DNA of 64,000 bases from a candidate division BRC1 bacterium HGW-BRC1-1 (GTDB taxonomy: Bacteria > Sumerlaeota > Sumerlaeia > Sumerlaeales > Sumerlaeaceae). Position 1 is the first letter of the stretch; the number at the start of each line of letters is the position of its first letter. This document shows positions 1 to 64,000 of the stretch, one piece after another. The notes below the pieces were generated by a model. It made no database searches and was not told the DNA's origin. It was given only the letters and a program-made list of their open reading frames with translations. Location: the NCBI GenBank assembly GCA_002842095.1, contig PHCB01000001.1, forward strand, positions 248,001 through 312,000, given 5' to 3'. The position numbers and the translations under genes were made by a program.

Positions 1-87
1 ATGCAACAAATCCCTCAGTGTTTATCAATTTGGGATTATGGTCGGAACGAATTGGTGGATCGCCCCTGCGCGCTAAAAACCGGGGGG

Positions 88-909
88 TCAACCCGCCATG
101 TTTTTCAAACTGGCCAGGTGTCGCTCAGCACGGTCCAGGTGTTTCTGGTCACCGCGCTGGCGGCTGAGGTCCATCACCTTCTCCCACTGCTCGATGGCCA
201 TGGGAATGGTGGAAGGTTGCTTTTCGTAAACAATCGCCAGATTGTTCATGGCGGGCAGGTAGAGCGGATCCAGCGCCAAAGCCTTGCGATACTCCTCCAC
301 CGAACTGGCGAAGGCTCCCTCCCGCATGAACTCCACGGCGCGGCGACAATACTCTTCCAGTTTCTCCCGAGGGTCGAGATCCAAACCTTCAGTGTTATTC
401 GAACCTCCATCGCCAATGGGATGATTTGCAGAGGAAGCAACATCAACCGACGCATTATCTGCCCGGAATGTGGGGCCCGTGGCCTTGGGAAACTCTGCCA
501 GCGGTGGAGTTGATGTTGCTCCTCCCGGCCCCGACAACGCTCCCTGCTGAAAAAGGTTCTCTGGCTGGGCAAGCTGCGCCTTCAGCATATCGGCCTCAAC
601 GCCCGTCATGATGTCAAAAATCCCGTCGAGCTTGGAAATGTACAGGATATCCGATACGGACCGCGCCGGCTGCAACAGCACGATGCGCGCCTTGTTTTTA
701 CTGGAGGTCATCTTCAAGCCCACCAACACACCAAGCCCTGCGCTGTCGATGTATTCCACCTTGGAAAGATCGACCACGACCTGCTCCAGCCCTTTATGGA
801 TCAAAGGAATACAGGTGTTTTTCAGTCGGTCGCATTCCTCCAGAACCACGCGCCCGCGCAGCAGGAAATACAGGTCGCTTTGAGTCTCGTAAATTTCCAG
901 GTCCAACAT
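88..909 (-). CDS. STAS-domain (anti-sigma factor antagonist-like) protein with C-terminal TPR region
   Basis: N-terminus VVVDLSKVEYIDSAGLGVLVGLK is a typical STAS signature; C-terminal AVEFMREGAFASSVEEYRKALALDPLYLPAMNNLAIVYEK is TPR-like. Confidence 0.85.
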   Translation of the reverse strand: MLDLEIYETQSDLYFLLRGRVVLEECDRLKNTCIPLIHKGLEQVVVDLSKVEYIDSAGLGVLVGLKMTSSKNKARIVLLQPARSVSDILYISKLDGIFDIMTGVEADMLKAQLAQPENLFQQGALSGPGGATSTPPLAEFPKATGPTFRADNASVDVASSANHPIGDGGSNNTEGLDLDPREKLEEYCRRAVEFMREGAFASSVEEYRKALALDPLYLPAMNNLAIVYEKQPSTIPMAIEQWEKVMDLSRQRGDQKHLDRAERHLASLKNMAG

Positions 910-1082
910 TCAAAAACCACCGATCATTGAGAGACTATCCTTGAAGTGTTTGCTGCCTTGCGAAAACCGACATCGCCATCCTCATGCAATCGAAGGGGAT
1001 AGTTGTTTCAGCAAAAGCACCAAAAGCTCAAAGGCATTTGTAAATCAGACCGCAAGTGCGATATCAAGCTAACTAAGCGAAC

Positions 1083-2546
1083 TTATTTCAACAGACTCTG
1101 CAGAATGTAAACCAGTTCCACAGTGGTCGATGTGTTCAACTGCCCATCGGGTTGAGGAGTAATGTAAAGGTCGTCGAGGGAATAAGTGCGTGGTTGGTTC
1201 GTCACGTCGAAGAGATATTGAACCGTGCTTGCATGAGTACCACGGAAATAGATCTCAACCCCGGTACCACTGCCGATTTTGTCCACCACGGGTGTTGCCT
1301 GGGCCTGCATCGGCATTCCCATTCCCATTGCGCCACCCATCATGGCGGGGTCTCCCATCCCCATACCAGGGTCCATCATCCCTGGATCTCCGAACATAGC
1401 ACCACCCATGGGCATTCCGACCGAAGCTGCGGCCGTAGGTTTGGGGGTTGGCGTCTGGCCCGGCACGCGCTCGACTGCTTTTCCAAATGTTGCCGGCTTC
1501 AGGAGGTTTACCTGACTGATTTCCGCGATGCCATTTTTGTCGGCCATTTTCGCCAGATCAATCAAAGCTCGCAACTGCTTGTTGACCGCTAAAACCGATT
1601 CGTCCTTCGGGAAATTAACGCCCAGATCTTTTCGCAACTGAGCCTTGTCGACGTTTATTGTGTCCTTGGTCTTTTCCAGAATCAACTCTGTCAGCCACAG
1701 TTTTTTCAACTGGGCAACCAGAACCCCGGATTTTGCGAGGCTGGCCGCAGCCGCTTGTAATTGAAAGGCGTTCACCTGAGTCTGTGTCTGGCCGGGTATA
1801 TTGGGTGTCAGCAACCGGATGAAATCATTTGCTGTCGGCAGAAGCTGCATCCGGTTCTGTCCGGAAGGCGTGCGCAGTGCCGTGGCCAGTGTATCGTCAC
1901 TGAAATAAATCGGAGTCTGACCATACATGACGAACCAGACCTCCGTCTCCGCAGGGTCCAGCCCAATCTGCTTCATCAACTGATTGTATTGATAGTAATT
2001 CTGGATACGGTCCTGTGGCCCCTGACTGGCCATTTCCGAAGCCTTGCCACGAATTTTACCGATGGTATCCGACAAGCCTCCCTCAACCCCGACTGTGGGA
2101 AGCTCCTTGGGAATGTTCCAACCCATCTGAACCCGATAAGGCCCATAAGGCACTCTCTGGTCTTCCAGAAAGGTGAGCCGCGTCGTCTTCAGGGACGACG
2201 ACAATTGAACCAATTCCCGAATCAACGCTACGGTGTCATCGAGCTGCGATTGAAATTCGGCATCCTGAATGCTGGTGTATTTGGGGTCGACATCCAGGTT
2301 CAGCGTCACGACCAAACTGGAAACCTGATCCTGATAGTTAGTCGTTTCCACGGCCGCCAGACGCAAAGCCTCTTCGGACCGGGGAACGCTGGCCCCCTGA
2401 ACTTTAGCCACATCTTCCTGGAATTGCTTTTCGACTTCGGCAAATGTCAATGCTCGTGGCGAGAAAACAAAAAGGTGCGCCACCATGATGATCGCGGCGA
2501 CGACCACCACAAGAATTACGATCTGTTCACGTTTTCCGATTTTCAT
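1083..2546 (-). CDS. Membrane-anchored PilO/Amuc_1100-like protein with Met/Gly-rich insertion
   Basis: N-terminal single TM (MKIGKREQIVILVVVVAAIIMVAHLFVF), coiled-coil-like body, C-terminal VEIYFRGTHASTVQYLFDVTNQPRTYSLDDL. Internal ATG at 2546 preferred over the 2621 ORF start. Confidence 0.55.
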   Translation of the reverse strand: MKIGKREQIVILVVVVAAIIMVAHLFVFSPRALTFAEVEKQFQEDVAKVQGASVPRSEEALRLAAVETTNYQDQVSSLVVTLNLDVDPKYTSIQDAEFQSQLDDTVALIRELVQLSSSLKTTRLTFLEDQRVPYGPYRVQMGWNIPKELPTVGVEGGLSDTIGKIRGKASEMASQGPQDRIQNYYQYNQLMKQIGLDPAETEVWFVMYGQTPIYFSDDTLATALRTPSGQNRMQLLPTANDFIRLLTPNIPGQTQTQVNAFQLQAAAASLAKSGVLVAQLKKLWLTELILEKTKDTINVDKAQLRKDLGVNFPKDESVLAVNKQLRALIDLAKMADKNGIAEISQVNLLKPATFGKAVERVPGQTPTPKPTAAASVGMPMGGAMFGDPGMMDPGMGMGDPAMMGGAMGMGMPMQAQATPVVDKIGSGTGVEIYFRGTHASTVQYLFDVTNQPRTYSLDDLYITPQPDGQLNTSTTVELVYILQSLLK

Positions 2547-2751
2547 AGTGAAGGGGTTCTTTACAGGCTGATGTTTGAGTATCGTGCCACTCACGCCTAT
2601 TGCTGCCCAACGGGCAAGCAAATTTTCCCATCAAAGAATGGTTTCATTATACATCAAGCGCGCCGCAGATGAAGAAACCTTCGGATGTCTGGCCCGCGAC
2701 TTGCAAGACATTCGAAAAACGACGGTGTTCTGTCCGGAAAAGAGTTTCACC

Positions 2752-3378
2752 ATGCGAAAAATTACGCTTCTCATCGTTGCACTGAGCCTTTCTGCCGGAA
2801 TGGCCGGTGCGCAATCGCTCTACAGCTCATGGTCGTCCGCCGCCAGTGCATCGCGATCATCCAACAAAGCCATGATGGTGGTTTTTGAGCAGAACGGTTG
2901 CCCCGATTGTTCGCGCATGAACAAGAACCTATCCGCGTCCCAGTCGCGTCAGGCCCTGAAAAATGTCATACGGGTACGACTCGAATATCGGTCGAATCAA
3001 TCGCTGGCGGATCGCTTCGGTATCGGAGCCACCCCCACCACGCTCGTCTTTGCACCGGGCAACACCAGCAATCCGGTCTTTCGTGAGGTGGGTGCCATGA
3101 GCATCGACGCCATAGCCGGGTTGGGCCGCAGCCTCAACTCACGCTACGGCTCGTCTGCCGCCACCCCCAAAGCCGCTGAACCGAAAGAAACGAAGAGCAG
3201 CGTCCGCGACGCATCGCCTTCTTCGCGCTCATCTTCCAGCCGTTCCCAGGCGGTCGCTCAAATGCCACCAACCACGAGCAATGCTTCTTCCAACAGCCGC
3301 AAAGCCAGTTCCCGTGCTCAACGCCAGCAGGCATATCAACGCGCTGATCGTCAGGCCGTAGCCTACTACTACTACTGA
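2752..3378 (+). CDS. Secreted thioredoxin-fold protein (CPDC motif) with Ser/Arg-rich tail
   Basis: Signal peptide MRKITLLIVALSLSAGMAGA; FEQNGCPDCSRMNKNL and GIGATPTTLVF (cis-Pro) thioredoxin features. Confidence 0.75.
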   Translation: MRKITLLIVALSLSAGMAGAQSLYSSWSSAASASRSSNKAMMVVFEQNGCPDCSRMNKNLSASQSRQALKNVIRVRLEYRSNQSLADRFGIGATPTTLVFAPGNTSNPVFREVGAMSIDAIAGLGRSLNSRYGSSAATPKAAEPKETKSSVRDASPSSRSSSSRSQAVAQMPPTTSNASSNSRKASSRAQRQQAYQRADRQAVAYYYY

Positions 3379-3405
3379 CCCACACGCCTCCTGCCGCCGC
3401 CGCGC

Positions 3406-4740
3406 TTACTTTCTGGCCACCGCTCGTTCTGGTGGAGTTATCAGGTTGTCTTTCCCCACATAACGTATGTGCCAGGGTTCCGGCTTGTAGCCCACCTCTT
3501 CCATATTTTCCTGCGTATAGCTGTGGCGGAAACCAAACTCTTCCAGATTTGCCTTCAGCCATAAACCCTCCGGGGTCGACCCAAAACGACTGCTCAGGAT
3601 ATACTTCCGGTCGGTGTTCGAAATATCGACAGTGGTGCCCAGTTGGTGCTCACTATATCCGGGGGCGGCCGTCCCGTTTTGTTTCGGTCCGTGCCGCGCA
3701 ATAGCTTCGAGATATAACTTCTTCTGGTAATCGAAGTCCCGAAAACCAGAAAAAACCCGCAGCTTATGGCCGTCTTTTTCGGCTGCAGCCATCATGGTTT
3801 TCAGCGCATCAAGGGTATTCTTTCTCACCCGGATTTCCTTCGGATCGATCATCATGTCCCGGGGAAGATCAATCAGGTCATCAGGTGTATACACGGGGGG
3901 AAGAGCGGAATCCTTATCCACAATCTCCGTGCCCAGGGTCAGATTTTTCTCCCCCAGTTGCGCCCGGTTTCGCGGGTCCACCCGGATAAAATATTCCGCC
4001 TGAGCCCACCATTCCTTCCCGTCGCGTTTGAAACGAATCCAGTCAAAATCCTTCTCATTGCGCAGCCGGGTCAGAGGGCGCACTCGATCGCCCTCCTTCA
4101 ACTTGAACGGCGATGCGGTTGATTTCACATCGGGCTGTTCGTGCGCTGCAAGTTCGGCCTTGATCAAGGTCAGGTTCGCGCTCTCTTCATCGAACGCGCC
4201 TTCGGGCAAATACAGATTTGGTTGCACTTCACCCGGCTTGCCCGCATCGGCAATAACCGCTCCGGTGGTCCCCGGATCAATCGAAGCCAGTGTCGCGCCC
4301 TCGCTGGTTACCCCTTCAGTGTCGGCCAGCGTGACCGACGTCGGGAGTTGCTCTTCCTCACGATACACCGGCACCGGCTGTACCACTTTCACCGGCGCGA
4401 GGGACGCAAGGCTCTCCCCCATTATGCCTGAACGTGCGAGCCCCCAGTCGCTCTGGTTCACCTGACGCAGCATGGCCAGCGACTCGTTCCCCGGTTGAGG
4501 CTCCACAATCTGAATGCCGCCAGAGGGCGCGGCGCCGTTGCGGACTGTGTCCAGACGCGCCAAATCCACGGGTTTGCGTTTCAGGAGGGTCTCTGTCCCC
4601 ACATCCAACCGCTCCAGCGGCGGCGGCATGGGGAGACACACCAGACGCCCATCCGCAAATGGCTGCGGCTGACTTTGAAACCGAATCAGGAGCGCAAGGA
4701 TCGGCAAAAGGATGAGGAACGATATCCACAGAAAACGCAT
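3406..4740 (-). CDS. D-alanyl-D-alanine carboxypeptidase, VanY/M15B-like
   Basis: SGFRDFDYQKKLY...GYSEHQLGTTVDI...EPWHIRYV motifs of M15B peptidases. Confidence 0.88.
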   Translation of the reverse strand: MRFLWISFLILLPILALLIRFQSQPQPFADGRLVCLPMPPPLERLDVGTETLLKRKPVDLARLDTVRNGAAPSGGIQIVEPQPGNESLAMLRQVNQSDWGLARSGIMGESLASLAPVKVVQPVPVYREEEQLPTSVTLADTEGVTSEGATLASIDPGTTGAVIADAGKPGEVQPNLYLPEGAFDEESANLTLIKAELAAHEQPDVKSTASPFKLKEGDRVRPLTRLRNEKDFDWIRFKRDGKEWWAQAEYFIRVDPRNRAQLGEKNLTLGTEIVDKDSALPPVYTPDDLIDLPRDMMIDPKEIRVRKNTLDALKTMMAAAEKDGHKLRVFSGFRDFDYQKKLYLEAIARHGPKQNGTAAPGYSEHQLGTTVDISNTDRKYILSSRFGSTPEGLWLKANLEEFGFRHSYTQENMEEVGYKPEPWHIRYVGKDNLITPPERAVARK

Positions 4741-4866
4741 GATGGGTCAGGCAGCCCCCCCGTATTGGTGCGGGTTGACAATTGCCGACACACCACGAAG
4801 CATCCGGATGTTTCCCCTCCGGTGTTTCATTCGCGAGTCCATATCTGAATTCCACGAGGCAAACCC

Positions 4867-6405
4867 ATGAAGCCGCAAGTCCAGACCGTCACTCCCGCGT
4901 TCTTTTTTCTGCGCCGATTCGTCGCCGCCGCCGTTGCTGTCGCAACCCTTGCCATCATTCCCGGGCGCACCATGGCCACAGAAACCGTGGCTCTCGGGCC
5001 GCAACTCGACGCTTTGTTCGATGATCCCATCTGGAGCAACGCACGATGGGGTGTCAAAATAATTGATCTTGAGAGCAGCAAAACCCTGTACGAACGCGAT
5101 CCCGCAAAAGGGTTCATTCCCGCATCAAACCTGAAGCTCTATACCACGGCCGCAGCGCTGGAATATCTCGGGGCTGATTATCGATTCGAGACCAAACTGT
5201 ATCTCACCGGCGCGCTGAACAAGGGCGTTTTGAAGGGGGACATTCTTATCGTCGGTAGCGGCGACCCGTCCATCTCCGGACGCTACAACGACGACACGCC
5301 CACCACCGCGATATTGAACCAATGGGTCGATGCCGTGCGCACGGCGGGCATTCGCCGCATAGAGGGAGCCGTGGTGGGCGACGACGATACGTTCGATGAA
5401 TCGCACCTTTCCGGAACCTGGCAACTCGACTATTTTCAGGAATGGTACGCGGCCGAAAACAGCGGACTGGCAATTAACGAAAACTGCTGGGACGCGACCG
5501 TGACGCCCGGCCCCCGCCCAGGCGCTCCGGCCCGGGTGAAGCTGGAAATCCCCACGCAATTCATCACCGTGCGCAACGAAGTGGTGACCACCGCTCCCAG
5601 CGGCAAAAAGGGAGGCGATCCGCCCGTCGAATTCACGCGCGATTATGAGGAAAACATCGTGACCGTGCGCGGATTTATCCCCGCCGATGCCGCGCCCTTC
5701 CATATATGGGGAGGCGTGCGCAATGGCACCCTGTACACCGCTACCCTGCTGCGCGAGGCTTTGACCCGCGCCGGGATCAAGGTTGCCAGGGGCGCCCGCG
5801 ACATCGACGACATCAAAGACAAGGCTGCCGCACGAGCGGAGGACAAGCGCACGCTGCTCACCACGCACGTCTCGCCTCCCATGTCGCGCATCGTGGCTAT
5901 CGTGAACAAGCCCTCCCAAAACTTCTACGCCGATCAACTGCTGAAGGTTGTGGGTCGCGCCGCATACAATTCCGGCGACTATAACAGTGGAGAGCGCGCC
6001 GTGCGTGACATGCTCACCACCGCTGGATTGGAAGCGGCCGGCCTGCAAATGCACGACGGCTCGGGACTCTCGCGGCAGGACCTCGTTGAACCGCGCCTGA
6101 CCGCCGGCCTTCTGGCGTGGGCCGCCACGCGTCCGTGGTTCCAGTTTTACCACGATTCGCTGCCCATCGCGGGAGTGGATGGAACCATCCGCTCGCGCAT
6201 GAAAGGCAGCATCGCAGAAAATGTGGTCCACGCGAAAACCGGATACATCGGGCGCGTGCGTTCCCTGAGCGGTTACACCACGACCACGGCCAACCGACGG
6301 ATCGTTTTCAGCATGATGAACAACAACTACCTCACCCCGACCAAGGCCGTGAACGACGCGCAAGACGCAGCGTGCGTGTTGATGATGACGACGCCGGTGG
6401 ACTAA
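4867..6405 (+). CDS. dacB: D-alanyl-D-alanine carboxypeptidase/endopeptidase (PBP4-like, S13)
   Basis: SNLKLYTTAAALEYLG (SxxK motif), DGSGLSRQDLVEPR, HAKTGYIGRVRSLSGY (KTG) motifs. Confidence 0.9.
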   Translation: MKPQVQTVTPAFFFLRRFVAAAVAVATLAIIPGRTMATETVALGPQLDALFDDPIWSNARWGVKIIDLESSKTLYERDPAKGFIPASNLKLYTTAAALEYLGADYRFETKLYLTGALNKGVLKGDILIVGSGDPSISGRYNDDTPTTAILNQWVDAVRTAGIRRIEGAVVGDDDTFDESHLSGTWQLDYFQEWYAAENSGLAINENCWDATVTPGPRPGAPARVKLEIPTQFITVRNEVVTTAPSGKKGGDPPVEFTRDYEENIVTVRGFIPADAAPFHIWGGVRNGTLYTATLLREALTRAGIKVARGARDIDDIKDKAAARAEDKRTLLTTHVSPPMSRIVAIVNKPSQNFYADQLLKVVGRAAYNSGDYNSGERAVRDMLTTAGLEAAGLQMHDGSGLSRQDLVEPRLTAGLLAWAATRPWFQFYHDSLPIAGVDGTIRSRMKGSIAENVVHAKTGYIGRVRSLSGYTTTTANRRIVFSMMNNNYLTPTKAVNDAQDAACVLMMTTPVD

Positions 6406-6425
6406 CCGCCAGGCGTGGTTGCGCT

Positions 6426-7853
6426 CTAACGCTCGGTGCGGATGCCCAGCTTCTCGATCATCTCGTACAGGTGGCGGCGTGAGATGCCACTCATGCGCGC
6501 GGCCTCGCTGATGTTGCCACCGGCATCGTTGATCAGACGCACGAGATAGTCGCGTTCGAAACGATCCTTGGCCTCGCGATAGTCCACCGCTGCGCCTGCG
6601 GCGGCGGACGATGCCGAACCGCGCGAACCAGCGGCGACCTCGCGGATGTCCGCCGGCACATCCTCCAGCTTGATCGTGTCGTTGTCGCTCAGCACGAACA
6701 TACGCTCCAAAACATTTTGAAGCTCGCGGACATTGCCCGGATAACGATACCCCTCCAATGCGGCCAAGGCCTCGGGGGAAACTTCCAAATCCGGGCGCTT
6801 CATGGACCTGCGGGCACGCCTCACAAAGTGTTCCACCAGCAGCTTCACGTCGCCGGCGCGCTCGCGCAACGGAGGCAGATCAACCGTGATGACACCGATC
6901 CGATAAAACAAATCCTCGCGGAATTCCTTGCGCTCGATGGCTTCCTTCAAGTCGCGGTTCGTGGCCGCCACCAGGCGAAAATCCACCGGCGTGGTGCGCA
7001 CCGCGCCAACCCGCTGAATCTCGTGTTCCTGCAACACGCGCAAAAGTTTGGTCTGAAGACCCACGGGCAGCTCACCGATTTCATCGAGGAACAGCGTCCC
7101 CTCGTGGGCCAGTTCCATCAGGCCCAGCTTCGTTCGGTCTGCGCCCGTGAACGCGCCCTTTTCGTAACCGAACAATTCGCTTTCAATGAGAGATTCAGGG
7201 ATCGACGCGCAGTTAATTGCCACGAAGCGTTTCTTGCGGCGGGGGCTTCCTGCATGCACGGCCCTCGCGATTAATTCCTTGCCCGTGCCACTCTCGCCCC
7301 AAATCAAAACCGGTGCATCGGTCGGCGCGACCTTCGCAACCGTGGCGAGCACCTCCGTCACCGCCGGGCTTGCGCCCACAAATTCGTTCTCCCCGGTCCG
7401 GCTCAACGTCTCACCCAGCGCTTCGTTCTCCTGCACCAGGCGGTTGTGGCGGCATGCTTTGGCGATAACTTCCAGCAGCGCCTGCATGTTGAGAGGTTTC
7501 GTTACGTAATCGAACGCACCCTCCTTCATGGCACCGATGGCACCCTCGATGCTGCCGTAGCCCGTCATCACGATAACGCTGGTTTCTTCACAAGCCTTCC
7601 GGGCCGCACGCAACACATCCATCCCCGTCAGACCCGGCATCATCATGTCAGTGATCACCACATCGGGGGGCTTGGCTCGAATGGCCTCAATGGCCTTGGC
7701 CGGATCCGAGAACGCCGCCACCTCATATTCTTCCGTGGTCAGGTACTTCCCCAGCGCACGACACATCCCCTCCTCGTCGTCCACCAGCACCAGACTCGCC
7801 CGCGTTCTCCGCGCCCGATCATCGTTAGCGTTTTTTACCATGCCCCCATCCAA
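6426..7853 (-). CDS. Sigma-54-dependent response regulator, NtrC family
   Basis: REC domain ([20 protein letters not shown]), AAA+ ([21 protein letters not shown]), C-terminal Fis-type HTH. Confidence 0.95.
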
Positions 7854-7890
7854 CGCGCAGGAAAACGTGGGGTCAAGCCCTGCGCCTCAT

Positions 7891-8535
7891 TTAAGAATCG
7901 CCCGACGCACCATGCACCAACGGAACAAACCGCACCCCACCCTCCTTGCGCTCATGAAATTCTGACGGGCCGACCCGCTCGATAACGATCAACTCCTGGT
8001 CCTCCACGCCCACCGGAACCACCAATCGCCCGCCGATCGCCAGTTGGTTGCACAAAGTCTCCGGCACACACTCGGCCGCGGCAGCCGTCAGGATTCCATC
8101 GAACGGTGCCTCCTGCGGCCACCCATGCCAACCGTCCCCAACAGCATAGCGGATGTTGTCGTAACCCAGATTTTCCAGTCGCGCCCGCGCCGTTTGGGCC
8201 AGTTCCGGCAGAAGTTCAAGCGTAAAAACCGTTTCGGCCAGTTGCGCCAGCACAGCCGTCTGGTAGCCGGTGCCCGTGCCCACATCCAGCACGCGGCCCC
8301 GCGCGCACGGCCCCAGAAGCTGGGTCATAAACCCCACAATGTACGGCTGCGAGATGGTCTGCCCCAGGCTGACCGGAAGCGCGCAGTCGTCGTACGCTTC
8401 ATCGCGCAATTCCTCGGGCACGAAAACCGCCCGATCCACTCGCCGCATGGCACCCAACACCGCCGCATCGGTGACGCCACGGGCGCGCACCTGCTCCTCA
8501 ATCATGGAGTCGTTGGTTAATTCTCGCTCCACCAT
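7891..8535 (-). CDS. pcm: Protein-L-isoaspartate O-methyltransferase
   Basis: AMRRVDRAVFVPEELRDEAYDD, GQTISQPYIVGFMTQLL, VLDVGTGTGYQTAVLAQL. Confidence 0.93.
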   Translation of the reverse strand: MVERELTNDSMIEEQVRARGVTDAAVLGAMRRVDRAVFVPEELRDEAYDDCALPVSLGQTISQPYIVGFMTQLLGPCARGRVLDVGTGTGYQTAVLAQLAETVFTLELLPELAQTARARLENLGYDNIRYAVGDGWHGWPQEAPFDGILTAAAAECVPETLCNQLAIGGRLVVPVGVEDQELIVIERVGPSEFHERKEGGVRFVPLVHGASGDS

Positions 8536-8541
8536 CGGCCT

Positions 8542-9630
8542 CTAGTTTTTGTGGACCAAATCTGCACTTGTCTCGGCGAAGGCCTTCACAAGTTTTACCG
8601 TTTGCTCAAGATCACTCAGGCGCAACGTGGCCGCTGAGGAATGGATGTATCGGCAGGGAACCGACACCACCCCCGTGGGCACGCCATGGCGGGAAATGTG
8701 AATGCGGGCCGCATCGCTGCCACCAAAGGTCGGTGTTTTGTTCTGCCATGGGATCGCCCCCGCATCGGCAAGTTGTTCCAGCATCGCCGTTACCTTCGGG
8801 CTGCAATGCGTGTGCGCGTCCATGATGGTAATCACAGGTCCGCAACCCTGTCGGCTGGGACATCGGTGGGCAGGCACCCCCGGCACATCGGCCGCAACCG
8901 TCCCCTCGAGCACCAGTGCCACATCCGGATTTATCGTGTACGCGGCCACATGCGCCCCGCGGGCGCCAATCTCCTCGAAAGTGGTGAACGCCGCCGCAAC
9001 CCTGATGGGCAGGCGGGGAAGTTGCGACAATTCCTGAAGCACCCTGATCAACACCGTGCAACCCGCCCGGTCGTCAAACGCCCGCCCTAAAACAGCATCC
9101 CCCGTCAGGGGCCGGAATGTTCGGTCCGCGACAGCGCAATCACCCACGCGCAAGCCCAGATCGGCCACTTCATCGCGGCTGCGCGCACCCACATCGATGA
9201 ACATCGCATCCAGACTATAGGGCTTGCGACGTTCATCGTCTTTCTGGATATGGGGTGGCGTGGTGCCAATGACACCGTTGATTCGTTTCCCGCCGCGCGT
9301 TCGCAGAACCACGACCTGCGCGGGCAGAACGCGCTCGTCCAAACCACCCACCGTTACAAACCGCAACATGCCGGAACCTTCCACATGACTCACCGCCAGA
9401 CCCACTTCATCCATGTGGGCAGCCAGCATCAGCGTGGGCGTTTTTACATGGGCGGTCTCTGGCGTGGATTCGCCATGCCGCACGGCGAACAAATTCCCCA
9501 GTGCATCGGTCCAGACCTCATCCACCAGAGGCGTCACGAATTCCCGGATTAACTCGCGCACCTCGTCTTCAAACCCACTCACGCCCATGGCATTGCACAG
9601 CGACTCCAATAACTCACGGGATGACTTCAT
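8542..9630 (-). CDS. M42 family metallopeptidase (aminopeptidase/endoglucanase-like)
   Basis: LMLAAHMDEVGLAVSHV, RAFDDRAGCTVLIRVLQ, TTFEEIGARGAHVAA. Confidence 0.92.
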   Translation of the reverse strand: MKSSRELLESLCNAMGVSGFEDEVRELIREFVTPLVDEVWTDALGNLFAVRHGESTPETAHVKTPTLMLAAHMDEVGLAVSHVEGSGMLRFVTVGGLDERVLPAQVVVLRTRGGKRINGVIGTTPPHIQKDDERRKPYSLDAMFIDVGARSRDEVADLGLRVGDCAVADRTFRPLTGDAVLGRAFDDRAGCTVLIRVLQELSQLPRLPIRVAAAFTTFEEIGARGAHVAAYTINPDVALVLEGTVAADVPGVPAHRCPSRQGCGPVITIMDAHTHCSPKVTAMLEQLADAGAIPWQNKTPTFGGSDAARIHISRHGVPTGVVSVPCRYIHSSAATLRLSDLEQTVKLVKAFAETSADLVHKN

Positions 9631-9697
9631 GGGGACTCCTCGGTGGAATTGGTGGCAAACAATGCCGCACGACGCATCACGCCGTGCGGCACCAAGA

Positions 9698-10555
9698 TCA
9701 GATGTTCACGTCAACCCACTGGCCGCCCTGCTTCAGGGAGAACTCCGCGGCTTCCTGCACGGCCACACTGCGCAACATTTCCAGCGTGGACATGGGCGAC
9801 TGGCGGGTTTCGAAGAATTTCACAGTCTCGCGCATCAGGTTCGCATAAAAATCGTCATGCTTCTTCACGAGTGCAACCTCGAGGCGGCCGCTAACCATCA
9901 CGCCCACCATCCACGGCGAGGCATCGTTCTGGTTGGAAGACTGGCGCACCTCCAGAAACGTGCGGCGCGTGCCGTCATCAATGGTCACCAGATGGTTGTG
10001 CGCCATGCCCGTGTCGATGACACGCTTAACGGGTGCATCGCCCAGCAAACGCATGGCCGGGGCGATCGTGTGAATGCCGTAAACCGGGAAGTTGCCAAAC
10101 CCACGACCATAAACCGCCGTAACCGGCCCGTCGAGCCGCGCAATCAACTCTTCCAGTTCTGTCGAAAACCGAAGGCTGGAACTGCTGATGAGCGGGGTGT
10201 TATGTTTCTCCGCGATTTCGATAATCTCGCGCGCATCGGCCAGCACCGGCGACAGCATTTTGTCCACCAGCGTGGGCTTGCCGCTGGCCAGAGCCTCGCG
10301 TCCAAGCTTGAGATGCTCCACCAGATTATCCGGAGCGAGTACCATCAGCGCGTCGCATTTATCCACGACCTCCGCCGCCGATGACGCGCGGGGAACACCC
10401 TTCTCCTTGCACCAGTCGAGGTCGCTTTTGGGGTCGCTTTCATACGCCGCAACAATCTCAACCTTGCCCGCCCCGATGGGGCCGTTAAGCAATTTGTGAA
10501 ACACGTCTGCATGATAATTTTCGAGGTGATGGTCGATAAAGCCAATCTTCATCAT
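9698..10555 (-). CDS. Gfo/Idh/MocA-like oxidoreductase
   Basis: N-terminal Rossmann-like region, LVDKMLSPVLADAREIIEIAEKHNTPLISSSSLRF typical of the family. Confidence 0.7.
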   Translation of the reverse strand: MMKIGFIDHHLENYHADVFHKLLNGPIGAGKVEIVAAYESDPKSDLDWCKEKGVPRASSAAEVVDKCDALMVLAPDNLVEHLKLGREALASGKPTLVDKMLSPVLADAREIIEIAEKHNTPLISSSSLRFSTELEELIARLDGPVTAVYGRGFGNFPVYGIHTIAPAMRLLGDAPVKRVIDTGMAHNHLVTIDDGTRRTFLEVRQSSNQNDASPWMVGVMVSGRLEVALVKKHDDFYANLMRETVKFFETRQSPMSTLEMLRSVAVQEAAEFSLKQGGQWVDVNI

Positions 10556-10644
10556 TTGAACAAAATCCCGTTATTTGATATGTTGCCGTGCTTCAAAAGC
10601 ACTCCGCCGGGGACACCGATGCAAGCCCTATCTCGGGGCGATCC

Positions 10645-11370
10645 TCAGCGACGAAAGTTCTGCGTCAGATAAACGTACGGACATTCCTTGCGTATGCCCA
10701 CCGCGCACCCGACCCCCAGTTCGGCCAGCGACGGATCGAGAATATTACGCCGGTGCCCCGGGCTTTTCATCCATCCATCCATAACCTTCGCGGCCATGTC
10801 ACCGTAGGTAATCCCCTGTCGTCCCACTTCCACACGACGGGGGGTGAGACCCACGGAAGAAATTTCATACAACCGACGCACCACCACCGGATACATGGCG
10901 ATGTTCTCGGCGGCCTTCGTGTAACCCACACCGCCGGAATGGAGTCGCTCGCCCAGATCGGGTCGGCTGAGCAACCCCTTCGTTATGTGACTGAAGTAGT
11001 TGCGCGAAGCCATGTCACTGCTATGGGCGGTGGCCACGGAATCCAGCCCCCGGTTGCGGACAAGGGGCGGCAACCCCTCCCGCTGGCGCGCTTCATTGGT
11101 GCGCGCAAAGATCAAGCTGCTCAGATAATCACCGCGAAAATTTGCATCATCCACCACGTCATTTTCGCTGGTCCGCTGGTTCATCACCGCGCCCCGAAAA
11201 CGCGCAAAGATGCCCGGCTTCGCAACTTCGGTCACGGATTCCCCGGCCCGCTCGGCCGCATCTCTGCCACCCGATGCAGCAGAAAATTCCTGGGCCTGAG
11301 CCGGTGACCACACACCGAGCAGCAGAGCGCCGATCACACCCATCAGAATTCTGGTCGAAAGTCTTATCAT
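10645..11370 (-). CDS. CAP/SCP-domain secreted protein
   Basis: Signal peptide; NEARQREGLPPLVRNRGLDSVATAHSSDMASRNYFSH...AAENIAMY...VMDGWMKSPGHRRNILDPSLAELGVGCA. ATG at 11370. Confidence 0.92.
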   Translation of the reverse strand: MIRLSTRILMGVIGALLLGVWSPAQAQEFSAASGGRDAAERAGESVTEVAKPGIFARFRGAVMNQRTSENDVVDDANFRGDYLSSLIFARTNEARQREGLPPLVRNRGLDSVATAHSSDMASRNYFSHITKGLLSRPDLGERLHSGGVGYTKAAENIAMYPVVVRRLYEISSVGLTPRRVEVGRQGITYGDMAAKVMDGWMKSPGHRRNILDPSLAELGVGCAVGIRKECPYVYLTQNFRR

Positions 11371-12287
11371 TCGCTTGCTCCGCGTTGTCCCCCGAAATCT
11401 GTTACAGCTACCGGCTTGGACAATGTCCCCTCGAAAGAAAAGGGCAGCGGAACCTGAAAGAATTCGTCGGCATCGGTTTTTCCGGCCATCTCGCGCAGCC
11501 ACCCCACACCACCGCGCACCTCGGGTTTCACGGATTCCTTTGCCGCATCGGCCAGCACCCAAAGTTCAAAACGCAATTTCATGGCATCGGTTTCGAGATT
11601 GCTGAATCCCCGTGCCCGAACTCTCATCAGCGGCCCACTCAATTCCAACGGATTCAGCAGCACATGGCCCTTCTCACAGGTGGCTTTCACGGCACCCGTG
11701 TCGAAATCAAATCGGTCCAGGGCAGCGATTCCTGAAAAACCAGCGAAGGCGTCCAGTATGCGATTGTGGCTGATGGATCCCGCCCGCAAGGTGAAATCCG
11801 CCTCGCCGTCCAACGTCTGCCGCAACGTGTGCAGCTTCAATCCGCGCCAGCGCATGTTCATCTGCCCGCTCACTGCGGTGTCGATGCGCGCGCCCACCTG
11901 CACATTCGCCACCTGCAGAAACTCGCGCACACCCACATTATCCAGCCGAATGCGCGCCCAATGCTCGCGGTCGGGACTGGTCCAGTTGATGTGGCTTTCG
12001 GCCCGGATGGTGCCGCCCCCCAGTTCCGCCGTGAAGTCCGTCATCACCTCATCGGTACCTTCCCAGATCCAGGTCATCTTCAAATTGCGCAGGCGACTGC
12101 GCAAGGTCAGCAGGCGCGTCAGAGTCTCGTCTTTGGGTGTGGCTTTAAATCGCGCCAACCCGCTTGGACGCGCCGTGTCGTAATAGCTCGCGGGCGGCGG
12201 CGTTACTGCGGGCGTTTGACCGTGGGCAAACGCAACCCAGCCAAAGGCCAGTGCCCCTGCAGCCACGCACGCCCCCTTGCGCAGCAT
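11367..12287 (-). CDS. AsmA/DUF3971-like C-terminal domain secreted or membrane protein
   Basis: Signal peptide; TLRQTLDGEADFTLRAGSISHNRILDAFAGFSG...LLNPLELSGPLMRVRARGFSNLETDAMKLRFEL resembles AsmA-like C-terminal regions. Confidence 0.55.
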   Translation of the reverse strand: MLRKGACVAAGALAFGWVAFAHGQTPAVTPPPASYYDTARPSGLARFKATPKDETLTRLLTLRSRLRNLKMTWIWEGTDEVMTDFTAELGGGTIRAESHINWTSPDREHWARIRLDNVGVREFLQVANVQVGARIDTAVSGQMNMRWRGLKLHTLRQTLDGEADFTLRAGSISHNRILDAFAGFSGIAALDRFDFDTGAVKATCEKGHVLLNPLELSGPLMRVRARGFSNLETDAMKLRFELWVLADAAKESVKPEVRGGVGWLREMAGKTDADEFFQVPLPFSFEGTLSKPVAVTDFGGQRGASE

Positions 12288-12304
12288 CCTTCGAAATTTA
12301 ATGT

Positions 12305-13243
12305 TCAGGAGGAACCCTGCTCGCCCACAAATTCGAGAATCCATAATTCCGCCATCAGTTTCTTGTCGGGCACGTAGGGATCACTCAACAACGGGATGGC
12401 GAATTTCTGCAACGTTTCGAGCCTTTCGTATGCCGACAAAAGTTCCTGAAAGGTGAACGCCCCCGCCGCCCGCTGGAGCTTCTCCTGGCGCCATTCCGGG
12501 CGCAGACTCGCCACATTGCGCTCCGCCTCCAACGGCAGAAATTCTTTCGCAAAACGTTCCCTGGTAATGCCCCGCGCCTTCAACTGCGGGCTGAGTGTTG
12601 TCTTGGCCTGAATCAGCAGACGCAGTTGGGTCGCCAGTTGAACGTAGGGCTTCGGCGCATTGCCAGTGTTCTCCAGCCATCGACGCCATAGGGTAATTGC
12701 GTCACCGGCCTTTCGCGCAAACAGCGCATCGAAGAACGCAAACTGCACGCCCTGCTCGCGATATTGAATGTAACCACCGGCCCGCTGCGCCAGTGCCACC
12801 ACCGGGTTAGCCGTGTTCACCCGTTTCCACTTCTCGTAATCTTCCACCAGCATGATTATCAGAACCGCCGGCAATTGAGGCAGTTCACGCTCAATGAAAC
12901 GCGCCAGATACTCCGACCCCGTCTCGCGCTTTGCGGCAGCCGCCGCCTTCGTCGCACTCTCTTTTTTCTTTCGACGGCCAGCCGTGGCCTTGCTGTCAAA
13001 AAAATCCGACACGCCATAAAGAGTTACCACGCGCTTGGCATCGGGCAGAAACGAAACCGTGGACAATTCCGAGATAACATCCCCCACCACCCGGTCCAGA
13101 CCCTGATTAGCCGAGGAGGGTGCTATCTCCCGATAGTTTTCCTCGCGATCCTCCCGCGACAGATGCGCCTCCACGATCGCCTGCTTGTGGCGTTCCATGG
13201 CAACTTCATCATCACCGCAGATGAAATGAAGTTTCACAGACAT
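12305..13243 (-). CDS. holA: DNA polymerase III subunit delta
   Basis: N-terminal FICGDDEVAMERHKQAIVEAHL, central KRVVTLYGVSDFF, PAVLIIMLVEDYEKWKRVNT, C-terminal helical collar domain. ATG at 13243. Confidence 0.7.
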   Translation of the reverse strand: MSVKLHFICGDDEVAMERHKQAIVEAHLSREDREENYREIAPSSANQGLDRVVGDVISELSTVSFLPDAKRVVTLYGVSDFFDSKATAGRRKKKESATKAAAAAKRETGSEYLARFIERELPQLPAVLIIMLVEDYEKWKRVNTANPVVALAQRAGGYIQYREQGVQFAFFDALFARKAGDAITLWRRWLENTGNAPKPYVQLATQLRLLIQAKTTLSPQLKARGITRERFAKEFLPLEAERNVASLRPEWRQEKLQRAAGAFTFQELLSAYERLETLQKFAIPLLSDPYVPDKKLMAELWILEFVGEQGSS

Positions 13244-13457
13244 GTTTATGCGCGGCAATGGTGCGCGCGGACGGCTTGGGGTGATCGTATCCATGACAGG
13301 CACAAGACGCTATCCATCCCCCACCCACTCATTCAACGCCAAATTGGCGAATTGCCCCAACTTCCTTCCCCACGAAAACCCGTCTGATTGTCCTCTGTAC
13401 ATTTTTCATCCTGTCGTGGTTAATCCAAACGTGAACGCCCACAAAAGGAATACGCCC

Positions 13458-14432
13458 ATGAACCAACCCCACCGCAATCGTCGCCTGCGCACGTGCCCCG
13501 CCCTGCGCACACTCGCCCGCGAGACACGCCTGACAACCGATTGCCTCATCGCTCCCCTCTTTGTGGTCGAGGGAACCAACGTTCGCCGCGAAATTTCCTC
13601 TCTGCCCGGTGTCTTCAATCTTTCCGTCGATAAGGCCACCGAGGAAGCCCGGCTTCTGTTCGATCTCGGCATTCCGGCGGTTCTTCTGTTCGGCGTGCCC
13701 GAGCATCGCGACGCCACCGGCACTTCGTCGGCCTCGCCCCAGGCACCGGTCCAGCGGGCCATTGCCGCCATCCGCGCCGCCGCGCCCGACATGGCTGTAA
13801 TTACTGACGTCTGCCTCTGCGAATACACCGACCACGGCCATTGCGGTATCCTGCGCGGCGACGCCACCATCGACAACGATGCCACCATCGAGGTGCTCGC
13901 CCGCGCGGCGGTTTCCCACGCCGATGCCGGTGCCCACATGGTTGCCCCCAGCGACATGATGGACCTGCGCGTAGCCGCCATTCGCCGCGCCCTCGATGCC
14001 GCCGGCCACACCGAGTTGCCCATCATGTCCTACGCGGCCAAATACGCCTCGTGCTTTTACGGCCCCTTCCGCGACGCCGCCCAAAGCGCCCCCGCCTTCG
14101 GCGACCGTCTCTCCCACCAGATGGACCCCGCCAACGCCCGCGAGGCTCTGCGGGAGATATTGACCGACATCGACGAGGGTGCCGACGCCATCATCATCAA
14201 GCCGGCGCTTCCCGCCCTCGACATAATCCGCACCGTGCGCGACCAGACCCTGCTGCCCATCGCGGGCTATAACGTATCGGGCGAATACGCCATGGTGAAA
14301 GCCGCCGCCGCACGGGGATGGATCGACGGCGAGCGTGCCATGATCGAAACCCTCACCGCGATCCGTCGCGCCGGGGCCGACCTCATCATCACGTATTTCG
14401 CCCGCGAATACGCATCCCTGCGCCAGCGATGA
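13458..14432 (+). CDS. hemB: Delta-aminolevulinic acid dehydratase (porphobilinogen synthase)
   Basis: TDVCLCEYTDHGHCGIL, DMMDLRVAAIRRALD, IMSYAAKYASCFYGPFRDAAQSAP, YNVSGEYAMVKAAA. Confidence 0.97.
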   Translation: MNQPHRNRRLRTCPALRTLARETRLTTDCLIAPLFVVEGTNVRREISSLPGVFNLSVDKATEEARLLFDLGIPAVLLFGVPEHRDATGTSSASPQAPVQRAIAAIRAAAPDMAVITDVCLCEYTDHGHCGILRGDATIDNDATIEVLARAAVSHADAGAHMVAPSDMMDLRVAAIRRALDAAGHTELPIMSYAAKYASCFYGPFRDAAQSAPAFGDRLSHQMDPANAREALREILTDIDEGADAIIIKPALPALDIIRTVRDQTLLPIAGYNVSGEYAMVKAAAARGWIDGERAMIETLTAIRRAGADLIITYFAREYASLRQR

Positions 14433-14550
14433 CACCAGCCTTGAATGCACACGCACCCATGTGGTTGACCGAAACAGAACACCCGATCGCGGCACCAACG
14501 ACCACGAACAATCTTCCTGTCACCATTCACCAATACGAGGTTTCACAGCA

Positions 14551-15621
14551 TTGAATCAGATATGGGTTCTGGGCGGCGGCCCTTCCACCGAACACGAAGT
14601 TTCTCTCTCGTCGGCGTGTGTTGTTACACAACACATTGCCTCGCCCAATCGCCCGGCGCGACCCGTCGTCATCGGACGCGATGGCTGCTGGCATGTGAGC
14701 GAAAAGATCGCCGAGGGAAAGCCTGAAGACGCCGCCTGGCTAAATGCCTTTTTCGACAAACACGCCGCCACGCCTCCGCAGAGCACATGCCTCGACCCCG
14801 GCAGCGCCCTCACGCGCATGACCACCGATTCCATCGACTGCGCCTTCATCGCCCTTCACGGCCAGTTTGGCGAGGACGGCTGCATTCAGGGTTTTCTCCA
14901 AGCCGGCGGCATTCCCTACACCGGCTCCGGTGTGCTCGCCTCGGCCCTCGCTTTCCACAAAGGCCTCACCATCGCTGCTTACCTGCGCGCTGGGCTCCGC
15001 ACCGCCCGAAGCATGCGTGCTTGCAGCCCCGACGAAGCCGACACCATCGCCCGCCAGCTCAATTTCCCACTCTTCGTGAAACCCAATCAGGGCGGCTCCA
15101 GCGTCGGCATCCGGTTGGTCACCGACCACACCCAACTACGCGATGCGATCAGCCAAACCCTCTCTGTGGACAACGAGGCTCTGGTGGAGGAACTCATCGC
15201 AGGCACGGAAGTCTCCGCCGGTGTCCTCGACATCGTCGGGGAGAATGGACAGTTAAAAACCGTCGCGCTCCCCCCCACCGAAATCCGGCCAACCAACAGC
15301 CCCTATTTCGATTACGACGCCAAGTACCTCCCGGGCCGCACCCAGGAAATCACCCCGGCCAATCTGCCGCCCACCCTCCTGGCGCGCATCCAGAACGACG
15401 CCGTTGCGGCCCACCGGGTCCTCGGTTGCGAGGGGATGTCCCGCACCGATTTCATTATCCCCGCTGGCGACGATGCCATCCCCGTGTTGCTGGAAACGAA
15501 CACAATCCCCGGCATGACACCCACCTCGCTGCTGCCGCAGCAGGCCGCCGCCGCCGGAATCTCATTCGCAGAAATGCTCAACGGTTTCGTGGAGCACGCG
15601 ATACACCGCGCGCGTCGCTGA
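14551..15621 (+). CDS. ddl: D-alanine--D-alanine ligase
   Basis: TTG start inferred (LNQIWVLGGGPSTEHEVSLSSACVV); KPNQGGSSVGI, EELIAGTEVSAGVL, LLETNTIPGMTPTSLLPQQAAAAGISF. Confidence 0.95.
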   Translation: MNQIWVLGGGPSTEHEVSLSSACVVTQHIASPNRPARPVVIGRDGCWHVSEKIAEGKPEDAAWLNAFFDKHAATPPQSTCLDPGSALTRMTTDSIDCAFIALHGQFGEDGCIQGFLQAGGIPYTGSGVLASALAFHKGLTIAAYLRAGLRTARSMRACSPDEADTIARQLNFPLFVKPNQGGSSVGIRLVTDHTQLRDAISQTLSVDNEALVEELIAGTEVSAGVLDIVGENGQLKTVALPPTEIRPTNSPYFDYDAKYLPGRTQEITPANLPPTLLARIQNDAVAAHRVLGCEGMSRTDFIIPAGDDAIPVLLETNTIPGMTPTSLLPQQAAAAGISFAEMLNGFVEHAIHRARR

Positions 15622-15649
15622 GTCGGCCCGGCCTCATCGCAATCATCCG

Positions 15650-15886
15650 TCACCGCCACTGCGGCGCGTTTGTGTCGTCGTCCAACCCCAACTCACGCCG
15701 CTGGTTTCTCAGGCGCTGATCCACAAATTGCTCCACGCTGACCCGCGTAATTCGCGTGGACCGGGGGCTCAGCTTCAGCGACACCAACCGCCCGCTGCGG
15801 ATCAATTGATAAATCCGTTTTTTCGACACCGCCAACTGCCGCGCCACGCTGTGCACCGTCATAAAATCGGGTAATTTCTCAGCCAT
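15650..15886 (-). CDS. Small single-domain HTH protein (excisionase/BldC-like, HTH_17 type)
   Basis: MTVHSVARQLAVSKKRIYQLIRSGRLVSLKLSPRSTRITRVSVEQFV matches the MerR/Xis winged-helix pattern; ATG at 15886 gives about 78 aa. Confidence 0.75.
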   Translation of the reverse strand: MAEKLPDFMTVHSVARQLAVSKKRIYQLIRSGRLVSLKLSPRSTRITRVSVEQFVDQRLRNQRRELGLDDDTNAPQWR

Positions 15887-15952
15887 TTTTGCAAACTCCC
15901 ACAAGTTTTTCACTTCATGGCCCCTTGCGTAGCACAACCCTTCGGCGTCCGT

Positions 15953-15988
15953 CCCTTGATCAACCCTTGAACAACCGTTGATTAACCC
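15953..15988. repeat. Three tandem 11-bp repeats (CCCTTGATCAA / CCCTTGAACAA / CCGTTGATTAA) plus partial fourth
   Basis: Read directly from the sequence between divergent genes. Confidence 0.85.
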
Positions 15989-16067
15989 TCTTTTTTCGCG
16001 CTCTGTGCTTTCCCGGTTCAATGAATAGTGTTGTCACCCCGGGGTGCTGTTGCCATACACTTGAATC

Positions 16068-18140
16068 ATGCATGATTACTCGGAGTTTGATCTCAATTCC
16101 CCTGACGGAGCCTTTCAGGAGGGCATGGATCTTCTCGAATCCGACCATTTCGAGGAGGCCCTGCACGCCTTCGATTTCGTCCTGCGCGAACAGCCCACCA
16201 ACGCCGATGCCCTCTTCCATCGCGGCATAGCGCTGATAAGCCTCAACCGCGTAGACGAGGCCGCTGCCGCGTACAAGTCAGCCCTCGCCGAAGCCCCCGC
16301 CGAGGCCTCCTATCATGCCCACTATGGCTACGCCCTCATGCTTGGCGGAAACCCCGACGAGGCCATCGAGCACTTCGATTTCGCGCTGAACATCCAGCCA
16401 ACAAACTACCAGACCAAAGTTTACAAAGCCTGCGCCCTGGCCTCCAAGCGCAACCTAGGGCAGGCCCGCGCGTTGCTCGAAGAAGTGCTCGACGAGCGCC
16501 CCGACGACATCGACGTTCTCCGCCACTACGGCGGTGTTCTCTCCCTCGCCGGCGACGACGCTCGTGCCCTGCAGGTGTTTGCCGCGATCCTCGCCCAGAA
16601 CCCAAACCACGTTGAAACGATCGGGCGCAAAGCCGAACTCCACATCCGTGGCGGACGCAACGGCCTCGCCATTCGCGCCCTGCGGGAAGTGGTCGCCCTC
16701 CAACCCGGTGACCTCGCAGCGTACCAGGCACTGCTCGACCTCGTGGCCAGCCAACCGCGGTCAGAGGTAATTGTCGCCATCGCCACCGAAGCCATCCAGG
16801 CGGGCCACGAAGACGCACGCATTCATCTCCATCGCGCCCGGGCATACATGAATCTGAAACAAACGGACCAGGCCATCACCGACCTGCGTCGCGCCCGCGA
16901 CCTCGATGATAGCCTCCCCGATCCTCACTTCCTGCTGGCCTGCATCTATTCCGAAACCGGACGCCTGCGCCCCGCTCTGGCTTCCATCGGGCGCGCCCTG
17001 CATATCTCGCCCAACGACGAGCGCATCATCCTCACCAAGGCCCACATCCACCACCGCATGGGCGAGTTCGCCCACGAGCGCCGTCTCCTGCGCCGCCTGA
17101 TGGCGAACCACCCCGACGAGTTTGAAGTTCATCACATGGTCGTGCGCAGCCTGACCGCCGAACACCGTTATCCGGATGCCCTCGAAATTCTCGTGGAATA
17201 CCTCGAGCGCAATCCGGCCAAAACCTCCGCGCGCCTCCTCGCGGCAGAAATTGCCGACAAGTGCGGACGCGCCGATACTGCGCGAGAGATGTACGAAAAA
17301 GTTTTCCGCTTCTGCCCCGCCACCCCGGTCGCCTACATTTCCTATGCGACCTTTCTCATCCGGCAGGGTGAAATGGCCCATGCCTCAAGCGTGCTGGCCA
17401 ATGGCGTGGCCCGCCACCCGCGCGACGCCCACGTGATGACAGTCTACGCCGCCGCCCTGCAAGGCGAGGGGAGTCACGACGAAGTGGTGGGTCTGATCGA
17501 TCGTTTCTTTGCGCAAACGACCATCGACTGGCCCGAGGCAATGCTTCTGCGGGGGCATTCCCTGCACTCCCTCGGGCGTCATGCCGAGGCTCTGGACGCC
17601 TTCCAACTCGCCCGGACGATGCAGGGCCGCGTCCTCGGCACGCAGTCCACGCCACCCCTCCGCTTCCTCATCGCCGAGGCCCACGCGCTCCACCAACTCG
17701 ATCGCACCAGCGAGGCCATCACGCTCATCGAGCGGAACTTCCAGCCGCTGAACAAATCCGCATCAGAGATCTTTGAGCTGCTTGGCGAACTCCACGAACT
17801 TACCGGCGAGCTGGAACGCGCCTACGAAATATTTTCCGACGGCCTGCGCCGTTTCCCGCGCAACGCCCCCCTACATTACCGCGCCTCACGCACCGCCACA
17901 GCCCTGCGCAAGAAATCTCGCGCGCTCAAGCATCTCGCAACCGCCGCAAAAATTGAACCGAGCTTCAAAGCGCAAGCCGCCACCGACCCAGTCTTCCGCC
18001 CCTACTGGATAAGCCCCGCGTTCGTGAGTCTTGTTGGCAAACCACTACTCATCCAGCCATCCTTCATCGGCACCGTCGCCGCCGCCGTGGCCGCCATCAC
18101 AGCCCTCGCGGCCCTGGGTCTGGCGCTGACAAAGTTGTGA
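16068..18140 (+). CDS. Large TPR-repeat protein with C-terminal transmembrane segment
   Basis: Multiple TPR units (FEEALHAFDFVLREQPTNADALFHRGIALISLNRVDEA...), C-terminal hydrophobic FIGTVAAAVAAITALAALGLAL. Confidence 0.9.
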   Translation: MHDYSEFDLNSPDGAFQEGMDLLESDHFEEALHAFDFVLREQPTNADALFHRGIALISLNRVDEAAAAYKSALAEAPAEASYHAHYGYALMLGGNPDEAIEHFDFALNIQPTNYQTKVYKACALASKRNLGQARALLEEVLDERPDDIDVLRHYGGVLSLAGDDARALQVFAAILAQNPNHVETIGRKAELHIRGGRNGLAIRALREVVALQPGDLAAYQALLDLVASQPRSEVIVAIATEAIQAGHEDARIHLHRARAYMNLKQTDQAITDLRRARDLDDSLPDPHFLLACIYSETGRLRPALASIGRALHISPNDERIILTKAHIHHRMGEFAHERRLLRRLMANHPDEFEVHHMVVRSLTAEHRYPDALEILVEYLERNPAKTSARLLAAEIADKCGRADTAREMYEKVFRFCPATPVAYISYATFLIRQGEMAHASSVLANGVARHPRDAHVMTVYAAALQGEGSHDEVVGLIDRFFAQTTIDWPEAMLLRGHSLHSLGRHAEALDAFQLARTMQGRVLGTQSTPPLRFLIAEAHALHQLDRTSEAITLIERNFQPLNKSASEIFELLGELHELTGELERAYEIFSDGLRRFPRNAPLHYRASRTATALRKKSRALKHLATAAKIEPSFKAQAATDPVFRPYWISPAFVSLVGKPLLIQPSFIGTVAAAVAAITALAALGLALTKL

Positions 18141-18347
18141 ATGTTGACAATCTATTTTCCCTCCGATGATCCGGAGAGGTTGGGGATCACCCCAAATCTC
18201 ATAAACCCCGGAATGGGAATCGCCTGGGAAACCGTCACAAAACCTTTCTTGCTCGAAGAGAATCACCCAAAACAACTCCAAAAATCAGGCCCGAAGTGAC
18301 CTGGGATTTTTCAGCAGTCCCACATTCATTTCGAAATCAGATGAATG

Positions 18348-18752
18348 TCATAATTTCCCATAGGCTCTTCTTAATACCAGATCAACTACTAATTCAAGGT
18401 CTTTGTGATACTTTGGTATTTCCATGGCAAGCGCTTTGAGGAATAAGAGTTTCTCAAGTGATACTATCAGAAAACAGGATTCTTCAATAGCATTCAATCT
18501 CAATTCCTCGTAACCGAACGTACAAATTTGATTCCATATTTCAAACTCCTGTTCACAAACTCCAATATCTCCGCACAAATCCTTGACATTATTTGGGTAT
18601 GTATTAAGCAATATGGCATGGTCATCTTTGTGGATGACAAAGTCAATATCATTTCCTGCTTTCCTTAAATCATAATACTCCATTGCTTTTCCACCAATTA
18701 ACAATGGTTTATGTACAAACTTGTGCTTTAGTCTTTCTAATTTTAATTCCAT
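18348..18752 (-). CDS. Small nucleotidyltransferase-like hypothetical protein
   Basis: LIGGKAMEYYDLRKAGNDIDFVIHKDDH resembles a minimal NTase GG...DxD core; AT-rich gene. Confidence 0.5.
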   Translation of the reverse strand: MELKLERLKHKFVHKPLLIGGKAMEYYDLRKAGNDIDFVIHKDDHAILLNTYPNNVKDLCGDIGVCEQEFEIWNQICTFGYEELRLNAIEESCFLIVSLEKLLFLKALAMEIPKYHKDLELVVDLVLRRAYGKL

Positions 18753-18780
18753 TTTATACCTTTGGAACTGCTAATCAATA

Positions 18781-20520
18781 TTAACCCAGGTTCGGTTTAT
18801 CCAAAAAATCCACAACAGGTTCTTTGACTCTTTCTAATTCAAACACAATAATCTCATTTACTCCTTTTCGAAGCAATGGTCCTGGAACATAAAGCGTTTT
18901 AGTCGGACCGATCTCCCAATAGCGACCGAGATTAAAACCATTTACAAAGACCACTCCCTTGCCCCAGCCCTCCGTAGACAAGAAGGCATCTGCTTCTTCA
19001 TCAACATTTAAAAAGCCTCTAAAAAATCCAGGTAGAGAAGCCGCTTCACCTTCTTCATAAACCAAGTTCGATAAATTGTTAAGAGGCAGAGTATGGATAG
19101 TCCATCCAAAAAGGAATTGGTTACCCAGGCGCACTCCTTGCGTTATTCCCTTTTCATCCCTCGAATAAGGCCCGTAGTTTACCCTCCCCAAGTTTTCAAC
19201 AAGGATATCCAGTTGAACACCACTCTCGGGAATATCAAATACGATTTTCTGATCCCCACCTCTTGAGTAGACTCCCCTATATTGCCCATCCAGGAATATC
19301 AATGCTCTATCATGAACATCTTGTATGAACAGTTCATTTGTTTTTCTGGGGCCTTTTACATGGGTTCTGTATAGGATAAACCCATAATCTTGTCCAAGCT
19401 TTTCCATAGTTTCCGGACAAGCGGTAATCACTGGCTCACACAATCTACTCAAGCTGTCGAACAAGCCTGCATGTTGAGTCAGCTCTATCTTTCCATAGGA
19501 TATTTTCTTTATGGCCGCCGGCATGATGCTTTTATCTACCTTTACGTATTTAGACAGCACCTCTTGAACGGCATAGTATTTATCCGTAGGGTCTCCACAT
19601 TCACTAACGGGAGAATCATAGTCATAACTGGTAACCGTGGGGATATACTTTTCAAATTTGTTAGCCCCATTATAAAATCCAAAGTTTGTACCACCGTGGA
19701 ACATATAGAAATTGACAGATCCGCCCATTTTCAGCATTCTTTCCAAAACTTCTGCAACGTCAGCCCCATCTCTCGTGTGATGGTCAACCCCCCAGTGATC
19801 GAACCATCCATTCCAATACTCCATACATACGAGTGGCTTGTCGGGTTGATATTCCCCCAGCTTTGCAAAGCTCTCTTCAGGCTGAGAGCCAAAGTTAGCT
19901 GTCATCAATACTCCATCCAAAGTTCCGGATTGCAGCATTCCATCCGTGGGCCCATCAGAGGTAAATAATAAAACATCCACCCCTCGTTTTACCAGTCCGT
20001 TTTTTACATACTCCAAATATCTCTTATCATTACCATAGCTGCCGTACTCATTTTCTACCTGCATAGCTATGATTGGCCCTCCATTGGTACAAAGGAGGGG
20101 CTTCAATCGAAACAACAGCTCATCAAAAAAGAGATCAACTCTTTCTAAATAGGGTTTGTGATAACAGCGTAACCGGATGTTAGAATCTGCCAGCAACCAG
20201 GAGGGTAGACCGCCAAACTCCCATTCAGCACATATGTATGGTCCCGGCCTCACGATTACCATTAGGCCCAGGTCATGGGCTATTTTGATAAACTCTTCGA
20301 TATCTGCAATTCCCTCGAAGCAAAACTTATCAGAACGAGGCTCGTGAATATTCCAAGCGACATAGGTCTCAACAGTATTAAATCCACATGCTTTTAGCTT
20401 AAGAAGCCTATCCTTCCAATATTCTGGTACTACTCGAAAGTAGTGAATAGAGCCGGATATTATCCTTACCGGTTTTCCCTCATACAAAAACTCTTTGCCC
20501 GAAATATCAAATATCGCCAA
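18781..20520 (-). CDS. Glycoside hydrolase family 35 beta-galactosidase
   Basis: GKPVRIISGSIHYFRVVPEYWKDRLLKLKACGFNTVETYVAWNIHEP, RPGPYICAEWEFGGLPSWLL, MQVENEYGSYG are GH35 hallmarks; TTG start with AAGGAGG RBS on the minus strand. Confidence 0.95.
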   Translation of the reverse strand: MAIFDISGKEFLYEGKPVRIISGSIHYFRVVPEYWKDRLLKLKACGFNTVETYVAWNIHEPRSDKFCFEGIADIEEFIKIAHDLGLMVIVRPGPYICAEWEFGGLPSWLLADSNIRLRCYHKPYLERVDLFFDELLFRLKPLLCTNGGPIIAMQVENEYGSYGNDKRYLEYVKNGLVKRGVDVLLFTSDGPTDGMLQSGTLDGVLMTANFGSQPEESFAKLGEYQPDKPLVCMEYWNGWFDHWGVDHHTRDGADVAEVLERMLKMGGSVNFYMFHGGTNFGFYNGANKFEKYIPTVTSYDYDSPVSECGDPTDKYYAVQEVLSKYVKVDKSIMPAAIKKISYGKIELTQHAGLFDSLSRLCEPVITACPETMEKLGQDYGFILYRTHVKGPRKTNELFIQDVHDRALIFLDGQYRGVYSRGGDQKIVFDIPESGVQLDILVENLGRVNYGPYSRDEKGITQGVRLGNQFLFGWTIHTLPLNNLSNLVYEEGEAASLPGFFRGFLNVDEEADAFLSTEGWGKGVVFVNGFNLGRYWEIGPTKTLYVPGPLLRKGVNEIIVFELERVKEPVVDFLDKPNLG

Positions 20521-20872
20521 ACCCTTCCTCCTTGGTTTTCACGTGGGACCGCTGACTTTTTCACTCCTCACATCTGCATGGGTCGTGCTGACGCAATGTT
20601 CAAGTGAACTTTAGGGGTGAGGGTGCCGTTCGGGGCGAAACTGCCCGTGCGGGAGGCTCTTCAGCCCGTTCTCACTCTGACTTCGTCGTTCAGCCGCACT
20701 TGCCCCCTTTTCGATTGTCACGGCTCGCATAAGGTCGAAGGCCATTACACCCATGGTCGTTTGCATCATCACGCGTTCCATGCCTCGGTTGATTGCTCAC
20801 GAGCACCCGCGACACCCCGTCACCTTTTGCCTTGAATCATTCCACCGGCGGGTGTCATAGCTTCTGCCCACC

Positions 20873-21916
20873 GTGACAACTGCGATCACCATCCTGCTGC
20901 TAATCTTCTGGGGCGTTGCCCTTTGGGCGACGCGCTTTATTAAAAACAAAAGGCTGCAGGAAATCACCGAGGCTTATCTTTACCTGTCCCCCGCGGCCGT
21001 GCTGCTCGCTGTCTTCTGGTTCATCCCCGTCATTTTTTCGATCATCGTCTCCTTCACCGATTGGAGCCAACTGGGCGACTCCCTCAGCACCGTCGACTGG
21101 GTTGGCGCAAAAAATTATGTCCGGGCTGTGCAGGACGACGACTTCATGGTCGTCCTCTACAACACCATTAATTACGTGGTGTACAGCGTACCCCTCACGG
21201 TGGCCGTGGCGCTCTTCGTGGCCATGCTGATGAACGCCAAGCTGCGCGCCAAGGGCGCGTTTCGCACGATATATTTCCTCCCCTATATCACCACCTGGGT
21301 GGCCATCTCCATCGTCTTCAAGTACGTCTTCAACGAGCACTTTGGTCTGGCCAACTACTACCTCGAACGCATGGGCATCCCCGCCCTGGGTTGGCTCAGC
21401 GAAAGCCGCGGCATCATCGAATTGCTCCTGCGCGATGGCCTTGGCGTTCCCCTGCCCCAGCACATGCACCCGCTGCTCGCGGGCCCCTCGCTGGCCATGT
21501 TCACCATCATCATCACCAGCGTCTGGCGCGACACCGGATATTTCATGGTTATCTTTCTGGCCGGACTACAGAACATCGACCGCAGCTATTACGAGGCCGC
21601 CGAGATCGACGGTGCTTCTATCCGCCAGCAATTCCGCCATGTGACCTGGCCGCTGCTCTCCCCCACCACGTTCTTTGTCCTCATCATTTCCATGATCACC
21701 GCCTTCAAGGTCTTCGTGCCCATGTTCATCATGACCCCCACCGGAGGCCCGGCGCGCACCACCGAGACTCTTGTCTTCTTCCTCTACAAGATCGGCTTCA
21801 TGGGCTACCGCGAATTGGGTTACGCCGCCGCCATCGCGTACATCCTTTTTGCCATCATCCTCGTCCTAACACTGGTGCAAAACCGCATCATCGGCAAAAA
21901 GGTCCATTACGACTGA
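20873..21916 (+). CDS. Sugar ABC transporter permease (MalF/UgpA type)
   Basis: Six or more TMs; EAA loop YYEAAEIDGASIRQQFRHVTWPLLSPT. GTG start. Confidence 0.93.
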   Translation: MTTAITILLLIFWGVALWATRFIKNKRLQEITEAYLYLSPAAVLLAVFWFIPVIFSIIVSFTDWSQLGDSLSTVDWVGAKNYVRAVQDDDFMVVLYNTINYVVYSVPLTVAVALFVAMLMNAKLRAKGAFRTIYFLPYITTWVAISIVFKYVFNEHFGLANYYLERMGIPALGWLSESRGIIELLLRDGLGVPLPQHMHPLLAGPSLAMFTIIITSVWRDTGYFMVIFLAGLQNIDRSYYEAAEIDGASIRQQFRHVTWPLLSPTTFFVLIISMITAFKVFVPMFIMTPTGGPARTTETLVFFLYKIGFMGYRELGYAAAIAYILFAIILVLTLVQNRIIGKKVHYD

Positions 21917-21990
21917 TCCCGGTCTCTTCCGGTCGGCCGTCCTTCCGTTCACCCCTCGCCGTTTGCCATGAATAGTAATGTGCGCAGCGC

Positions 21991-22012
21991 TATATCCATT
22001 AATCCGGATATA
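21991..22012. promoter_or_regulatory. Perfect 7-bp inverted repeat TATATCC-N8-GGATATA overlapping the ArsR-methyltransferase start codon
   Basis: Direct reading; right arm ends on the A of the ATG at 22012. Confidence 0.6.
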
Positions 22013-22995
22013 TGAATCTTAACCTGACATCACTCGCCAACCTATTCCGCGCCATGGGCGACCCCCTGCGGTTGCGGATCCTCCACCTGCTGTGCGTGGA
22101 GGAACTGACCGTGGGCGAGCTGGTTCGGGTTCTCGCGCTCCCCCAAAGCACCGTCAGCCGCCACCTGAAGATGCTGCGCGAAGAGGGCCTGTTGACCGAC
22201 CGCCCCGAGGGGAACGCCACATTTTACCGCGCCGCTCTGCAAGCCGATCCCGACACGGGCGAGGCGTCCGTGCGCGAAGCCCTGCAAACGCAGATGGACC
22301 GCGACTCCCTCCCCCCCGCAGACCTTTCTGGTTTGGAGCGTGTGTTGCTGATGCGGGACACCGAGCGCGAAGGTTTTTTCGATCGCATCGGGTTGCACTG
22401 GGACACCCTGCGCGAGGACTGCTTCGGCGCATCGTTCCATCTGGAAGCCTTTTTGCACCTCCTGCCCGCGTCGTGGCATGTGGCAGATCTTGGCACCGGC
22501 ACCGGTTATCTGCTGCCGGTTCTGGCGCGGCGCTTTGCCCGCGTGACCGCCGTGGACGACAGCGCTCCGATGCTCGACCTCGCACGTCACCGACTCGAAA
22601 CCGAAGCGCCTGAAACCGCCGGGAAGATCATCCTGCGCCACGGAAATCTCGAACAGCTTCCCCTGGATTCCAACGACACCGACCTCGCCGTGGCCTTGCT
22701 CATGCTGCACCATCTGCCGGACATCCACACCGCACTGCGCGAGGTTCACCGCGTGTTGCGCCCCGGCGGCCGGTTGCTCGTGGTGGAGCTTCACCCCTAT
22801 AACAACGAGCCGTTCCGCCTGCGCATGGCCGACCGTCGCCCGGGCCTTGACCCTCGCGATTTACGCTCCGCCCTCGCCGAGGCCGGACTGACTGTAACAT
22901 CGGAATGGGACGTTCCAGCCCCCTCGCGCCCCGAGCATGATCTGGCCCCACTGCCCCGCCTTTACGGCATGCTGGCCGAGCGCACGACACCATAG
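22012..22995 (+). CDS. ArsR-family HTH fused to SAM-dependent methyltransferase
   Basis: MGDPLRLRILHLLCVEELTVGELVRVLALPQSTVSRHLKMLREEGLL (ArsR) followed by VADLGTGTGYLLPVLARRFARVTAVDDSAPML...HHLPDIHTALREVHRVLRPGGRLLVVEL. Confidence 0.95.
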   Translation: MNLNLTSLANLFRAMGDPLRLRILHLLCVEELTVGELVRVLALPQSTVSRHLKMLREEGLLTDRPEGNATFYRAALQADPDTGEASVREALQTQMDRDSLPPADLSGLERVLLMRDTEREGFFDRIGLHWDTLREDCFGASFHLEAFLHLLPASWHVADLGTGTGYLLPVLARRFARVTAVDDSAPMLDLARHRLETEAPETAGKIILRHGNLEQLPLDSNDTDLAVALLMLHHLPDIHTALREVHRVLRPGGRLLVVELHPYNNEPFRLRMADRRPGLDPRDLRSALAEAGLTVTSEWDVPAPSRPEHDLAPLPRLYGMLAERTTP

Positions 22996-23097
22996 AACAC
23001 CAAGTTTCGCCAGGGTGCCCTGACCACAGGAAACCCCGGCAGGCTCATGGAAGCGGTTCTCCGCCCCCTGCGCCACCACATGAAGGAGACGGAATAA

Positions 23098-24528
23098 ATG
23101 AGCAACGCTACCGAAGTTGATTACCTCGTAAAAGACATCTCGCTGGCCCCCTGGGGTCGCGATGAAATTCGCATGGCCGAACACGAAATGCCAGGCCTGA
23201 TGGCCGTGCGCAAAGAATACGGAGCCAGCAAGCCCCTCGCCGGGTCGCGCATCACCGGCTCGCTGCACATGACCATCCAGACCGCTGTCCTCATCGAGAC
23301 CCTCGTGGCTCTCGGGGCCGACGTGCGCTGGGCAAGCTGCAACATTTACAGCACGCAGGATCACGCGGCGGCAGCCATCGCCGAGTCGGGCGTTCCCGTG
23401 TATGCCTTTAAGGGCGAAACCCTTGAAGAGTACTGGAACTTCACCAAGAAGGCCCTTGCCTTCCCCGACGGCCCCACCTGCATCGTGGACGACGGCGGCG
23501 ACGCCACGCTGCTCATCCACCGTGGTGCCGACCGCGAACTTGAGTTCGAGAAGACCGGCAAGAAACCCGCCATCTGCACGGACAACGAAGAGATCGAAGT
23601 TATCGACCGTCTGCTCAACGCAACCCTCGACGAGAACCCGTCGATGTGGCGCACCATGGCCGCCGGCGTGGTGGGCGTGAGCGAAGAGACCACCACGGGC
23701 GTGCATCGCCTTTACGAAATGGCCACGGCCGGAACCCTCCGCTTCCCCGCCATCAACGTGAACGACAGCGTGACCAAGAGCAAGTTCGACAACGTTTACG
23801 GTTGCCGCGAAAGCATCATCGACGGCATCAAGCGCGCCACCGACGTGATGATCGCCGGCAAGAAATGCGTCGTGCTGGGCTACGGCGACGTGGGCAAAGG
23901 TTGCTCACAAGCCTTCCACGGCATGGGTGCTCGCGTGTACGTGACGGAGATCGATCCGATCTGCGCCCTTCAGGCCTGCATGGCCGGCCACGAAGTGGTG
24001 ACCATGGACGAAGCCTGCAAGTGGGGCGACATTTTCGTGACCACCACCGGCAACGTGGACGTGATCACCCGCGGCCACATGGACCAGATGAAGCACGAAG
24101 CCATCGTCTGCAACATCGGCCACTTCGACTCGGAAATCCAGGTCGGCTCGGTTTACAACGATCCCAAGCTGAAGGTCCACGAGATCAAGCCCCAGGTGGA
24201 TCAGATCGAATGGCCCAACGGCAAGCGCCTCACCATCCTCGCCAAGGGCCGCCTCGTGAACCTCGGCTGCGCCACCGGTCACCCGAGCTTCGTCATGAGC
24301 AACAGCTTCACGAACCAGACCATCGCTCAAATCGAACTCTGGACCGAGCGCAAAAATGGCAAGTACGAGAACAAGGTTTATGTGCTGCCGAAGGAGCTCG
24401 ACGAGAAGGTGGCCCGCCTGCACCTCGACCAACTGGGCGCGAAACTCACCGTCATGGAGCCCAAGCAGGCGGAGTATATCGGCGTGCCGGTGAACGGCCC
24501 CTACAAGGCCGACCACTACCGCTACTAA
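23098..24528 (+). CDS. ahcY: Adenosylhomocysteinase
   Basis: [79 protein letters not shown]-terminal KADHYRY. Confidence 0.99.
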
Positions 24529-24546
24529 TCCAAACCAACGCATCGT

Positions 24547-24597
24547 GCGGAAGCGGGCGGTCGGAGAATCCTCCGGCCGTCTTCTTCCGCTTTTTTT
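24547..24597 (+). terminator. Rho-independent terminator downstream of ahcY
   Basis: GCGGAAG-cg-GGCGGTCGGAG-aat-CCTCCGGCCGTC-tt-CTTCCGC followed by TTTTTTT. Confidence 0.9.
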
Positions 24598-25228
24598 ATT
24601 TGAAGCACAGCGACCGCGCCCACGCTGGCGGGAAATTTCCCATCACCAGTCGCGCCTGCACCTGATGCCCGGTCACCAACGCGCTGATAATTGCCTCAAC
24701 CGCATCCAACCGTGCGCGTTCCGCTGAGGAAACAAACGGACGCTTCAGTGAGCGAATGGCCGCATACTCAAAAAAGTTAAGCGTGCCCCCCGTTTCCAAG
24801 CGCCCCCGCAGTGAACCGAAAATCTGCTCCACCTGTGACGGCGGGAAATTATTGAACGGAATCCCACAAACCACATGGGCGAAGCGGCGCTCGGAAGGAA
24901 GGTCCTCCACGGCCCCGTGATGAATCGTGACGCGGTCGCGATAAGTCGCGTAAGGCTTGGAGTTCTGAAACAGTTTCTCCAGATGGTCGCAAAAGTCTGC
25001 GTTAATTTCACAGAGCGTGAGGCGGTCACCGTCACGCAGATGAGGGAGTATGCCGATGGTCAGCGCGCCCGTGCCCGGCCCGGCTTCTAAAAATTCAACC
25101 GGCTCCTCCCCGCGTTGACAAAGCGGGGCGGCCAGGGCTCGCCCCAGCGCAGCACTGCTGGGAGCCACGGCCCCCGTGGTGTGAAAAGCTTTCAAGGTTT
25201 GTCGAAAAAAAGGAAGGAATGCGGACAT
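24596..25228 (-). CDS. Phospholipid N-methyltransferase-like / rRNA adenine methyltransferase-fold SAM methyltransferase
   Basis: FLEAGPGTGALTIGILPHLRDGDRLTLCEIN, VVCGIPFNNFPPSQVEQIF. ATG at 25228. Confidence 0.7.
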   Translation of the reverse strand: MSAFLPFFRQTLKAFHTTGAVAPSSAALGRALAAPLCQRGEEPVEFLEAGPGTGALTIGILPHLRDGDRLTLCEINADFCDHLEKLFQNSKPYATYRDRVTIHHGAVEDLPSERRFAHVVCGIPFNNFPPSQVEQIFGSLRGRLETGGTLNFFEYAAIRSLKRPFVSSAERARLDAVEAIISALVTGHQVQARLVMGNFPPAWARSLCFK

Positions 25229-25284
25229 GGCGCTGATTACCAACCCACCGAAGTTACGCATTCAAGACTCGATTAACAAAAAAA

Positions 25285-25319
25285 GGCGGGACAGAGGTCC
25301 ACAAGCACCTCGTCCCGCC
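25285..25319. terminator. Strong hairpin with flanking A-tract (minus-strand terminator)
   Basis: GGCGGGACAGAGGT / ACCTCGTCCCGCC stem with AAAAAAA on the left, which is a T-run on the minus strand. Confidence 0.8.
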
Positions 25320-25341
25320 CATAAAACTGCAATGCGCTTAA

Positions 25342-26136
25342 CTATTTAAGATAGGCGTTCAGGAAGGCCAACCCGCGCGCCGCAGCGTCACGACTGGTGC
25401 GAGTGCTGAACGTATGTTTTTCACCCGCATAAACGATGATGCGGTTGGGAACGCCCTTCCGCGACAGCAAACTATTGAGGCGGTAAGCTGCGTCGACGGG
25501 GACATATTCGTCGCATTGACCATGAAGGATCAACGTGGGAGGCATGTTCCCAGCGTATTTTTCGAAGGGAACAGGCAACGCCCCGAAGGCATCGATCACC
25601 ACATCCACGCGGGCATCCAGGGCAGAAGTCGCGAGACCCACCGAGGACCCTAACGAGAATCCTGTGATGCCGATGCGCGTAGGATCTACACCCGGCTGCT
25701 GCTGCACCCAACTGATGCCGGCGCGCGCCGTGCGCACCCATGCGTGGAAATTTTCTTCCTTAACAGAGTCAATATTGTCATCCGTCAGGCGCCCGCCCGG
25801 CCCATCAAAGTAGTAAATGATGAATGGCGCATAACCGTTTGCCGCCAATTGCGAGGCCGCCATACGCATCTGAGTACCGTACTTCGTCATGCCATCCATG
25901 CCATAGAGCATAACAATCGCAGGACTGAGGCACCTTGAGTTGGAAGCAAAACTTTCGACGCGAACGCAATGTCCATCAACCTGAAACGCGCTCATGCGTC
26001 CCGAGGGAGCTCCGAAAAGTCCCGAAAATCCTTGTGCCGATGCCGGCATCACCATCCCCCAAGATAGAACCGCAGCCAGTGCAACCCGTGCAACCATGCG
26101 CGTCATGATTGAGCCTCTCATTCCAATGTCCTCCAA
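25342..26136 (-). CDS. Secreted dienelactone hydrolase-like alpha/beta hydrolase
   Basis: Signal peptide; PAIVMLYGMDGMTKYG, IGITGFSLGSSVGLATS nucleophile elbow, LILHGQCDEYVPVDAAYRL, EKHTF. Confidence 0.85.
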   Translation of the reverse strand: MEDIGMRGSIMTRMVARVALAAVLSWGMVMPASAQGFSGLFGAPSGRMSAFQVDGHCVRVESFASNSRCLSPAIVMLYGMDGMTKYGTQMRMAASQLAANGYAPFIIYYFDGPGGRLTDDNIDSVKEENFHAWVRTARAGISWVQQQPGVDPTRIGITGFSLGSSVGLATSALDARVDVVIDAFGALPVPFEKYAGNMPPTLILHGQCDEYVPVDAAYRLNSLLSRKGVPNRIIVYAGEKHTFSTRTSRDAAARGLAFLNAYLK

Positions 26137-26362
26137 GACTTATAGATGTTGATCCTTTTCCATTGGACTATGGGAAAAGAGGAATGACAAGTCCCGAACA
26201 CACTCTTTTTTGAAAAAAGTGACTCGGACCTTGAGGGAATTGAGTTCCCTTTTATCTCACGAACCTGCCATCCGTCTCTGGCTTTCGGGGCTATGCAACC
26301 TTGACAACCCCCTGCTCCAGCGGGGGTGATGGCGTTCCATCGGTCTAGGAAAGGTGAACTTC

Positions 26363-27466
26363 ATGAAACGAGTTGCAGTCATCATGGCTGGCGGTGCCGG
26401 AGAACGATTCTGGCCCCTGAGCCGCCAACGCTATCCCAAGCAGTTGCTGAAGATAGCCGGAAACCGCAGCATGCTGACCGAGGCCGCCCGGCGCGTGGAG
26501 GGTCTCGTGAATCGGGAAGACATCTTTGTCGTAACGGGAAATCTGCTGCGCGATGCCATCATTGCGGAAACTTCGGGGATTCCCGCCGAGAACATCATCG
26601 GCGAACCGGAAGGCAAAAACACCGCCGCCTGCCTCACCCTGGCCTGCGCTTTCCTCTCCCAACGCTACGAATCAGAACCCGACGTTTGCATGATCGTGCT
26701 GACCGCGGACCACTTCATCCGCGACGTGGACTCCTTCACGCGCGACGCAACCCGACTGTTCGAATGCGCCGAAAACCACGATGTGCTGGCGACCTTCGGC
26801 ATCACACCCACCCGCCCCGAAACCGGTTACGGTTATATTGAAACCGGCAAAACGATCATCGACCACCCGCAGGTGATGAGGGTCGCCTCGTTCCGCGAAA
26901 AGCCCAACCTCGAAACCGCCATCGAGTTTCAACGGGGCGGCAATTTCCTGTGGAATTCGGGCATGTTCGTTTGGCGCAACTCCGTACTTCGCGCAGCCTT
27001 CAAGCAGCATCTGCCCGATATGGAAGCGCAGATTCCCGCCCTCACCGCTGCGTACAAATTACCTTCTCCCGATGAAGCCCTGGCTGAAGCCTTCGCACCG
27101 TTGCAAAAAATCTCCATCGACGTTGGCATCATGGAGCGCACCCACAACGCCGTGGTGCTGCGGGCCAGCTTCGACTGGGACGATGTGGGAACGTGGGCCT
27201 CGCTCGGCCGCCTGCTGTCTTCCGACATCGAGAACAACGTTCAGTTTGGAAACGCCGCTCTGGTCGAGTGCTCGAACTGCATCGTGTACAATGCAGACTC
27301 CACCCAACAGGAAACACATCTGCCACTGGTGGTTGGGTTTGGCCTGGAAGACCTGGTTGTGGTGCAGATGCACGACGCCGTGTTGGTGATGCCCCGCGAC
27401 CGCGTGCAACGCGTGAAAGACATCGTGGCGCATTTGCGCGATTCCGGCCGCGAGGAGTATCTGTGA
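26363..27466 (+). CDS. manC: Mannose-1-phosphate guanylyltransferase
   Basis: VIMAGGAGERFWPLSRQRYPKQLLKI, FREKPNLETAIEF, LWNSGMFVWR, FDWDDVGTWASL. Confidence 0.95.
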   Translation: MKRVAVIMAGGAGERFWPLSRQRYPKQLLKIAGNRSMLTEAARRVEGLVNREDIFVVTGNLLRDAIIAETSGIPAENIIGEPEGKNTAACLTLACAFLSQRYESEPDVCMIVLTADHFIRDVDSFTRDATRLFECAENHDVLATFGITPTRPETGYGYIETGKTIIDHPQVMRVASFREKPNLETAIEFQRGGNFLWNSGMFVWRNSVLRAAFKQHLPDMEAQIPALTAAYKLPSPDEALAEAFAPLQKISIDVGIMERTHNAVVLRASFDWDDVGTWASLGRLLSSDIENNVQFGNAALVECSNCIVYNADSTQQETHLPLVVGFGLEDLVVVQMHDAVLVMPRDRVQRVKDIVAHLRDSGREEYL

Positions 27467-28149
27467 CCACCAAAGCACCGCTGTTCTGCGGAATCAAACT
27501 CGTGGCCTTCGACCTCGATGGCACGCTTGTGGATGCCTTCGGCGACATTACCGCAGCAGCCAACGTGTTGATGGAACACCTGAAACGCCCCACCCTCACC
27601 GTGGAAGAGGTAAAGCTGCACGTGGGCCACGGCGTGAATGAACTGTTGGCCGGAATTCTCGGAACCCGCGATGCCGAATTGATGGATATCGGCATGGAAA
27701 TCTTCACCGAATACTACACCAATAACGCCACCACCCACGCCACGGTTTACGACGGCGTGCGCGAAACGCTGGAGGAGTTGCGTAACCGCGGCTTACGCAC
27801 CGCAGTTGCCTCAAACAAACCCCACGTCCTCACGCAGCGCGTTGTAGAACAGGTTGGACTGGCGCCGTTCTTCGATGACATCTTCGGCCAATCTGACCAG
27901 TTCCCGCGCAAGCCCGCGCCCGACCTTCTGATTCACCTGATGAAAAACGCGGATGCTAACCCCGAAACAACGCTCTATGTTGGCGACAGTTCCACCGACG
28001 TGGCCTTCGCCCTTGCCGCCGGTGTGGCCTGTGTGGTGGTAGCCCAGGGCACCGATACCCGCGCCCAACTGGAAGCGACCAAGGCCGCGACGGTGTTGGA
28101 TAACATGCTGGAACTGATCCCGCTGCTCATGGATCACAGCCACCAGTAG
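27463..28149 (+). CDS. gph: HAD-family phosphoglycolate phosphatase-like hydrolase
   Basis: VAFDLDGTLVDAFG, KPAPDLLIHLMK, YVGDSSTDVAFALAAG; GTG start overlaps the manC stop. Confidence 0.88.
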   Translation: MTTKAPLFCGIKLVAFDLDGTLVDAFGDITAAANVLMEHLKRPTLTVEEVKLHVGHGVNELLAGILGTRDAELMDIGMEIFTEYYTNNATTHATVYDGVRETLEELRNRGLRTAVASNKPHVLTQRVVEQVGLAPFFDDIFGQSDQFPRKPAPDLLIHLMKNADANPETTLYVGDSSTDVAFALAAGVACVVVAQGTDTRAQLEATKAATVLDNMLELIPLLMDHSHQ

Positions 28150-28162
28150 CGATTTGCGCGGC

Positions 28163-28936
28163 TCAGCCGCCGACTATCTTCAACACCTCATCATGCAGCA
28201 GCCCGTTGCTGCCGATGGAGTCTTTGCCGTAAATCCCCGTGTTGCCTTCGTAGTCCGTAAGGCGACCACCGGCTTCCTCAAGAATCGGCTGCAGGGCGGC
28301 GATATCCCAGGGTGACATGACAGCGTCGAGCATGACGTCCGCCCGACCGGTGGCCACCATCATATAGCCAAAGCAGTCGCCCCAGGTGCGCACAAGCGCC
28401 ACACGGCGGCAGAGGGCATCCCACCCGGCCCCTTTATTATGCTCGTAATGGTGCATGATGTCGCTGGTGCAGACGGTTGCGTCTTCGAGCTTCGACTTGG
28501 TGCTGACAGCCGCCCGGCGTCCGTTCCAGAAGCAACCCTGACCCTTCACCGCCACAATCAGCTCGTTCAAGGGAGGCACATAAATCGCCCCGCCCATCAT
28601 TTCGCCGTCCTTCTCCACACCGATCATCACACCATAAAGCGGCACACCGTGGATGAACGAGCGCGTTCCGTCGATGGGATCCAGAATCCACCGCCGTCCG
28701 CTGCTGCCCTCTTTCGTACCAAACTCCTCGCCCACGATGCCGTCATCGGGGAAACGCCGGCCGATCTCCGCCCGCAACCATTCTTCCGTGGTGCGGTCGG
28801 CGATGGTCACAGGAGAGTTATCGGATTTACTGATGATCTCCAGTTGCGTGTTGAAGTACTGTAACGTGATGGCTCCGGCGCGACGCGCCAGATCAGATAA
28901 CAATTCGATGGTTACCATTTCAGCGAAACCTTTCAT
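28163..28936 (-). CDS. Inositol monophosphatase family protein (histidinol-phosphatase-like)
   Basis: GIVGEEFGTKEGSSGRRWILDPIDGTRSFIHGVPLYG, MSPWDIAALQPILEEAGG. Confidence 0.92.
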   Translation of the reverse strand: MKGFAEMVTIELLSDLARRAGAITLQYFNTQLEIISKSDNSPVTIADRTTEEWLRAEIGRRFPDDGIVGEEFGTKEGSSGRRWILDPIDGTRSFIHGVPLYGVMIGVEKDGEMMGGAIYVPPLNELIVAVKGQGCFWNGRRAAVSTKSKLEDATVCTSDIMHHYEHNKGAGWDALCRRVALVRTWGDCFGYMMVATGRADVMLDAVMSPWDIAALQPILEEAGGRLTDYEGNTGIYGKDSIGSNGLLHDEVLKIVGG

Positions 28937-28965
28937 CCTGTTAGTCAGACAGAGAGCTTTACCAT

Positions 28966-29850
28966 TCAGTTCGAACCCGCCTGCATCAAGCCCAACCGCT
29001 CAAGTTCCTTTTTCAGCCGGGGCGCGTTACCCTCGCTTAGCGGGGTCATGGGCAAACGGATTTCGCCATCGATGAGTCCCATCATCGCCAGCGCGGCCTT
29101 CACGGGAATCGGGTTTGTCTCGCAGAAGAGCAGGTCAACCAGCGGGAAGGTTTCGTAGTGAAGTTCGCGGGCAAGTTCCCAATCGCCCGACACCGCCGCG
29201 TCGAACATCCGCGAGCAATATGAGGGGGCCACATTCGCCAGCACACTGATGGCTCCCACCGCTCCCAACGCGATAAGCGGGAGAGTCAGGTTGTCGTTGC
29301 CCGAAAGAATCGGAAGGTCGCTCAACAGCCGCAACTGGGAGACATAATCCATGGAGCCGCCCGCTTCTTTGATGGCCGCAATGTTCGGGTGCTCGGCCAG
29401 CCGCGCCACCGTGGCGGGCGTAATGTTCACGCCGGTGCGTGCTGGTACGTTATACAAAACCTGGGGTATATCAACCGCGTCAGCCACCGCGCTATAGTGA
29501 GCAAACAAGCCGTCCTGCGTGGGCTTGTTATAGTATGGCGTAATGAGCAGGGCCGCATCAGCGCCCGAGTCGCGCGCCGCCTTCGTGAGGCGGATCGCCT
29601 CGCGGGTCGAGTTGCTGCCCGTGCCGGCAATCACGGGCACGCGACCCGCCGAAACTTTCACGGCCAGCTCAATCACCCGCTCATGCTCCTCGTGAGAAAG
29701 CGTGGCGCTCTCGCCGGTCGTTCCACACGGGATAATGCCGGTGGTGCCGTTGGTGATCTGATACTCAATCAGGCGCGCAAAGGCTGCCTCATCCAATTCT
29801 CCCCCACGAAACGGCGTAACCACCGCACACATGGAACCGCTGAAAATCAT
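28966..29850 (-). CDS. dapA: 4-hydroxy-tetrahydrodipicolinate synthase
   Basis: GTTGESATLSHEEHERVIE, LLITPYYNKPTQDGLFAHY, LYNVPARTGVNI, AIKEAGGSMDYV. Confidence 0.97.
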   Translation of the reverse strand: MIFSGSMCAVVTPFRGGELDEAAFARLIEYQITNGTTGIIPCGTTGESATLSHEEHERVIELAVKVSAGRVPVIAGTGSNSTREAIRLTKAARDSGADAALLITPYYNKPTQDGLFAHYSAVADAVDIPQVLYNVPARTGVNITPATVARLAEHPNIAAIKEAGGSMDYVSQLRLLSDLPILSGNDNLTLPLIALGAVGAISVLANVAPSYCSRMFDAAVSGDWELARELHYETFPLVDLLFCETNPIPVKAALAMMGLIDGEIRLPMTPLSEGNAPRLKKELERLGLMQAGSN

Positions 29851-29977
29851 TCTATATCCTCGGACACTTTATCTCAGAGCGTCTGGGTCGAGCGCTCGAT
29901 CTTACAACCCTGTTGTGAGCCGCGCCAAACAACGCGGGCCACGGCTTGCTCTTACGTTGGGGCCGATGAAAAGTTCA

Positions 29978-30802
29978 TCATCGATTGTGCCTCAACGCAG
30001 CTTCCACCGGACAATCGGGCTCATCACCATAAAAGACACGCCAGAGATACAAACCATTGGGAGCCAGGGTCGTCGCACGCGGCGATCGCACACCGGTCTC
30101 AAGCATGTTGTGCAACTCATCCGCCGACATGCGCCCCGCCCCGCAGGCAACGATGCATCCGGTCAGTATCCGAACCATGTTTTGCAGGAAGGAGCGACCG
30201 CGATAATCCAGCATGAGAATGCCATCGGGCAGGCGCGACATTTCGATGGGTTCAAGATCGAGGCGAGTGCGTACCGCCGTGCAGGCAACGCCGCGAAACG
30301 CGGAAAAATCGTGGTTACCCGACAGCATCTCCATCGCAGCGAGCATCCGTTGATCATCCAACCGACCGCGCACATGGGTCACATACTGCCGACCGAAGGA
30401 GGGCGTCACATCGCGGTTCAGCAGGAAGAACCGGTACCACCGCAGGCACGCGCTGTGTCGCGCATCGAAATCCGGCGGCACATCCGCTGCCGCGGTGATC
30501 ATGATGTCAGCGGGCAGATGAGCCAGCATCCCCCGCCAGATGCCCCGGGCCGGGATCGCACTCGTGGTGTGAAAGTTCATCACCTGTCCGCGAGAGTGAA
30601 CGCCGGAATCCGTGCGACCCGAACCGGTTACGCGCACAAAGCTGCCGAGAATCCGCATCAGCGCCTTCTCCACAACCTCCTGCACCGACACCCCGTTGGT
30701 CTGGTACTGCCAGCCCACGTAGGATGTGCCGTCGTATTCAACCGTCATGCGGATATTGCGCACGGGGGACAATTCCCTTTTTGTCGATGGTTCCTGCATC
30801 AT
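29978..30802 (-). CDS. truA: tRNA pseudouridine(38-40) synthase
   Basis: VEYDGTSYVGWQYQ, GSGRTDSGVHSRGQVMNF, DYRGRSFLQNMVRILTG. Confidence 0.96.
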   Translation of the reverse strand: MMQEPSTKRELSPVRNIRMTVEYDGTSYVGWQYQTNGVSVQEVVEKALMRILGSFVRVTGSGRTDSGVHSRGQVMNFHTTSAIPARGIWRGMLAHLPADIMITAAADVPPDFDARHSACLRWYRFFLLNRDVTPSFGRQYVTHVRGRLDDQRMLAAMEMLSGNHDFSAFRGVACTAVRTRLDLEPIEMSRLPDGILMLDYRGRSFLQNMVRILTGCIVACGAGRMSADELHNMLETGVRSPRATTLAPNGLYLWRVFYGDEPDCPVEAALRHNR

Positions 30803-30829
30803 TCGTGGTATCTTTCAGTCATAACAATT

Positions 30830-31168
30830 ATGAACAACCCAAACCGCAAAGAACCCAGCGATCAACCTCGGAAAAAGCTTCCGCGACTGATGGAACCCGA
30901 AACGGAGAAATCCGATAAATCTCTGCCCAGAACAAGCGGCGAAGGTTATCGGGTTATGCTCTTCAATGACGAAGACCACGTGCTGCAGGATGTGGTCATT
31001 CAAGTTGCCAAGGCGCTGCGTTGCAAATTGGAACAGGCCGTTACCATCACCCTCGCGGCGCACCACAAAGGGCGCGCGGTGGTCACCATCACCACGGAAT
31101 CAGATGCTAAACGCATTGCAGACGTTCTGCGCGAAATCGACCTCGTTGTAAACGTTGACCCCGTCTGA
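30830..31168 (+). CDS. clpS: ATP-dependent Clp protease adaptor ClpS
   Basis: YRVMLFNDEDHVLQDVVIQVAKAL...TLAAHHKGRAVV matches the ClpS core (NDE and H positions conserved). Confidence 0.88.
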   Translation: MNNPNRKEPSDQPRKKLPRLMEPETEKSDKSLPRTSGEGYRVMLFNDEDHVLQDVVIQVAKALRCKLEQAVTITLAAHHKGRAVVTITTESDAKRIADVLREIDLVVNVDPV

Positions 31169-32375
31169 CACCCCCCTGCCCCCCGAACCACCAGATTGCT
31201 TTCGGGACGCGCAGGATAAGCTGGACGAAACCCGACGGCTGAACCTGTACCGGCAACTTCGCCCTGCAAGCCCGACGGGCAACAATGAGCTGATTCTTGA
31301 TGGCCGAACCGTCGTTGATTTTTCCTCCAACGATTACCTTGGTCTGGCGCGTGATCCGCGCATGGCCGAGGCTGCCGCGCAGGCCGCGCTGAAACACGGA
31401 ACCGGTGCCGGGGCTTCGCGACTGATCAGCGGATCGCGCCCGGTGCACACAGAACTCGAAGCAACCCTCGCCGCCTGGAAAGGAACACCCGGCGCACTGA
31501 TTTTTTCGTCTGGATATCTCGCCAACCTCGGCGTTGTGCAGGCACTGACTCACCGGGCCGACGGATCACACATTCCGATATATTTCGACCGCCTCGTTCA
31601 TGCCAGCCTCATCGATGCGGTTCGCCTGTCCGGCTCGCCATGGAGAAGCTTCCATCACAACGATTGCGATCGCCTCGAACACCACCTGAAGCGATTGCCG
31701 ACGACGTCCGGTTCACTCTCTGCGCTTATTATATCCGAGGGAGTCTTCAGCATGGATGGCGATCTGCCGCCGCTGGGGGACTTGCTGAAACTTTGTGAGC
31801 GCTACAATGCCCTGCTCCTTCTCGACGACGCCCACGGCACGGGCACGATGGGCGAGAACGGCCACGGAACGGCGAATCACCTGGGAGTGGGGGGACATCC
31901 CCATCTCATCCAAACCGGAACCCTGAGCAAGGCCCTCGGTTCCCAGGGCGGATTTGTCGCGGGACCGACCGTACTCATCGAGCTTCTGATCAACCACGCC
32001 CGCGCGTTTATTTTCGACACCGCCCTCGCCCCCCCCAGCGCGGCGGCCGCGTTGGAGGCTTTGAAAATTCTTGATGCGGAACCCGCGCGCGTGGACCAAC
32101 TCCGGCAGAACCTCCGTCGGCTGCGCGATAATCTGCGCGTCGGTGGTCTTCTGATTCCCGACCATCCAACGCCCATTGTGCCCGTGGTAGTGGGCGATGC
32201 AGCCAAGACCCTCGCCGCAGCCCGGCATCTTGAAAAGGCCGGTTATCTCACCATCGCCATACGCCCGCCAACCGTGCCCTCCGGATCGAGCCGGTTGCGC
32301 GTAACCGTGACCGCCACCCACACTCCCCAGCAGATCGACCAGGTGTCTCAGGAAATTCTCACAGCGCTGCGCTGA
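31155..32375 (+). CDS. bioF: 8-amino-7-oxononanoate synthase-like aminotransferase
   Basis: VDFSSNDYLGLARDPRMAEAA, GTGAGASRLISG, LLLLDDAHGTGTMGENGHG, GTLSKALGSQGGFVAG. Confidence 0.92.
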   Translation: MTPSDTPLPPEPPDCFRDAQDKLDETRRLNLYRQLRPASPTGNNELILDGRTVVDFSSNDYLGLARDPRMAEAAAQAALKHGTGAGASRLISGSRPVHTELEATLAAWKGTPGALIFSSGYLANLGVVQALTHRADGSHIPIYFDRLVHASLIDAVRLSGSPWRSFHHNDCDRLEHHLKRLPTTSGSLSALIISEGVFSMDGDLPPLGDLLKLCERYNALLLLDDAHGTGTMGENGHGTANHLGVGGHPHLIQTGTLSKALGSQGGFVAGPTVLIELLINHARAFIFDTALAPPSAAAALEALKILDAEPARVDQLRQNLRRLRDNLRVGGLLIPDHPTPIVPVVVGDAAKTLAAARHLEKAGYLTIAIRPPTVPSGSSRLRVTVTATHTPQQIDQVSQEILTALR

Positions 32376-32399
32376 AGCGATAACGCACGTCGGTCCGAC

Positions 32400-32885
32400 T
32401 CACCAGCCGGCGGGCGCGTTCAACACCTGCACGCGTCTCTCCTCGTCTCCGGTCACCTCGAAGATAATTCGCACCGTACCCGCAGGCAACGCGCTCACAA
32501 ACTTCCCGCCCCACTCCACCAGCGCCACCGCGTCATCGGGCATTTCCTCGAAGCCCAAATCTGCCAATTCATCGTAATGCTCCAACCGATAAACGTCGTA
32601 ATGGAACAGCGTGCGCACCGGCCCATCCTGGACCGCGTATATCCGCTGCAAAACGAACGTCGGGCTTGCCACGTTATCCACCACGCCCAGGGCGTGCGCC
32701 AACACACGCGTAAAGAAAGTTTTTCCCGCGCCCAGATCGCCCTCCAGCGAGATCACCTCGCCACCGCGCAGGCCCCGTGCCACCCGTTGCGCCAGTCGCT
32801 CGGTCGCTTCGGGCGATTCACAATCCATCAACCATTCATCCGCCATCATGGCCAATGCCATCCCCCATGCCGGTGGCCGGCGCAA
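32400..32885 (-). CDS. tsaE: tRNA threonylcarbamoyladenosine biosynthesis ATPase
   Basis: VISLEGDLGAGKTFFTRVLAHALG, ASPTFVLQRIY, HYDVYRLEHYDELADLGFEE, VALVEWGGKF. Confidence 0.95.
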   Translation of the reverse strand: MRRPPAWGMALAMMADEWLMDCESPEATERLAQRVARGLRGGEVISLEGDLGAGKTFFTRVLAHALGVVDNVASPTFVLQRIYAVQDGPVRTLFHYDVYRLEHYDELADLGFEEMPDDAVALVEWGGKFVSALPAGTVRIIFEVTGDEERRVQVLNAPAGW

Positions 32886-32961
32886 ACAACAATTTCGGTG
32901 AATCTCATTTTAACCAGAAACCCTTTGCCACGCCAGACCACCTGTGCCAAACGCAACAACC

Positions 32962-34104
32962 ATGAAAGTCGCCATCAACGCCATGCAGGTGCGCGCCGCG
33001 AAAAGCGGTGTGGGCCAATACATTGCCGGCCTCATGGAGGCGATGGCTGCCGCCGCGCCCGATGACGACTTCACCATATATTGCAGCGCGCAAAATCAGG
33101 TGAACTACGCCTTCCCGGCGAACAACCTGCACACCGAAGTCTGGGGACTTCCCCAGCACCTGCGCGCGTTGCGCCTGGCGAACGAATACGCCCGCTTCCC
33201 CTCGGAATTGCGCCGCCGCAACTTCGACGTTTTTCTCGGACCCTCCAATTTCCTCCCCATCCGCAAGGTCTGTCCCTACGTCCTCGTCATCCACGATCTT
33301 TCGTATTACGTTCAACCCGATCGCTGCCCCTTCGTGCGGCGTCAATACTGGTACGCCATGACAGCGCGAAGTGTGGCCCTCGCGGATTTCATCATCACCG
33401 ACAGCGAAAACTCCCGGCGCGACATCGAGCGGTTCTTCCCCCGGGCCGCTGATCGCGTTCGCGTCATACCCCTCGGTATCCACGCCCGTTACCGCCCCGG
33501 CCGCACCCCCCGCGAGCAATCCGCTGTTGCGCGCCACGGCATTCACGATCCCTATCTGCTGGTCGTGGGCACGCTTGAACCGGGCAAAAACACGCCGCGC
33601 ATCATCGACGCGTTCGACTCCATCGCCACCCGTTTCCCACGCCATCAGCTTGTCTTCATCGGCGATCGCGGCTGGCTTACGGACAAAATCGACACCGCCC
33701 TCGCGCGGGCCGCCGCCCAGTCGCGCATCCATTTTCTCGGCCACCTGCCCGACGACGAGGTCGTCGATTTCATGAACCATTGCGAGGCCCTCGCCTTCCC
33801 TTCGCTTTATGAAGGATTCGGTCTGCCGCCCCTCGAAGCAATGGCCTGTGGCGCACCCGTTCTCGCGTCAAACACATCGTCGCTGCCGGAGGTTCTGGGC
33901 GAATCCGCCCTGCTCGTGAACCCGTATTCGGTTGACGAGTTGGCCGCAGGCATGGCGCGACTATTTGACGATCCCCGCTTCAATCAGGATTTGCGAAACC
34001 GGGGATTGCAGCATGCCGCAAATTTCACTTGGGAGCGCACCGCCACGGAAACCATTCGTGTCCTGCGCTCCGCCATTCAAACAGGGAAACAAACCAAACC
34101 GTGA
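32962..34104 (+). CDS. Glycosyltransferase family 1
   Basis: YLLVVGTLEPGKNTPRIIDAF, FLGHLPDDEVVDFMNHCEALAFPSLYEGFGLPPLEAMACGAPVLASNTSSLPEVLGESALLV. Confidence 0.95.
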   Translation: MKVAINAMQVRAAKSGVGQYIAGLMEAMAAAAPDDDFTIYCSAQNQVNYAFPANNLHTEVWGLPQHLRALRLANEYARFPSELRRRNFDVFLGPSNFLPIRKVCPYVLVIHDLSYYVQPDRCPFVRRQYWYAMTARSVALADFIITDSENSRRDIERFFPRAADRVRVIPLGIHARYRPGRTPREQSAVARHGIHDPYLLVVGTLEPGKNTPRIIDAFDSIATRFPRHQLVFIGDRGWLTDKIDTALARAAAQSRIHFLGHLPDDEVVDFMNHCEALAFPSLYEGFGLPPLEAMACGAPVLASNTSSLPEVLGESALLVNPYSVDELAAGMARLFDDPRFNQDLRNRGLQHAANFTWERTATETIRVLRSAIQTGKQTKP

Positions 34105-36266
34105 CCGAACAGATGCAACAACGCCGAATCCGCGTCGGTATCGACGTCGGAGGAACCTTCACCCACGCAGTAGCGCTCGATGTGGCAACCTTCGAACTTA
34201 TCTCCACGGTTAAGGTTCCCACGACCCACACAGACAAGCGCGGCGTGGCCGGCGGCATCGTCGAATCCATTTTCAAGCTCCTTGAGGAAGGGTCCATCAA
34301 CCCTTCCGAAATCGTGCTGATCGCTCACTCCACCACCCAGGCGACCAACGCCCTGTTGGAGGGCGACGTGGCGATGGTCGGCATCGTGGGCATGGGTGCC
34401 GGACTGGGCAAGGGTCGCGCCCGGGCTCAGACCCGCGTGGGCAACATCGAACTGGCCCCCGGTCGATTCCTCCACACATTGCATGAATTCCTGGACACCA
34501 GCGCGGGCCTGACCGATGCGCGCATTGCCGGGGTGGTTGACTCCCTCGTCTCGCGCGGCGCGCAGGTGATTGTCGCTTCCGAAGCCTTCAGCGTGGAGAA
34601 GGACGCTCACGAAAAGATGGTCGCCGCACACTGTCGCGAACGCCAGATCCCCGTCACCAGCGGGTGCGAAATTTCTCAATTGTACGGCCTGCGCGCCCGC
34701 ACGCGCACCGCTGTCATCAATGCGAGCATGATGCCCAAAATGCTCGAGACCGCCAACATGACCGAGCAAAGCGTGCGCGAAGCCGGCATCACCGCGCCTC
34801 TCATGATCATGCGCAGCGACGGCGGCATCATGGACATCGAACAGATGCGCCGCCGCCCGATCCTCACCATGCTCAGCGGCCCCGCCGCCGGCGTGGCTGC
34901 GGCGCTCATGTATGCGCGCATCACCGACGGCATCATGCTGGAAGTCGGCGGCACCTCGACCGACATCAGCGCGATCCGCAACGGCAAGAGCCTCGTGAAA
35001 AGCGCCACAGTGGGCGGCCATCGCTTGTATGTGCGCACCCTCGACGTGCGCACCCTCGGCGTTGCCGGTGGCTCGCTGCCACGCACCAACGGAGCCAACG
35101 TGGTCGACACCGGCCCCCGCAGCGCGCACATCGCCAACGTGCATTACTCTGCCTTCAACACGCCGGCAACTTCGCCGGTAAAGGCCAGCCACTTCTGCCC
35201 GAAGGAAGGTGACCCGTCTGACTACATCCGCCTGGATGCCGACGGACGCGAACCCTTCTCCGTCACACCCACCTGCGCTTCCAATCTTCTGGGCCTGGTT
35301 CCGGCGGGCGACACCGCCGAGGGCAACCTCGAATCCGTGCAACAAGCCTTCGCCGCTCTTGCGCAATTCATGGGTCGCAACGATCCCAAAGCCGTCGCCA
35401 CCGACATGCTCGACAAGGGTACGCGCAACGTGGTGCAGGTTGTGCGGCACATGATTGAAGACTACGAGTTGGACGACCAACTCCTGACCCTCACCGGCGG
35501 CGGTGGCGGCGCAGCGGCCATCGTTCCCTTCGCCGCGCAAAAGATGGGCCTCCCCTGCGAGATCACGAAAAACGCGGCGGTCATTTCCGCCATCGGGGTG
35601 GCGCTGGCACTGGTGCGCGACACCATCGAGAAAACCGTCATCAGCCCCACCGAGCACGACGTTCTCTCAATCCGCAAAGATGCTGAAGAAGCCGTGCTGC
35701 GCATGGGCGCAACGCCCGACAGCATCGAAGTTCAGATCGAAATTGACGCGCAGAAAAACATCCTCCGCGCCACCGCCACGGGCACCACCGAGCTACGCAC
35801 GCGGGAACTGGGCAAGGCCCACCTCGAGGAAACCGAATTGACCGAACGTGTGCGCCAAACCATCCGGGGCGTCACCGGCGAGGTAACCCCGGTGGCCCGC
35901 GTGGGCGGCCTCACCGTTTTCCACGCAGAAACCCAACGCAAAAGGCTCGGCGGACTCATGCGGTCAACCGTCAGCCAGTACCGCGTCATCGACCCCGAAG
36001 GAATCATCCGCTTGCAAATCCGCCAGGGCGACTGCCTCCCCGGCACCAAGAGCGAAGTCATCGGCGGCATGAAAGAGTTCTTCGACAAGCACACCATCTA
36101 TGGCGACGCAGGCCGCGAGTTCCCCGACCTCTTCGTCATCTTCCGGGGGCGCATCCTCGACATGTCCGGGTTGATGAACATCGACCAGATCAACAGCCTC
36201 ATTCAGGTGGAGCTATCGACGGTCGGAAACGACGAACCCATAGCGGCTATCCTGAAGACGTATTAG
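34101..36266 (+). CDS. Hydantoinase/oxoprolinase family protein (HyuA-like)
   Basis: RVGIDVGGTFTHAVALD, LIAHSTTQATNALLEGDVA, LMIMRSDGGIMDIEQMRRRPILTMLSGPAAGVAAAL; GTG start overlapping the upstream stop. Confidence 0.9.
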   Translation: MTEQMQQRRIRVGIDVGGTFTHAVALDVATFELISTVKVPTTHTDKRGVAGGIVESIFKLLEEGSINPSEIVLIAHSTTQATNALLEGDVAMVGIVGMGAGLGKGRARAQTRVGNIELAPGRFLHTLHEFLDTSAGLTDARIAGVVDSLVSRGAQVIVASEAFSVEKDAHEKMVAAHCRERQIPVTSGCEISQLYGLRARTRTAVINASMMPKMLETANMTEQSVREAGITAPLMIMRSDGGIMDIEQMRRRPILTMLSGPAAGVAAALMYARITDGIMLEVGGTSTDISAIRNGKSLVKSATVGGHRLYVRTLDVRTLGVAGGSLPRTNGANVVDTGPRSAHIANVHYSAFNTPATSPVKASHFCPKEGDPSDYIRLDADGREPFSVTPTCASNLLGLVPAGDTAEGNLESVQQAFAALAQFMGRNDPKAVATDMLDKGTRNVVQVVRHMIEDYELDDQLLTLTGGGGGAAAIVPFAAQKMGLPCEITKNAAVISAIGVALALVRDTIEKTVISPTEHDVLSIRKDAEEAVLRMGATPDSIEVQIEIDAQKNILRATATGTTELRTRELGKAHLEETELTERVRQTIRGVTGEVTPVARVGGLTVFHAETQRKRLGGLMRSTVSQYRVIDPEGIIRLQIRQGDCLPGTKSEVIGGMKEFFDKHTIYGDAGREFPDLFVIFRGRILDMSGLMNIDQINSLIQVELSTVGNDEPIAAILKTY

Positions 36267-36281
36267 GCGCTCAGGCCGCGG

Positions 36282-37400
36282 TCATTCTTTCTTGCCCGCG
36301 GCGCTCCAGCCCTCTTTAGCGGCCTTCACCAATTTGTTTTCGCCACCCACCACGTCCTGCGAAATCTCCCAGAAGAAGTAGCCGGCGAGGCCTTTAGAGC
36401 GCGCCCATGCAGCTTTTTCTTTGGCGCTGGCTTCATCCTCAAAGCTGATGACCTCGCGCACGCCCTCGCGCTTCATCACCGGAACCCGCGCAACCTCGTC
36501 GCGTTCCACGCGCCATCCATCGGCCTGCATCTTGGCAACATTTTTGAAAGCAACATAGTCGTGCTTCCCCTTGGAACCCTTCTCCACCGGCGCATGCAAT
36601 GCTTCCGTTGGAAAGGCCCGACCATAACACGGGATGCCCATGGCCATTTTCTCTTTCGGCCATTTCAACGTTTCATTCCAATGGGTGATCATCCCCTGTG
36701 CCGAGTTCGCCGCGCACTGGGGCTTGTCTCCCGGCGCCGGGAAAAGTGGCGCATTGTGTCCGGCATGATCGTCCCAGGAACCATGGGCATCATACGTCAT
36801 CACGAAAACATAATCGAGCAGCGGCAGCAACGCCGCCGCATCCACGAAGCGCGTCGACCACTTATTACCCCCCACGGCCGCAGTCAGCAATGCGTCCTTC
36901 ATGCCCTGACGTTTCATCTCGTCCCGCAGCGCTGCGCACAAGCGCGTCAGCCCTTCCTTCTCGCTCGCGCTGTCGGGAAATTCCCAATCGACATCAATGC
37001 CGTCGTAACCATTCTCACGCGCGAATGTCACCAGTTTCTGCGCAAAAACGCGGCACCGCTCCGCATCCGCCGCCACAGGCCCCAGCGTCTTTCCGCTGTT
37101 CATTCCGCCCAGCGAAACCAACGTCTTCACCCCGGCCTTGCGAGCCCGCGAGGTCAACTCCCGGCTCGGCATATTACCCTCTGTGACCAACGACCCCGAC
37201 GTATCCGCCGTCACGAAAGCATGCGCAATATGCGTGAAAGCACCCATGTCAATCTGGTCGGGTGTCAAGCCACTCTCCCAAGCCGGGTAGTATCCCAATA
37301 CAAGCGGGCCTGTCGATTTTTCCGCGCCCATCGCAAAAGTAGTAAACCCAAAGAACGCCACAACCGCGCTCATCACCGAGAGAGAAAAGAAAGTTTTCAT
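36282..37400 (-). CDS. Secreted GH18 chitinase-like glycosidase
   Basis: Signal peptide; LVSLGGMNSG, NGYDGIDVDWEFPD (DxxDxDxE), FVMTYDAHGSWDD. Confidence 0.93.
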   Translation of the reverse strand: MKTFFSLSVMSAVVAFFGFTTFAMGAEKSTGPLVLGYYPAWESGLTPDQIDMGAFTHIAHAFVTADTSGSLVTEGNMPSRELTSRARKAGVKTLVSLGGMNSGKTLGPVAADAERCRVFAQKLVTFARENGYDGIDVDWEFPDSASEKEGLTRLCAALRDEMKRQGMKDALLTAAVGGNKWSTRFVDAAALLPLLDYVFVMTYDAHGSWDDHAGHNAPLFPAPGDKPQCAANSAQGMITHWNETLKWPKEKMAMGIPCYGRAFPTEALHAPVEKGSKGKHDYVAFKNVAKMQADGWRVERDEVARVPVMKREGVREVISFEDEASAKEKAAWARSKGLAGYFFWEISQDVVGGENKLVKAAKEGWSAAGKKE

Positions 37401-37501
37401 ACATTCACCCCACCACGCAACACCCGCACGGGCAAGAGAATCCCATTTTAAGGCAGTCCACTCTTAGTTGACAGAAATCATCGCCCGAGCAAAACTGCTC
37501 C

Positions 37502-38299
37502 ATGATCTCCATCACAACCGACTATGCCGCTGTCAGCCGAGGCAACCCCCGACCTTATCTGCGGCGCATCGCCGAGGCGGGTTTCACACACATTCATTGG
37601 TGCCACCAGTGGGATTCCGATTTTTGCTACGACTCCTCAGAAATCAACGCCATCTCCCGCTGGCTGAAGGCGTACGGACTGCAACTGCTCGACCTTCACG
37701 GCAGCATGGGCCCGGAAAAAAACTGGGCGTCCCACCGCCCCCACGAGCGCGCTGCCGGCGTGGCCTTGGTCCGCAACCGCCTCGAAATGACCGCCCACCT
37801 CGGCGGCGATGCCGTCGTTATGCACATCCCCTCCGGCCCGCCATCCGGCGCCCTGCGCCGTTCCCTCGACGCGCTACAGCCCGTCGTACGCTCCACCGGA
37901 GTACGCATCGCCATTGAAAACGGCCAGTTTCCTTCCATCATCACACTGCTCAGCGAATACCCGCCCGACTTCCTCGGCCACTGCTACGACTCCGGCCACG
38001 CCAACATGACCAATGGCGGCGGCATCGGAGGTCTCGATCAAATCAAAGACCGACTTCTGGTGGTCCACCTCCACGACAACGACGGCCAGCGCGACCAACA
38101 TAAGCTCCCGTTCAGCGGCACCGTAAACTGGCCATCTCTCGCCAAAACCCTCGCCGCCTCCGCTTATAAAAAGCCCCTCTCCACGGAAGCCAACATGGGC
38201 TGTCACCCCGGCATGACCGAAACAGATTTCCTCAGCGAAGCCCTCTCCTCCATGGAGGAGCTCGATGCGATGGGGAGAAAACCGAATCTTGTTGTATAG
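37502..38299 (+). CDS. Sugar phosphate isomerase/epimerase (xylose isomerase-like TIM barrel)
   Basis: VRIAIENGQFPS, HCYDSGHANMTNG, LLVVHLHDNDGQRDQHKLPFSGTVNW. Confidence 0.9.
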   Translation: MISITTDYAAVSRGNPRPYLRRIAEAGFTHIHWCHQWDSDFCYDSSEINAISRWLKAYGLQLLDLHGSMGPEKNWASHRPHERAAGVALVRNRLEMTAHLGGDAVVMHIPSGPPSGALRRSLDALQPVVRSTGVRIAIENGQFPSIITLLSEYPPDFLGHCYDSGHANMTNGGGIGGLDQIKDRLLVVHLHDNDGQRDQHKLPFSGTVNWPSLAKTLAASAYKKPLSTEANMGCHPGMTETDFLSEALSSMEELDAMGRKPNLVV

Positions 38300-38332
38300 C
38301 GAGCATATGCCTGAAAGTGGCGGGCCCATCAA

Positions 38333-41300
38333 ATGAAGAAGCTTTCGCGGTTCCTGATTGTGGCGCAGCTCCTTGGCTTTGGGCTAATTGTCGGCCTTGG
38401 CTGGTGGGCGGGGGAATCCGGCGCCCGGCGCCTGGATGCTGAAAAGCGCGGGGTCATGTTACGCAACGTTACCCATGTTGCAAGATCGCTGAATTTGGAT
38501 TTGGTGAAAAGGCTCACGTTTACGGCCTCCGACCTTGGATCGCCCGTCGATGCGGAGCTGCGCAGGCAGATGATTGCCGCCGTCGCGCTCTTCCCCAATC
38601 GGGGAGTCTATAGTCTTGCCCTGCGCGAGGACCGCATGGTGTTCGGGCCGGAAACGTACAAGGAAGACGACCCGGTGGCAAGTTTGCCTGGAGAGGTCTA
38701 CGAAAATCCGCCCCCCGAGGCTCTCAGGGTGCTTCAGGGGAAGAAGCCGGAGACAGTCGGACCTTACACGGACGAATTCGGAACGTACGTATCTGCTTTG
38801 GCCCCTCTTGTTGATCCGATGACCGGCGAAATAATCATGGTGATCGGCCTTGACGTCGAGGCCAAGGATTGGATGGCAACGGTCAATACCGCCCGCTGGA
38901 TGCCGCTGCTTTCGTCGTTCGGCATGATATTCCTGCTCCTTGCCGGTGCTTTTGTGGTTCGGCGGTTCAACCTGCGCAGGAAAGCTGGTGATTTGAAACT
39001 CAAGGCATGGATCGTGACACCTGTTGCGATCGCGATGGCGGCGGGACTGATATCATGGCTGCTTTACCAGCAGCAGACGAACCGTGACCAATTACTTGTG
39101 GACGCAAACAATCTCGTGGAGCGAACCAGCGGTGAATTGGCAGGCAACATTGAATCCCATATCCGGTTGCTCAACGCACAGATGGATATGGTCGCCAATG
39201 ACAAAGCCCTTGCCGGGGCATTCCGGGCGCGTGACTTGGCTGCACTGGAAACGCTTTCAAAACCTCTCTTCCAAGAACTGGCGAACCGGTTTCTTATCAC
39301 CCATCTGAACTTTGTGGATCCCGCCCGCACCTGCGTCTTGCGGGCCCATGATCTCAATAAGCGCGGCGACCGGATCGACCGCAGAACAATGCTGGCAGCG
39401 CAGGAAACCGGCGCTGACTCGTGGGGGCTGGAAGTTGGGTCGGTCGGGCTGCTCACGCTTCGGTATGTCCGGCCATGGAAAATTGACGGGGAGCAGATCG
39501 GGTTTCTCGAAATCGGCGTCGAAATCCGTCACTTGATGATCGACGTTGCCCCGGATGTGGGCGTAGACTCGCTAACCATGGTGCGCAAGGAGTTTACGAC
39601 GCGCGAGAAGTACGAGGCCGGGCAGGTGCTTCTGGGGGGGGGCGGTGCATGGGATGAATACCCGGATATCGTGGTGCCGCACAAGACGTTGAGAGATATT
39701 CCGAAGGAAGTGGCACTCAAGTTGGGGCAAGGATATGACGCCCTGCACGCGGATAAATTGTTTGAGGTGCGCGACAGAGCTAAAACTCTGGAGTGCGGCT
39801 TTATACCGATCAACGATGCGGGCGCGCAGCAGGTCGCCGGTCTCCTCTTGATTCGTGATGTAAGCGCCCAGATGCAGGCGGTGACAAGTGATCTGTTCCT
39901 GAGGCTTGCCCTCCTGATCGCGTTCTGCGCCGCGATCCTCGCATTGTTGTGGTCCATTACGGGCAGAACCGAGACGCAATTGACAGACGCGTTCGCGACT
40001 GTCCGTGAGCGCGAGGAATACCTTGCCATCACCCTGAATTCGATCGGCGACGGAGTGATTGTGACGGACATCGAAGGACGGATCGTCGGGATGAATCCGG
40101 TTGCGGAGAAGCTTACGGGTTGCCTGCCATCGGAGGGGGTGGGTCGACCGTCATCCGAAGTTTTTGCAATCATCAACGCCGAAACGCGCGAACCGGCAGC
40201 CGATCCGGTGGGGCGGGTGCTGGAAACGGGCGACGTTGTGGATCTTGCAAACCACAGCACCCTGATTTCCAGAAGCGGCGAGGAAATTCAAATTGCCGAC
40301 AGTGCCGCGCCCATGCGGAGGCCGGATGGCAGTATCCTTGGGGTGGTGCTGGTTTTCCACGATGTGACCGCGCAATACCAGATGCAGAGGAAAATCAGGG
40401 AAAGTCAGGAGCGCTACGACCAACTCGCAACGCACAGCCGTACTTTTGCATGGGAGATGGATGCGGCGGGCCTTTACACATACGTCAGCCATGTGTCGGA
40501 GGCCGTCATCGGCTACCGTCCCGATGATCTTGTCGGCAGGGTGCACTATTATGACCTCCATCCGGAAGACGGGCGCGAGTCGTTTATCCAGTCGACTCGA
40601 GAGCGGTTTGCCGGGAAAGAGACGTTTGTGGACTTCCTTAATCCGTTTCAAACCAAAGAGGGAAGGATTGTGTGGTTGTCCACGAACGCATTCCCGGTAT
40701 TGGGCAAAGACGGAGCTTTGCTGGGGTACCGGGGATCCGACACCGACGTCAGCGACCGCAAGCGGACGCAGGAAAAATTGCACGAAACAAACCGCCAGCT
40801 TGAAGAGACAATCATTCACGCGAACAGCATGACCGCCCAAGCCGAGATGGCAAATGCGGCAAAGAGCGAATTCCTTGCGAACATGAGCCACGAAATCCGC
40901 ACGCCCATGAACGGCGTGATTGGCATGACCGAACTGCTTCTCGACACCGAACTCTCCGCGGAGCAGCGCCAGTTTGCCGAAATCGTTCGCACGAGTGGCG
41001 ATAACTTGCTGGGGCTGCTGAACGACATCCTCGATTTGTCAAAGATCGAAGCCCGGAAGCTCGATCTGGAAATCTTGGATTTCGATCTTCGCCTCATGGT
41101 GGAAGACGCCGTCGGGATGCTCGCGAACCGCGCGCAGAGCGCGGAACTTGAACTGATCTGCCTGATTGCACCCGAAGTTCCTTCTTCCCTTCGTGGTGAT
41201 CCGGGGCGTCTGCGCCAAATGCTTGTGAACCTGGTGGGAAACGCCATCAAGTTCACCCGCGAAGGGGAGGTTTCGATCCGGGTGAGCATGGATGACGAGG

Positions 41301-42433
41301 ATGCCGACAAGGTGAATCTGCGTTTCGAAATTTCCGATACTGGCATCGGCATCCCCGAAGATAAGATTGATCGGCTTTTTACCCCGTTCACCCAGGTGGA
41401 TGGATCCACCACCCGCAAATACGGGGGCACTGGCCTTGGATTGTCCATCTCAAGGCAATTAGCCGAATTGATGGAAGGCGAGATCGGCGTGAGAAGCCAG
41501 CCCGGTTCTGGTTCCACGTTCTGGTTCACCGTCCCGCTTCAGAAACAGACAAATCCTGTCCCTGTCTGTGATGTGAAGTTTGGGGTCCTGAAGGGAACCA
41601 AGGTGCTTGTGGTGGACGACAACGACACCAATCGGTTGCTGGCCGATCTTCTCCTGAAATCGTGGGGATGCCGGTTTGAAGAGGCCGCCGGCGGCGAGCA
41701 GGCTCTTGAACTCCTTCATGCGGCGGCGGCGGCCGGCGACCCCTTCCAAGTCGCCATTCTGGACATGGCAATGCCCCAAATGGACGGCGGGGAGTTGGGG
41801 CGCAGAATCAAGGGTGACGCGGCAATCCGCGAGACGCTGTTGATCATGATGACTTCGCTCGGGAGGCGCGGTGAGGCTGGCAATCTGGAAAAGATCGGTT
41901 TTTCCGGATACTTGACAAAACCCATCCGTCATTCGCAGTTTCGCGACTGCCTTGCGTTGGTCTTGGGACAGGCGGGTACTTCCCCCAAACAGGGTCTGCA
42001 AAGTATTGTGACGCGGCACACCGTTGCCGAGTCGCGCAAGCGCAGAGCGCGTATTCTGCTGGCCGAGGACAACGTCGTGAATCAGATGGTCGCAGTGAAG
42101 CTGCTGGAGAAGCTGGGCTACCACGCCGATATCGTGGCCAACGGCCGGGACGCACTCGAGGCTATGAAGCGAATCCCGTACGAACTGGTGCTGATGGACT
42201 GCCAGATGCCGGAGATGGATGGTTTCGAGGCGACCGTGGCCATCCGACAGGGTTCTGCGGGGGAAAACTCCCAAAATGTCCCCATCATCGCCCTTACCGC
42301 CAACGTACTCAAGGGCGACCGTGAGCGCTGTATCGAAACCGGAATGAACGATTACCTTGGCAAACCGATTCAGACCGCCGAGCTTGCCGAGATAATAGGG
42401 AAATGGCTCCTTCGGGGGAACGGCGAAGTGTAA
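38333..42433 (+). CDS. Hybrid sensor histidine kinase: periplasmic sensor, PAS domains, HisKA-HATPase, two receiver domains
   Basis: TM segments; [25 protein letters not shown]; HATPase motifs; REC1 [18 protein letters not shown] and REC2 [20 protein letters not shown]. Confidence 0.95.
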   Translation: [1366 protein letters not shown]

Positions 42434-42751
42434 GAGACACGGATCACGATGGCCGGATTCCACTTCCTGCCACACGATTCCCGTGAATGCGCGCCGCGCC
42501 TCTTGTTATCTATGCCACGAAGCTTTTCCCGTACTGAGAAACAGAACCTCTCTGGTATCAAACAGAGTGAACGCTCACTGTCGAACAAATCTCAGCCTGG
42601 GTGCCGCAACGCGCAGAGTCGCGTCTATGCGGTCGGAGCAACAAAAAATCGCCGCCCCACGAGGGCGCGAAAACATACGACAGAAATAGAGCTGAAAGCC
42701 GGCCGACCAGGAGCGTTATCCGCCAGCCGCCGCAACACAGGAGATTCACCT

Positions 42752-44509
42752 TTGAGTTTTACCAGCTTCAACCTCGACCCGCGCGTCGCCGCGGGCGTGC
42801 TCGCTTGCAAGTACGAAACCCCCACCCCGATTCAGAAGCACTCAATCCCCCCCGCTATTGAAGGCCGCGATATTCTTGGCCTGGCCCAAACGGGAACCGG
42901 GAAAACCGCCGCCTTCGCGCTGCCCATTCTTCACCGCCTGCTTGACGGCCCCCGCGGAACCCTCCGCGCCCTCATCATGGCCCCCACGCGTGAACTGGCA
43001 GAGCAAATCCGCGCGGCCTTCGATCAGCTTTCGCGCCAAACCAAGCTGAAAACCGCCACCATTTATGGCGGCGTTGCCATCGGTCCCCAGCAGCGTGCCC
43101 TGCGTAATGGTGTCGACATCGTCGTCGCCTGCCCCGGCCGCCTGCTCGATCACATGCGCCAGCGGTCCATCAACCTTTCGCGTGTCGAAATTCTCGTTCT
43201 CGACGAAGCCGACATGATGCTCGACATGGGCTTCCTGCCCGATGTGCGCCGCATCATCGAGGGCCTTCCCAACGAACGCCAGAACCTGCTCTTCAGCGCC
43301 ACCATGCCCGCAGCCATCCGCGATCTCTCGGGTGACATTCTGCGCAACCCGGCCACCTTCCATGTTCCCCACAGCAAGCCCATCGAGACGGTTGCCCACG
43401 CTCTTTATCCCGTGCACCAGCAGCAGAAGACCCACATGCTGCTGCACCTGCTGCGCCAGACAGAGACCGGCTCGGTGCTCATCTTCACGCGCACGAAACA
43501 CCGTGCAAAGCGCGTTGCAACCCAGTTGACCGCAGAAGGTTTTAATGCCACCAGCCTTCAGGGCAATCTCTCGCAGAATGCCCGTCAGGCCGCCCTCGGC
43601 GGATTCCGTCGCGGCACCTTCGACATTCTCGTAGCCACCGACATCGCCGCCCGCGGCATCGACATTGCCGACGTTTCCCACGTCATCAATTACGATATGC
43701 CCGACACGACCGATGCCTACACGCACCGCATCGGACGCACCGGCCGCGCCACCCGCACGGGTGATGCCTTCACGCTGTCGGCCCCCGAAGACGAGCCAAC
43801 GGTACGCGCCATCGAGCGCATCCTCGGCTCGCCCATCGAACGCCGCAGCACCACCGATGCGAACCTGCCCGCCGTGAGCGGCGGAACGCCTTCGCCCCGT
43901 GGCGAGGGACGTAACAACCGCGCACGCAATGGCAGCGGACCGAAGTCACGCGATGACCGCGGCGATCGCAAACCCCGCTTTGGGAAGAGCGAAAAGCGCT
44001 CCTCTTCCGACGCACCCCGCAGAGACGCGCGCCCGGCTCGCGGACGCCGCAACGGGTCCAGCGACAGCGACAACACATTCACACCGAGCACCTACCGCTC
44101 TGCCGGTCCCAAGCGCAAGCCCGCCTCCAACGGCGACAGCTTCGCACCCCGCCCACGGAAATTCGATGACGCCTCGCGGCGCACCGAACAACCTGCCCGC
44201 GGTGGACGCCGCAACTTCGACGATCGCTTCGAGCAAGCCGACCGCCGCGCACGCAATGGCAACGACCGCCCCACCAATGGCGCCAACGTTGATCCCCTTT
44301 CGTCAGGCTTCATCCGCTCTGCCCGCCTGGTGGAAGACGTGGTGGCACCCAACCGTCCCGGACGCTCGAACCGCTTCGACCGCTTCATGCGGCCTGACGG
44401 TCCTCCCGCACCCGGTCGCGGACCCAGTCGCAAGAGCAGCCCTAGCGGACCTCGCGCCGGCAGCGGTTTCCCCCGCGGCGTGCGCAAGTCTGCCCCCAAA
44501 GGCCGCTAA
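42752..44509 (+). CDS. DEAD-box RNA helicase (RhlE-like) with Arg/Gly-rich disordered C-terminus
   Basis: TPIQKHSIPPAIEGRDILGLAQTGTGKTAAF, LDEADMMLDMGF, FSATMP, HRIGRTGRATRTG. TTG at 42752 with upstream AGGAG preferred. Confidence 0.92.
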   Translation: MSFTSFNLDPRVAAGVLACKYETPTPIQKHSIPPAIEGRDILGLAQTGTGKTAAFALPILHRLLDGPRGTLRALIMAPTRELAEQIRAAFDQLSRQTKLKTATIYGGVAIGPQQRALRNGVDIVVACPGRLLDHMRQRSINLSRVEILVLDEADMMLDMGFLPDVRRIIEGLPNERQNLLFSATMPAAIRDLSGDILRNPATFHVPHSKPIETVAHALYPVHQQQKTHMLLHLLRQTETGSVLIFTRTKHRAKRVATQLTAEGFNATSLQGNLSQNARQAALGGFRRGTFDILVATDIAARGIDIADVSHVINYDMPDTTDAYTHRIGRTGRATRTGDAFTLSAPEDEPTVRAIERILGSPIERRSTTDANLPAVSGGTPSPRGEGRNNRARNGSGPKSRDDRGDRKPRFGKSEKRSSSDAPRRDARPARGRRNGSSDSDNTFTPSTYRSAGPKRKPASNGDSFAPRPRKFDDASRRTEQPARGGRRNFDDRFEQADRRARNGNDRPTNGANVDPLSSGFIRSARLVEDVVAPNRPGRSNRFDRFMRPDGPPAPGRGPSRKSSPSGPRAGSGFPRGVRKSAPKGR

Positions 44510-44547
44510 GTTCCACCAGCAGCCTCAAACAAAATAACCCGTAAACT

Positions 44548-44586
44548 AACGGCGAGTCGCTCCCTGAAAAGAGTGGCTCGCCGTTT
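44548..44586 (+). terminator. Rho-independent terminator after the helicase gene
   Basis: AACGGCGAGTCGCTC ... GAGTGGCTCGCCGTT followed by TTGCTTTTT. Confidence 0.8.
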
Positions 44587-44592
44587 TGCTTT

Positions 44593-47556
44593 TTACGGGC
44601 CCTCGGGAAGCTTCAGCGCCTTTGCGATAACCTGCGCCAGATGCAGCGCCTCGCGGTCGGTTTCCTGATCCACCTGCTCGCGACAACTGAACCCATCGGT
44701 GATGATCATCGTCTTCGCTCCGGCCTCGCGCACCGCCGGCAGCAACACGCGCTCGCCCACCGCCACCGACACGTCGTAATGTTCCTTGCTGAAACCGAAG
44801 CTGCCCGCCATGCCGCAACATCCGCTGTCGGGAGTTTCCACTGTGAGGCCCATCCGTTTCAGCAGGGCCTCATCGGGTGCCAGCGACATCACTGCTTTCT
44901 GGTGGCAGTGGCCATGCAACACGGCCTTGTCACCCGGCTCAAATTGCGGAGGCACCCAATCCGGCGCATGAATCTGCAAGAACTCCGCCAGCACGAAAAC
45001 CTGCTTGCTCAACTTTTTAGCAAGCGGATCGTCCGGAAACAAATTCAGCAATTCATCGCGAAACACAGCCACGCAACTCGGCTCCAACCCCACGATGGGC
45101 GTGCCCGCTTCGATCTCGTCGCGGAGCACCGTCATCACCTGCTGGAGCAACCGACGCGCCAGCCCCAGCATCCCGTGGTCGTACAGCGGCCGACCGCAAC
45201 AGAGTGATTCCTTCGGCACGCGCACATCAAATCCGGCGTGCTCCAGCACCCGCAAGCCCGCCCGCGCAATGTCCGGCGTGAAGTGATTGTTGAACGTGTC
45301 CGCCCACAGAATCACCCTCGGTTTTGCTGCCGTTGATGGCCTGACGCAATCTGACCCGCCGTTTCGCTTAAACCACCGCTTGAAGGTTTGCCGTGCAAAC
45401 TTTGGCATTTGCCGTTGCTGCGCAACCCCGCCCATACGCTTTACCACTGCCGAAATACCCGGGGTCTGCGTAAAGAAATTCACCAGCCCTGGCACCCCCG
45501 GCATCCACGTCGCCATCCGCGCCCACCAATAAATCAACCCCATCGCATACGAACGCGCGGGCCGCAGCCGCCCTTTGTAATGGTGGCTGAGGAACTCCGC
45601 CTTATACGTCGCCATGTCCACATTCACGGGGCAATCAGTCTTGCACCCCTTGCATGCCAGACAGAGGTCCAGCGCTTCTTTCACTTCCTCGCTTTTCCAT
45701 CCATCGCGAATCACATCGCCCCGCAGCATTTCACCCAGCAAATGGGCGCGCCCACGAGTGGAATATTTCTCCTCGCGCGTCACCATGAAACTCGGGCACA
45801 TGGTGCCGCCCTCGGTGTGACGACAGCGCCCCACGCCCACGCAACGGGTCAGCGCCCGCGCGAAGCTGAAGTTGCTTTCAGAGTACGAAAATTCCGTCTC
45901 GCCCTTCCAGGGCACATGGTCCGGTCCGTATTTCAAGTCCGCATCGGGCGCGTTGGCATCCACCAGCTTGCCGGGGTTCATGCGGTTGTCGGGATCCCAG
46001 ACGGCCTTAAATTCCGCGAATGCTCCCATCAGTTCCACACCAAACATTTTCGGCAGCAAATGCGCCCGGGCCTGCCCGTCGCCATGCTCGCCCGAAATCG
46101 AGCCACCGTATTTGACCACCAAATCTGCAGCCTCATCGAGGAACGCGAGGAACTTGTCCACACCTTCGCGCGTCTTCAGATCAAAATCGATGCGCATGTG
46201 CACGCAACCGTCACCAAAGTGACCATACATGGCCGCCTCGTACCCATAGCGATCACGCAACACGGCGAACTCGCGCAGATACCCACCCAATTTCTCCGGC
46301 GGAACCGCCGCGTCTTCCCAACCGGGCCACGTATTACGATTATCCGGCAGGAAAGCCGTGGCACCCAGCCCCGACTTACGAACTTCCCACACCAGTTTCT
46401 CTTCCGCCGGATCGCTCATCAGCTTCATCGTCGGTGCATCTGCATGTTGGGCAAGCGCCGCCATCAGACCGCGACATTTCTCGTCCGCCTCTTCGCGCGA
46501 CTCGCCGCCGAACTCCACCAACAGCCACCCGCGCCCCTCCGGCAACACGGATTCATGGCCGCCCCCCCTGGCCATATCCTCGCGCTTGGCCTGCTTCGCC
46601 TTCAGGAAGTTGAGGAGATAATCGTCCATCCCCTCCAGCCCCACCGGTTTGTGGGTCATAATCTCCGGCACGTGATCCGCCGAAACGTAAACATCCGGAT
46701 AGCCCAGCACGAGCAGCGAACGCACCGACGGACTATGCACGATGTCCAACTTCGCGCCGAGGATGGTCACGCAGGTTCCCTCGGTCCCGACCAACGCCCG
46801 CGCAACATTGAACCCGTTTTCAGGCAGAAGCTCATCGAGATTGAACCCCGACACGCGCCGCGGAATGCGCGGGAAACGTGCGCGAACAAGATCGCCGTAA
46901 CGATCCGCAATCCGTTTCAGTGCGGCGTAAATCTCCCCCCGCCGTCCGCCCTCGGCAATAATCTGTTCCAATTCCTCGGGCGTGGTCGCCCCCACCGTCA
47001 TGCGGACGCCGTCGTAGGTCAGAATATCCAACTCACGCACATTATCCACCGTGCGCCCCGCCATCACGGAGTGGATGCCGCACGAATTGTTGCCGATCAT
47101 CCCGCCCAGCGTGCAGCGGTCGTGGGTCGCCGGGTCAGGCCCGAAAGTCAGGTGATGGCGCTCCGCCTCCTTGCGCAGATCATCCAGCACCGTGCCGGGC
47201 TCCACCCGCGCCGTTCGCGCTACGGGATCCACCTCCAGCACCCGGTTCATGTACTTCGAAAAATCAAAACAAACCGCCACGTTGCAGCACTGCCCCGCCA
47301 GGCTTGTCCCCCCTCCCCGACCAAAAATGGGCGCCTTGTAACGGCGACAGATAGCCACCGCATGAATCACATCCTCCACGCTGCGCGGAATCACCACGCC
47401 AATCGGCACCTGCCGGTAGTTCGACGCATCAACCGCATACATCGCCCTGCTGCCCGCATCAAACCGCACTTCACCCAGCAGGACACCCTTCAGTTCCGCC
47501 GCCAGTGCTGCCGCCTGGGGGAACTCCTCCGTGGAAACCATCGCGCTTTCATTCAT
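44593..47556 (-). CDS. FAD-linked oxidase plus Fe-S/CCG-domain oxidoreductase fusion (D-lactate/glycolate dehydrogenase-like)
   Basis: PIFGRGGGTSLAGQCCNVAVCFDFSKYMNRVLEVDP (FAD_binding_4), CLACKGCKTDCPVNVDMATYK, GCCGMAGSFGF. Confidence 0.94.
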   Translation of the reverse strand: MNESAMVSTEEFPQAAALAAELKGVLLGEVRFDAGSRAMYAVDASNYRQVPIGVVIPRSVEDVIHAVAICRRYKAPIFGRGGGTSLAGQCCNVAVCFDFSKYMNRVLEVDPVARTARVEPGTVLDDLRKEAERHHLTFGPDPATHDRCTLGGMIGNNSCGIHSVMAGRTVDNVRELDILTYDGVRMTVGATTPEELEQIIAEGGRRGEIYAALKRIADRYGDLVRARFPRIPRRVSGFNLDELLPENGFNVARALVGTEGTCVTILGAKLDIVHSPSVRSLLVLGYPDVYVSADHVPEIMTHKPVGLEGMDDYLLNFLKAKQAKREDMARGGGHESVLPEGRGWLLVEFGGESREEADEKCRGLMAALAQHADAPTMKLMSDPAEEKLVWEVRKSGLGATAFLPDNRNTWPGWEDAAVPPEKLGGYLREFAVLRDRYGYEAAMYGHFGDGCVHMRIDFDLKTREGVDKFLAFLDEAADLVVKYGGSISGEHGDGQARAHLLPKMFGVELMGAFAEFKAVWDPDNRMNPGKLVDANAPDADLKYGPDHVPWKGETEFSYSESNFSFARALTRCVGVGRCRHTEGGTMCPSFMVTREEKYSTRGRAHLLGEMLRGDVIRDGWKSEEVKEALDLCLACKGCKTDCPVNVDMATYKAEFLSHHYKGRLRPARSYAMGLIYWWARMATWMPGVPGLVNFFTQTPGISAVVKRMGGVAQQRQMPKFARQTFKRWFKRNGGSDCVRPSTAAKPRVILWADTFNNHFTPDIARAGLRVLEHAGFDVRVPKESLCCGRPLYDHGMLGLARRLLQQVMTVLRDEIEAGTPIVGLEPSCVAVFRDELLNLFPDDPLAKKLSKQVFVLAEFLQIHAPDWVPPQFEPGDKAVLHGHCHQKAVMSLAPDEALLKRMGLTVETPDSGCCGMAGSFGFSKEHYDVSVAVGERVLLPAVREAGAKTMIITDGFSCREQVDQETDREALHLAQVIAKALKLPEGP

Positions 47557-47645
47557 AACCCCGCTGTTGCCACAGAAAAGCCCAACGCCGCAAGCGACAA
47601 TATCCCGACATCAATCAAGCAGTCCGACCTTCCCGGCCATCATTC

Positions 47646-47654
47646 TGGTATAAT
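47646..47654 (+). promoter_or_regulatory. Extended -10 promoter element (TGGTATAAT) upstream of the GGDEF/EAL gene
   Basis: TGnTATAAT read directly about 65 bp upstream of the start. Confidence 0.4.
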
Positions 47655-47717
47655 GCAAATCGATGGACTTTTGTTGGATGGCTTGTCAGTATTTTAAAAC
47701 ATATTAACTGAACCCCA

Positions 47718-50513
47718 TTGATTTCTCTCGCCCTCATACAAAACCTCGCCCTCCTGGTGGCCCTGAGTGTTTTTTCCACGTTGCTGGAAAAACGCAGACC
47801 GTCAGTGTCACGCTGGGGTGCGCTGATGCAGGGAGTTTTGTTTGGCGGAGCCGCCACCATAGGCATGTTGCAATCGGTCACCCTGCAACCCGGTCTCTTC
47901 TTCGATGGGCGCTCCGTGATGATCAGTCTCGCAGCTTTATTCTTCGGGCCATGGACAACCCTGGTGGCAGCGCTTCTCACCATCGCCATGCGAGTTTATA
48001 TAGGTGGTGCCGGGATGTATGTCGGTGTCGCGGTGGTGCTGAGTTCAGCCGCTCTGGGTCTCGCTGCGCGAAAATATTTCGACATTGCCCACCATCCCCC
48101 CCGAGGTCGGTTTCTGCTGGGTTTCGGTCTTATGGTTCATATCGTCATGATGATCATCATGACGTTTTTACCTTGGGCCACCAGCATTTACACACTCACC
48201 GAGCTCACCCTCCCGGTACTAATTCTCTACCCCATTGCCACCCTGCTTGCGGGCATAATTCTATCGAATCACTTCGCATCCGTTCAAATATTGGATGCGC
48301 TTAAAGAAAGCGAAACGCGATTCCGCACCCTGTTTGAAGATGCCCCCGCCGTTTCACTTCTCACCAGTCCGGACACCCATCAGATCCTTGCCGCCAATAA
48401 CCGCGCATGCGCCTACTACGGCCTTCCTGCCGAAAAACTGATCACCCTTTCTTTGTCAGATTTTGACGTCGCTCCTTCTGTCCAAAAAGGTCCCGCCCCG
48501 CATCCATCCAAAGACAGCCATTATTTCAAACGACAGATCGTGCAGGGGCAACAACGGGAGGTGGAAATCCACACAAGCAGCGTAGTCGTGGAGGGGGAAA
48601 AATGCCTACACACACTCATCAATGACATCACCCGGCGACTCCACGATGAGGCTGTCATCCTTACCCATGTGCAGCGCCAGCGAGCCACTTCCCTACTGGG
48701 ACAAAAAGCGCTTAAGGGAAGCTCAATTGAAGTGTTGCTGAACCAAACTGTGGCCGTCGTGGCCGATACGTTGGGCGCAGACCACTGCACCATCTTGCAA
48801 CAAACATCACCACAAAGCCACAACGTCGAGATCGTTGCCTCTGTTGAGAGAGAAACCCGCATCAAACCCGACGAGGCCGGCACAGCGGAAGAGCTTCATA
48901 CCCAGGCGAGATTTGCACTACTGACCGGCGAGCCCGTAACCTCAAACGATTTGCGCTCCGAAACAAGATTCGACGGCACCACGCTTCACAAAACCACCGG
49001 TGTTGTGAGCGCTGCGTGTGTCATCATCCGTGGCCAGAACACCCCTTACGGTGTCCTCGAAGTGCAATCCCTGACCCCTCATGACTTCGACCCTGACGAA
49101 ATCAATTTCCTGCAAAATATCGCAAACATCCTCGCCGAGGCGATCTTACGGAAATCCGCCGAGGAGCGTATCCTCCACGACAACCTTCACGATCCCCTCA
49201 CCGGCCTGCCCAACCGATCTCTACTCGCACGTCGCACCGCCGAGGCATTTGAGAAATTTACGCGTAACGCCCCCGACACCTTCGCCCTGCTCATTATCGA
49301 CATAGACCGATTCAAAAACATCAACGACATACAAGGCCATGCAACCGGCGATCTGGTTCTCGTCGAAACGGCACGACGCCTGCGCTGTGCAGCACGCCCG
49401 TCAGATACCATAGCCCGTGTGGGAGGCGATGAGTTTGCGCTCCTGATGCAGGGATTTGACGCCGATTATACACCAACCGTCGTGGCCGAGCAAATCCTGT
49501 CGCTCCTTCAAGCTCCCTTCATGTTTGAAAAGACCAGCGTCGAACTCACGGCCACCATGGGTATTGTTGTGGCCACGGAAAACCACGACTCCCCCGGCCA
49601 GATCATCCGAGACGCTGACATTGCTTTGTATCGCGCAAAATCGACACAGCGCAGCGGTTACCAATTTTTCGATAGCGAAATGCATGAACGCATTCTCGAA
49701 CGCATGGAGTTGGAGGGCGACCTACGCCACGCCCTGCAACGAGACGAAATGGCTCTTCACCTGCAGCCCATCATTTCTCTCAAGACCGGCCACATCGAAA
49801 TGTTTGAAGCGCTCCTGCGCTGGACCCACCCCCGGCGCGGCATGGTTCCCCCCGATCTCTTCATCCCCATTGCCGAGGAAACCGGCATCATTCATTCCCT
49901 CGGAGATTGGGTCACTCGCAAAGCGGCAGACACCATTGCCCAATGGGACGGGGCCACACCGCTATACCTCAGCATCAACATCTCTCCCGTCGAAATCCTC
50001 CCCCCTCACGTTTCCCCCGATAATATTAAAAAGCAAAACCCCGCCTCCGAAAGTTTGGAGAAACGCATAATCCGCATCGCCTCTGAGAAGGGCATCGACC
50101 CCGGTGGACTGGGAATTGAGATTACTGAAAACGTTCGTATCAAAGATCAGGTTGGCGTCAAAGAACTACTCAGTGATCTGGTGGAACACGGCTTCCCGCT
50201 GCTCCTCGACGATTTCGGCACGGGCTATTCCTCGCTAGCCTATCTGCTCGACCTGCCATTCACCAAGGTCAAACTCGACCGCGCGTTTACCTCCGCTGTG
50301 TCCAGCGGCAACCGCACGCACCACCTCATGCAAGGCATCATAATGCTGGCTCATTCGGTCGGCCTGCAAGTCGTGGCCGAGGGTGTGGAAAATGTCGAGC
50401 AGCTGCAACTTCTGCGCGCCGCCGGTTGCGATCAGGCCCAGGGATTTTACATTTCTCAAGCCCTGCCGGTCGAAAAAGCGCACGAGCTTGCGGCATCCGG
50501 CAGGCAGTGGTGA
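47718..50513 (+). CDS. 5TMR-LYT-PAS-GAF-GGDEF-EAL cyclic-di-GMP signalling protein
   Basis: LytS-type 5TM N-terminus; RPSDTIARVGGDEF (I-site RxxD plus GGDEF); EALLRW, IEITEN, LLLDDFGTGYSSL (EAL motifs). Confidence 0.95.
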   Translation: MISLALIQNLALLVALSVFSTLLEKRRPSVSRWGALMQGVLFGGAATIGMLQSVTLQPGLFFDGRSVMISLAALFFGPWTTLVAALLTIAMRVYIGGAGMYVGVAVVLSSAALGLAARKYFDIAHHPPRGRFLLGFGLMVHIVMMIIMTFLPWATSIYTLTELTLPVLILYPIATLLAGIILSNHFASVQILDALKESETRFRTLFEDAPAVSLLTSPDTHQILAANNRACAYYGLPAEKLITLSLSDFDVAPSVQKGPAPHPSKDSHYFKRQIVQGQQREVEIHTSSVVVEGEKCLHTLINDITRRLHDEAVILTHVQRQRATSLLGQKALKGSSIEVLLNQTVAVVADTLGADHCTILQQTSPQSHNVEIVASVERETRIKPDEAGTAEELHTQARFALLTGEPVTSNDLRSETRFDGTTLHKTTGVVSAACVIIRGQNTPYGVLEVQSLTPHDFDPDEINFLQNIANILAEAILRKSAEERILHDNLHDPLTGLPNRSLLARRTAEAFEKFTRNAPDTFALLIIDIDRFKNINDIQGHATGDLVLVETARRLRCAARPSDTIARVGGDEFALLMQGFDADYTPTVVAEQILSLLQAPFMFEKTSVELTATMGIVVATENHDSPGQIIRDADIALYRAKSTQRSGYQFFDSEMHERILERMELEGDLRHALQRDEMALHLQPIISLKTGHIEMFEALLRWTHPRRGMVPPDLFIPIAEETGIIHSLGDWVTRKAADTIAQWDGATPLYLSINISPVEILPPHVSPDNIKKQNPASESLEKRIIRIASEKGIDPGGLGIEITENVRIKDQVGVKELLSDLVEHGFPLLLDDFGTGYSSLAYLLDLPFTKVKLDRAFTSAVSSGNRTHHLMQGIIMLAHSVGLQVVAEGVENVEQLQLLRAAGCDQAQGFYISQALPVEKAHELAASGRQW

Positions 50514-50561
50514 TTCGGACTCATCCGCACACTTTAATGAAGTTGCAGCACCGCGGAGAGT

Positions 50562-50939
50562 TTGGTTTTGGTAATGGCAATGGGCAGCGAAGCATCTAAA
50601 TACATCCGGCTACGGATTCGGATGACGAATGACGAGGCTGCCATCGGCCCGGGCAAGGCCGATCTGCTGGAGTTGATTGCAGACAAAGGCTCCATTTCTG
50701 CGGCGGCCCGGGAGATGGGGATGTCATTCCGGCGCGCATGGGCCCTGGTACAAATAATGAACACCGCCTTTGTGCAACCTTTGGTGAAGTGTGAAACAGG
50801 CGGCTCCCACGGTGGGGGCGCGTCGCTTACAGCCGAGGGAATCAAGATTCTCAAAGAATACCGATCAGCCGAAGAAGCCGCCATGAAAGCCGCGCGGCCC
50901 CATATCAAACGCATCCGCGCACGCATGCGGAAAGAATAG
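50562..50939 (+). CDS. ModE-type winged-helix HTH protein (N-terminal domain only)
   Basis: IGPGKADLLELIADKGSISAAAREMGMSFRRAWALVQIMNTAFVQPLVKCETGGSHGGGASLTAEGIKILKEYR is the ModE/LysR HTH pattern. Confidence 0.88.
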   Translation: MVLVMAMGSEASKYIRLRIRMTNDEAAIGPGKADLLELIADKGSISAAAREMGMSFRRAWALVQIMNTAFVQPLVKCETGGSHGGGASLTAEGIKILKEYRSAEEAAMKAARPHIKRIRARMRKE

Positions 50940-50990
50940 CGGGGCGCGCCGCAAATCATCTTTCGGTTTGACTCCCGGAGCGCACCCCGT

Positions 50991-51014
50991 CGTTATGTTT
51001 GGATAAGCATAGCG
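50991..51014. promoter_or_regulatory. ModE-box-like palindrome CGTTATGTTT-GGAT-AAGCATAGCG
   Basis: 10-bp arms match at 8 of 10 positions as inverted repeat; lies downstream of the ModE-type gene and upstream of the next gene. Confidence 0.5.
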
Positions 51015-51063
51015 AACTAAAATCCCAGCGCACGTTGCGCCATTCCCAAAGGTCCCTCAATAT

Positions 51064-51699
51064 TTGAACCGAGCATTCACCCTGATCGAATTGCTGATTG
51101 TGGTCGCCATCATAGCCATTCTCGCGGCCATCGCCGTACCCAACTTTCTCGAAGCCCAGACGCGCTCGAAAGTCTCCCGCGTGAAAGCCGACATGCGAAG
51201 TCTCGCCACCGCCGTCGAGTCCTACCGCATTGATGCCAACCACTATCCACCGCCTTACGGTGTTTCGGTCATGGGCCGCGATTCCCTCTCCGTCCTCTCC
51301 ACGCCCGTCGCGTACATAACCTCTGCCAAGCTGATTGACCCCTTCGCACTTCAGAACACGAACATCAGCAAAGTGGCGCTCACCTACGAAGCCGTGAATG
51401 CCATGAACCAGATAATCGAAGCGTCACCACGTCCGCCATTCTCCATCACACCGACAGACCCGGCCGGTGCCATCACAAGCTGGTGGTGGGTGGCGTCGCG
51501 CGGTCCCACCAGCAAGTTCGCGGGGTTTGGAGCCAACCCAAACCCGTCCATCCAACAGGCATTATTCGAATCCGATCAGAATCCCGACGTGTGGCTAAGC
51601 ACGGTCTACGACGCCACCAACGGCACGATCAGCACGGGCAACATCTATCGGGCCGGGGGAGAATCAACCAGCTTCGCGGGGCGTAGCATGACGCGATGA
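51064..51699 (+). CDS. Type II secretion/pseudopilin-like protein with prepilin N-terminal methylation motif
   Basis: NRAFTLIELLIVVAIIAILAAIAVPNFLEAQTRSKVSRVKADMRSLATAVESYRID; TTG start. Confidence 0.9.
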   Translation: MNRAFTLIELLIVVAIIAILAAIAVPNFLEAQTRSKVSRVKADMRSLATAVESYRIDANHYPPPYGVSVMGRDSLSVLSTPVAYITSAKLIDPFALQNTNISKVALTYEAVNAMNQIIEASPRPPFSITPTDPAGAITSWWWVASRGPTSKFAGFGANPNPSIQQALFESDQNPDVWLSTVYDATNGTISTGNIYRAGGESTSFAGRSMTR

Positions 51700-51753
51700 T
51701 CCTGTCCCGAAACCGAAATCAGACCCAACCCAAACCAGAAGGAACCTCACCCA

Positions 51754-52506
51754 ATGTGGCAAATTTATGACGAACTGATCGACAGCCTGCCCTGCGATCT
51801 GGTTGTCGGAGATTGTCAGGTGGGGCTCAACTGGACCCTTGTTCGCTCCCTTGGGATGGGCGTTTCCATGACCCCGCCCCATAACCACCACGAGGCTGTG
51901 ACCGATGCCGGATCGATCTCTGGCATGCCTGTCCGCAAAGTGGCGGAGCGAATCAAATCGTGGAGCAACCTCGACGCAGCCCTTGGCCTTGCCGCCATCA
52001 ACTCGGTCATTAATGCGCCCGTGACGTTCGATCGCAGCTTTGCGCCGTCGCAGGTTTTACCCGATGGCAACGTTTTCGAGACCATGCACGAGGAACTGCG
52101 TGGGCGAAAGGTGGCGCTGATCGGCCACTTTCGCGGGTTGGAGTCGCTGACAGACATCGCCGAATTGACCATACTCGAACGCGAGCCCATCGAGGGCGAT
52201 CTCCCCGATCCGGCCTGCGAGTACGTGCTCGCCGAGCAGGACACCATCTTTATCACCGCCACCACGCTGATCAACAAAACGCTGCCCCGCCTTCTCCAAC
52301 TGAGCCGCCATGCCTGCGTCATCCTCACCGGCCCCAGCGCGCCCTTATCACCGATCTTCTTCAACCATGGCGTCCACTATCTCGCCGGCCAAATCGTCCG
52401 GAATCCCGACGCTGTGTTGCGTCAGATCCGCGAAGGCGGACGGCATAACTTTGAAAACGACGTAACGCAGATGCTGACCCTGTCAGCCCGCGACCTCAAA
52501 CCATGA
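51754..52506 (+). CDS. DUF4213/DUF364 (putative heavy-metal chelation) protein
   Basis: LALGLAAINSVINAP-type region, KVALIGHFRGLESL, EREPIEGDLPDPACEYVLAEQDTIFITATTLINKTLPRLLQLS, VILTGPSAPLSPIFFNHGV. Confidence 0.85.
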   Translation: MWQIYDELIDSLPCDLVVGDCQVGLNWTLVRSLGMGVSMTPPHNHHEAVTDAGSISGMPVRKVAERIKSWSNLDAALGLAAINSVINAPVTFDRSFAPSQVLPDGNVFETMHEELRGRKVALIGHFRGLESLTDIAELTILEREPIEGDLPDPACEYVLAEQDTIFITATTLINKTLPRLLQLSRHACVILTGPSAPLSPIFFNHGVHYLAGQIVRNPDAVLRQIREGGRHNFENDVTQMLTLSARDLKP

Positions 52507-53522
52507 AGTCTCATCCGTGGGGAGTCACCACCCTGCTCGCAGCGGTGCTCGTGGCCACAGCGTTTCTCTCCCTTCTGCTGGGCCGCTATCCCATGTCGCT
52601 GTCAGAAGTGCTCGGCGCGTTGTCGAGCGGTTTTACGGGCAGCGAACGTGACGCCCACAGCGCGGCAGAAACCGTCCTGTTCAACGTGCGCCTGCCGCGC
52701 ATCATCGTGGCGACCTTCGTCGGCGCCGCCCTTGCCGCCTCGGGTGCTGCGTACCAGGGCATCTTCAAAAACCCGATGGTTTCTCCCGATCTCCTTGGCG
52801 CCTCCGCCGGGGCCAGCTTCGGCGTGGCGCTGGGCATCATGCTCGGCTTCCCGATGATCGGCATCCAGCTGGCCGCCTTCGCCACGGGCCTTCTCGCCGT
52901 GGGCATCACCGTCGCCATCAGCGCGCGCCTCGCCCGCGATCAGGATTCTATCCTCGTCATGGTGCTCTCGGGCATCGTAGTCGGCTCCATCTTCATGTCG
53001 TTCGTCACGCTCATCAAATCCGTGGCAGACCCCTACAGCAAACTCCCCGCCATAACCTTCTGGCTGATGGGCAGTCTCTCAGGCGTCACCTCTGCCGATG
53101 TCGGCCTTCTCGTGCTGCCCATGGTCATCGGCATCGTGCCGCTCTTCCTCCTGCGCTGGCGCATGAACGTGCTCTCGCTGGGTGACGAGGAAGCCCTCGC
53201 CCTCGGCATCAACACCACCCGACTACGTCTCATCGTCGTCGCCAGTTCCACCCTCATGATTGCCGCGTCCGTCTCCGTAAGCGGCGTCGTCGGATGGGTC
53301 GGCCTGGTCATCCCCCACTTCGCGCGGCTCCTCGTCGGCCCCGACTACCGCGCCCTCCTCCCCGCGTCGCTGCTCATCGGCGGCACGTACCTGCTACTCG
53401 TGGACGACGTAGCCCGCAGCGCCACCGCCACCGAAATCCCCCTCGGAGTGCTCACGTCCCTCATCGGCGCGCCGTTCTTCGTCTACCTCCTTGCCCGCGT
53501 GAAACGGGGATGGTGGGCATGA
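52503..53522 (+). CDS. FecCD-family (type II importer) ABC transporter permease
   Basis: VRLPRIIVATFVGAALAASGAAYQGIFKNPMVSPDLLGASAGASFGVALGI, SGVVGWVGLVIPHFARLLVGPDYRALLPASLLIGG. Confidence 0.95.
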   Translation: MKSHPWGVTTLLAAVLVATAFLSLLLGRYPMSLSEVLGALSSGFTGSERDAHSAAETVLFNVRLPRIIVATFVGAALAASGAAYQGIFKNPMVSPDLLGASAGASFGVALGIMLGFPMIGIQLAAFATGLLAVGITVAISARLARDQDSILVMVLSGIVVGSIFMSFVTLIKSVADPYSKLPAITFWLMGSLSGVTSADVGLLVLPMVIGIVPLFLLRWRMNVLSLGDEEALALGINTTRLRLIVVASSTLMIAASVSVSGVVGWVGLVIPHFARLLVGPDYRALLPASLLIGGTYLLLVDDVARSATATEIPLGVLTSLIGAPFFVYLLARVKRGWWA

Positions 53523-54316
53523 AGCTGCAATGCCACAACCTCACCTGCGGCTACGGCACCCGGGCCGTCACGCACGATGCCACCCTGGAGGTCTCCACCG
53601 GTGAAGTCGTCTGCCTGCTCGGCCCCAACGGCTCGGGCAAGACCACCCTCTTCAAAACTCTTTTGGGATTTCTTCGTCCCATGAGCGGCACCATCACCAT
53701 CGACGGGGCCGACATCACCCGCTGGACCCGCCCCCAGCTCGCCCGCGAGATTGCCTACGTGCCCCAGATGCACACGCCATCGTTTCCCTTCCGCGTGCTG
53801 GACGTCGTCATGATGGGCCGCAGCGCGCACCTCGGGCCGTTCACCTCCCCCACGCGCCACGACGAAGAAATCAGCGACGCCGCCGTGCGCGACGCTGGCA
53901 TGGCGCACCTGCGCGAGAAGCCCTACACCGAAATCAGCGGCGGCGAACGCCAGATGGTCCTCATCACCCGCGCCATGGTGCAGGAGGCGCGCCTGCTCAT
54001 CATGGACGAGCCGACCGCGAACCTCGACTACGGCAACCAGATGCGCGTACTCAGCCACATCCGCCAACTGGCGCAGCGCGGCATGGGCGTGCTCATGACC
54101 ACGCACTTCCCCAACCACGCCTTCATGTGCGCCGACCGCTGCGCCCTCATGCATCAGGGGCGCATCGAGGCCACGGGCCGCCCCGAGGATGTCATCACCG
54201 AAGATTCGCTGCAACAACTCTACGGCGTGCCAACGAGCATCCACCATCTGCGCAACGACACCGGCTCCGAGATGCGCGTCTGCGTGCCATCCATGGATTG
54301 GAAAATCACGCCATGA
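53519..54316 (+). CDS. FecE-type ABC transporter ATP-binding protein
   Basis: LLGPNGSGKTTLFKTLLGFL, ISGGERQMVLITRAMVQEARLLIMDEPTANLDYGNQ; ATG overlaps the permease stop. Confidence 0.96.
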   Translation: MKLQCHNLTCGYGTRAVTHDATLEVSTGEVVCLLGPNGSGKTTLFKTLLGFLRPMSGTITIDGADITRWTRPQLAREIAYVPQMHTPSFPFRVLDVVMMGRSAHLGPFTSPTRHDEEISDAAVRDAGMAHLREKPYTEISGGERQMVLITRAMVQEARLLIMDEPTANLDYGNQMRVLSHIRQLAQRGMGVLMTTHFPNHAFMCADRCALMHQGRIEATGRPEDVITEDSLQQLYGVPTSIHHLRNDTGSEMRVCVPSMDWKITP

Positions 54317-55407
54317 GGCCTGTATGGTTGTGCGCCTTTATCGCAGCTTTGCTTATGTGCGCGGCATCCGGTGCGGGGGCCGCGGGCAAGTCGGACGGCC
54401 CCACATCCCCCACCCGCACCATCACCGACATGGTGGGTCGCAAGGTGGAAATCCCCGCACAGATCAACAAGGTTTATTGTACCAGCCCCGTCGGGTCGAT
54501 CCTCGTCTATAGCCTCGCCCCCGAAAAACTGGCCGGATGGAATTACTCGTTCACTCCCGAGGAACGCACCTTCGTCGCCGAGCCCTACCGCGATCTGCCC
54601 ATTCTCGGCGGATGGTTCGGCAAGGGCAACTCGGGCAACATTGAGGAAATCCTCAGTTCCCATCCCGACGTAATCTTCAGCATGGGCACCACCGACACGA
54701 TGTCCATCACGCTCAGCGAGCGGCTGCAAACCCAGTCGTCCGTGCCGGTGCTGATGATGGGTGGCGCCCTCACTCATCTGGATGACGCTTACCTCTTCGC
54801 GGGGAAGGTGCTGGGCACAGAAGCGCGCGCCGCCGAGCTTGCGGATTATTGCACCCGAACCATCGCCGATGCCCGCCGCGCGGCAGCATCCATCCCGCGC
54901 GACAAGCGCGTTCGCGTCTATTACGCGGAAGGACCCAAGGGGCTGCAAACGGATCCTGCAGGATCCTACCACACCGAAATCCTCGACCTCGTGGGCGCGG
55001 TGAACGTAGCCGACGTGCCCGGCGGAAGCGGCTATGGGCGCGTCACCATCTCCCTCGAACAACTCATCGCGTGGAACCCCGAGGTCATCATCACCGGCTA
55101 CGAATATGGCCAGCGCCCCGACCTCGGCCTCGCCCGCCTGACCGCCGACCCAGCCTGGAACCAGCTTGCCGCCGTGAAAAAACGACAGGTGTACGAAACG
55201 CCCCACCTCCCCTTCAACTGGTTCGACCGCCCCCCCTCCGTGAACCGAATCCTCGGCATCCGGTGGATGGGAAACCTGCTCTATCCCGAGGTTTTTCGGG
55301 GCGACCTGCGACAGGAAACGCGCGACTTCTACGCCAAATTCTACCACACCCAGCTTACCGACGCGCAACTCAACGCCCTGCTGAAAGACGCCACCCGTGG
55401 CCGCTGA
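54313..55407 (+). CDS. Periplasmic ABC metal-binding protein (FecB/BtuF-like)
   Basis: Signal peptide; ITDMVGRKVEIPAQINKVYCTSP...IEEILSSHPDVIFSMG; ATGA overlap with the ATPase. Confidence 0.93.
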   Translation: MRPVWLCAFIAALLMCAASGAGAAGKSDGPTSPTRTITDMVGRKVEIPAQINKVYCTSPVGSILVYSLAPEKLAGWNYSFTPEERTFVAEPYRDLPILGGWFGKGNSGNIEEILSSHPDVIFSMGTTDTMSITLSERLQTQSSVPVLMMGGALTHLDDAYLFAGKVLGTEARAAELADYCTRTIADARRAAASIPRDKRVRVYYAEGPKGLQTDPAGSYHTEILDLVGAVNVADVPGGSGYGRVTISLEQLIAWNPEVIITGYEYGQRPDLGLARLTADPAWNQLAAVKKRQVYETPHLPFNWFDRPPSVNRILGIRWMGNLLYPEVFRGDLRQETRDFYAKFYHTQLTDAQLNALLKDATRGR

Positions 55408-56002
55408 CGACATAGCCCAAGCCGCCGCCCGGATCGCCTCAAACCCCAACGCCAACTGGATCCTGACCGGCCCCACCAACTCCGGAAAAAGCCACTTCCT
55501 CGAACGCCTCCTCGACCGGTTAAGTATCGAATTCCCGAATTGGAAAATCGGCGGCCTGCTAAGCCGCGGCGTATTCCTCAACAACGCGAAAATCGCCTAC
55601 CAGGGAATCGACTGTCTCAGCGGCCAACCGTTTCCACTAACCATCAAACGCGACCTCCCCGAAGAAGCGCAGCATTTTCTCGAACTTAATTTCGACACGC
55701 CCCCCTCCCCCGTCCAAGGTCAGCAAGTCGGCTCCTGGCTACTCTTAGACGAAGGCCTGACCCAAGCCACCGCCGCAATCCATGCCGCCATAACCGCCCG
55801 CTGCAACCTCGTGGTAATAGACGAATTCGGCCCCCTGGAAATCCAAGGCAAAGCCCTCCGCCCCGCCGCAGACGAATTACTGCAAGCAGGCCTACCCGCC
55901 CTGCTCGTAGTTCGCGAAAAGCTGTTGGAGGAAGTTCTAAGCTTATACCCTTACTGTAATTTCACACCCCTTCAAAAGTCAGAACCAGTTGATTTCTTGT
56001 AA
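55397..56002 (+). CDS. THEP1/DUF2478-like P-loop NTPase
   Basis: WILTGPTNSGKSHFLERLL Walker A, IGGLLSRGVF, NLVVIDEFGPLEIQGKAL (Walker B-like); GTG start overlaps the upstream gene. Confidence 0.78.
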   Translation: MAADDIAQAAARIASNPNANWILTGPTNSGKSHFLERLLDRLSIEFPNWKIGGLLSRGVFLNNAKIAYQGIDCLSGQPFPLTIKRDLPEEAQHFLELNFDTPPSPVQGQQVGSWLLLDEGLTQATAAIHAAITARCNLVVIDEFGPLEIQGKALRPAADELLQAGLPALLVVREKLLEEVLSLYPYCNFTPLQKSEPVDFL

Positions 56003-56036
56003 AAAAAGCCCCGGAGGATGCTGCTCCTCCGGGGCT
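56001..56036 (-). terminator. Hairpin terminator AGCCCCGGAGGA-TGCTGC-TCCTCCGGGGCT with A-tract
   Basis: Perfect 12-bp stem at 56007-56036; AAAAAA on the left acts as a T-run for the minus-strand gene. Confidence 0.85.
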
Positions 56037-56068
56037 CAGAGCTTCAACTGAAGCTGCCAGACGTAGAT

Positions 56069-56623
56069 TTATTTCTTTTCTGACAGCATGGTTTGCAGAT
56101 ACGTGTCTGCATTTTCGTTAAACTTCCTAATGCAGCCATCACAGCACAGCCCTACCTCGTAACCCTTATAATCGACCTTCGACCCTTTCTGCATGGATCC
56201 GACGGCCTTTCCACTTACCGGGCATGTTTTATTGTTAAGAGGTGTTGTGGCGTTGCTTTGCGGTTTCGACTCAACGGGGCTGGTCTTCTTGGACTTCATA
56301 GCCTTGTCGAGAAAGACGTCTGGATCTTTATTAAAATCCTTCTCGCAGCCCGAGCAACACAGGTTAACCTCGTGGCCCTTATAGACGACTTTTTCGCCGC
56401 CCCCCTCAATCGGGTCGCCACTAACGGGGCAAATTGCATTGTTTACAGCACGGTTTTTTGTGGCGGTTGTCAGGGCATTCGTTTTCGTGGCGGTGGACTG
56501 CAGTTCACTGGTACTCGACATTTTCTGCATGTTCATGTGGTGCTGGTGATCCTGGGCCTGTGCGTTGATATTTACAGCAAGCGTTAAAACTGCTGCGATA
56601 GTGAGTGTGACGATTCTCTTCAT
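56069..56623 (-). CDS. Secreted tandem YHS/TRASH-type metal-binding protein
   Basis: Signal peptide; CPVSGDPIEGGGEKVVYKGHEVNLCCSGCEKDFNKDPDVFL and CPVSGKAVGSMQKGSKVDYKGYEVGLCCDGCIRKFNENADTYL. Confidence 0.9.
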   Translation of the reverse strand: MKRIVTLTIAAVLTLAVNINAQAQDHQHHMNMQKMSSTSELQSTATKTNALTTATKNRAVNNAICPVSGDPIEGGGEKVVYKGHEVNLCCSGCEKDFNKDPDVFLDKAMKSKKTSPVESKPQSNATTPLNNKTCPVSGKAVGSMQKGSKVDYKGYEVGLCCDGCIRKFNENADTYLQTMLSEKK

Positions 56624-56793
56624 TTTAGATTATCCTTATAATAGTGCAGGGGGAAATATATTAACGGGCGGAGCAAGGCTTGGTCGATGCCAGACCCTGC
56701 TATTGCACCTGCATGATTTCCGGCAAACATCCCCTAAACGGGAGGTCACCACAGAAGAAATGGATTGGGCGCAATTCTTCCTTGGCGGCTATC

Positions 56794-57201
56794 TCATAGC
56801 CTGAGAGAACGGTTTACGATAAACTTTGCGCATCCGTAGGCCATCGGCTGCGGCAAACCCTCGAGCGAGAGCCCTCTAAACAGTTCCCTGGGTAAAACCG
56901 CGGTAGGGATAAGAAGATTTTTTCCACTGTCGATTTTAACCAAGTTGCTGGCAGGGGCCGGAGCAACCGGGAGTTCTTCTTCGCCCGAATCACAAAGGCA
57001 TTGACCTTGAGCGCAATGCCCGCTGCAACACTGCGCCCCACAAGTAGCTGACCGGCATGGAGAAGAAGCGGGCGAGGTAGCGGGGCACGATGTTCGAGCT
57101 TCCCGATTCGGTTGCGATTGCGGACTCAGATGATCAGGGCAAGCAGCACCTACAGCCGCGAGACACAAAATCCAAATCATCGGAATGAAGCGCAATATCA
57201 T
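56794..57201 (-). CDS. Small Cys-rich secreted hypothetical protein
   Basis: Signal peptide; CPATSPASSPCRSATCGAQCCSGHCAQGQCLC. Confidence 0.5.
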   Translation of the reverse strand: MILRFIPMIWILCLAAVGAACPDHLSPQSQPNREARTSCPATSPASSPCRSATCGAQCCSGHCAQGQCLCDSGEEELPVAPAPASNLVKIDSGKNLLIPTAVLPRELFRGLSLEGLPQPMAYGCAKFIVNRSLRL

Positions 57202-57240
57202 ACCAATTCTAAGATCATCCTGAGTAAAAATTCAAAGCTA

Positions 57241-57256
57241 CGGCGAGCGCTCGCCG
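57241..57256. promoter_or_regulatory. Perfect 16-bp palindrome CGGCGAGCGCTCGCCG in the divergent copper-island intergenic region
   Basis: Direct reading. Confidence 0.4.
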
Positions 57257-57368
57257 GGTTGGGATTTTTCGAAATCGCTCAGTTCATCCAGAGAGAGCGA
57301 AAATAATACTTTGACTTCAACCTCACACGTTCTCGACGCTTTATCACTTCCTTCGGAGGACGATTTCC

Positions 57369-58004
57369 ATGGTGCCCGTCAAAATTTTTATTCTCGGCTT
57401 GAGCGCATGCCCCCTCCTCCTCATCGCCTGCGCAACTCAGCCGATTTATGTTCCCCTTTCCCCCTCGCATCCTGCAAGTCCCTGGGCCTGCGAAACTCCT
57501 CAACCTCCCCCGTCCACCACACTGGCCATCCATAAATCTGAAATTGTCCCAGCCAATCCCGATTGGCAGATTGCGGGCATACGCGACAACGAATTCCACG
57601 GTCACGCCGCTGGACAACCTTCCACAATGGACATGATGGGGCAAGGCCACATGATGATGGATAGTAGCAGCCCCGCGAAGAAAACGAAAGCACCGGGCAT
57701 GATAAAGATGTCAGCGCCCGCCGATAAAGTCGATTACACCCCCCAAAATGCAGAGAGCCCCCAAGCGACAAGTCCCGCCGAACACGAGCCTGAACGACAT
57801 CTGGATCACGCTGCCCCGGATAGAAAAGAAACCGGATACCAGGCGGCACCCATTGCTCCACCGATGGATCAGATGGGGAACATGGACCACATGAACCACA
57901 TGGCCCCCGAAAAGGCTCCAGCCAGCGAAATGAAAATGGACCCGAATAGTGATAAGCCGGCGAAAACAGAACCCGTCTTGGATCACAGTCAGCATGAACA
58001 ATAA
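57369..58004 (+). CDS. Met/His-rich putative copper-binding lipoprotein
   Basis: Lipobox LLLIAC; MDMMGQGHMMMD, MDQMGNMDHMNHMAPEKAPASEMKMD, HSQHEQ. Confidence 0.75.
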   Translation: MVPVKIFILGLSACPLLLIACATQPIYVPLSPSHPASPWACETPQPPPSTTLAIHKSEIVPANPDWQIAGIRDNEFHGHAAGQPSTMDMMGQGHMMMDSSSPAKKTKAPGMIKMSAPADKVDYTPQNAESPQATSPAEHEPERHLDHAAPDRKETGYQAAPIAPPMDQMGNMDHMNHMAPEKAPASEMKMDPNSDKPAKTEPVLDHSQHEQ

Positions 58005-59607
58005 CCGCTGTTTCATTTCCGCAAGAGGGGGCACGAAACGTTCAAGTACCATCGTTGGTTTTATTTTCATTCTGTTTCTGGTTCAGCCCGTTGCGATGTC
58101 CGTTGCTGCTCCCGCCCCCGGAGCGGATGCCATGCAAGACATACAAAACGTCACCACCGGTCGAACTGGCTATAAGCTCGCACCCGTAAACGAAGCCCAG
58201 TGTGAAGAAACTATCCAATACGCCATCTCATGCCTGCTCGAAAACTCCCTCTCCAAAGATGAAGCAGTCCAGATAGCCCTTCTCAATAATCGTGAACTCC
58301 AGGCCCGCCTCGCCGACCTTGGCATAGCTCGAGGAGATCTTATCGATGCCGGCCTTCTTAAAAATCCGCTCCTCGATTTCCTCTACCGCAAATCCAATGC
58401 TCCTGACACCCTTGCCAATCTCGAATGGAGTGTCACCCTCGACTTTTTGAATCTCCTTACACTTCCCTTACGCCGTGCTATTGCCGCTTCCGAATTTGAA
58501 ACAACCAAACTCGAAATCGCCAATGACGTTCTGAACCTTGCATTCGATGTCCAGTCTGCTTACTATAATTTGCAGGCTGCCACTCAGGCTGGGAAGATGT
58601 ATCAGGCAGCCGTCAACGCCTCAAAAGCAGCGTACGACGGAGCCCAAGTTCTCCACGAGGCCGGTAATATTACTGATTTGGCTTTCCACCAGGAACAGGC
58701 CATCTATGAGGAGCAAAAGCTTCTTTTAGCTGAAGCTGAGACGGAGACTGTAGCCCTTCGCGAAGAGCTCAACATGCTCATGGGACTTTGGGGGAATCAG
58801 GTCGCGTGGAAAATCCCTGACAAATTGCCGGAAATGCCAGCTCGTGAATTCCAGGGAGCGGGGCTTGAGTCCGTCGCCGTCTATCAACGATTGGATCTTG
58901 CATCAATCCGACAGGATATCGAGACCCTCGCCAGAGAATCCGGTCTTCAGGATGCTACGCGGCTCTTGCCCGAACTCTCCGGACAATTCGCAGCAGAGCG
59001 CGATACAGACGGGTCGTGGCTTCGCGGGGGTGGCGTGTCGCTTCCCATTCCACTTTTCAATCAGGGACAAGGCCGAGTCCTGAAGGCACAGGCAAAGCTG
59101 AATCAAGCGCGCCATCGCTATTACGCCAAAGCAGTCAACATCCGTTCAGAAGTGCGTAAAGCTTTCGCCCAGATGCGCAAAAATCGCGAGCGCGTTCGCT
59201 ATTACGATAAAATCATGCTGCCTCTGCGCAAACGTATGGTTGAAGAATCTCATCTTCTTTTCAACAGCATGGATGTGAGCCCCTTTGAACTGCTTGCATC
59301 AAAGCGCGAAGAGATTAATGCTCAGCGCGATCGAACGGAAGCCCTTCGCGCCTATTGGGTAGCTCGCTCAGACCTTGAACGCGCCTTGGGGGGAAGCTTT
59401 CAGTGCTATACCGGCCCGAACTCCACACCCCCCAATGAAGGCTCACAATCTAACGATAAAATCCGAAAAAGAATTCCGTCAGGTGACGCTCCCTCAGGGA
59501 CCGCAAACCCAAACAGCGGTGGTTCAGCGACTGGTAAAGCTGGTACTGATGGTTCGGGCACGGCTGCCACGGGGTCTGTGGCTGCGAGTTCAGGAGGCGC
59601 AATATGA
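57994..59607 (+). CDS. TolC-family outer-membrane protein
   Basis: VQIALLNNRELQARLADLGIARGDLIDAGLLKNPLLD; PIPLFNQGQGRVLKAQAKLNQARHRYYAKAVNIRSEVRKA. ATG at 57994 overlaps the upstream stop. Confidence 0.92.
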   Translation: MNNNRCFISARGGTKRSSTIVGFIFILFLVQPVAMSVAAPAPGADAMQDIQNVTTGRTGYKLAPVNEAQCEETIQYAISCLLENSLSKDEAVQIALLNNRELQARLADLGIARGDLIDAGLLKNPLLDFLYRKSNAPDTLANLEWSVTLDFLNLLTLPLRRAIAASEFETTKLEIANDVLNLAFDVQSAYYNLQAATQAGKMYQAAVNASKAAYDGAQVLHEAGNITDLAFHQEQAIYEEQKLLLAEAETETVALREELNMLMGLWGNQVAWKIPDKLPEMPAREFQGAGLESVAVYQRLDLASIRQDIETLARESGLQDATRLLPELSGQFAAERDTDGSWLRGGGVSLPIPLFNQGQGRVLKAQAKLNQARHRYYAKAVNIRSEVRKAFAQMRKNRERVRYYDKIMLPLRKRMVEESHLLFNSMDVSPFELLASKREEINAQRDRTEALRAYWVARSDLERALGGSFQCYTGPNSTPPNEGSQSNDKIRKRIPSGDAPSGTANPNSGGSATGKAGTDGSGTAATGSVAASSGGAI

Positions 59608-60974
59608 TTTCTCGTCGCAATCTTATCTTAACGGGAGCGGCTCTCGCAGGCGGAACGCTTCTTAATCCTCCCGGTCAGATCCTCGCGCAAACGCCCAGCA
59701 TGGGCGATAAAAACGTCACAGATCCCGACTCCGTCCAGTCCACTGTCAATGTTGGCAATCGAACCTTCTCTCCGGGAAAGCCCGGAGTAGATTACAGACC
59801 GGTTGTTACCCCCAATCTTCCAACTTTACCCTGGCAGATTGTGAACGGCATCAAGGTTTTTCATCTCGTGGTGGAAGAAATGTGGCATGAGTTTACTCCC
59901 GGCCTCGAAGCCATCTGCTGGGGGTATAATGGTCATGTCCACGGACCCACTCTGGAAGCCGTCGAAGGGGACCGCGTACGCATTTATGTGACAAATAAAC
60001 TCAAGGCCCCCACGACCATTCATTGGCATGGTTTTCTACTGCCAAACGGGATGGATGGTGTCGGCGGTTTGACCCAAAAGCTCATTAACTCCGGCCAAAC
60101 CTTCAAATACGAATTCACCCTCCGTCAGCATGGCAGCCTTATGTATCATTCCCACCACGATGAAATGACACAGATGGGCATGGGACTCATGGGCTCTTTC
60201 ATTATCCATCCCCGTGAGCCTGTATGGGATCCACCGGATCGCGACTTCGTCTTCATGTTGAGTGAATGGAGATTGGACAATGGCACCTATCGACCCAATA
60301 TCATGGAAATGTCGGACTTCAATCTTCTGACTTTCAACGCCAAAGCTTTCCCCGGTACCGAGCCCCTTGTGGTAAAATCTGGTGAACGTGTGCGCATACG
60401 GATTGGAAACCTCAGCGCCATTGATAACCACCCGATCCACCTGCACGGACATTCATTCACGGTCATGGAAACCGACGGTGGACGGATTCCTGAATCGGCC
60501 CGCTGGCCTGAAACAACGATGTTCGTTCCAGTCGGAACCACAAGAACGATTGAATTCGTTGCGGGGGCACCTGGAGATTGGCCCCTCCATTGCCATATGA
60601 CCCACCACACCATGAATCAAATGGGACACAACACCCCCAACACCGTCGGCGTAAGGAACGCCGCGTATGACAAAGAGGTCCAGAAAATTATTCCCGGATA
60701 CATGACCATGGGTTCTGAAGGCATGGGTGACATGGGAATGATGCACATGGCCATGCCTGAAAACTCAGTGGCTATGATGGGAGCCTATGGTCCCTTCGAT
60801 TATATCACAATGGGCGGCATGTTTACAGTTCTCAAGGTGCGTGAAAACGACCCTTCTCTGAAAGAAGATGCGAGCGGAAAAATCACAGATCCCGGCTGGT
60901 ACCAGCATCCGGAAGGTACAATCGCAGGCCCCGCCAGTGTGGACGAGTTGAATCAAGATGGGATTAAGGTCTGA
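59604..60974 (+). CDS. TAT-exported multicopper oxidase (copper-oxidase type)
   Basis: SRRNLILTGAALAGG Tat-like signal; TIHWHGFLLPNGMDG, YHSHHDEMTQMGMGLMG, HPIHLHGHSF, PLHCHMTHHTMNQM copper ligand motifs. Confidence 0.95.
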   Translation: MISRRNLILTGAALAGGTLLNPPGQILAQTPSMGDKNVTDPDSVQSTVNVGNRTFSPGKPGVDYRPVVTPNLPTLPWQIVNGIKVFHLVVEEMWHEFTPGLEAICWGYNGHVHGPTLEAVEGDRVRIYVTNKLKAPTTIHWHGFLLPNGMDGVGGLTQKLINSGQTFKYEFTLRQHGSLMYHSHHDEMTQMGMGLMGSFIIHPREPVWDPPDRDFVFMLSEWRLDNGTYRPNIMEMSDFNLLTFNAKAFPGTEPLVVKSGERVRIRIGNLSAIDNHPIHLHGHSFTVMETDGGRIPESARWPETTMFVPVGTTRTIEFVAGAPGDWPLHCHMTHHTMNQMGHNTPNTVGVRNAAYDKEVQKIIPGYMTMGSEGMGDMGMMHMAMPENSVAMMGAYGPFDYITMGGMFTVLKVRENDPSLKEDASGKITDPGWYQHPEGTIAGPASVDELNQDGIKV

Positions 60975-61260
60975 AATCTCGGTGAATTGAATCGTAACTG
61001 CGGAAAACCCTCCCGCTGCCTCGGAGTTTACACAGTTTGTTGGTTGTCTCCGCAGAGCAGGAAAAAGTCCCAGATGGCCTGCAAGTCGAAGCATCTGCTC
61101 CCCCGATATTTTACCGAGTTTTCTGGCGGTGCCGCCCATGAACAAGGTGAAGAGAAAACAAGAATCAGGTATTATGGGCAGTCAAAAGCGAAAGGCACAT
61201 CTCACCACAAGGTAATTGAGTCACGAAAGGATGCAACATCAGGTCGGGCATTTTGGGGGC

Positions 61261-61292
61261 TTGCACACCGGTTGCACACCGGTTGCACACCG
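61261..61292. repeat. Three tandem copies of the 11-bp unit TTGCACACCGG (third truncated)
   Basis: TTGCACACCGGTTGCACACCGGTTGCACACCG read directly. Confidence 0.85.
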
Positions 61293-61359
61293 ACGAAAAG
61301 CTGGGGCGAGATGCCGACTTTCGGAGTCCTCAATTGAAAGAATATCGTCAGTAAAACCA

Positions 61360-61453
61360 TGGCGGAGAGGCGGGGATTCGAACCCCGGAAACCGGGTTTA
61401 AACGGTTTAACCGCTTTCGAGGCGGTCGCCTTCAACCACTCGGCCACCTCTCC
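61360..61453 (-). tRNA. tRNA-Ser (anticodon CGA), CCA encoded
   Basis: Minus strand GGAGAGGTGGCCGAGTGGTTGAAGGCGACCGCCTCGAAAGCGGTTAAACCG...GGGGTTCGAATCCCCGCCTCTCCGCCA; anticodon loop CTCGAAA, long variable arm. Confidence 0.96.
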
Positions 61454-61574
61454 GCACGGGTTGCATCATGGGCAATTTTGCCTCCGCAAGTTAGGCGGTT
61501 CCGGGGCATATTATTCGTTCATTCTGACCCGCCGACTACCCTCTTCTGCGAATCACCCGCGCCCTTGGGCGTAA

Positions 61575-62549
<975 letters not shown>

Positions 62550-62565
62550 CCGACCACCCATTGCC

Positions 62566-62606
62566 TTTCCGGCGCGGCACGCTGATCATTGCCGCCGCGC
62601 CGGAAA
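62566..62606. terminator. 13-bp perfect-stem hairpin downstream of mdh (no T-run)
   Basis: TTTCCGGCGCGGC ... GCCGCGCCGGAAA. Confidence 0.5.
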
Positions 62607-62630
62607 GAACGGGGGCGGCAGACGCACGCA

Positions 62631-64000
62631 ATGGCCGGCAATCGACAGAAAAAATATGGGCCAGGCACTAGCCCCGCCAGCCCCCAAGGCTCGCACGCCG
62701 GTTTCAACGCCCCCCGCGCGGCCATGCTTGTGGCGTCCGCGTTCATCGCTTTCGTTGTCGTTATCGTCCACCTGCCGAACCTCCAGCACGCGCTCACGAA
62801 CTGGGATGACAACGTTAATATCTCGGCGAACCCGCTGCTCAATCCGGTCAGTTTTCGCAACGTCGCGCGCTTCTGGACCGAGCCCTACGCCAACCTCTAC
62901 GTCCCGCTGACGTATACCACCTGGGCCGCGGAACGCGCCGCCTTCGGCGCGGCGGCCTGGCCGCAATTCCTCGGCAATCTGCTGCTCCATTGCGGCTCCG
63001 CGCTGATGCTCTTTCGGCTGATCCTGCGCCTCATTCCGCGCGACCTACAAGCCCATCGCGTCCCTGCCGCGCTCCTCGGCGCGCTTCTGTTTGCCTTGCA
63101 TCCCGTTCAGGTTGAATCGGTTGCATGGGCGACAGGACGCAAAGACACGCTCAGCGGATTCTTGGTCCTTGCGGCGCTGTTGTTATACGTCCGCGCCGCG
63201 CAAAGTTCATCCGGTGCCGACGCGCTTGCCCGCCTGCGACGCCCGGCGTGGTGGGCCGCGCAGGCCGCATTCGTCGCGGCCATTCTCGCGAAGCCGTCCG
63301 CCGTCACGTTTCCCGCGTTGGCCTTCGCCCTCGACTGGTTGGCCCTGGGAACCACCGCTCGCGTGGCACTGGCCTCGGCTGCTCCGCCCCTCGCAATCTC
63401 TGCTCTGGCCATCGCCCTCACCGCCACAGCCCAGCCAATCCCCGAGGCGCTCCAGCGCCACTTCACGCCGCTGTGGACGCGCCCCTTCATCGCCGCCGAT
63501 GCCCTGCTTTTTTATATGCGCAAGATTGTCTGGCCCACCGGCCTCGGTGCCAACTACGGGCGCACCCCTGCCGTCGTCATGGCCGGGTCGCGCGCCCTCC
63601 TTCCCCTCACGCTCCTCGCCACGGCCGCTGCGGCGGTGGTCATAACTTTCACGCGGCTCAAACGCCGCGTGGCCCTGCGCCCCTCCCTCGTCTTCGCGGG
63701 GCTTCTCCTCGCCTTCCTCGCCCTCACACCCGTGCTCGGCTTGGTTCCGTTTATCTATCAATCCAAGTCCACCGTGGGCGATCGCTACCTTTACATCCCC
63801 ATGGCCGGAGCGGCCATCGCCCTCGCGATGCTCTGGCGTCGCGCCGCTATCGCCGCAACCCCGCGCTCGCGCTGGGCGCCTTTATCGGGAGCAACAGCAC
63901 TCTTGATCCTCTACGCAGCCCTTTCGGTTTCTCAAGCCGGCACCTGGCGCAACTCCTTCACGCTCTGGACTCGCGCCGTTCAGGTCGCCCCCCAGGCCCC
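62631..64000 (+). CDS. TMTC-like (DUF1736) multi-TM protein, probably with TPRs; 3' end beyond the window
   Basis: Open frame from ATG 62631 to the window end: HLPNLQHALTNWDDNVNISANPLLN...LFALHPVQVESVAWATGRKDTLSGFLVLAALLLYVRAAQ. Not in the supplied ORF track because there is no stop in the window. Confidence 0.8.
   Translation, partial: MAGNRQKKYGPGTSPASPQGSHAGFNAPRAAMLVASAFIAFVVVIVHLPNLQHALTNWDDNVNISANPLLNPVSFRNVARFWTEPYANLYVPLTYTTWAAERAAFGAAAWPQFLGNLLLHCGSALMLFRLILRLIPRDLQAHRVPAALLGALLFALHPVQVESVAWATGRKDTLSGFLVLAALLLYVRAAQSSSGADALARLRRPAWWAAQAAFVAAILAKPSAVTFPALAFALDWLALGTTARVALASAAPPLAISALAIALTATAQPIPEALQRHFTPLWTRPFIAADALLFYMRKIVWPTGLGANYGRTPAVVMAGSRALLPLTLLATAAAAVVITFTRLKRRVALRPSLVFAGLLLAFLALTPVLGLVPFIYQSKSTVGDRYLYIPMAGAAIALAMLWRRAAIAATPRSRWAPLSGATALLILYAALSVSQAGTWRNSFTLWTRAVQVAPQA

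Follow-up and report, generated by a model that had tools for sequence, protein, structure and literature searches.

Background

In Myxococcus xanthus, the outer-membrane efflux gene MXAN_3424 adjoins the multicopper oxidase (MCO) gene cuoB (MXAN_3425), copper-induced under the sigma factor CorE (PMC3107203). Tn5 disruption of a tolC, and likewise of an MCO gene, made Bradyrhizobium copper-sensitive (PMC5057107), orthology with the genes described here not being implied. Among the oxidases themselves, type B two-domain MCOs (2dMCOs) have been defined by how their copper ligands are laid out, and two-domain oxidases are able to oxidise phenols too (both PMC13151041).

The window considered here is the whole 64,000-nucleotide stretch of DNA that was analysed, located on contig C8 of a 3.77 Mb genome in 34 contigs from a sparsely sampled lineage. 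Within it, five adjoining low-GC genes form a coding block at 56069–60974, encoding a tandem YHS protein, a small Cys-rich protein, a Met/His-rich lipoprotein, a TolC-family channel and a two-domain MCO. The M. xanthus pair shares with this block an outer-membrane efflux gene beside an MCO gene (a likeness of arrangement, with orthology not implied), but M. xanthus copper region 2 differs in that further copper genes and the sigma factor CorE are encoded nearby. Plasmid pairs (Caballeronia p3, Roseobacter pRLO149_83) likewise have TolC directly upstream of an MCO, which is ~50–54% identical to that of the block. These copper-resistance plasmids differ in carrying CopC/CopD, P-type ATPase, cupredoxins or copper-binding proteins, and the small protein upstream of their TolC differs from the HPANP-type lipoprotein described below.

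The CopAB/PcoAB systems also combine a periplasmic MCO with an outer-membrane protein and have Met-rich segments, but CopB is not a TolC-type channel, unlike the outer-membrane protein of the block. The block MCO was rejected as a three-domain CopA/PcoA (TIGR01480, 162 bits against a cut-off of 478.95), and membership of CopABCD/PcoABCD was rejected given that CopB, CopC and CopD domains are absent from the block's proteins. CusCFBA shares a TolC-type outer-membrane factor, the fold of the block's channel matching CusC and SilC, but differs in that CusA, CusB and CusF are absent from the block. Membership of CusCBA was also rejected: the block holds no RND or MFP gene, the RND and MFP genes found 105 kb away have no TolC gene beside them, and that RND lacks the Met triad of CusA.

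Organization and limits of the gene block

The initial annotation had placed a copper-handling island at 56001–61359. Its five named genes were all confirmed as ORFs where they had been placed, and the gene content was retained, but not the downstream limit: coding ends at 60974, and about 60985–61326 is a copy of a dispersed intergenic repeat (no strand assigned) with an 11-bp tandem core, CGGTGTGCAAC, present three times at 61261–61292. Because this repeat fills much of the sequence up to 61359, the coding block was set at 56069–60974. The repeat gave 109 + 98 = 207 overlapping matches genome-wide, compared with 0 for a control with the pattern reversed; seven genomes of the same family gave essentially none. 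The tandem core comprises ~3–8 units per copy and the flanks are partly conserved among copies (also L118, L151–L170). The copy at ~60985–61326 is probably host sequence lying outside the copper module. Downstream of the repeat are a tRNA-Ser(CGA) gene (61360–61453) and then mdh.

The YHS gene and the Cys-rich ORF occupy the minus strand and diverge from the plus-strand lipoprotein, TolC and MCO genes. The lipoprotein ORF ends at 58004 and the TolC ATG is at 57994, giving an exact 11-nt overlap, and the TolC/MCO junction is an ATGA (59604–59607), giving an exact 4-nt overlap. Both overlaps are as first reported and support a single operon of lipoprotein, TolC and MCO genes. A strong terminator-like hairpin (56006–56037, 13 pairs, T tail on the minus strand) follows the YHS gene, and no CueR, CopR or CorE-type regulator was identified within the block.

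The lower GC and weaker C-ending codon bias ascribed to the block were borne out, with GC of 0.49–0.55 and GC3 of 0.50–0.59 in the block genes versus 0.57–0.65 and 0.64–0.80 in typical neighbours within the window. Elsewhere in the window, the 579-aa minus-strand ORF at 18781–20520 is another likely foreign gene (GC 0.43 and GC3 0.41 inside a 0.60-GC region), the N-terminus of which we take to resemble a family 35 beta-galactosidase. The genes directly upstream of the block (52503–55999) encode a FecCD-type permease, an ABC ATPase, a periplasmic binding protein and then an NTPase_1/DUF2478 protein, and constitute a metal or cofactor uptake cluster.

Multicopper oxidase

The MCO gene (59604–60974, plus strand) encodes 456 aa with a Tat-like signal, two domains, a single T1 site in domain 2 and a Met-rich C-terminal region. 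The protein scores above cut-off for three Cu-oxidase models. Its T1 ligands (H276, C330, H335 and M340) are all in domain 2, and the trinuclear-site His are H140/142/182/184/279/281/329/331; all 12 copper ligands are invariant across 33 homologues. Only two Cys (C105 and C330) are present. Also invariant in the 33 homologues are six Met of the C-terminal region (M367, M369, M374, M382, M391 and M403), which makes this Met-rich terminus a plausible Cu(I)-binding feature. The SRRNLIL motif suggests export via Tat. In the predicted monomer model (mean pLDDT 74.5), two domains are supported and the C-terminal region is poorly ordered; its closest structural match was the two-domain laccase 2zwn.

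With two cupredoxin domains, T1 in domain 2 only and eight His, the protein has the type B two-domain layout. Type B enzymes as a class are homotrimers whose trinuclear site lies between subunits. It shares with the type B MCOs SLAC and Cellvibrio CjMCO the two cupredoxin domains and a sole T1 site in the C-terminal domain, but is set apart from both by its long conserved Met-rich C-terminal region and its constant pairing with TolC. The copper handling and the periplasmic oxidise-and-sequester chemistry put forward in the initial annotation are supported, and we infer that the MCO oxidises Cu(I).

TolC channel and lipoprotein

The channel gene (57994–59607, plus strand) encodes a TolC-family outer-membrane factor of 537 aa, counted from the ATG at 57994. 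It matches PF02321 in two stretches (100.3 bits, cut-off 22), corresponding to two OEP repeats, and its predicted fold (mean pLDDT 82) combines long helices with paired beta strands as in a canonical outer-membrane factor, which places it in the TolC family. Foldseek matched the model to TolC, SilC and CusC (E 5e-15 to 1e-14, identity ~15–18%), and a PDB sequence search returned no solved sequence relative. At the lipidation column of the TolC alignment, this protein has Ala, with Cys in 23 of the 28 aligned sequences.

The lipoprotein gene (57369–58004, plus strand) encodes 211 aa including 16 Met and 12 His, with an LIAC lipobox followed by SHPASP. Scans against Pfam and NCBIfam gave no match, and neither did a sequence search of the PDB. 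A lipoprotein with an HPANP-like motif was present upstream of TolC at 34 of 52 testable loci, as against 2 of 453 random control positions. The recurrent build is an HPANPxA-like motif soon after the lipid Cys and then a Met/His-rich tail or, often, HMBD or DUF3347, the latter two being metal domains associated with CusB-type adaptors. By its motif, the SHPASP protein of the block matches this recurrent HPANP-type family, and the recurrence lends the third gene an identity at family level that was not to be had from Pfam or NCBIfam.

YHS protein and Cys-rich ORF

The first gene (56069–56623, minus strand) encodes a secreted tandem YHS/TRASH-domain protein of 184 aa with two CPVSG...CCxGC units, matching PF04945 (43.1 bits, cut-off 30.3) and PF24273 (28.4 bits, cut-off 27) in Pfam. 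It is the sole YHS match across the genome and a putative copper-binding protein. YHS proteins were present at 9 of 86 related loci, seven of them in Planctomycetota, and at one locus (L008) the gene order is YHS, lipoprotein, TolC, MCO.

The small ORF beside it (56794–57201, minus strand), recognised from sequence, would encode 135 aa with 11 Cys and a signal-peptide-like N-terminus. With no Pfam or NCBIfam match and no homologue among the 86 related loci, this uncertain gene is the least certain of the five.

Recurrence across phyla

The 86 loci compared comprised 80 from named genomes, plus three further genomes and three plasmids; the 80 represent Myxococcota, Planctomycetota, Verrucomicrobiota, Poribacteria, Pseudomonadota, KSB1 and others. 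A TolC homologue was present at 79 of the 86 MCO loci. Where it was missing, the contig started at or near the oxidase (six loci) or insertion-sequence genes lay upstream (the Ciceribacter plasmid). In a well-flanked subset of 48 loci, defined by 5 kb or more of sequence to either side of the MCO, TolC was adjacent to the MCO in 47. Within 5 kb of the MCO in these 48 loci, an RND was found at 12, an MFP at four and a copper-type ATPase at 18. The absence of a pump, which the initial annotation had regarded as unusual, is therefore typical of such loci, and the neighbourhood comparison that it had proposed showed the TolC–MCO pairing to be kept across many phyla.

One Myxococcus locus (L021) has the order lipoprotein, TolC, MCO with a 4-nt overlap at each junction, and the MCOs of Myxococcus genomes with this arrangement are ~62–63% identical to that of the block. 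Two adjoining, convergent TolC–MCO pairs occur in Pyxidicoccus (L011) and Myxococcus (L015), which suggests duplication or specialisation there. The lipoprotein–TolC–2dMCO set recurs as one unit in many phyla, with a lipoprotein family of its own, and the block has its HPANP-like lipoprotein, TolC, MCO and overlapping starts. A literature search for a named TolC–MCO–lipoprotein module found none, with most subscription journals outside its coverage.

Probable acquisition

None of the seven same-family genomes searched, of which five are at least 92% complete, carries the MCO, and a close homologue was found in only two of 31 other genomes of the class. Because of this absence from the family and the foreign composition, the block was probably acquired horizontally, and recently in this lineage. 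Integration of an island at the tRNA gene, which abuts the region, was considered and rejected: neither a second copy of the tRNA-Ser 3′ end nor an integrase-like ORF was found, which leaves no trace of insertion at this site, and the nearby 11-bp repeat is dispersed through the genome. The mdh gene is present in all eight family genomes including that of the window, and tRNA-Ser lies beside it in three relatives; the other flank of mdh/tRNA-Ser is not syntenic, and no empty site could be shown in the relatives. An MCO tree gave no supported donor and placed the window's MCO in an unresolved part, weakly with another same-class genome.

Pumps elsewhere in the genome

The statement that Cus/Cop pumps are lacking is true for the window, but the genome has both a CopA-type ATPase, on contig C1 (TIGR01511 615 bits, cut-off 397), and a CusA/CzcA-family RND with an MFP. 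A Zn/Cd-type ATPase is encoded on contig C9. In total, five RND pumps, an ABC exporter and only three TolC genes were found.

The CusA/CzcA-family RND lies on the same contig at C8:196–201 kb, ~105 kb upstream of the block (TIGR00914 717.7 bits, cut-off 701.45), and no TolC gene was found beside this RND and its MFP. Its set (L112:7489–13373) is operon-like on one strand, with genes for a Cys/His-rich 146-aa secreted protein, the MFP, the RND and a His-rich 185-aa protein. At the three CusA positions that we take to be its copper-binding methionines (M573/M623/M672), the aligned residues of the C8 RND are A, N and H. Given these substitutions, the RND probably does not pump Cu(I)/Ag(I) as CusA does. 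The block's TolC had been described as having no visible inner-membrane partner; the genome search for RND/MFP partners proposed at that time yielded this pair, which has no TolC gene beside it and could partner the channel, though its RND lacks the methionines of CusA.

Discussion

We consider it somewhat probable that the block is a horizontally acquired copper-detoxification unit built on the widespread lipoprotein–TolC–2dMCO module. Copper would reach the periplasm, partly delivered by the CopA-type ATPase encoded elsewhere, where the YHS protein and the Met/His lipoprotein would catch it. The oxidase, exported via Tat and Met-rich at its conserved C-terminus, would turn Cu(I) into less harmful Cu(II), and TolC would serve as an outer-membrane exit duct. 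The channel is probably recruited by RND/MFP pumps encoded elsewhere, because three TolC genes must suffice for five RND pumps and the ABC exporter. For this reading, we infer copper induction, the partner of TolC and the route of acquisition.

A possible but doubtful alternative is that TolC is the outer-membrane partner of the RND/MFP pair at C8:196–201 kb, the block being a piece of a scattered CusCBA/CzcCBA-like system together with an oxidase. That RND is above the CusA/CzcA cut-off and is accompanied by an MFP with no TolC adjoining, in a genome where one of the few TolC genes is already within a MacAB-like cluster. However, replacement of the Met triad by A/N/H makes copper an unlikely substrate, the channel pairs across phyla with the MCO and not with RND/MFP, and another TolC (contig C22) is free for this RND. 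It appears improbable that the route is self-contained, such that TolC works directly with the MCO and lipoprotein, no energised pump being involved, and Cu(II) is either let out or retained at the outer membrane. TolC proteins whose function is known operate, to our knowledge, with an adaptor driven from the inner membrane, which counts against such a route, as does the availability of distant RNDs in the genome for the block's TolC. For it speak the observation that MCO and TolC are almost never apart, mostly without an MFP or RND nearby, the trimeric state of both TolC proteins and type B 2dMCOs (PMC13151041) and the binding of the E. coli lipoprotein YbjP to the periplasmic face of TolC (PMC13082787).

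As a speculation to which we give very little credence, an MCO trimer might dock against the TolC trimer at its periplasmic end, and the lipoprotein might form a collar that catches copper. Such an assembly would oxidise and vent without a pump, Cu(I) being oxidised at the channel mouth and Cu(II) leaving through TolC. Since the lipid-anchor Cys of TolC is lost (Ala), the lipoprotein might also anchor TolC, as YbjP does for E. coli TolC. There is also only a slim chance that the MCO acts mainly on phenolics or on iron/manganese, the copper binding of its neighbours merely loading the enzyme. A Cellvibrio type B 2dMCO does act as a laccase (PMC13151041), but the conserved Met-rich region, the Met/His lipoprotein and the YHS protein argue against a non-copper substrate, as do neighbourhoods that often include copper ATPases, CopC/CopD or CusB-type HMBD/DUF3347 domains.

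Conclusions

The best reading is that the block is a new case of a widespread, thinly described lipoprotein–TolC–2dMCO module, the genes of which annotators label separately as "TolC family protein", "copper oxidase" and "hypothetical protein". What drives, or vents through, a TolC that is paired constantly with an oxidase rather than with a pump is now a testable question, and the window brings in a lineage with little sampling, where the module looks recently acquired.
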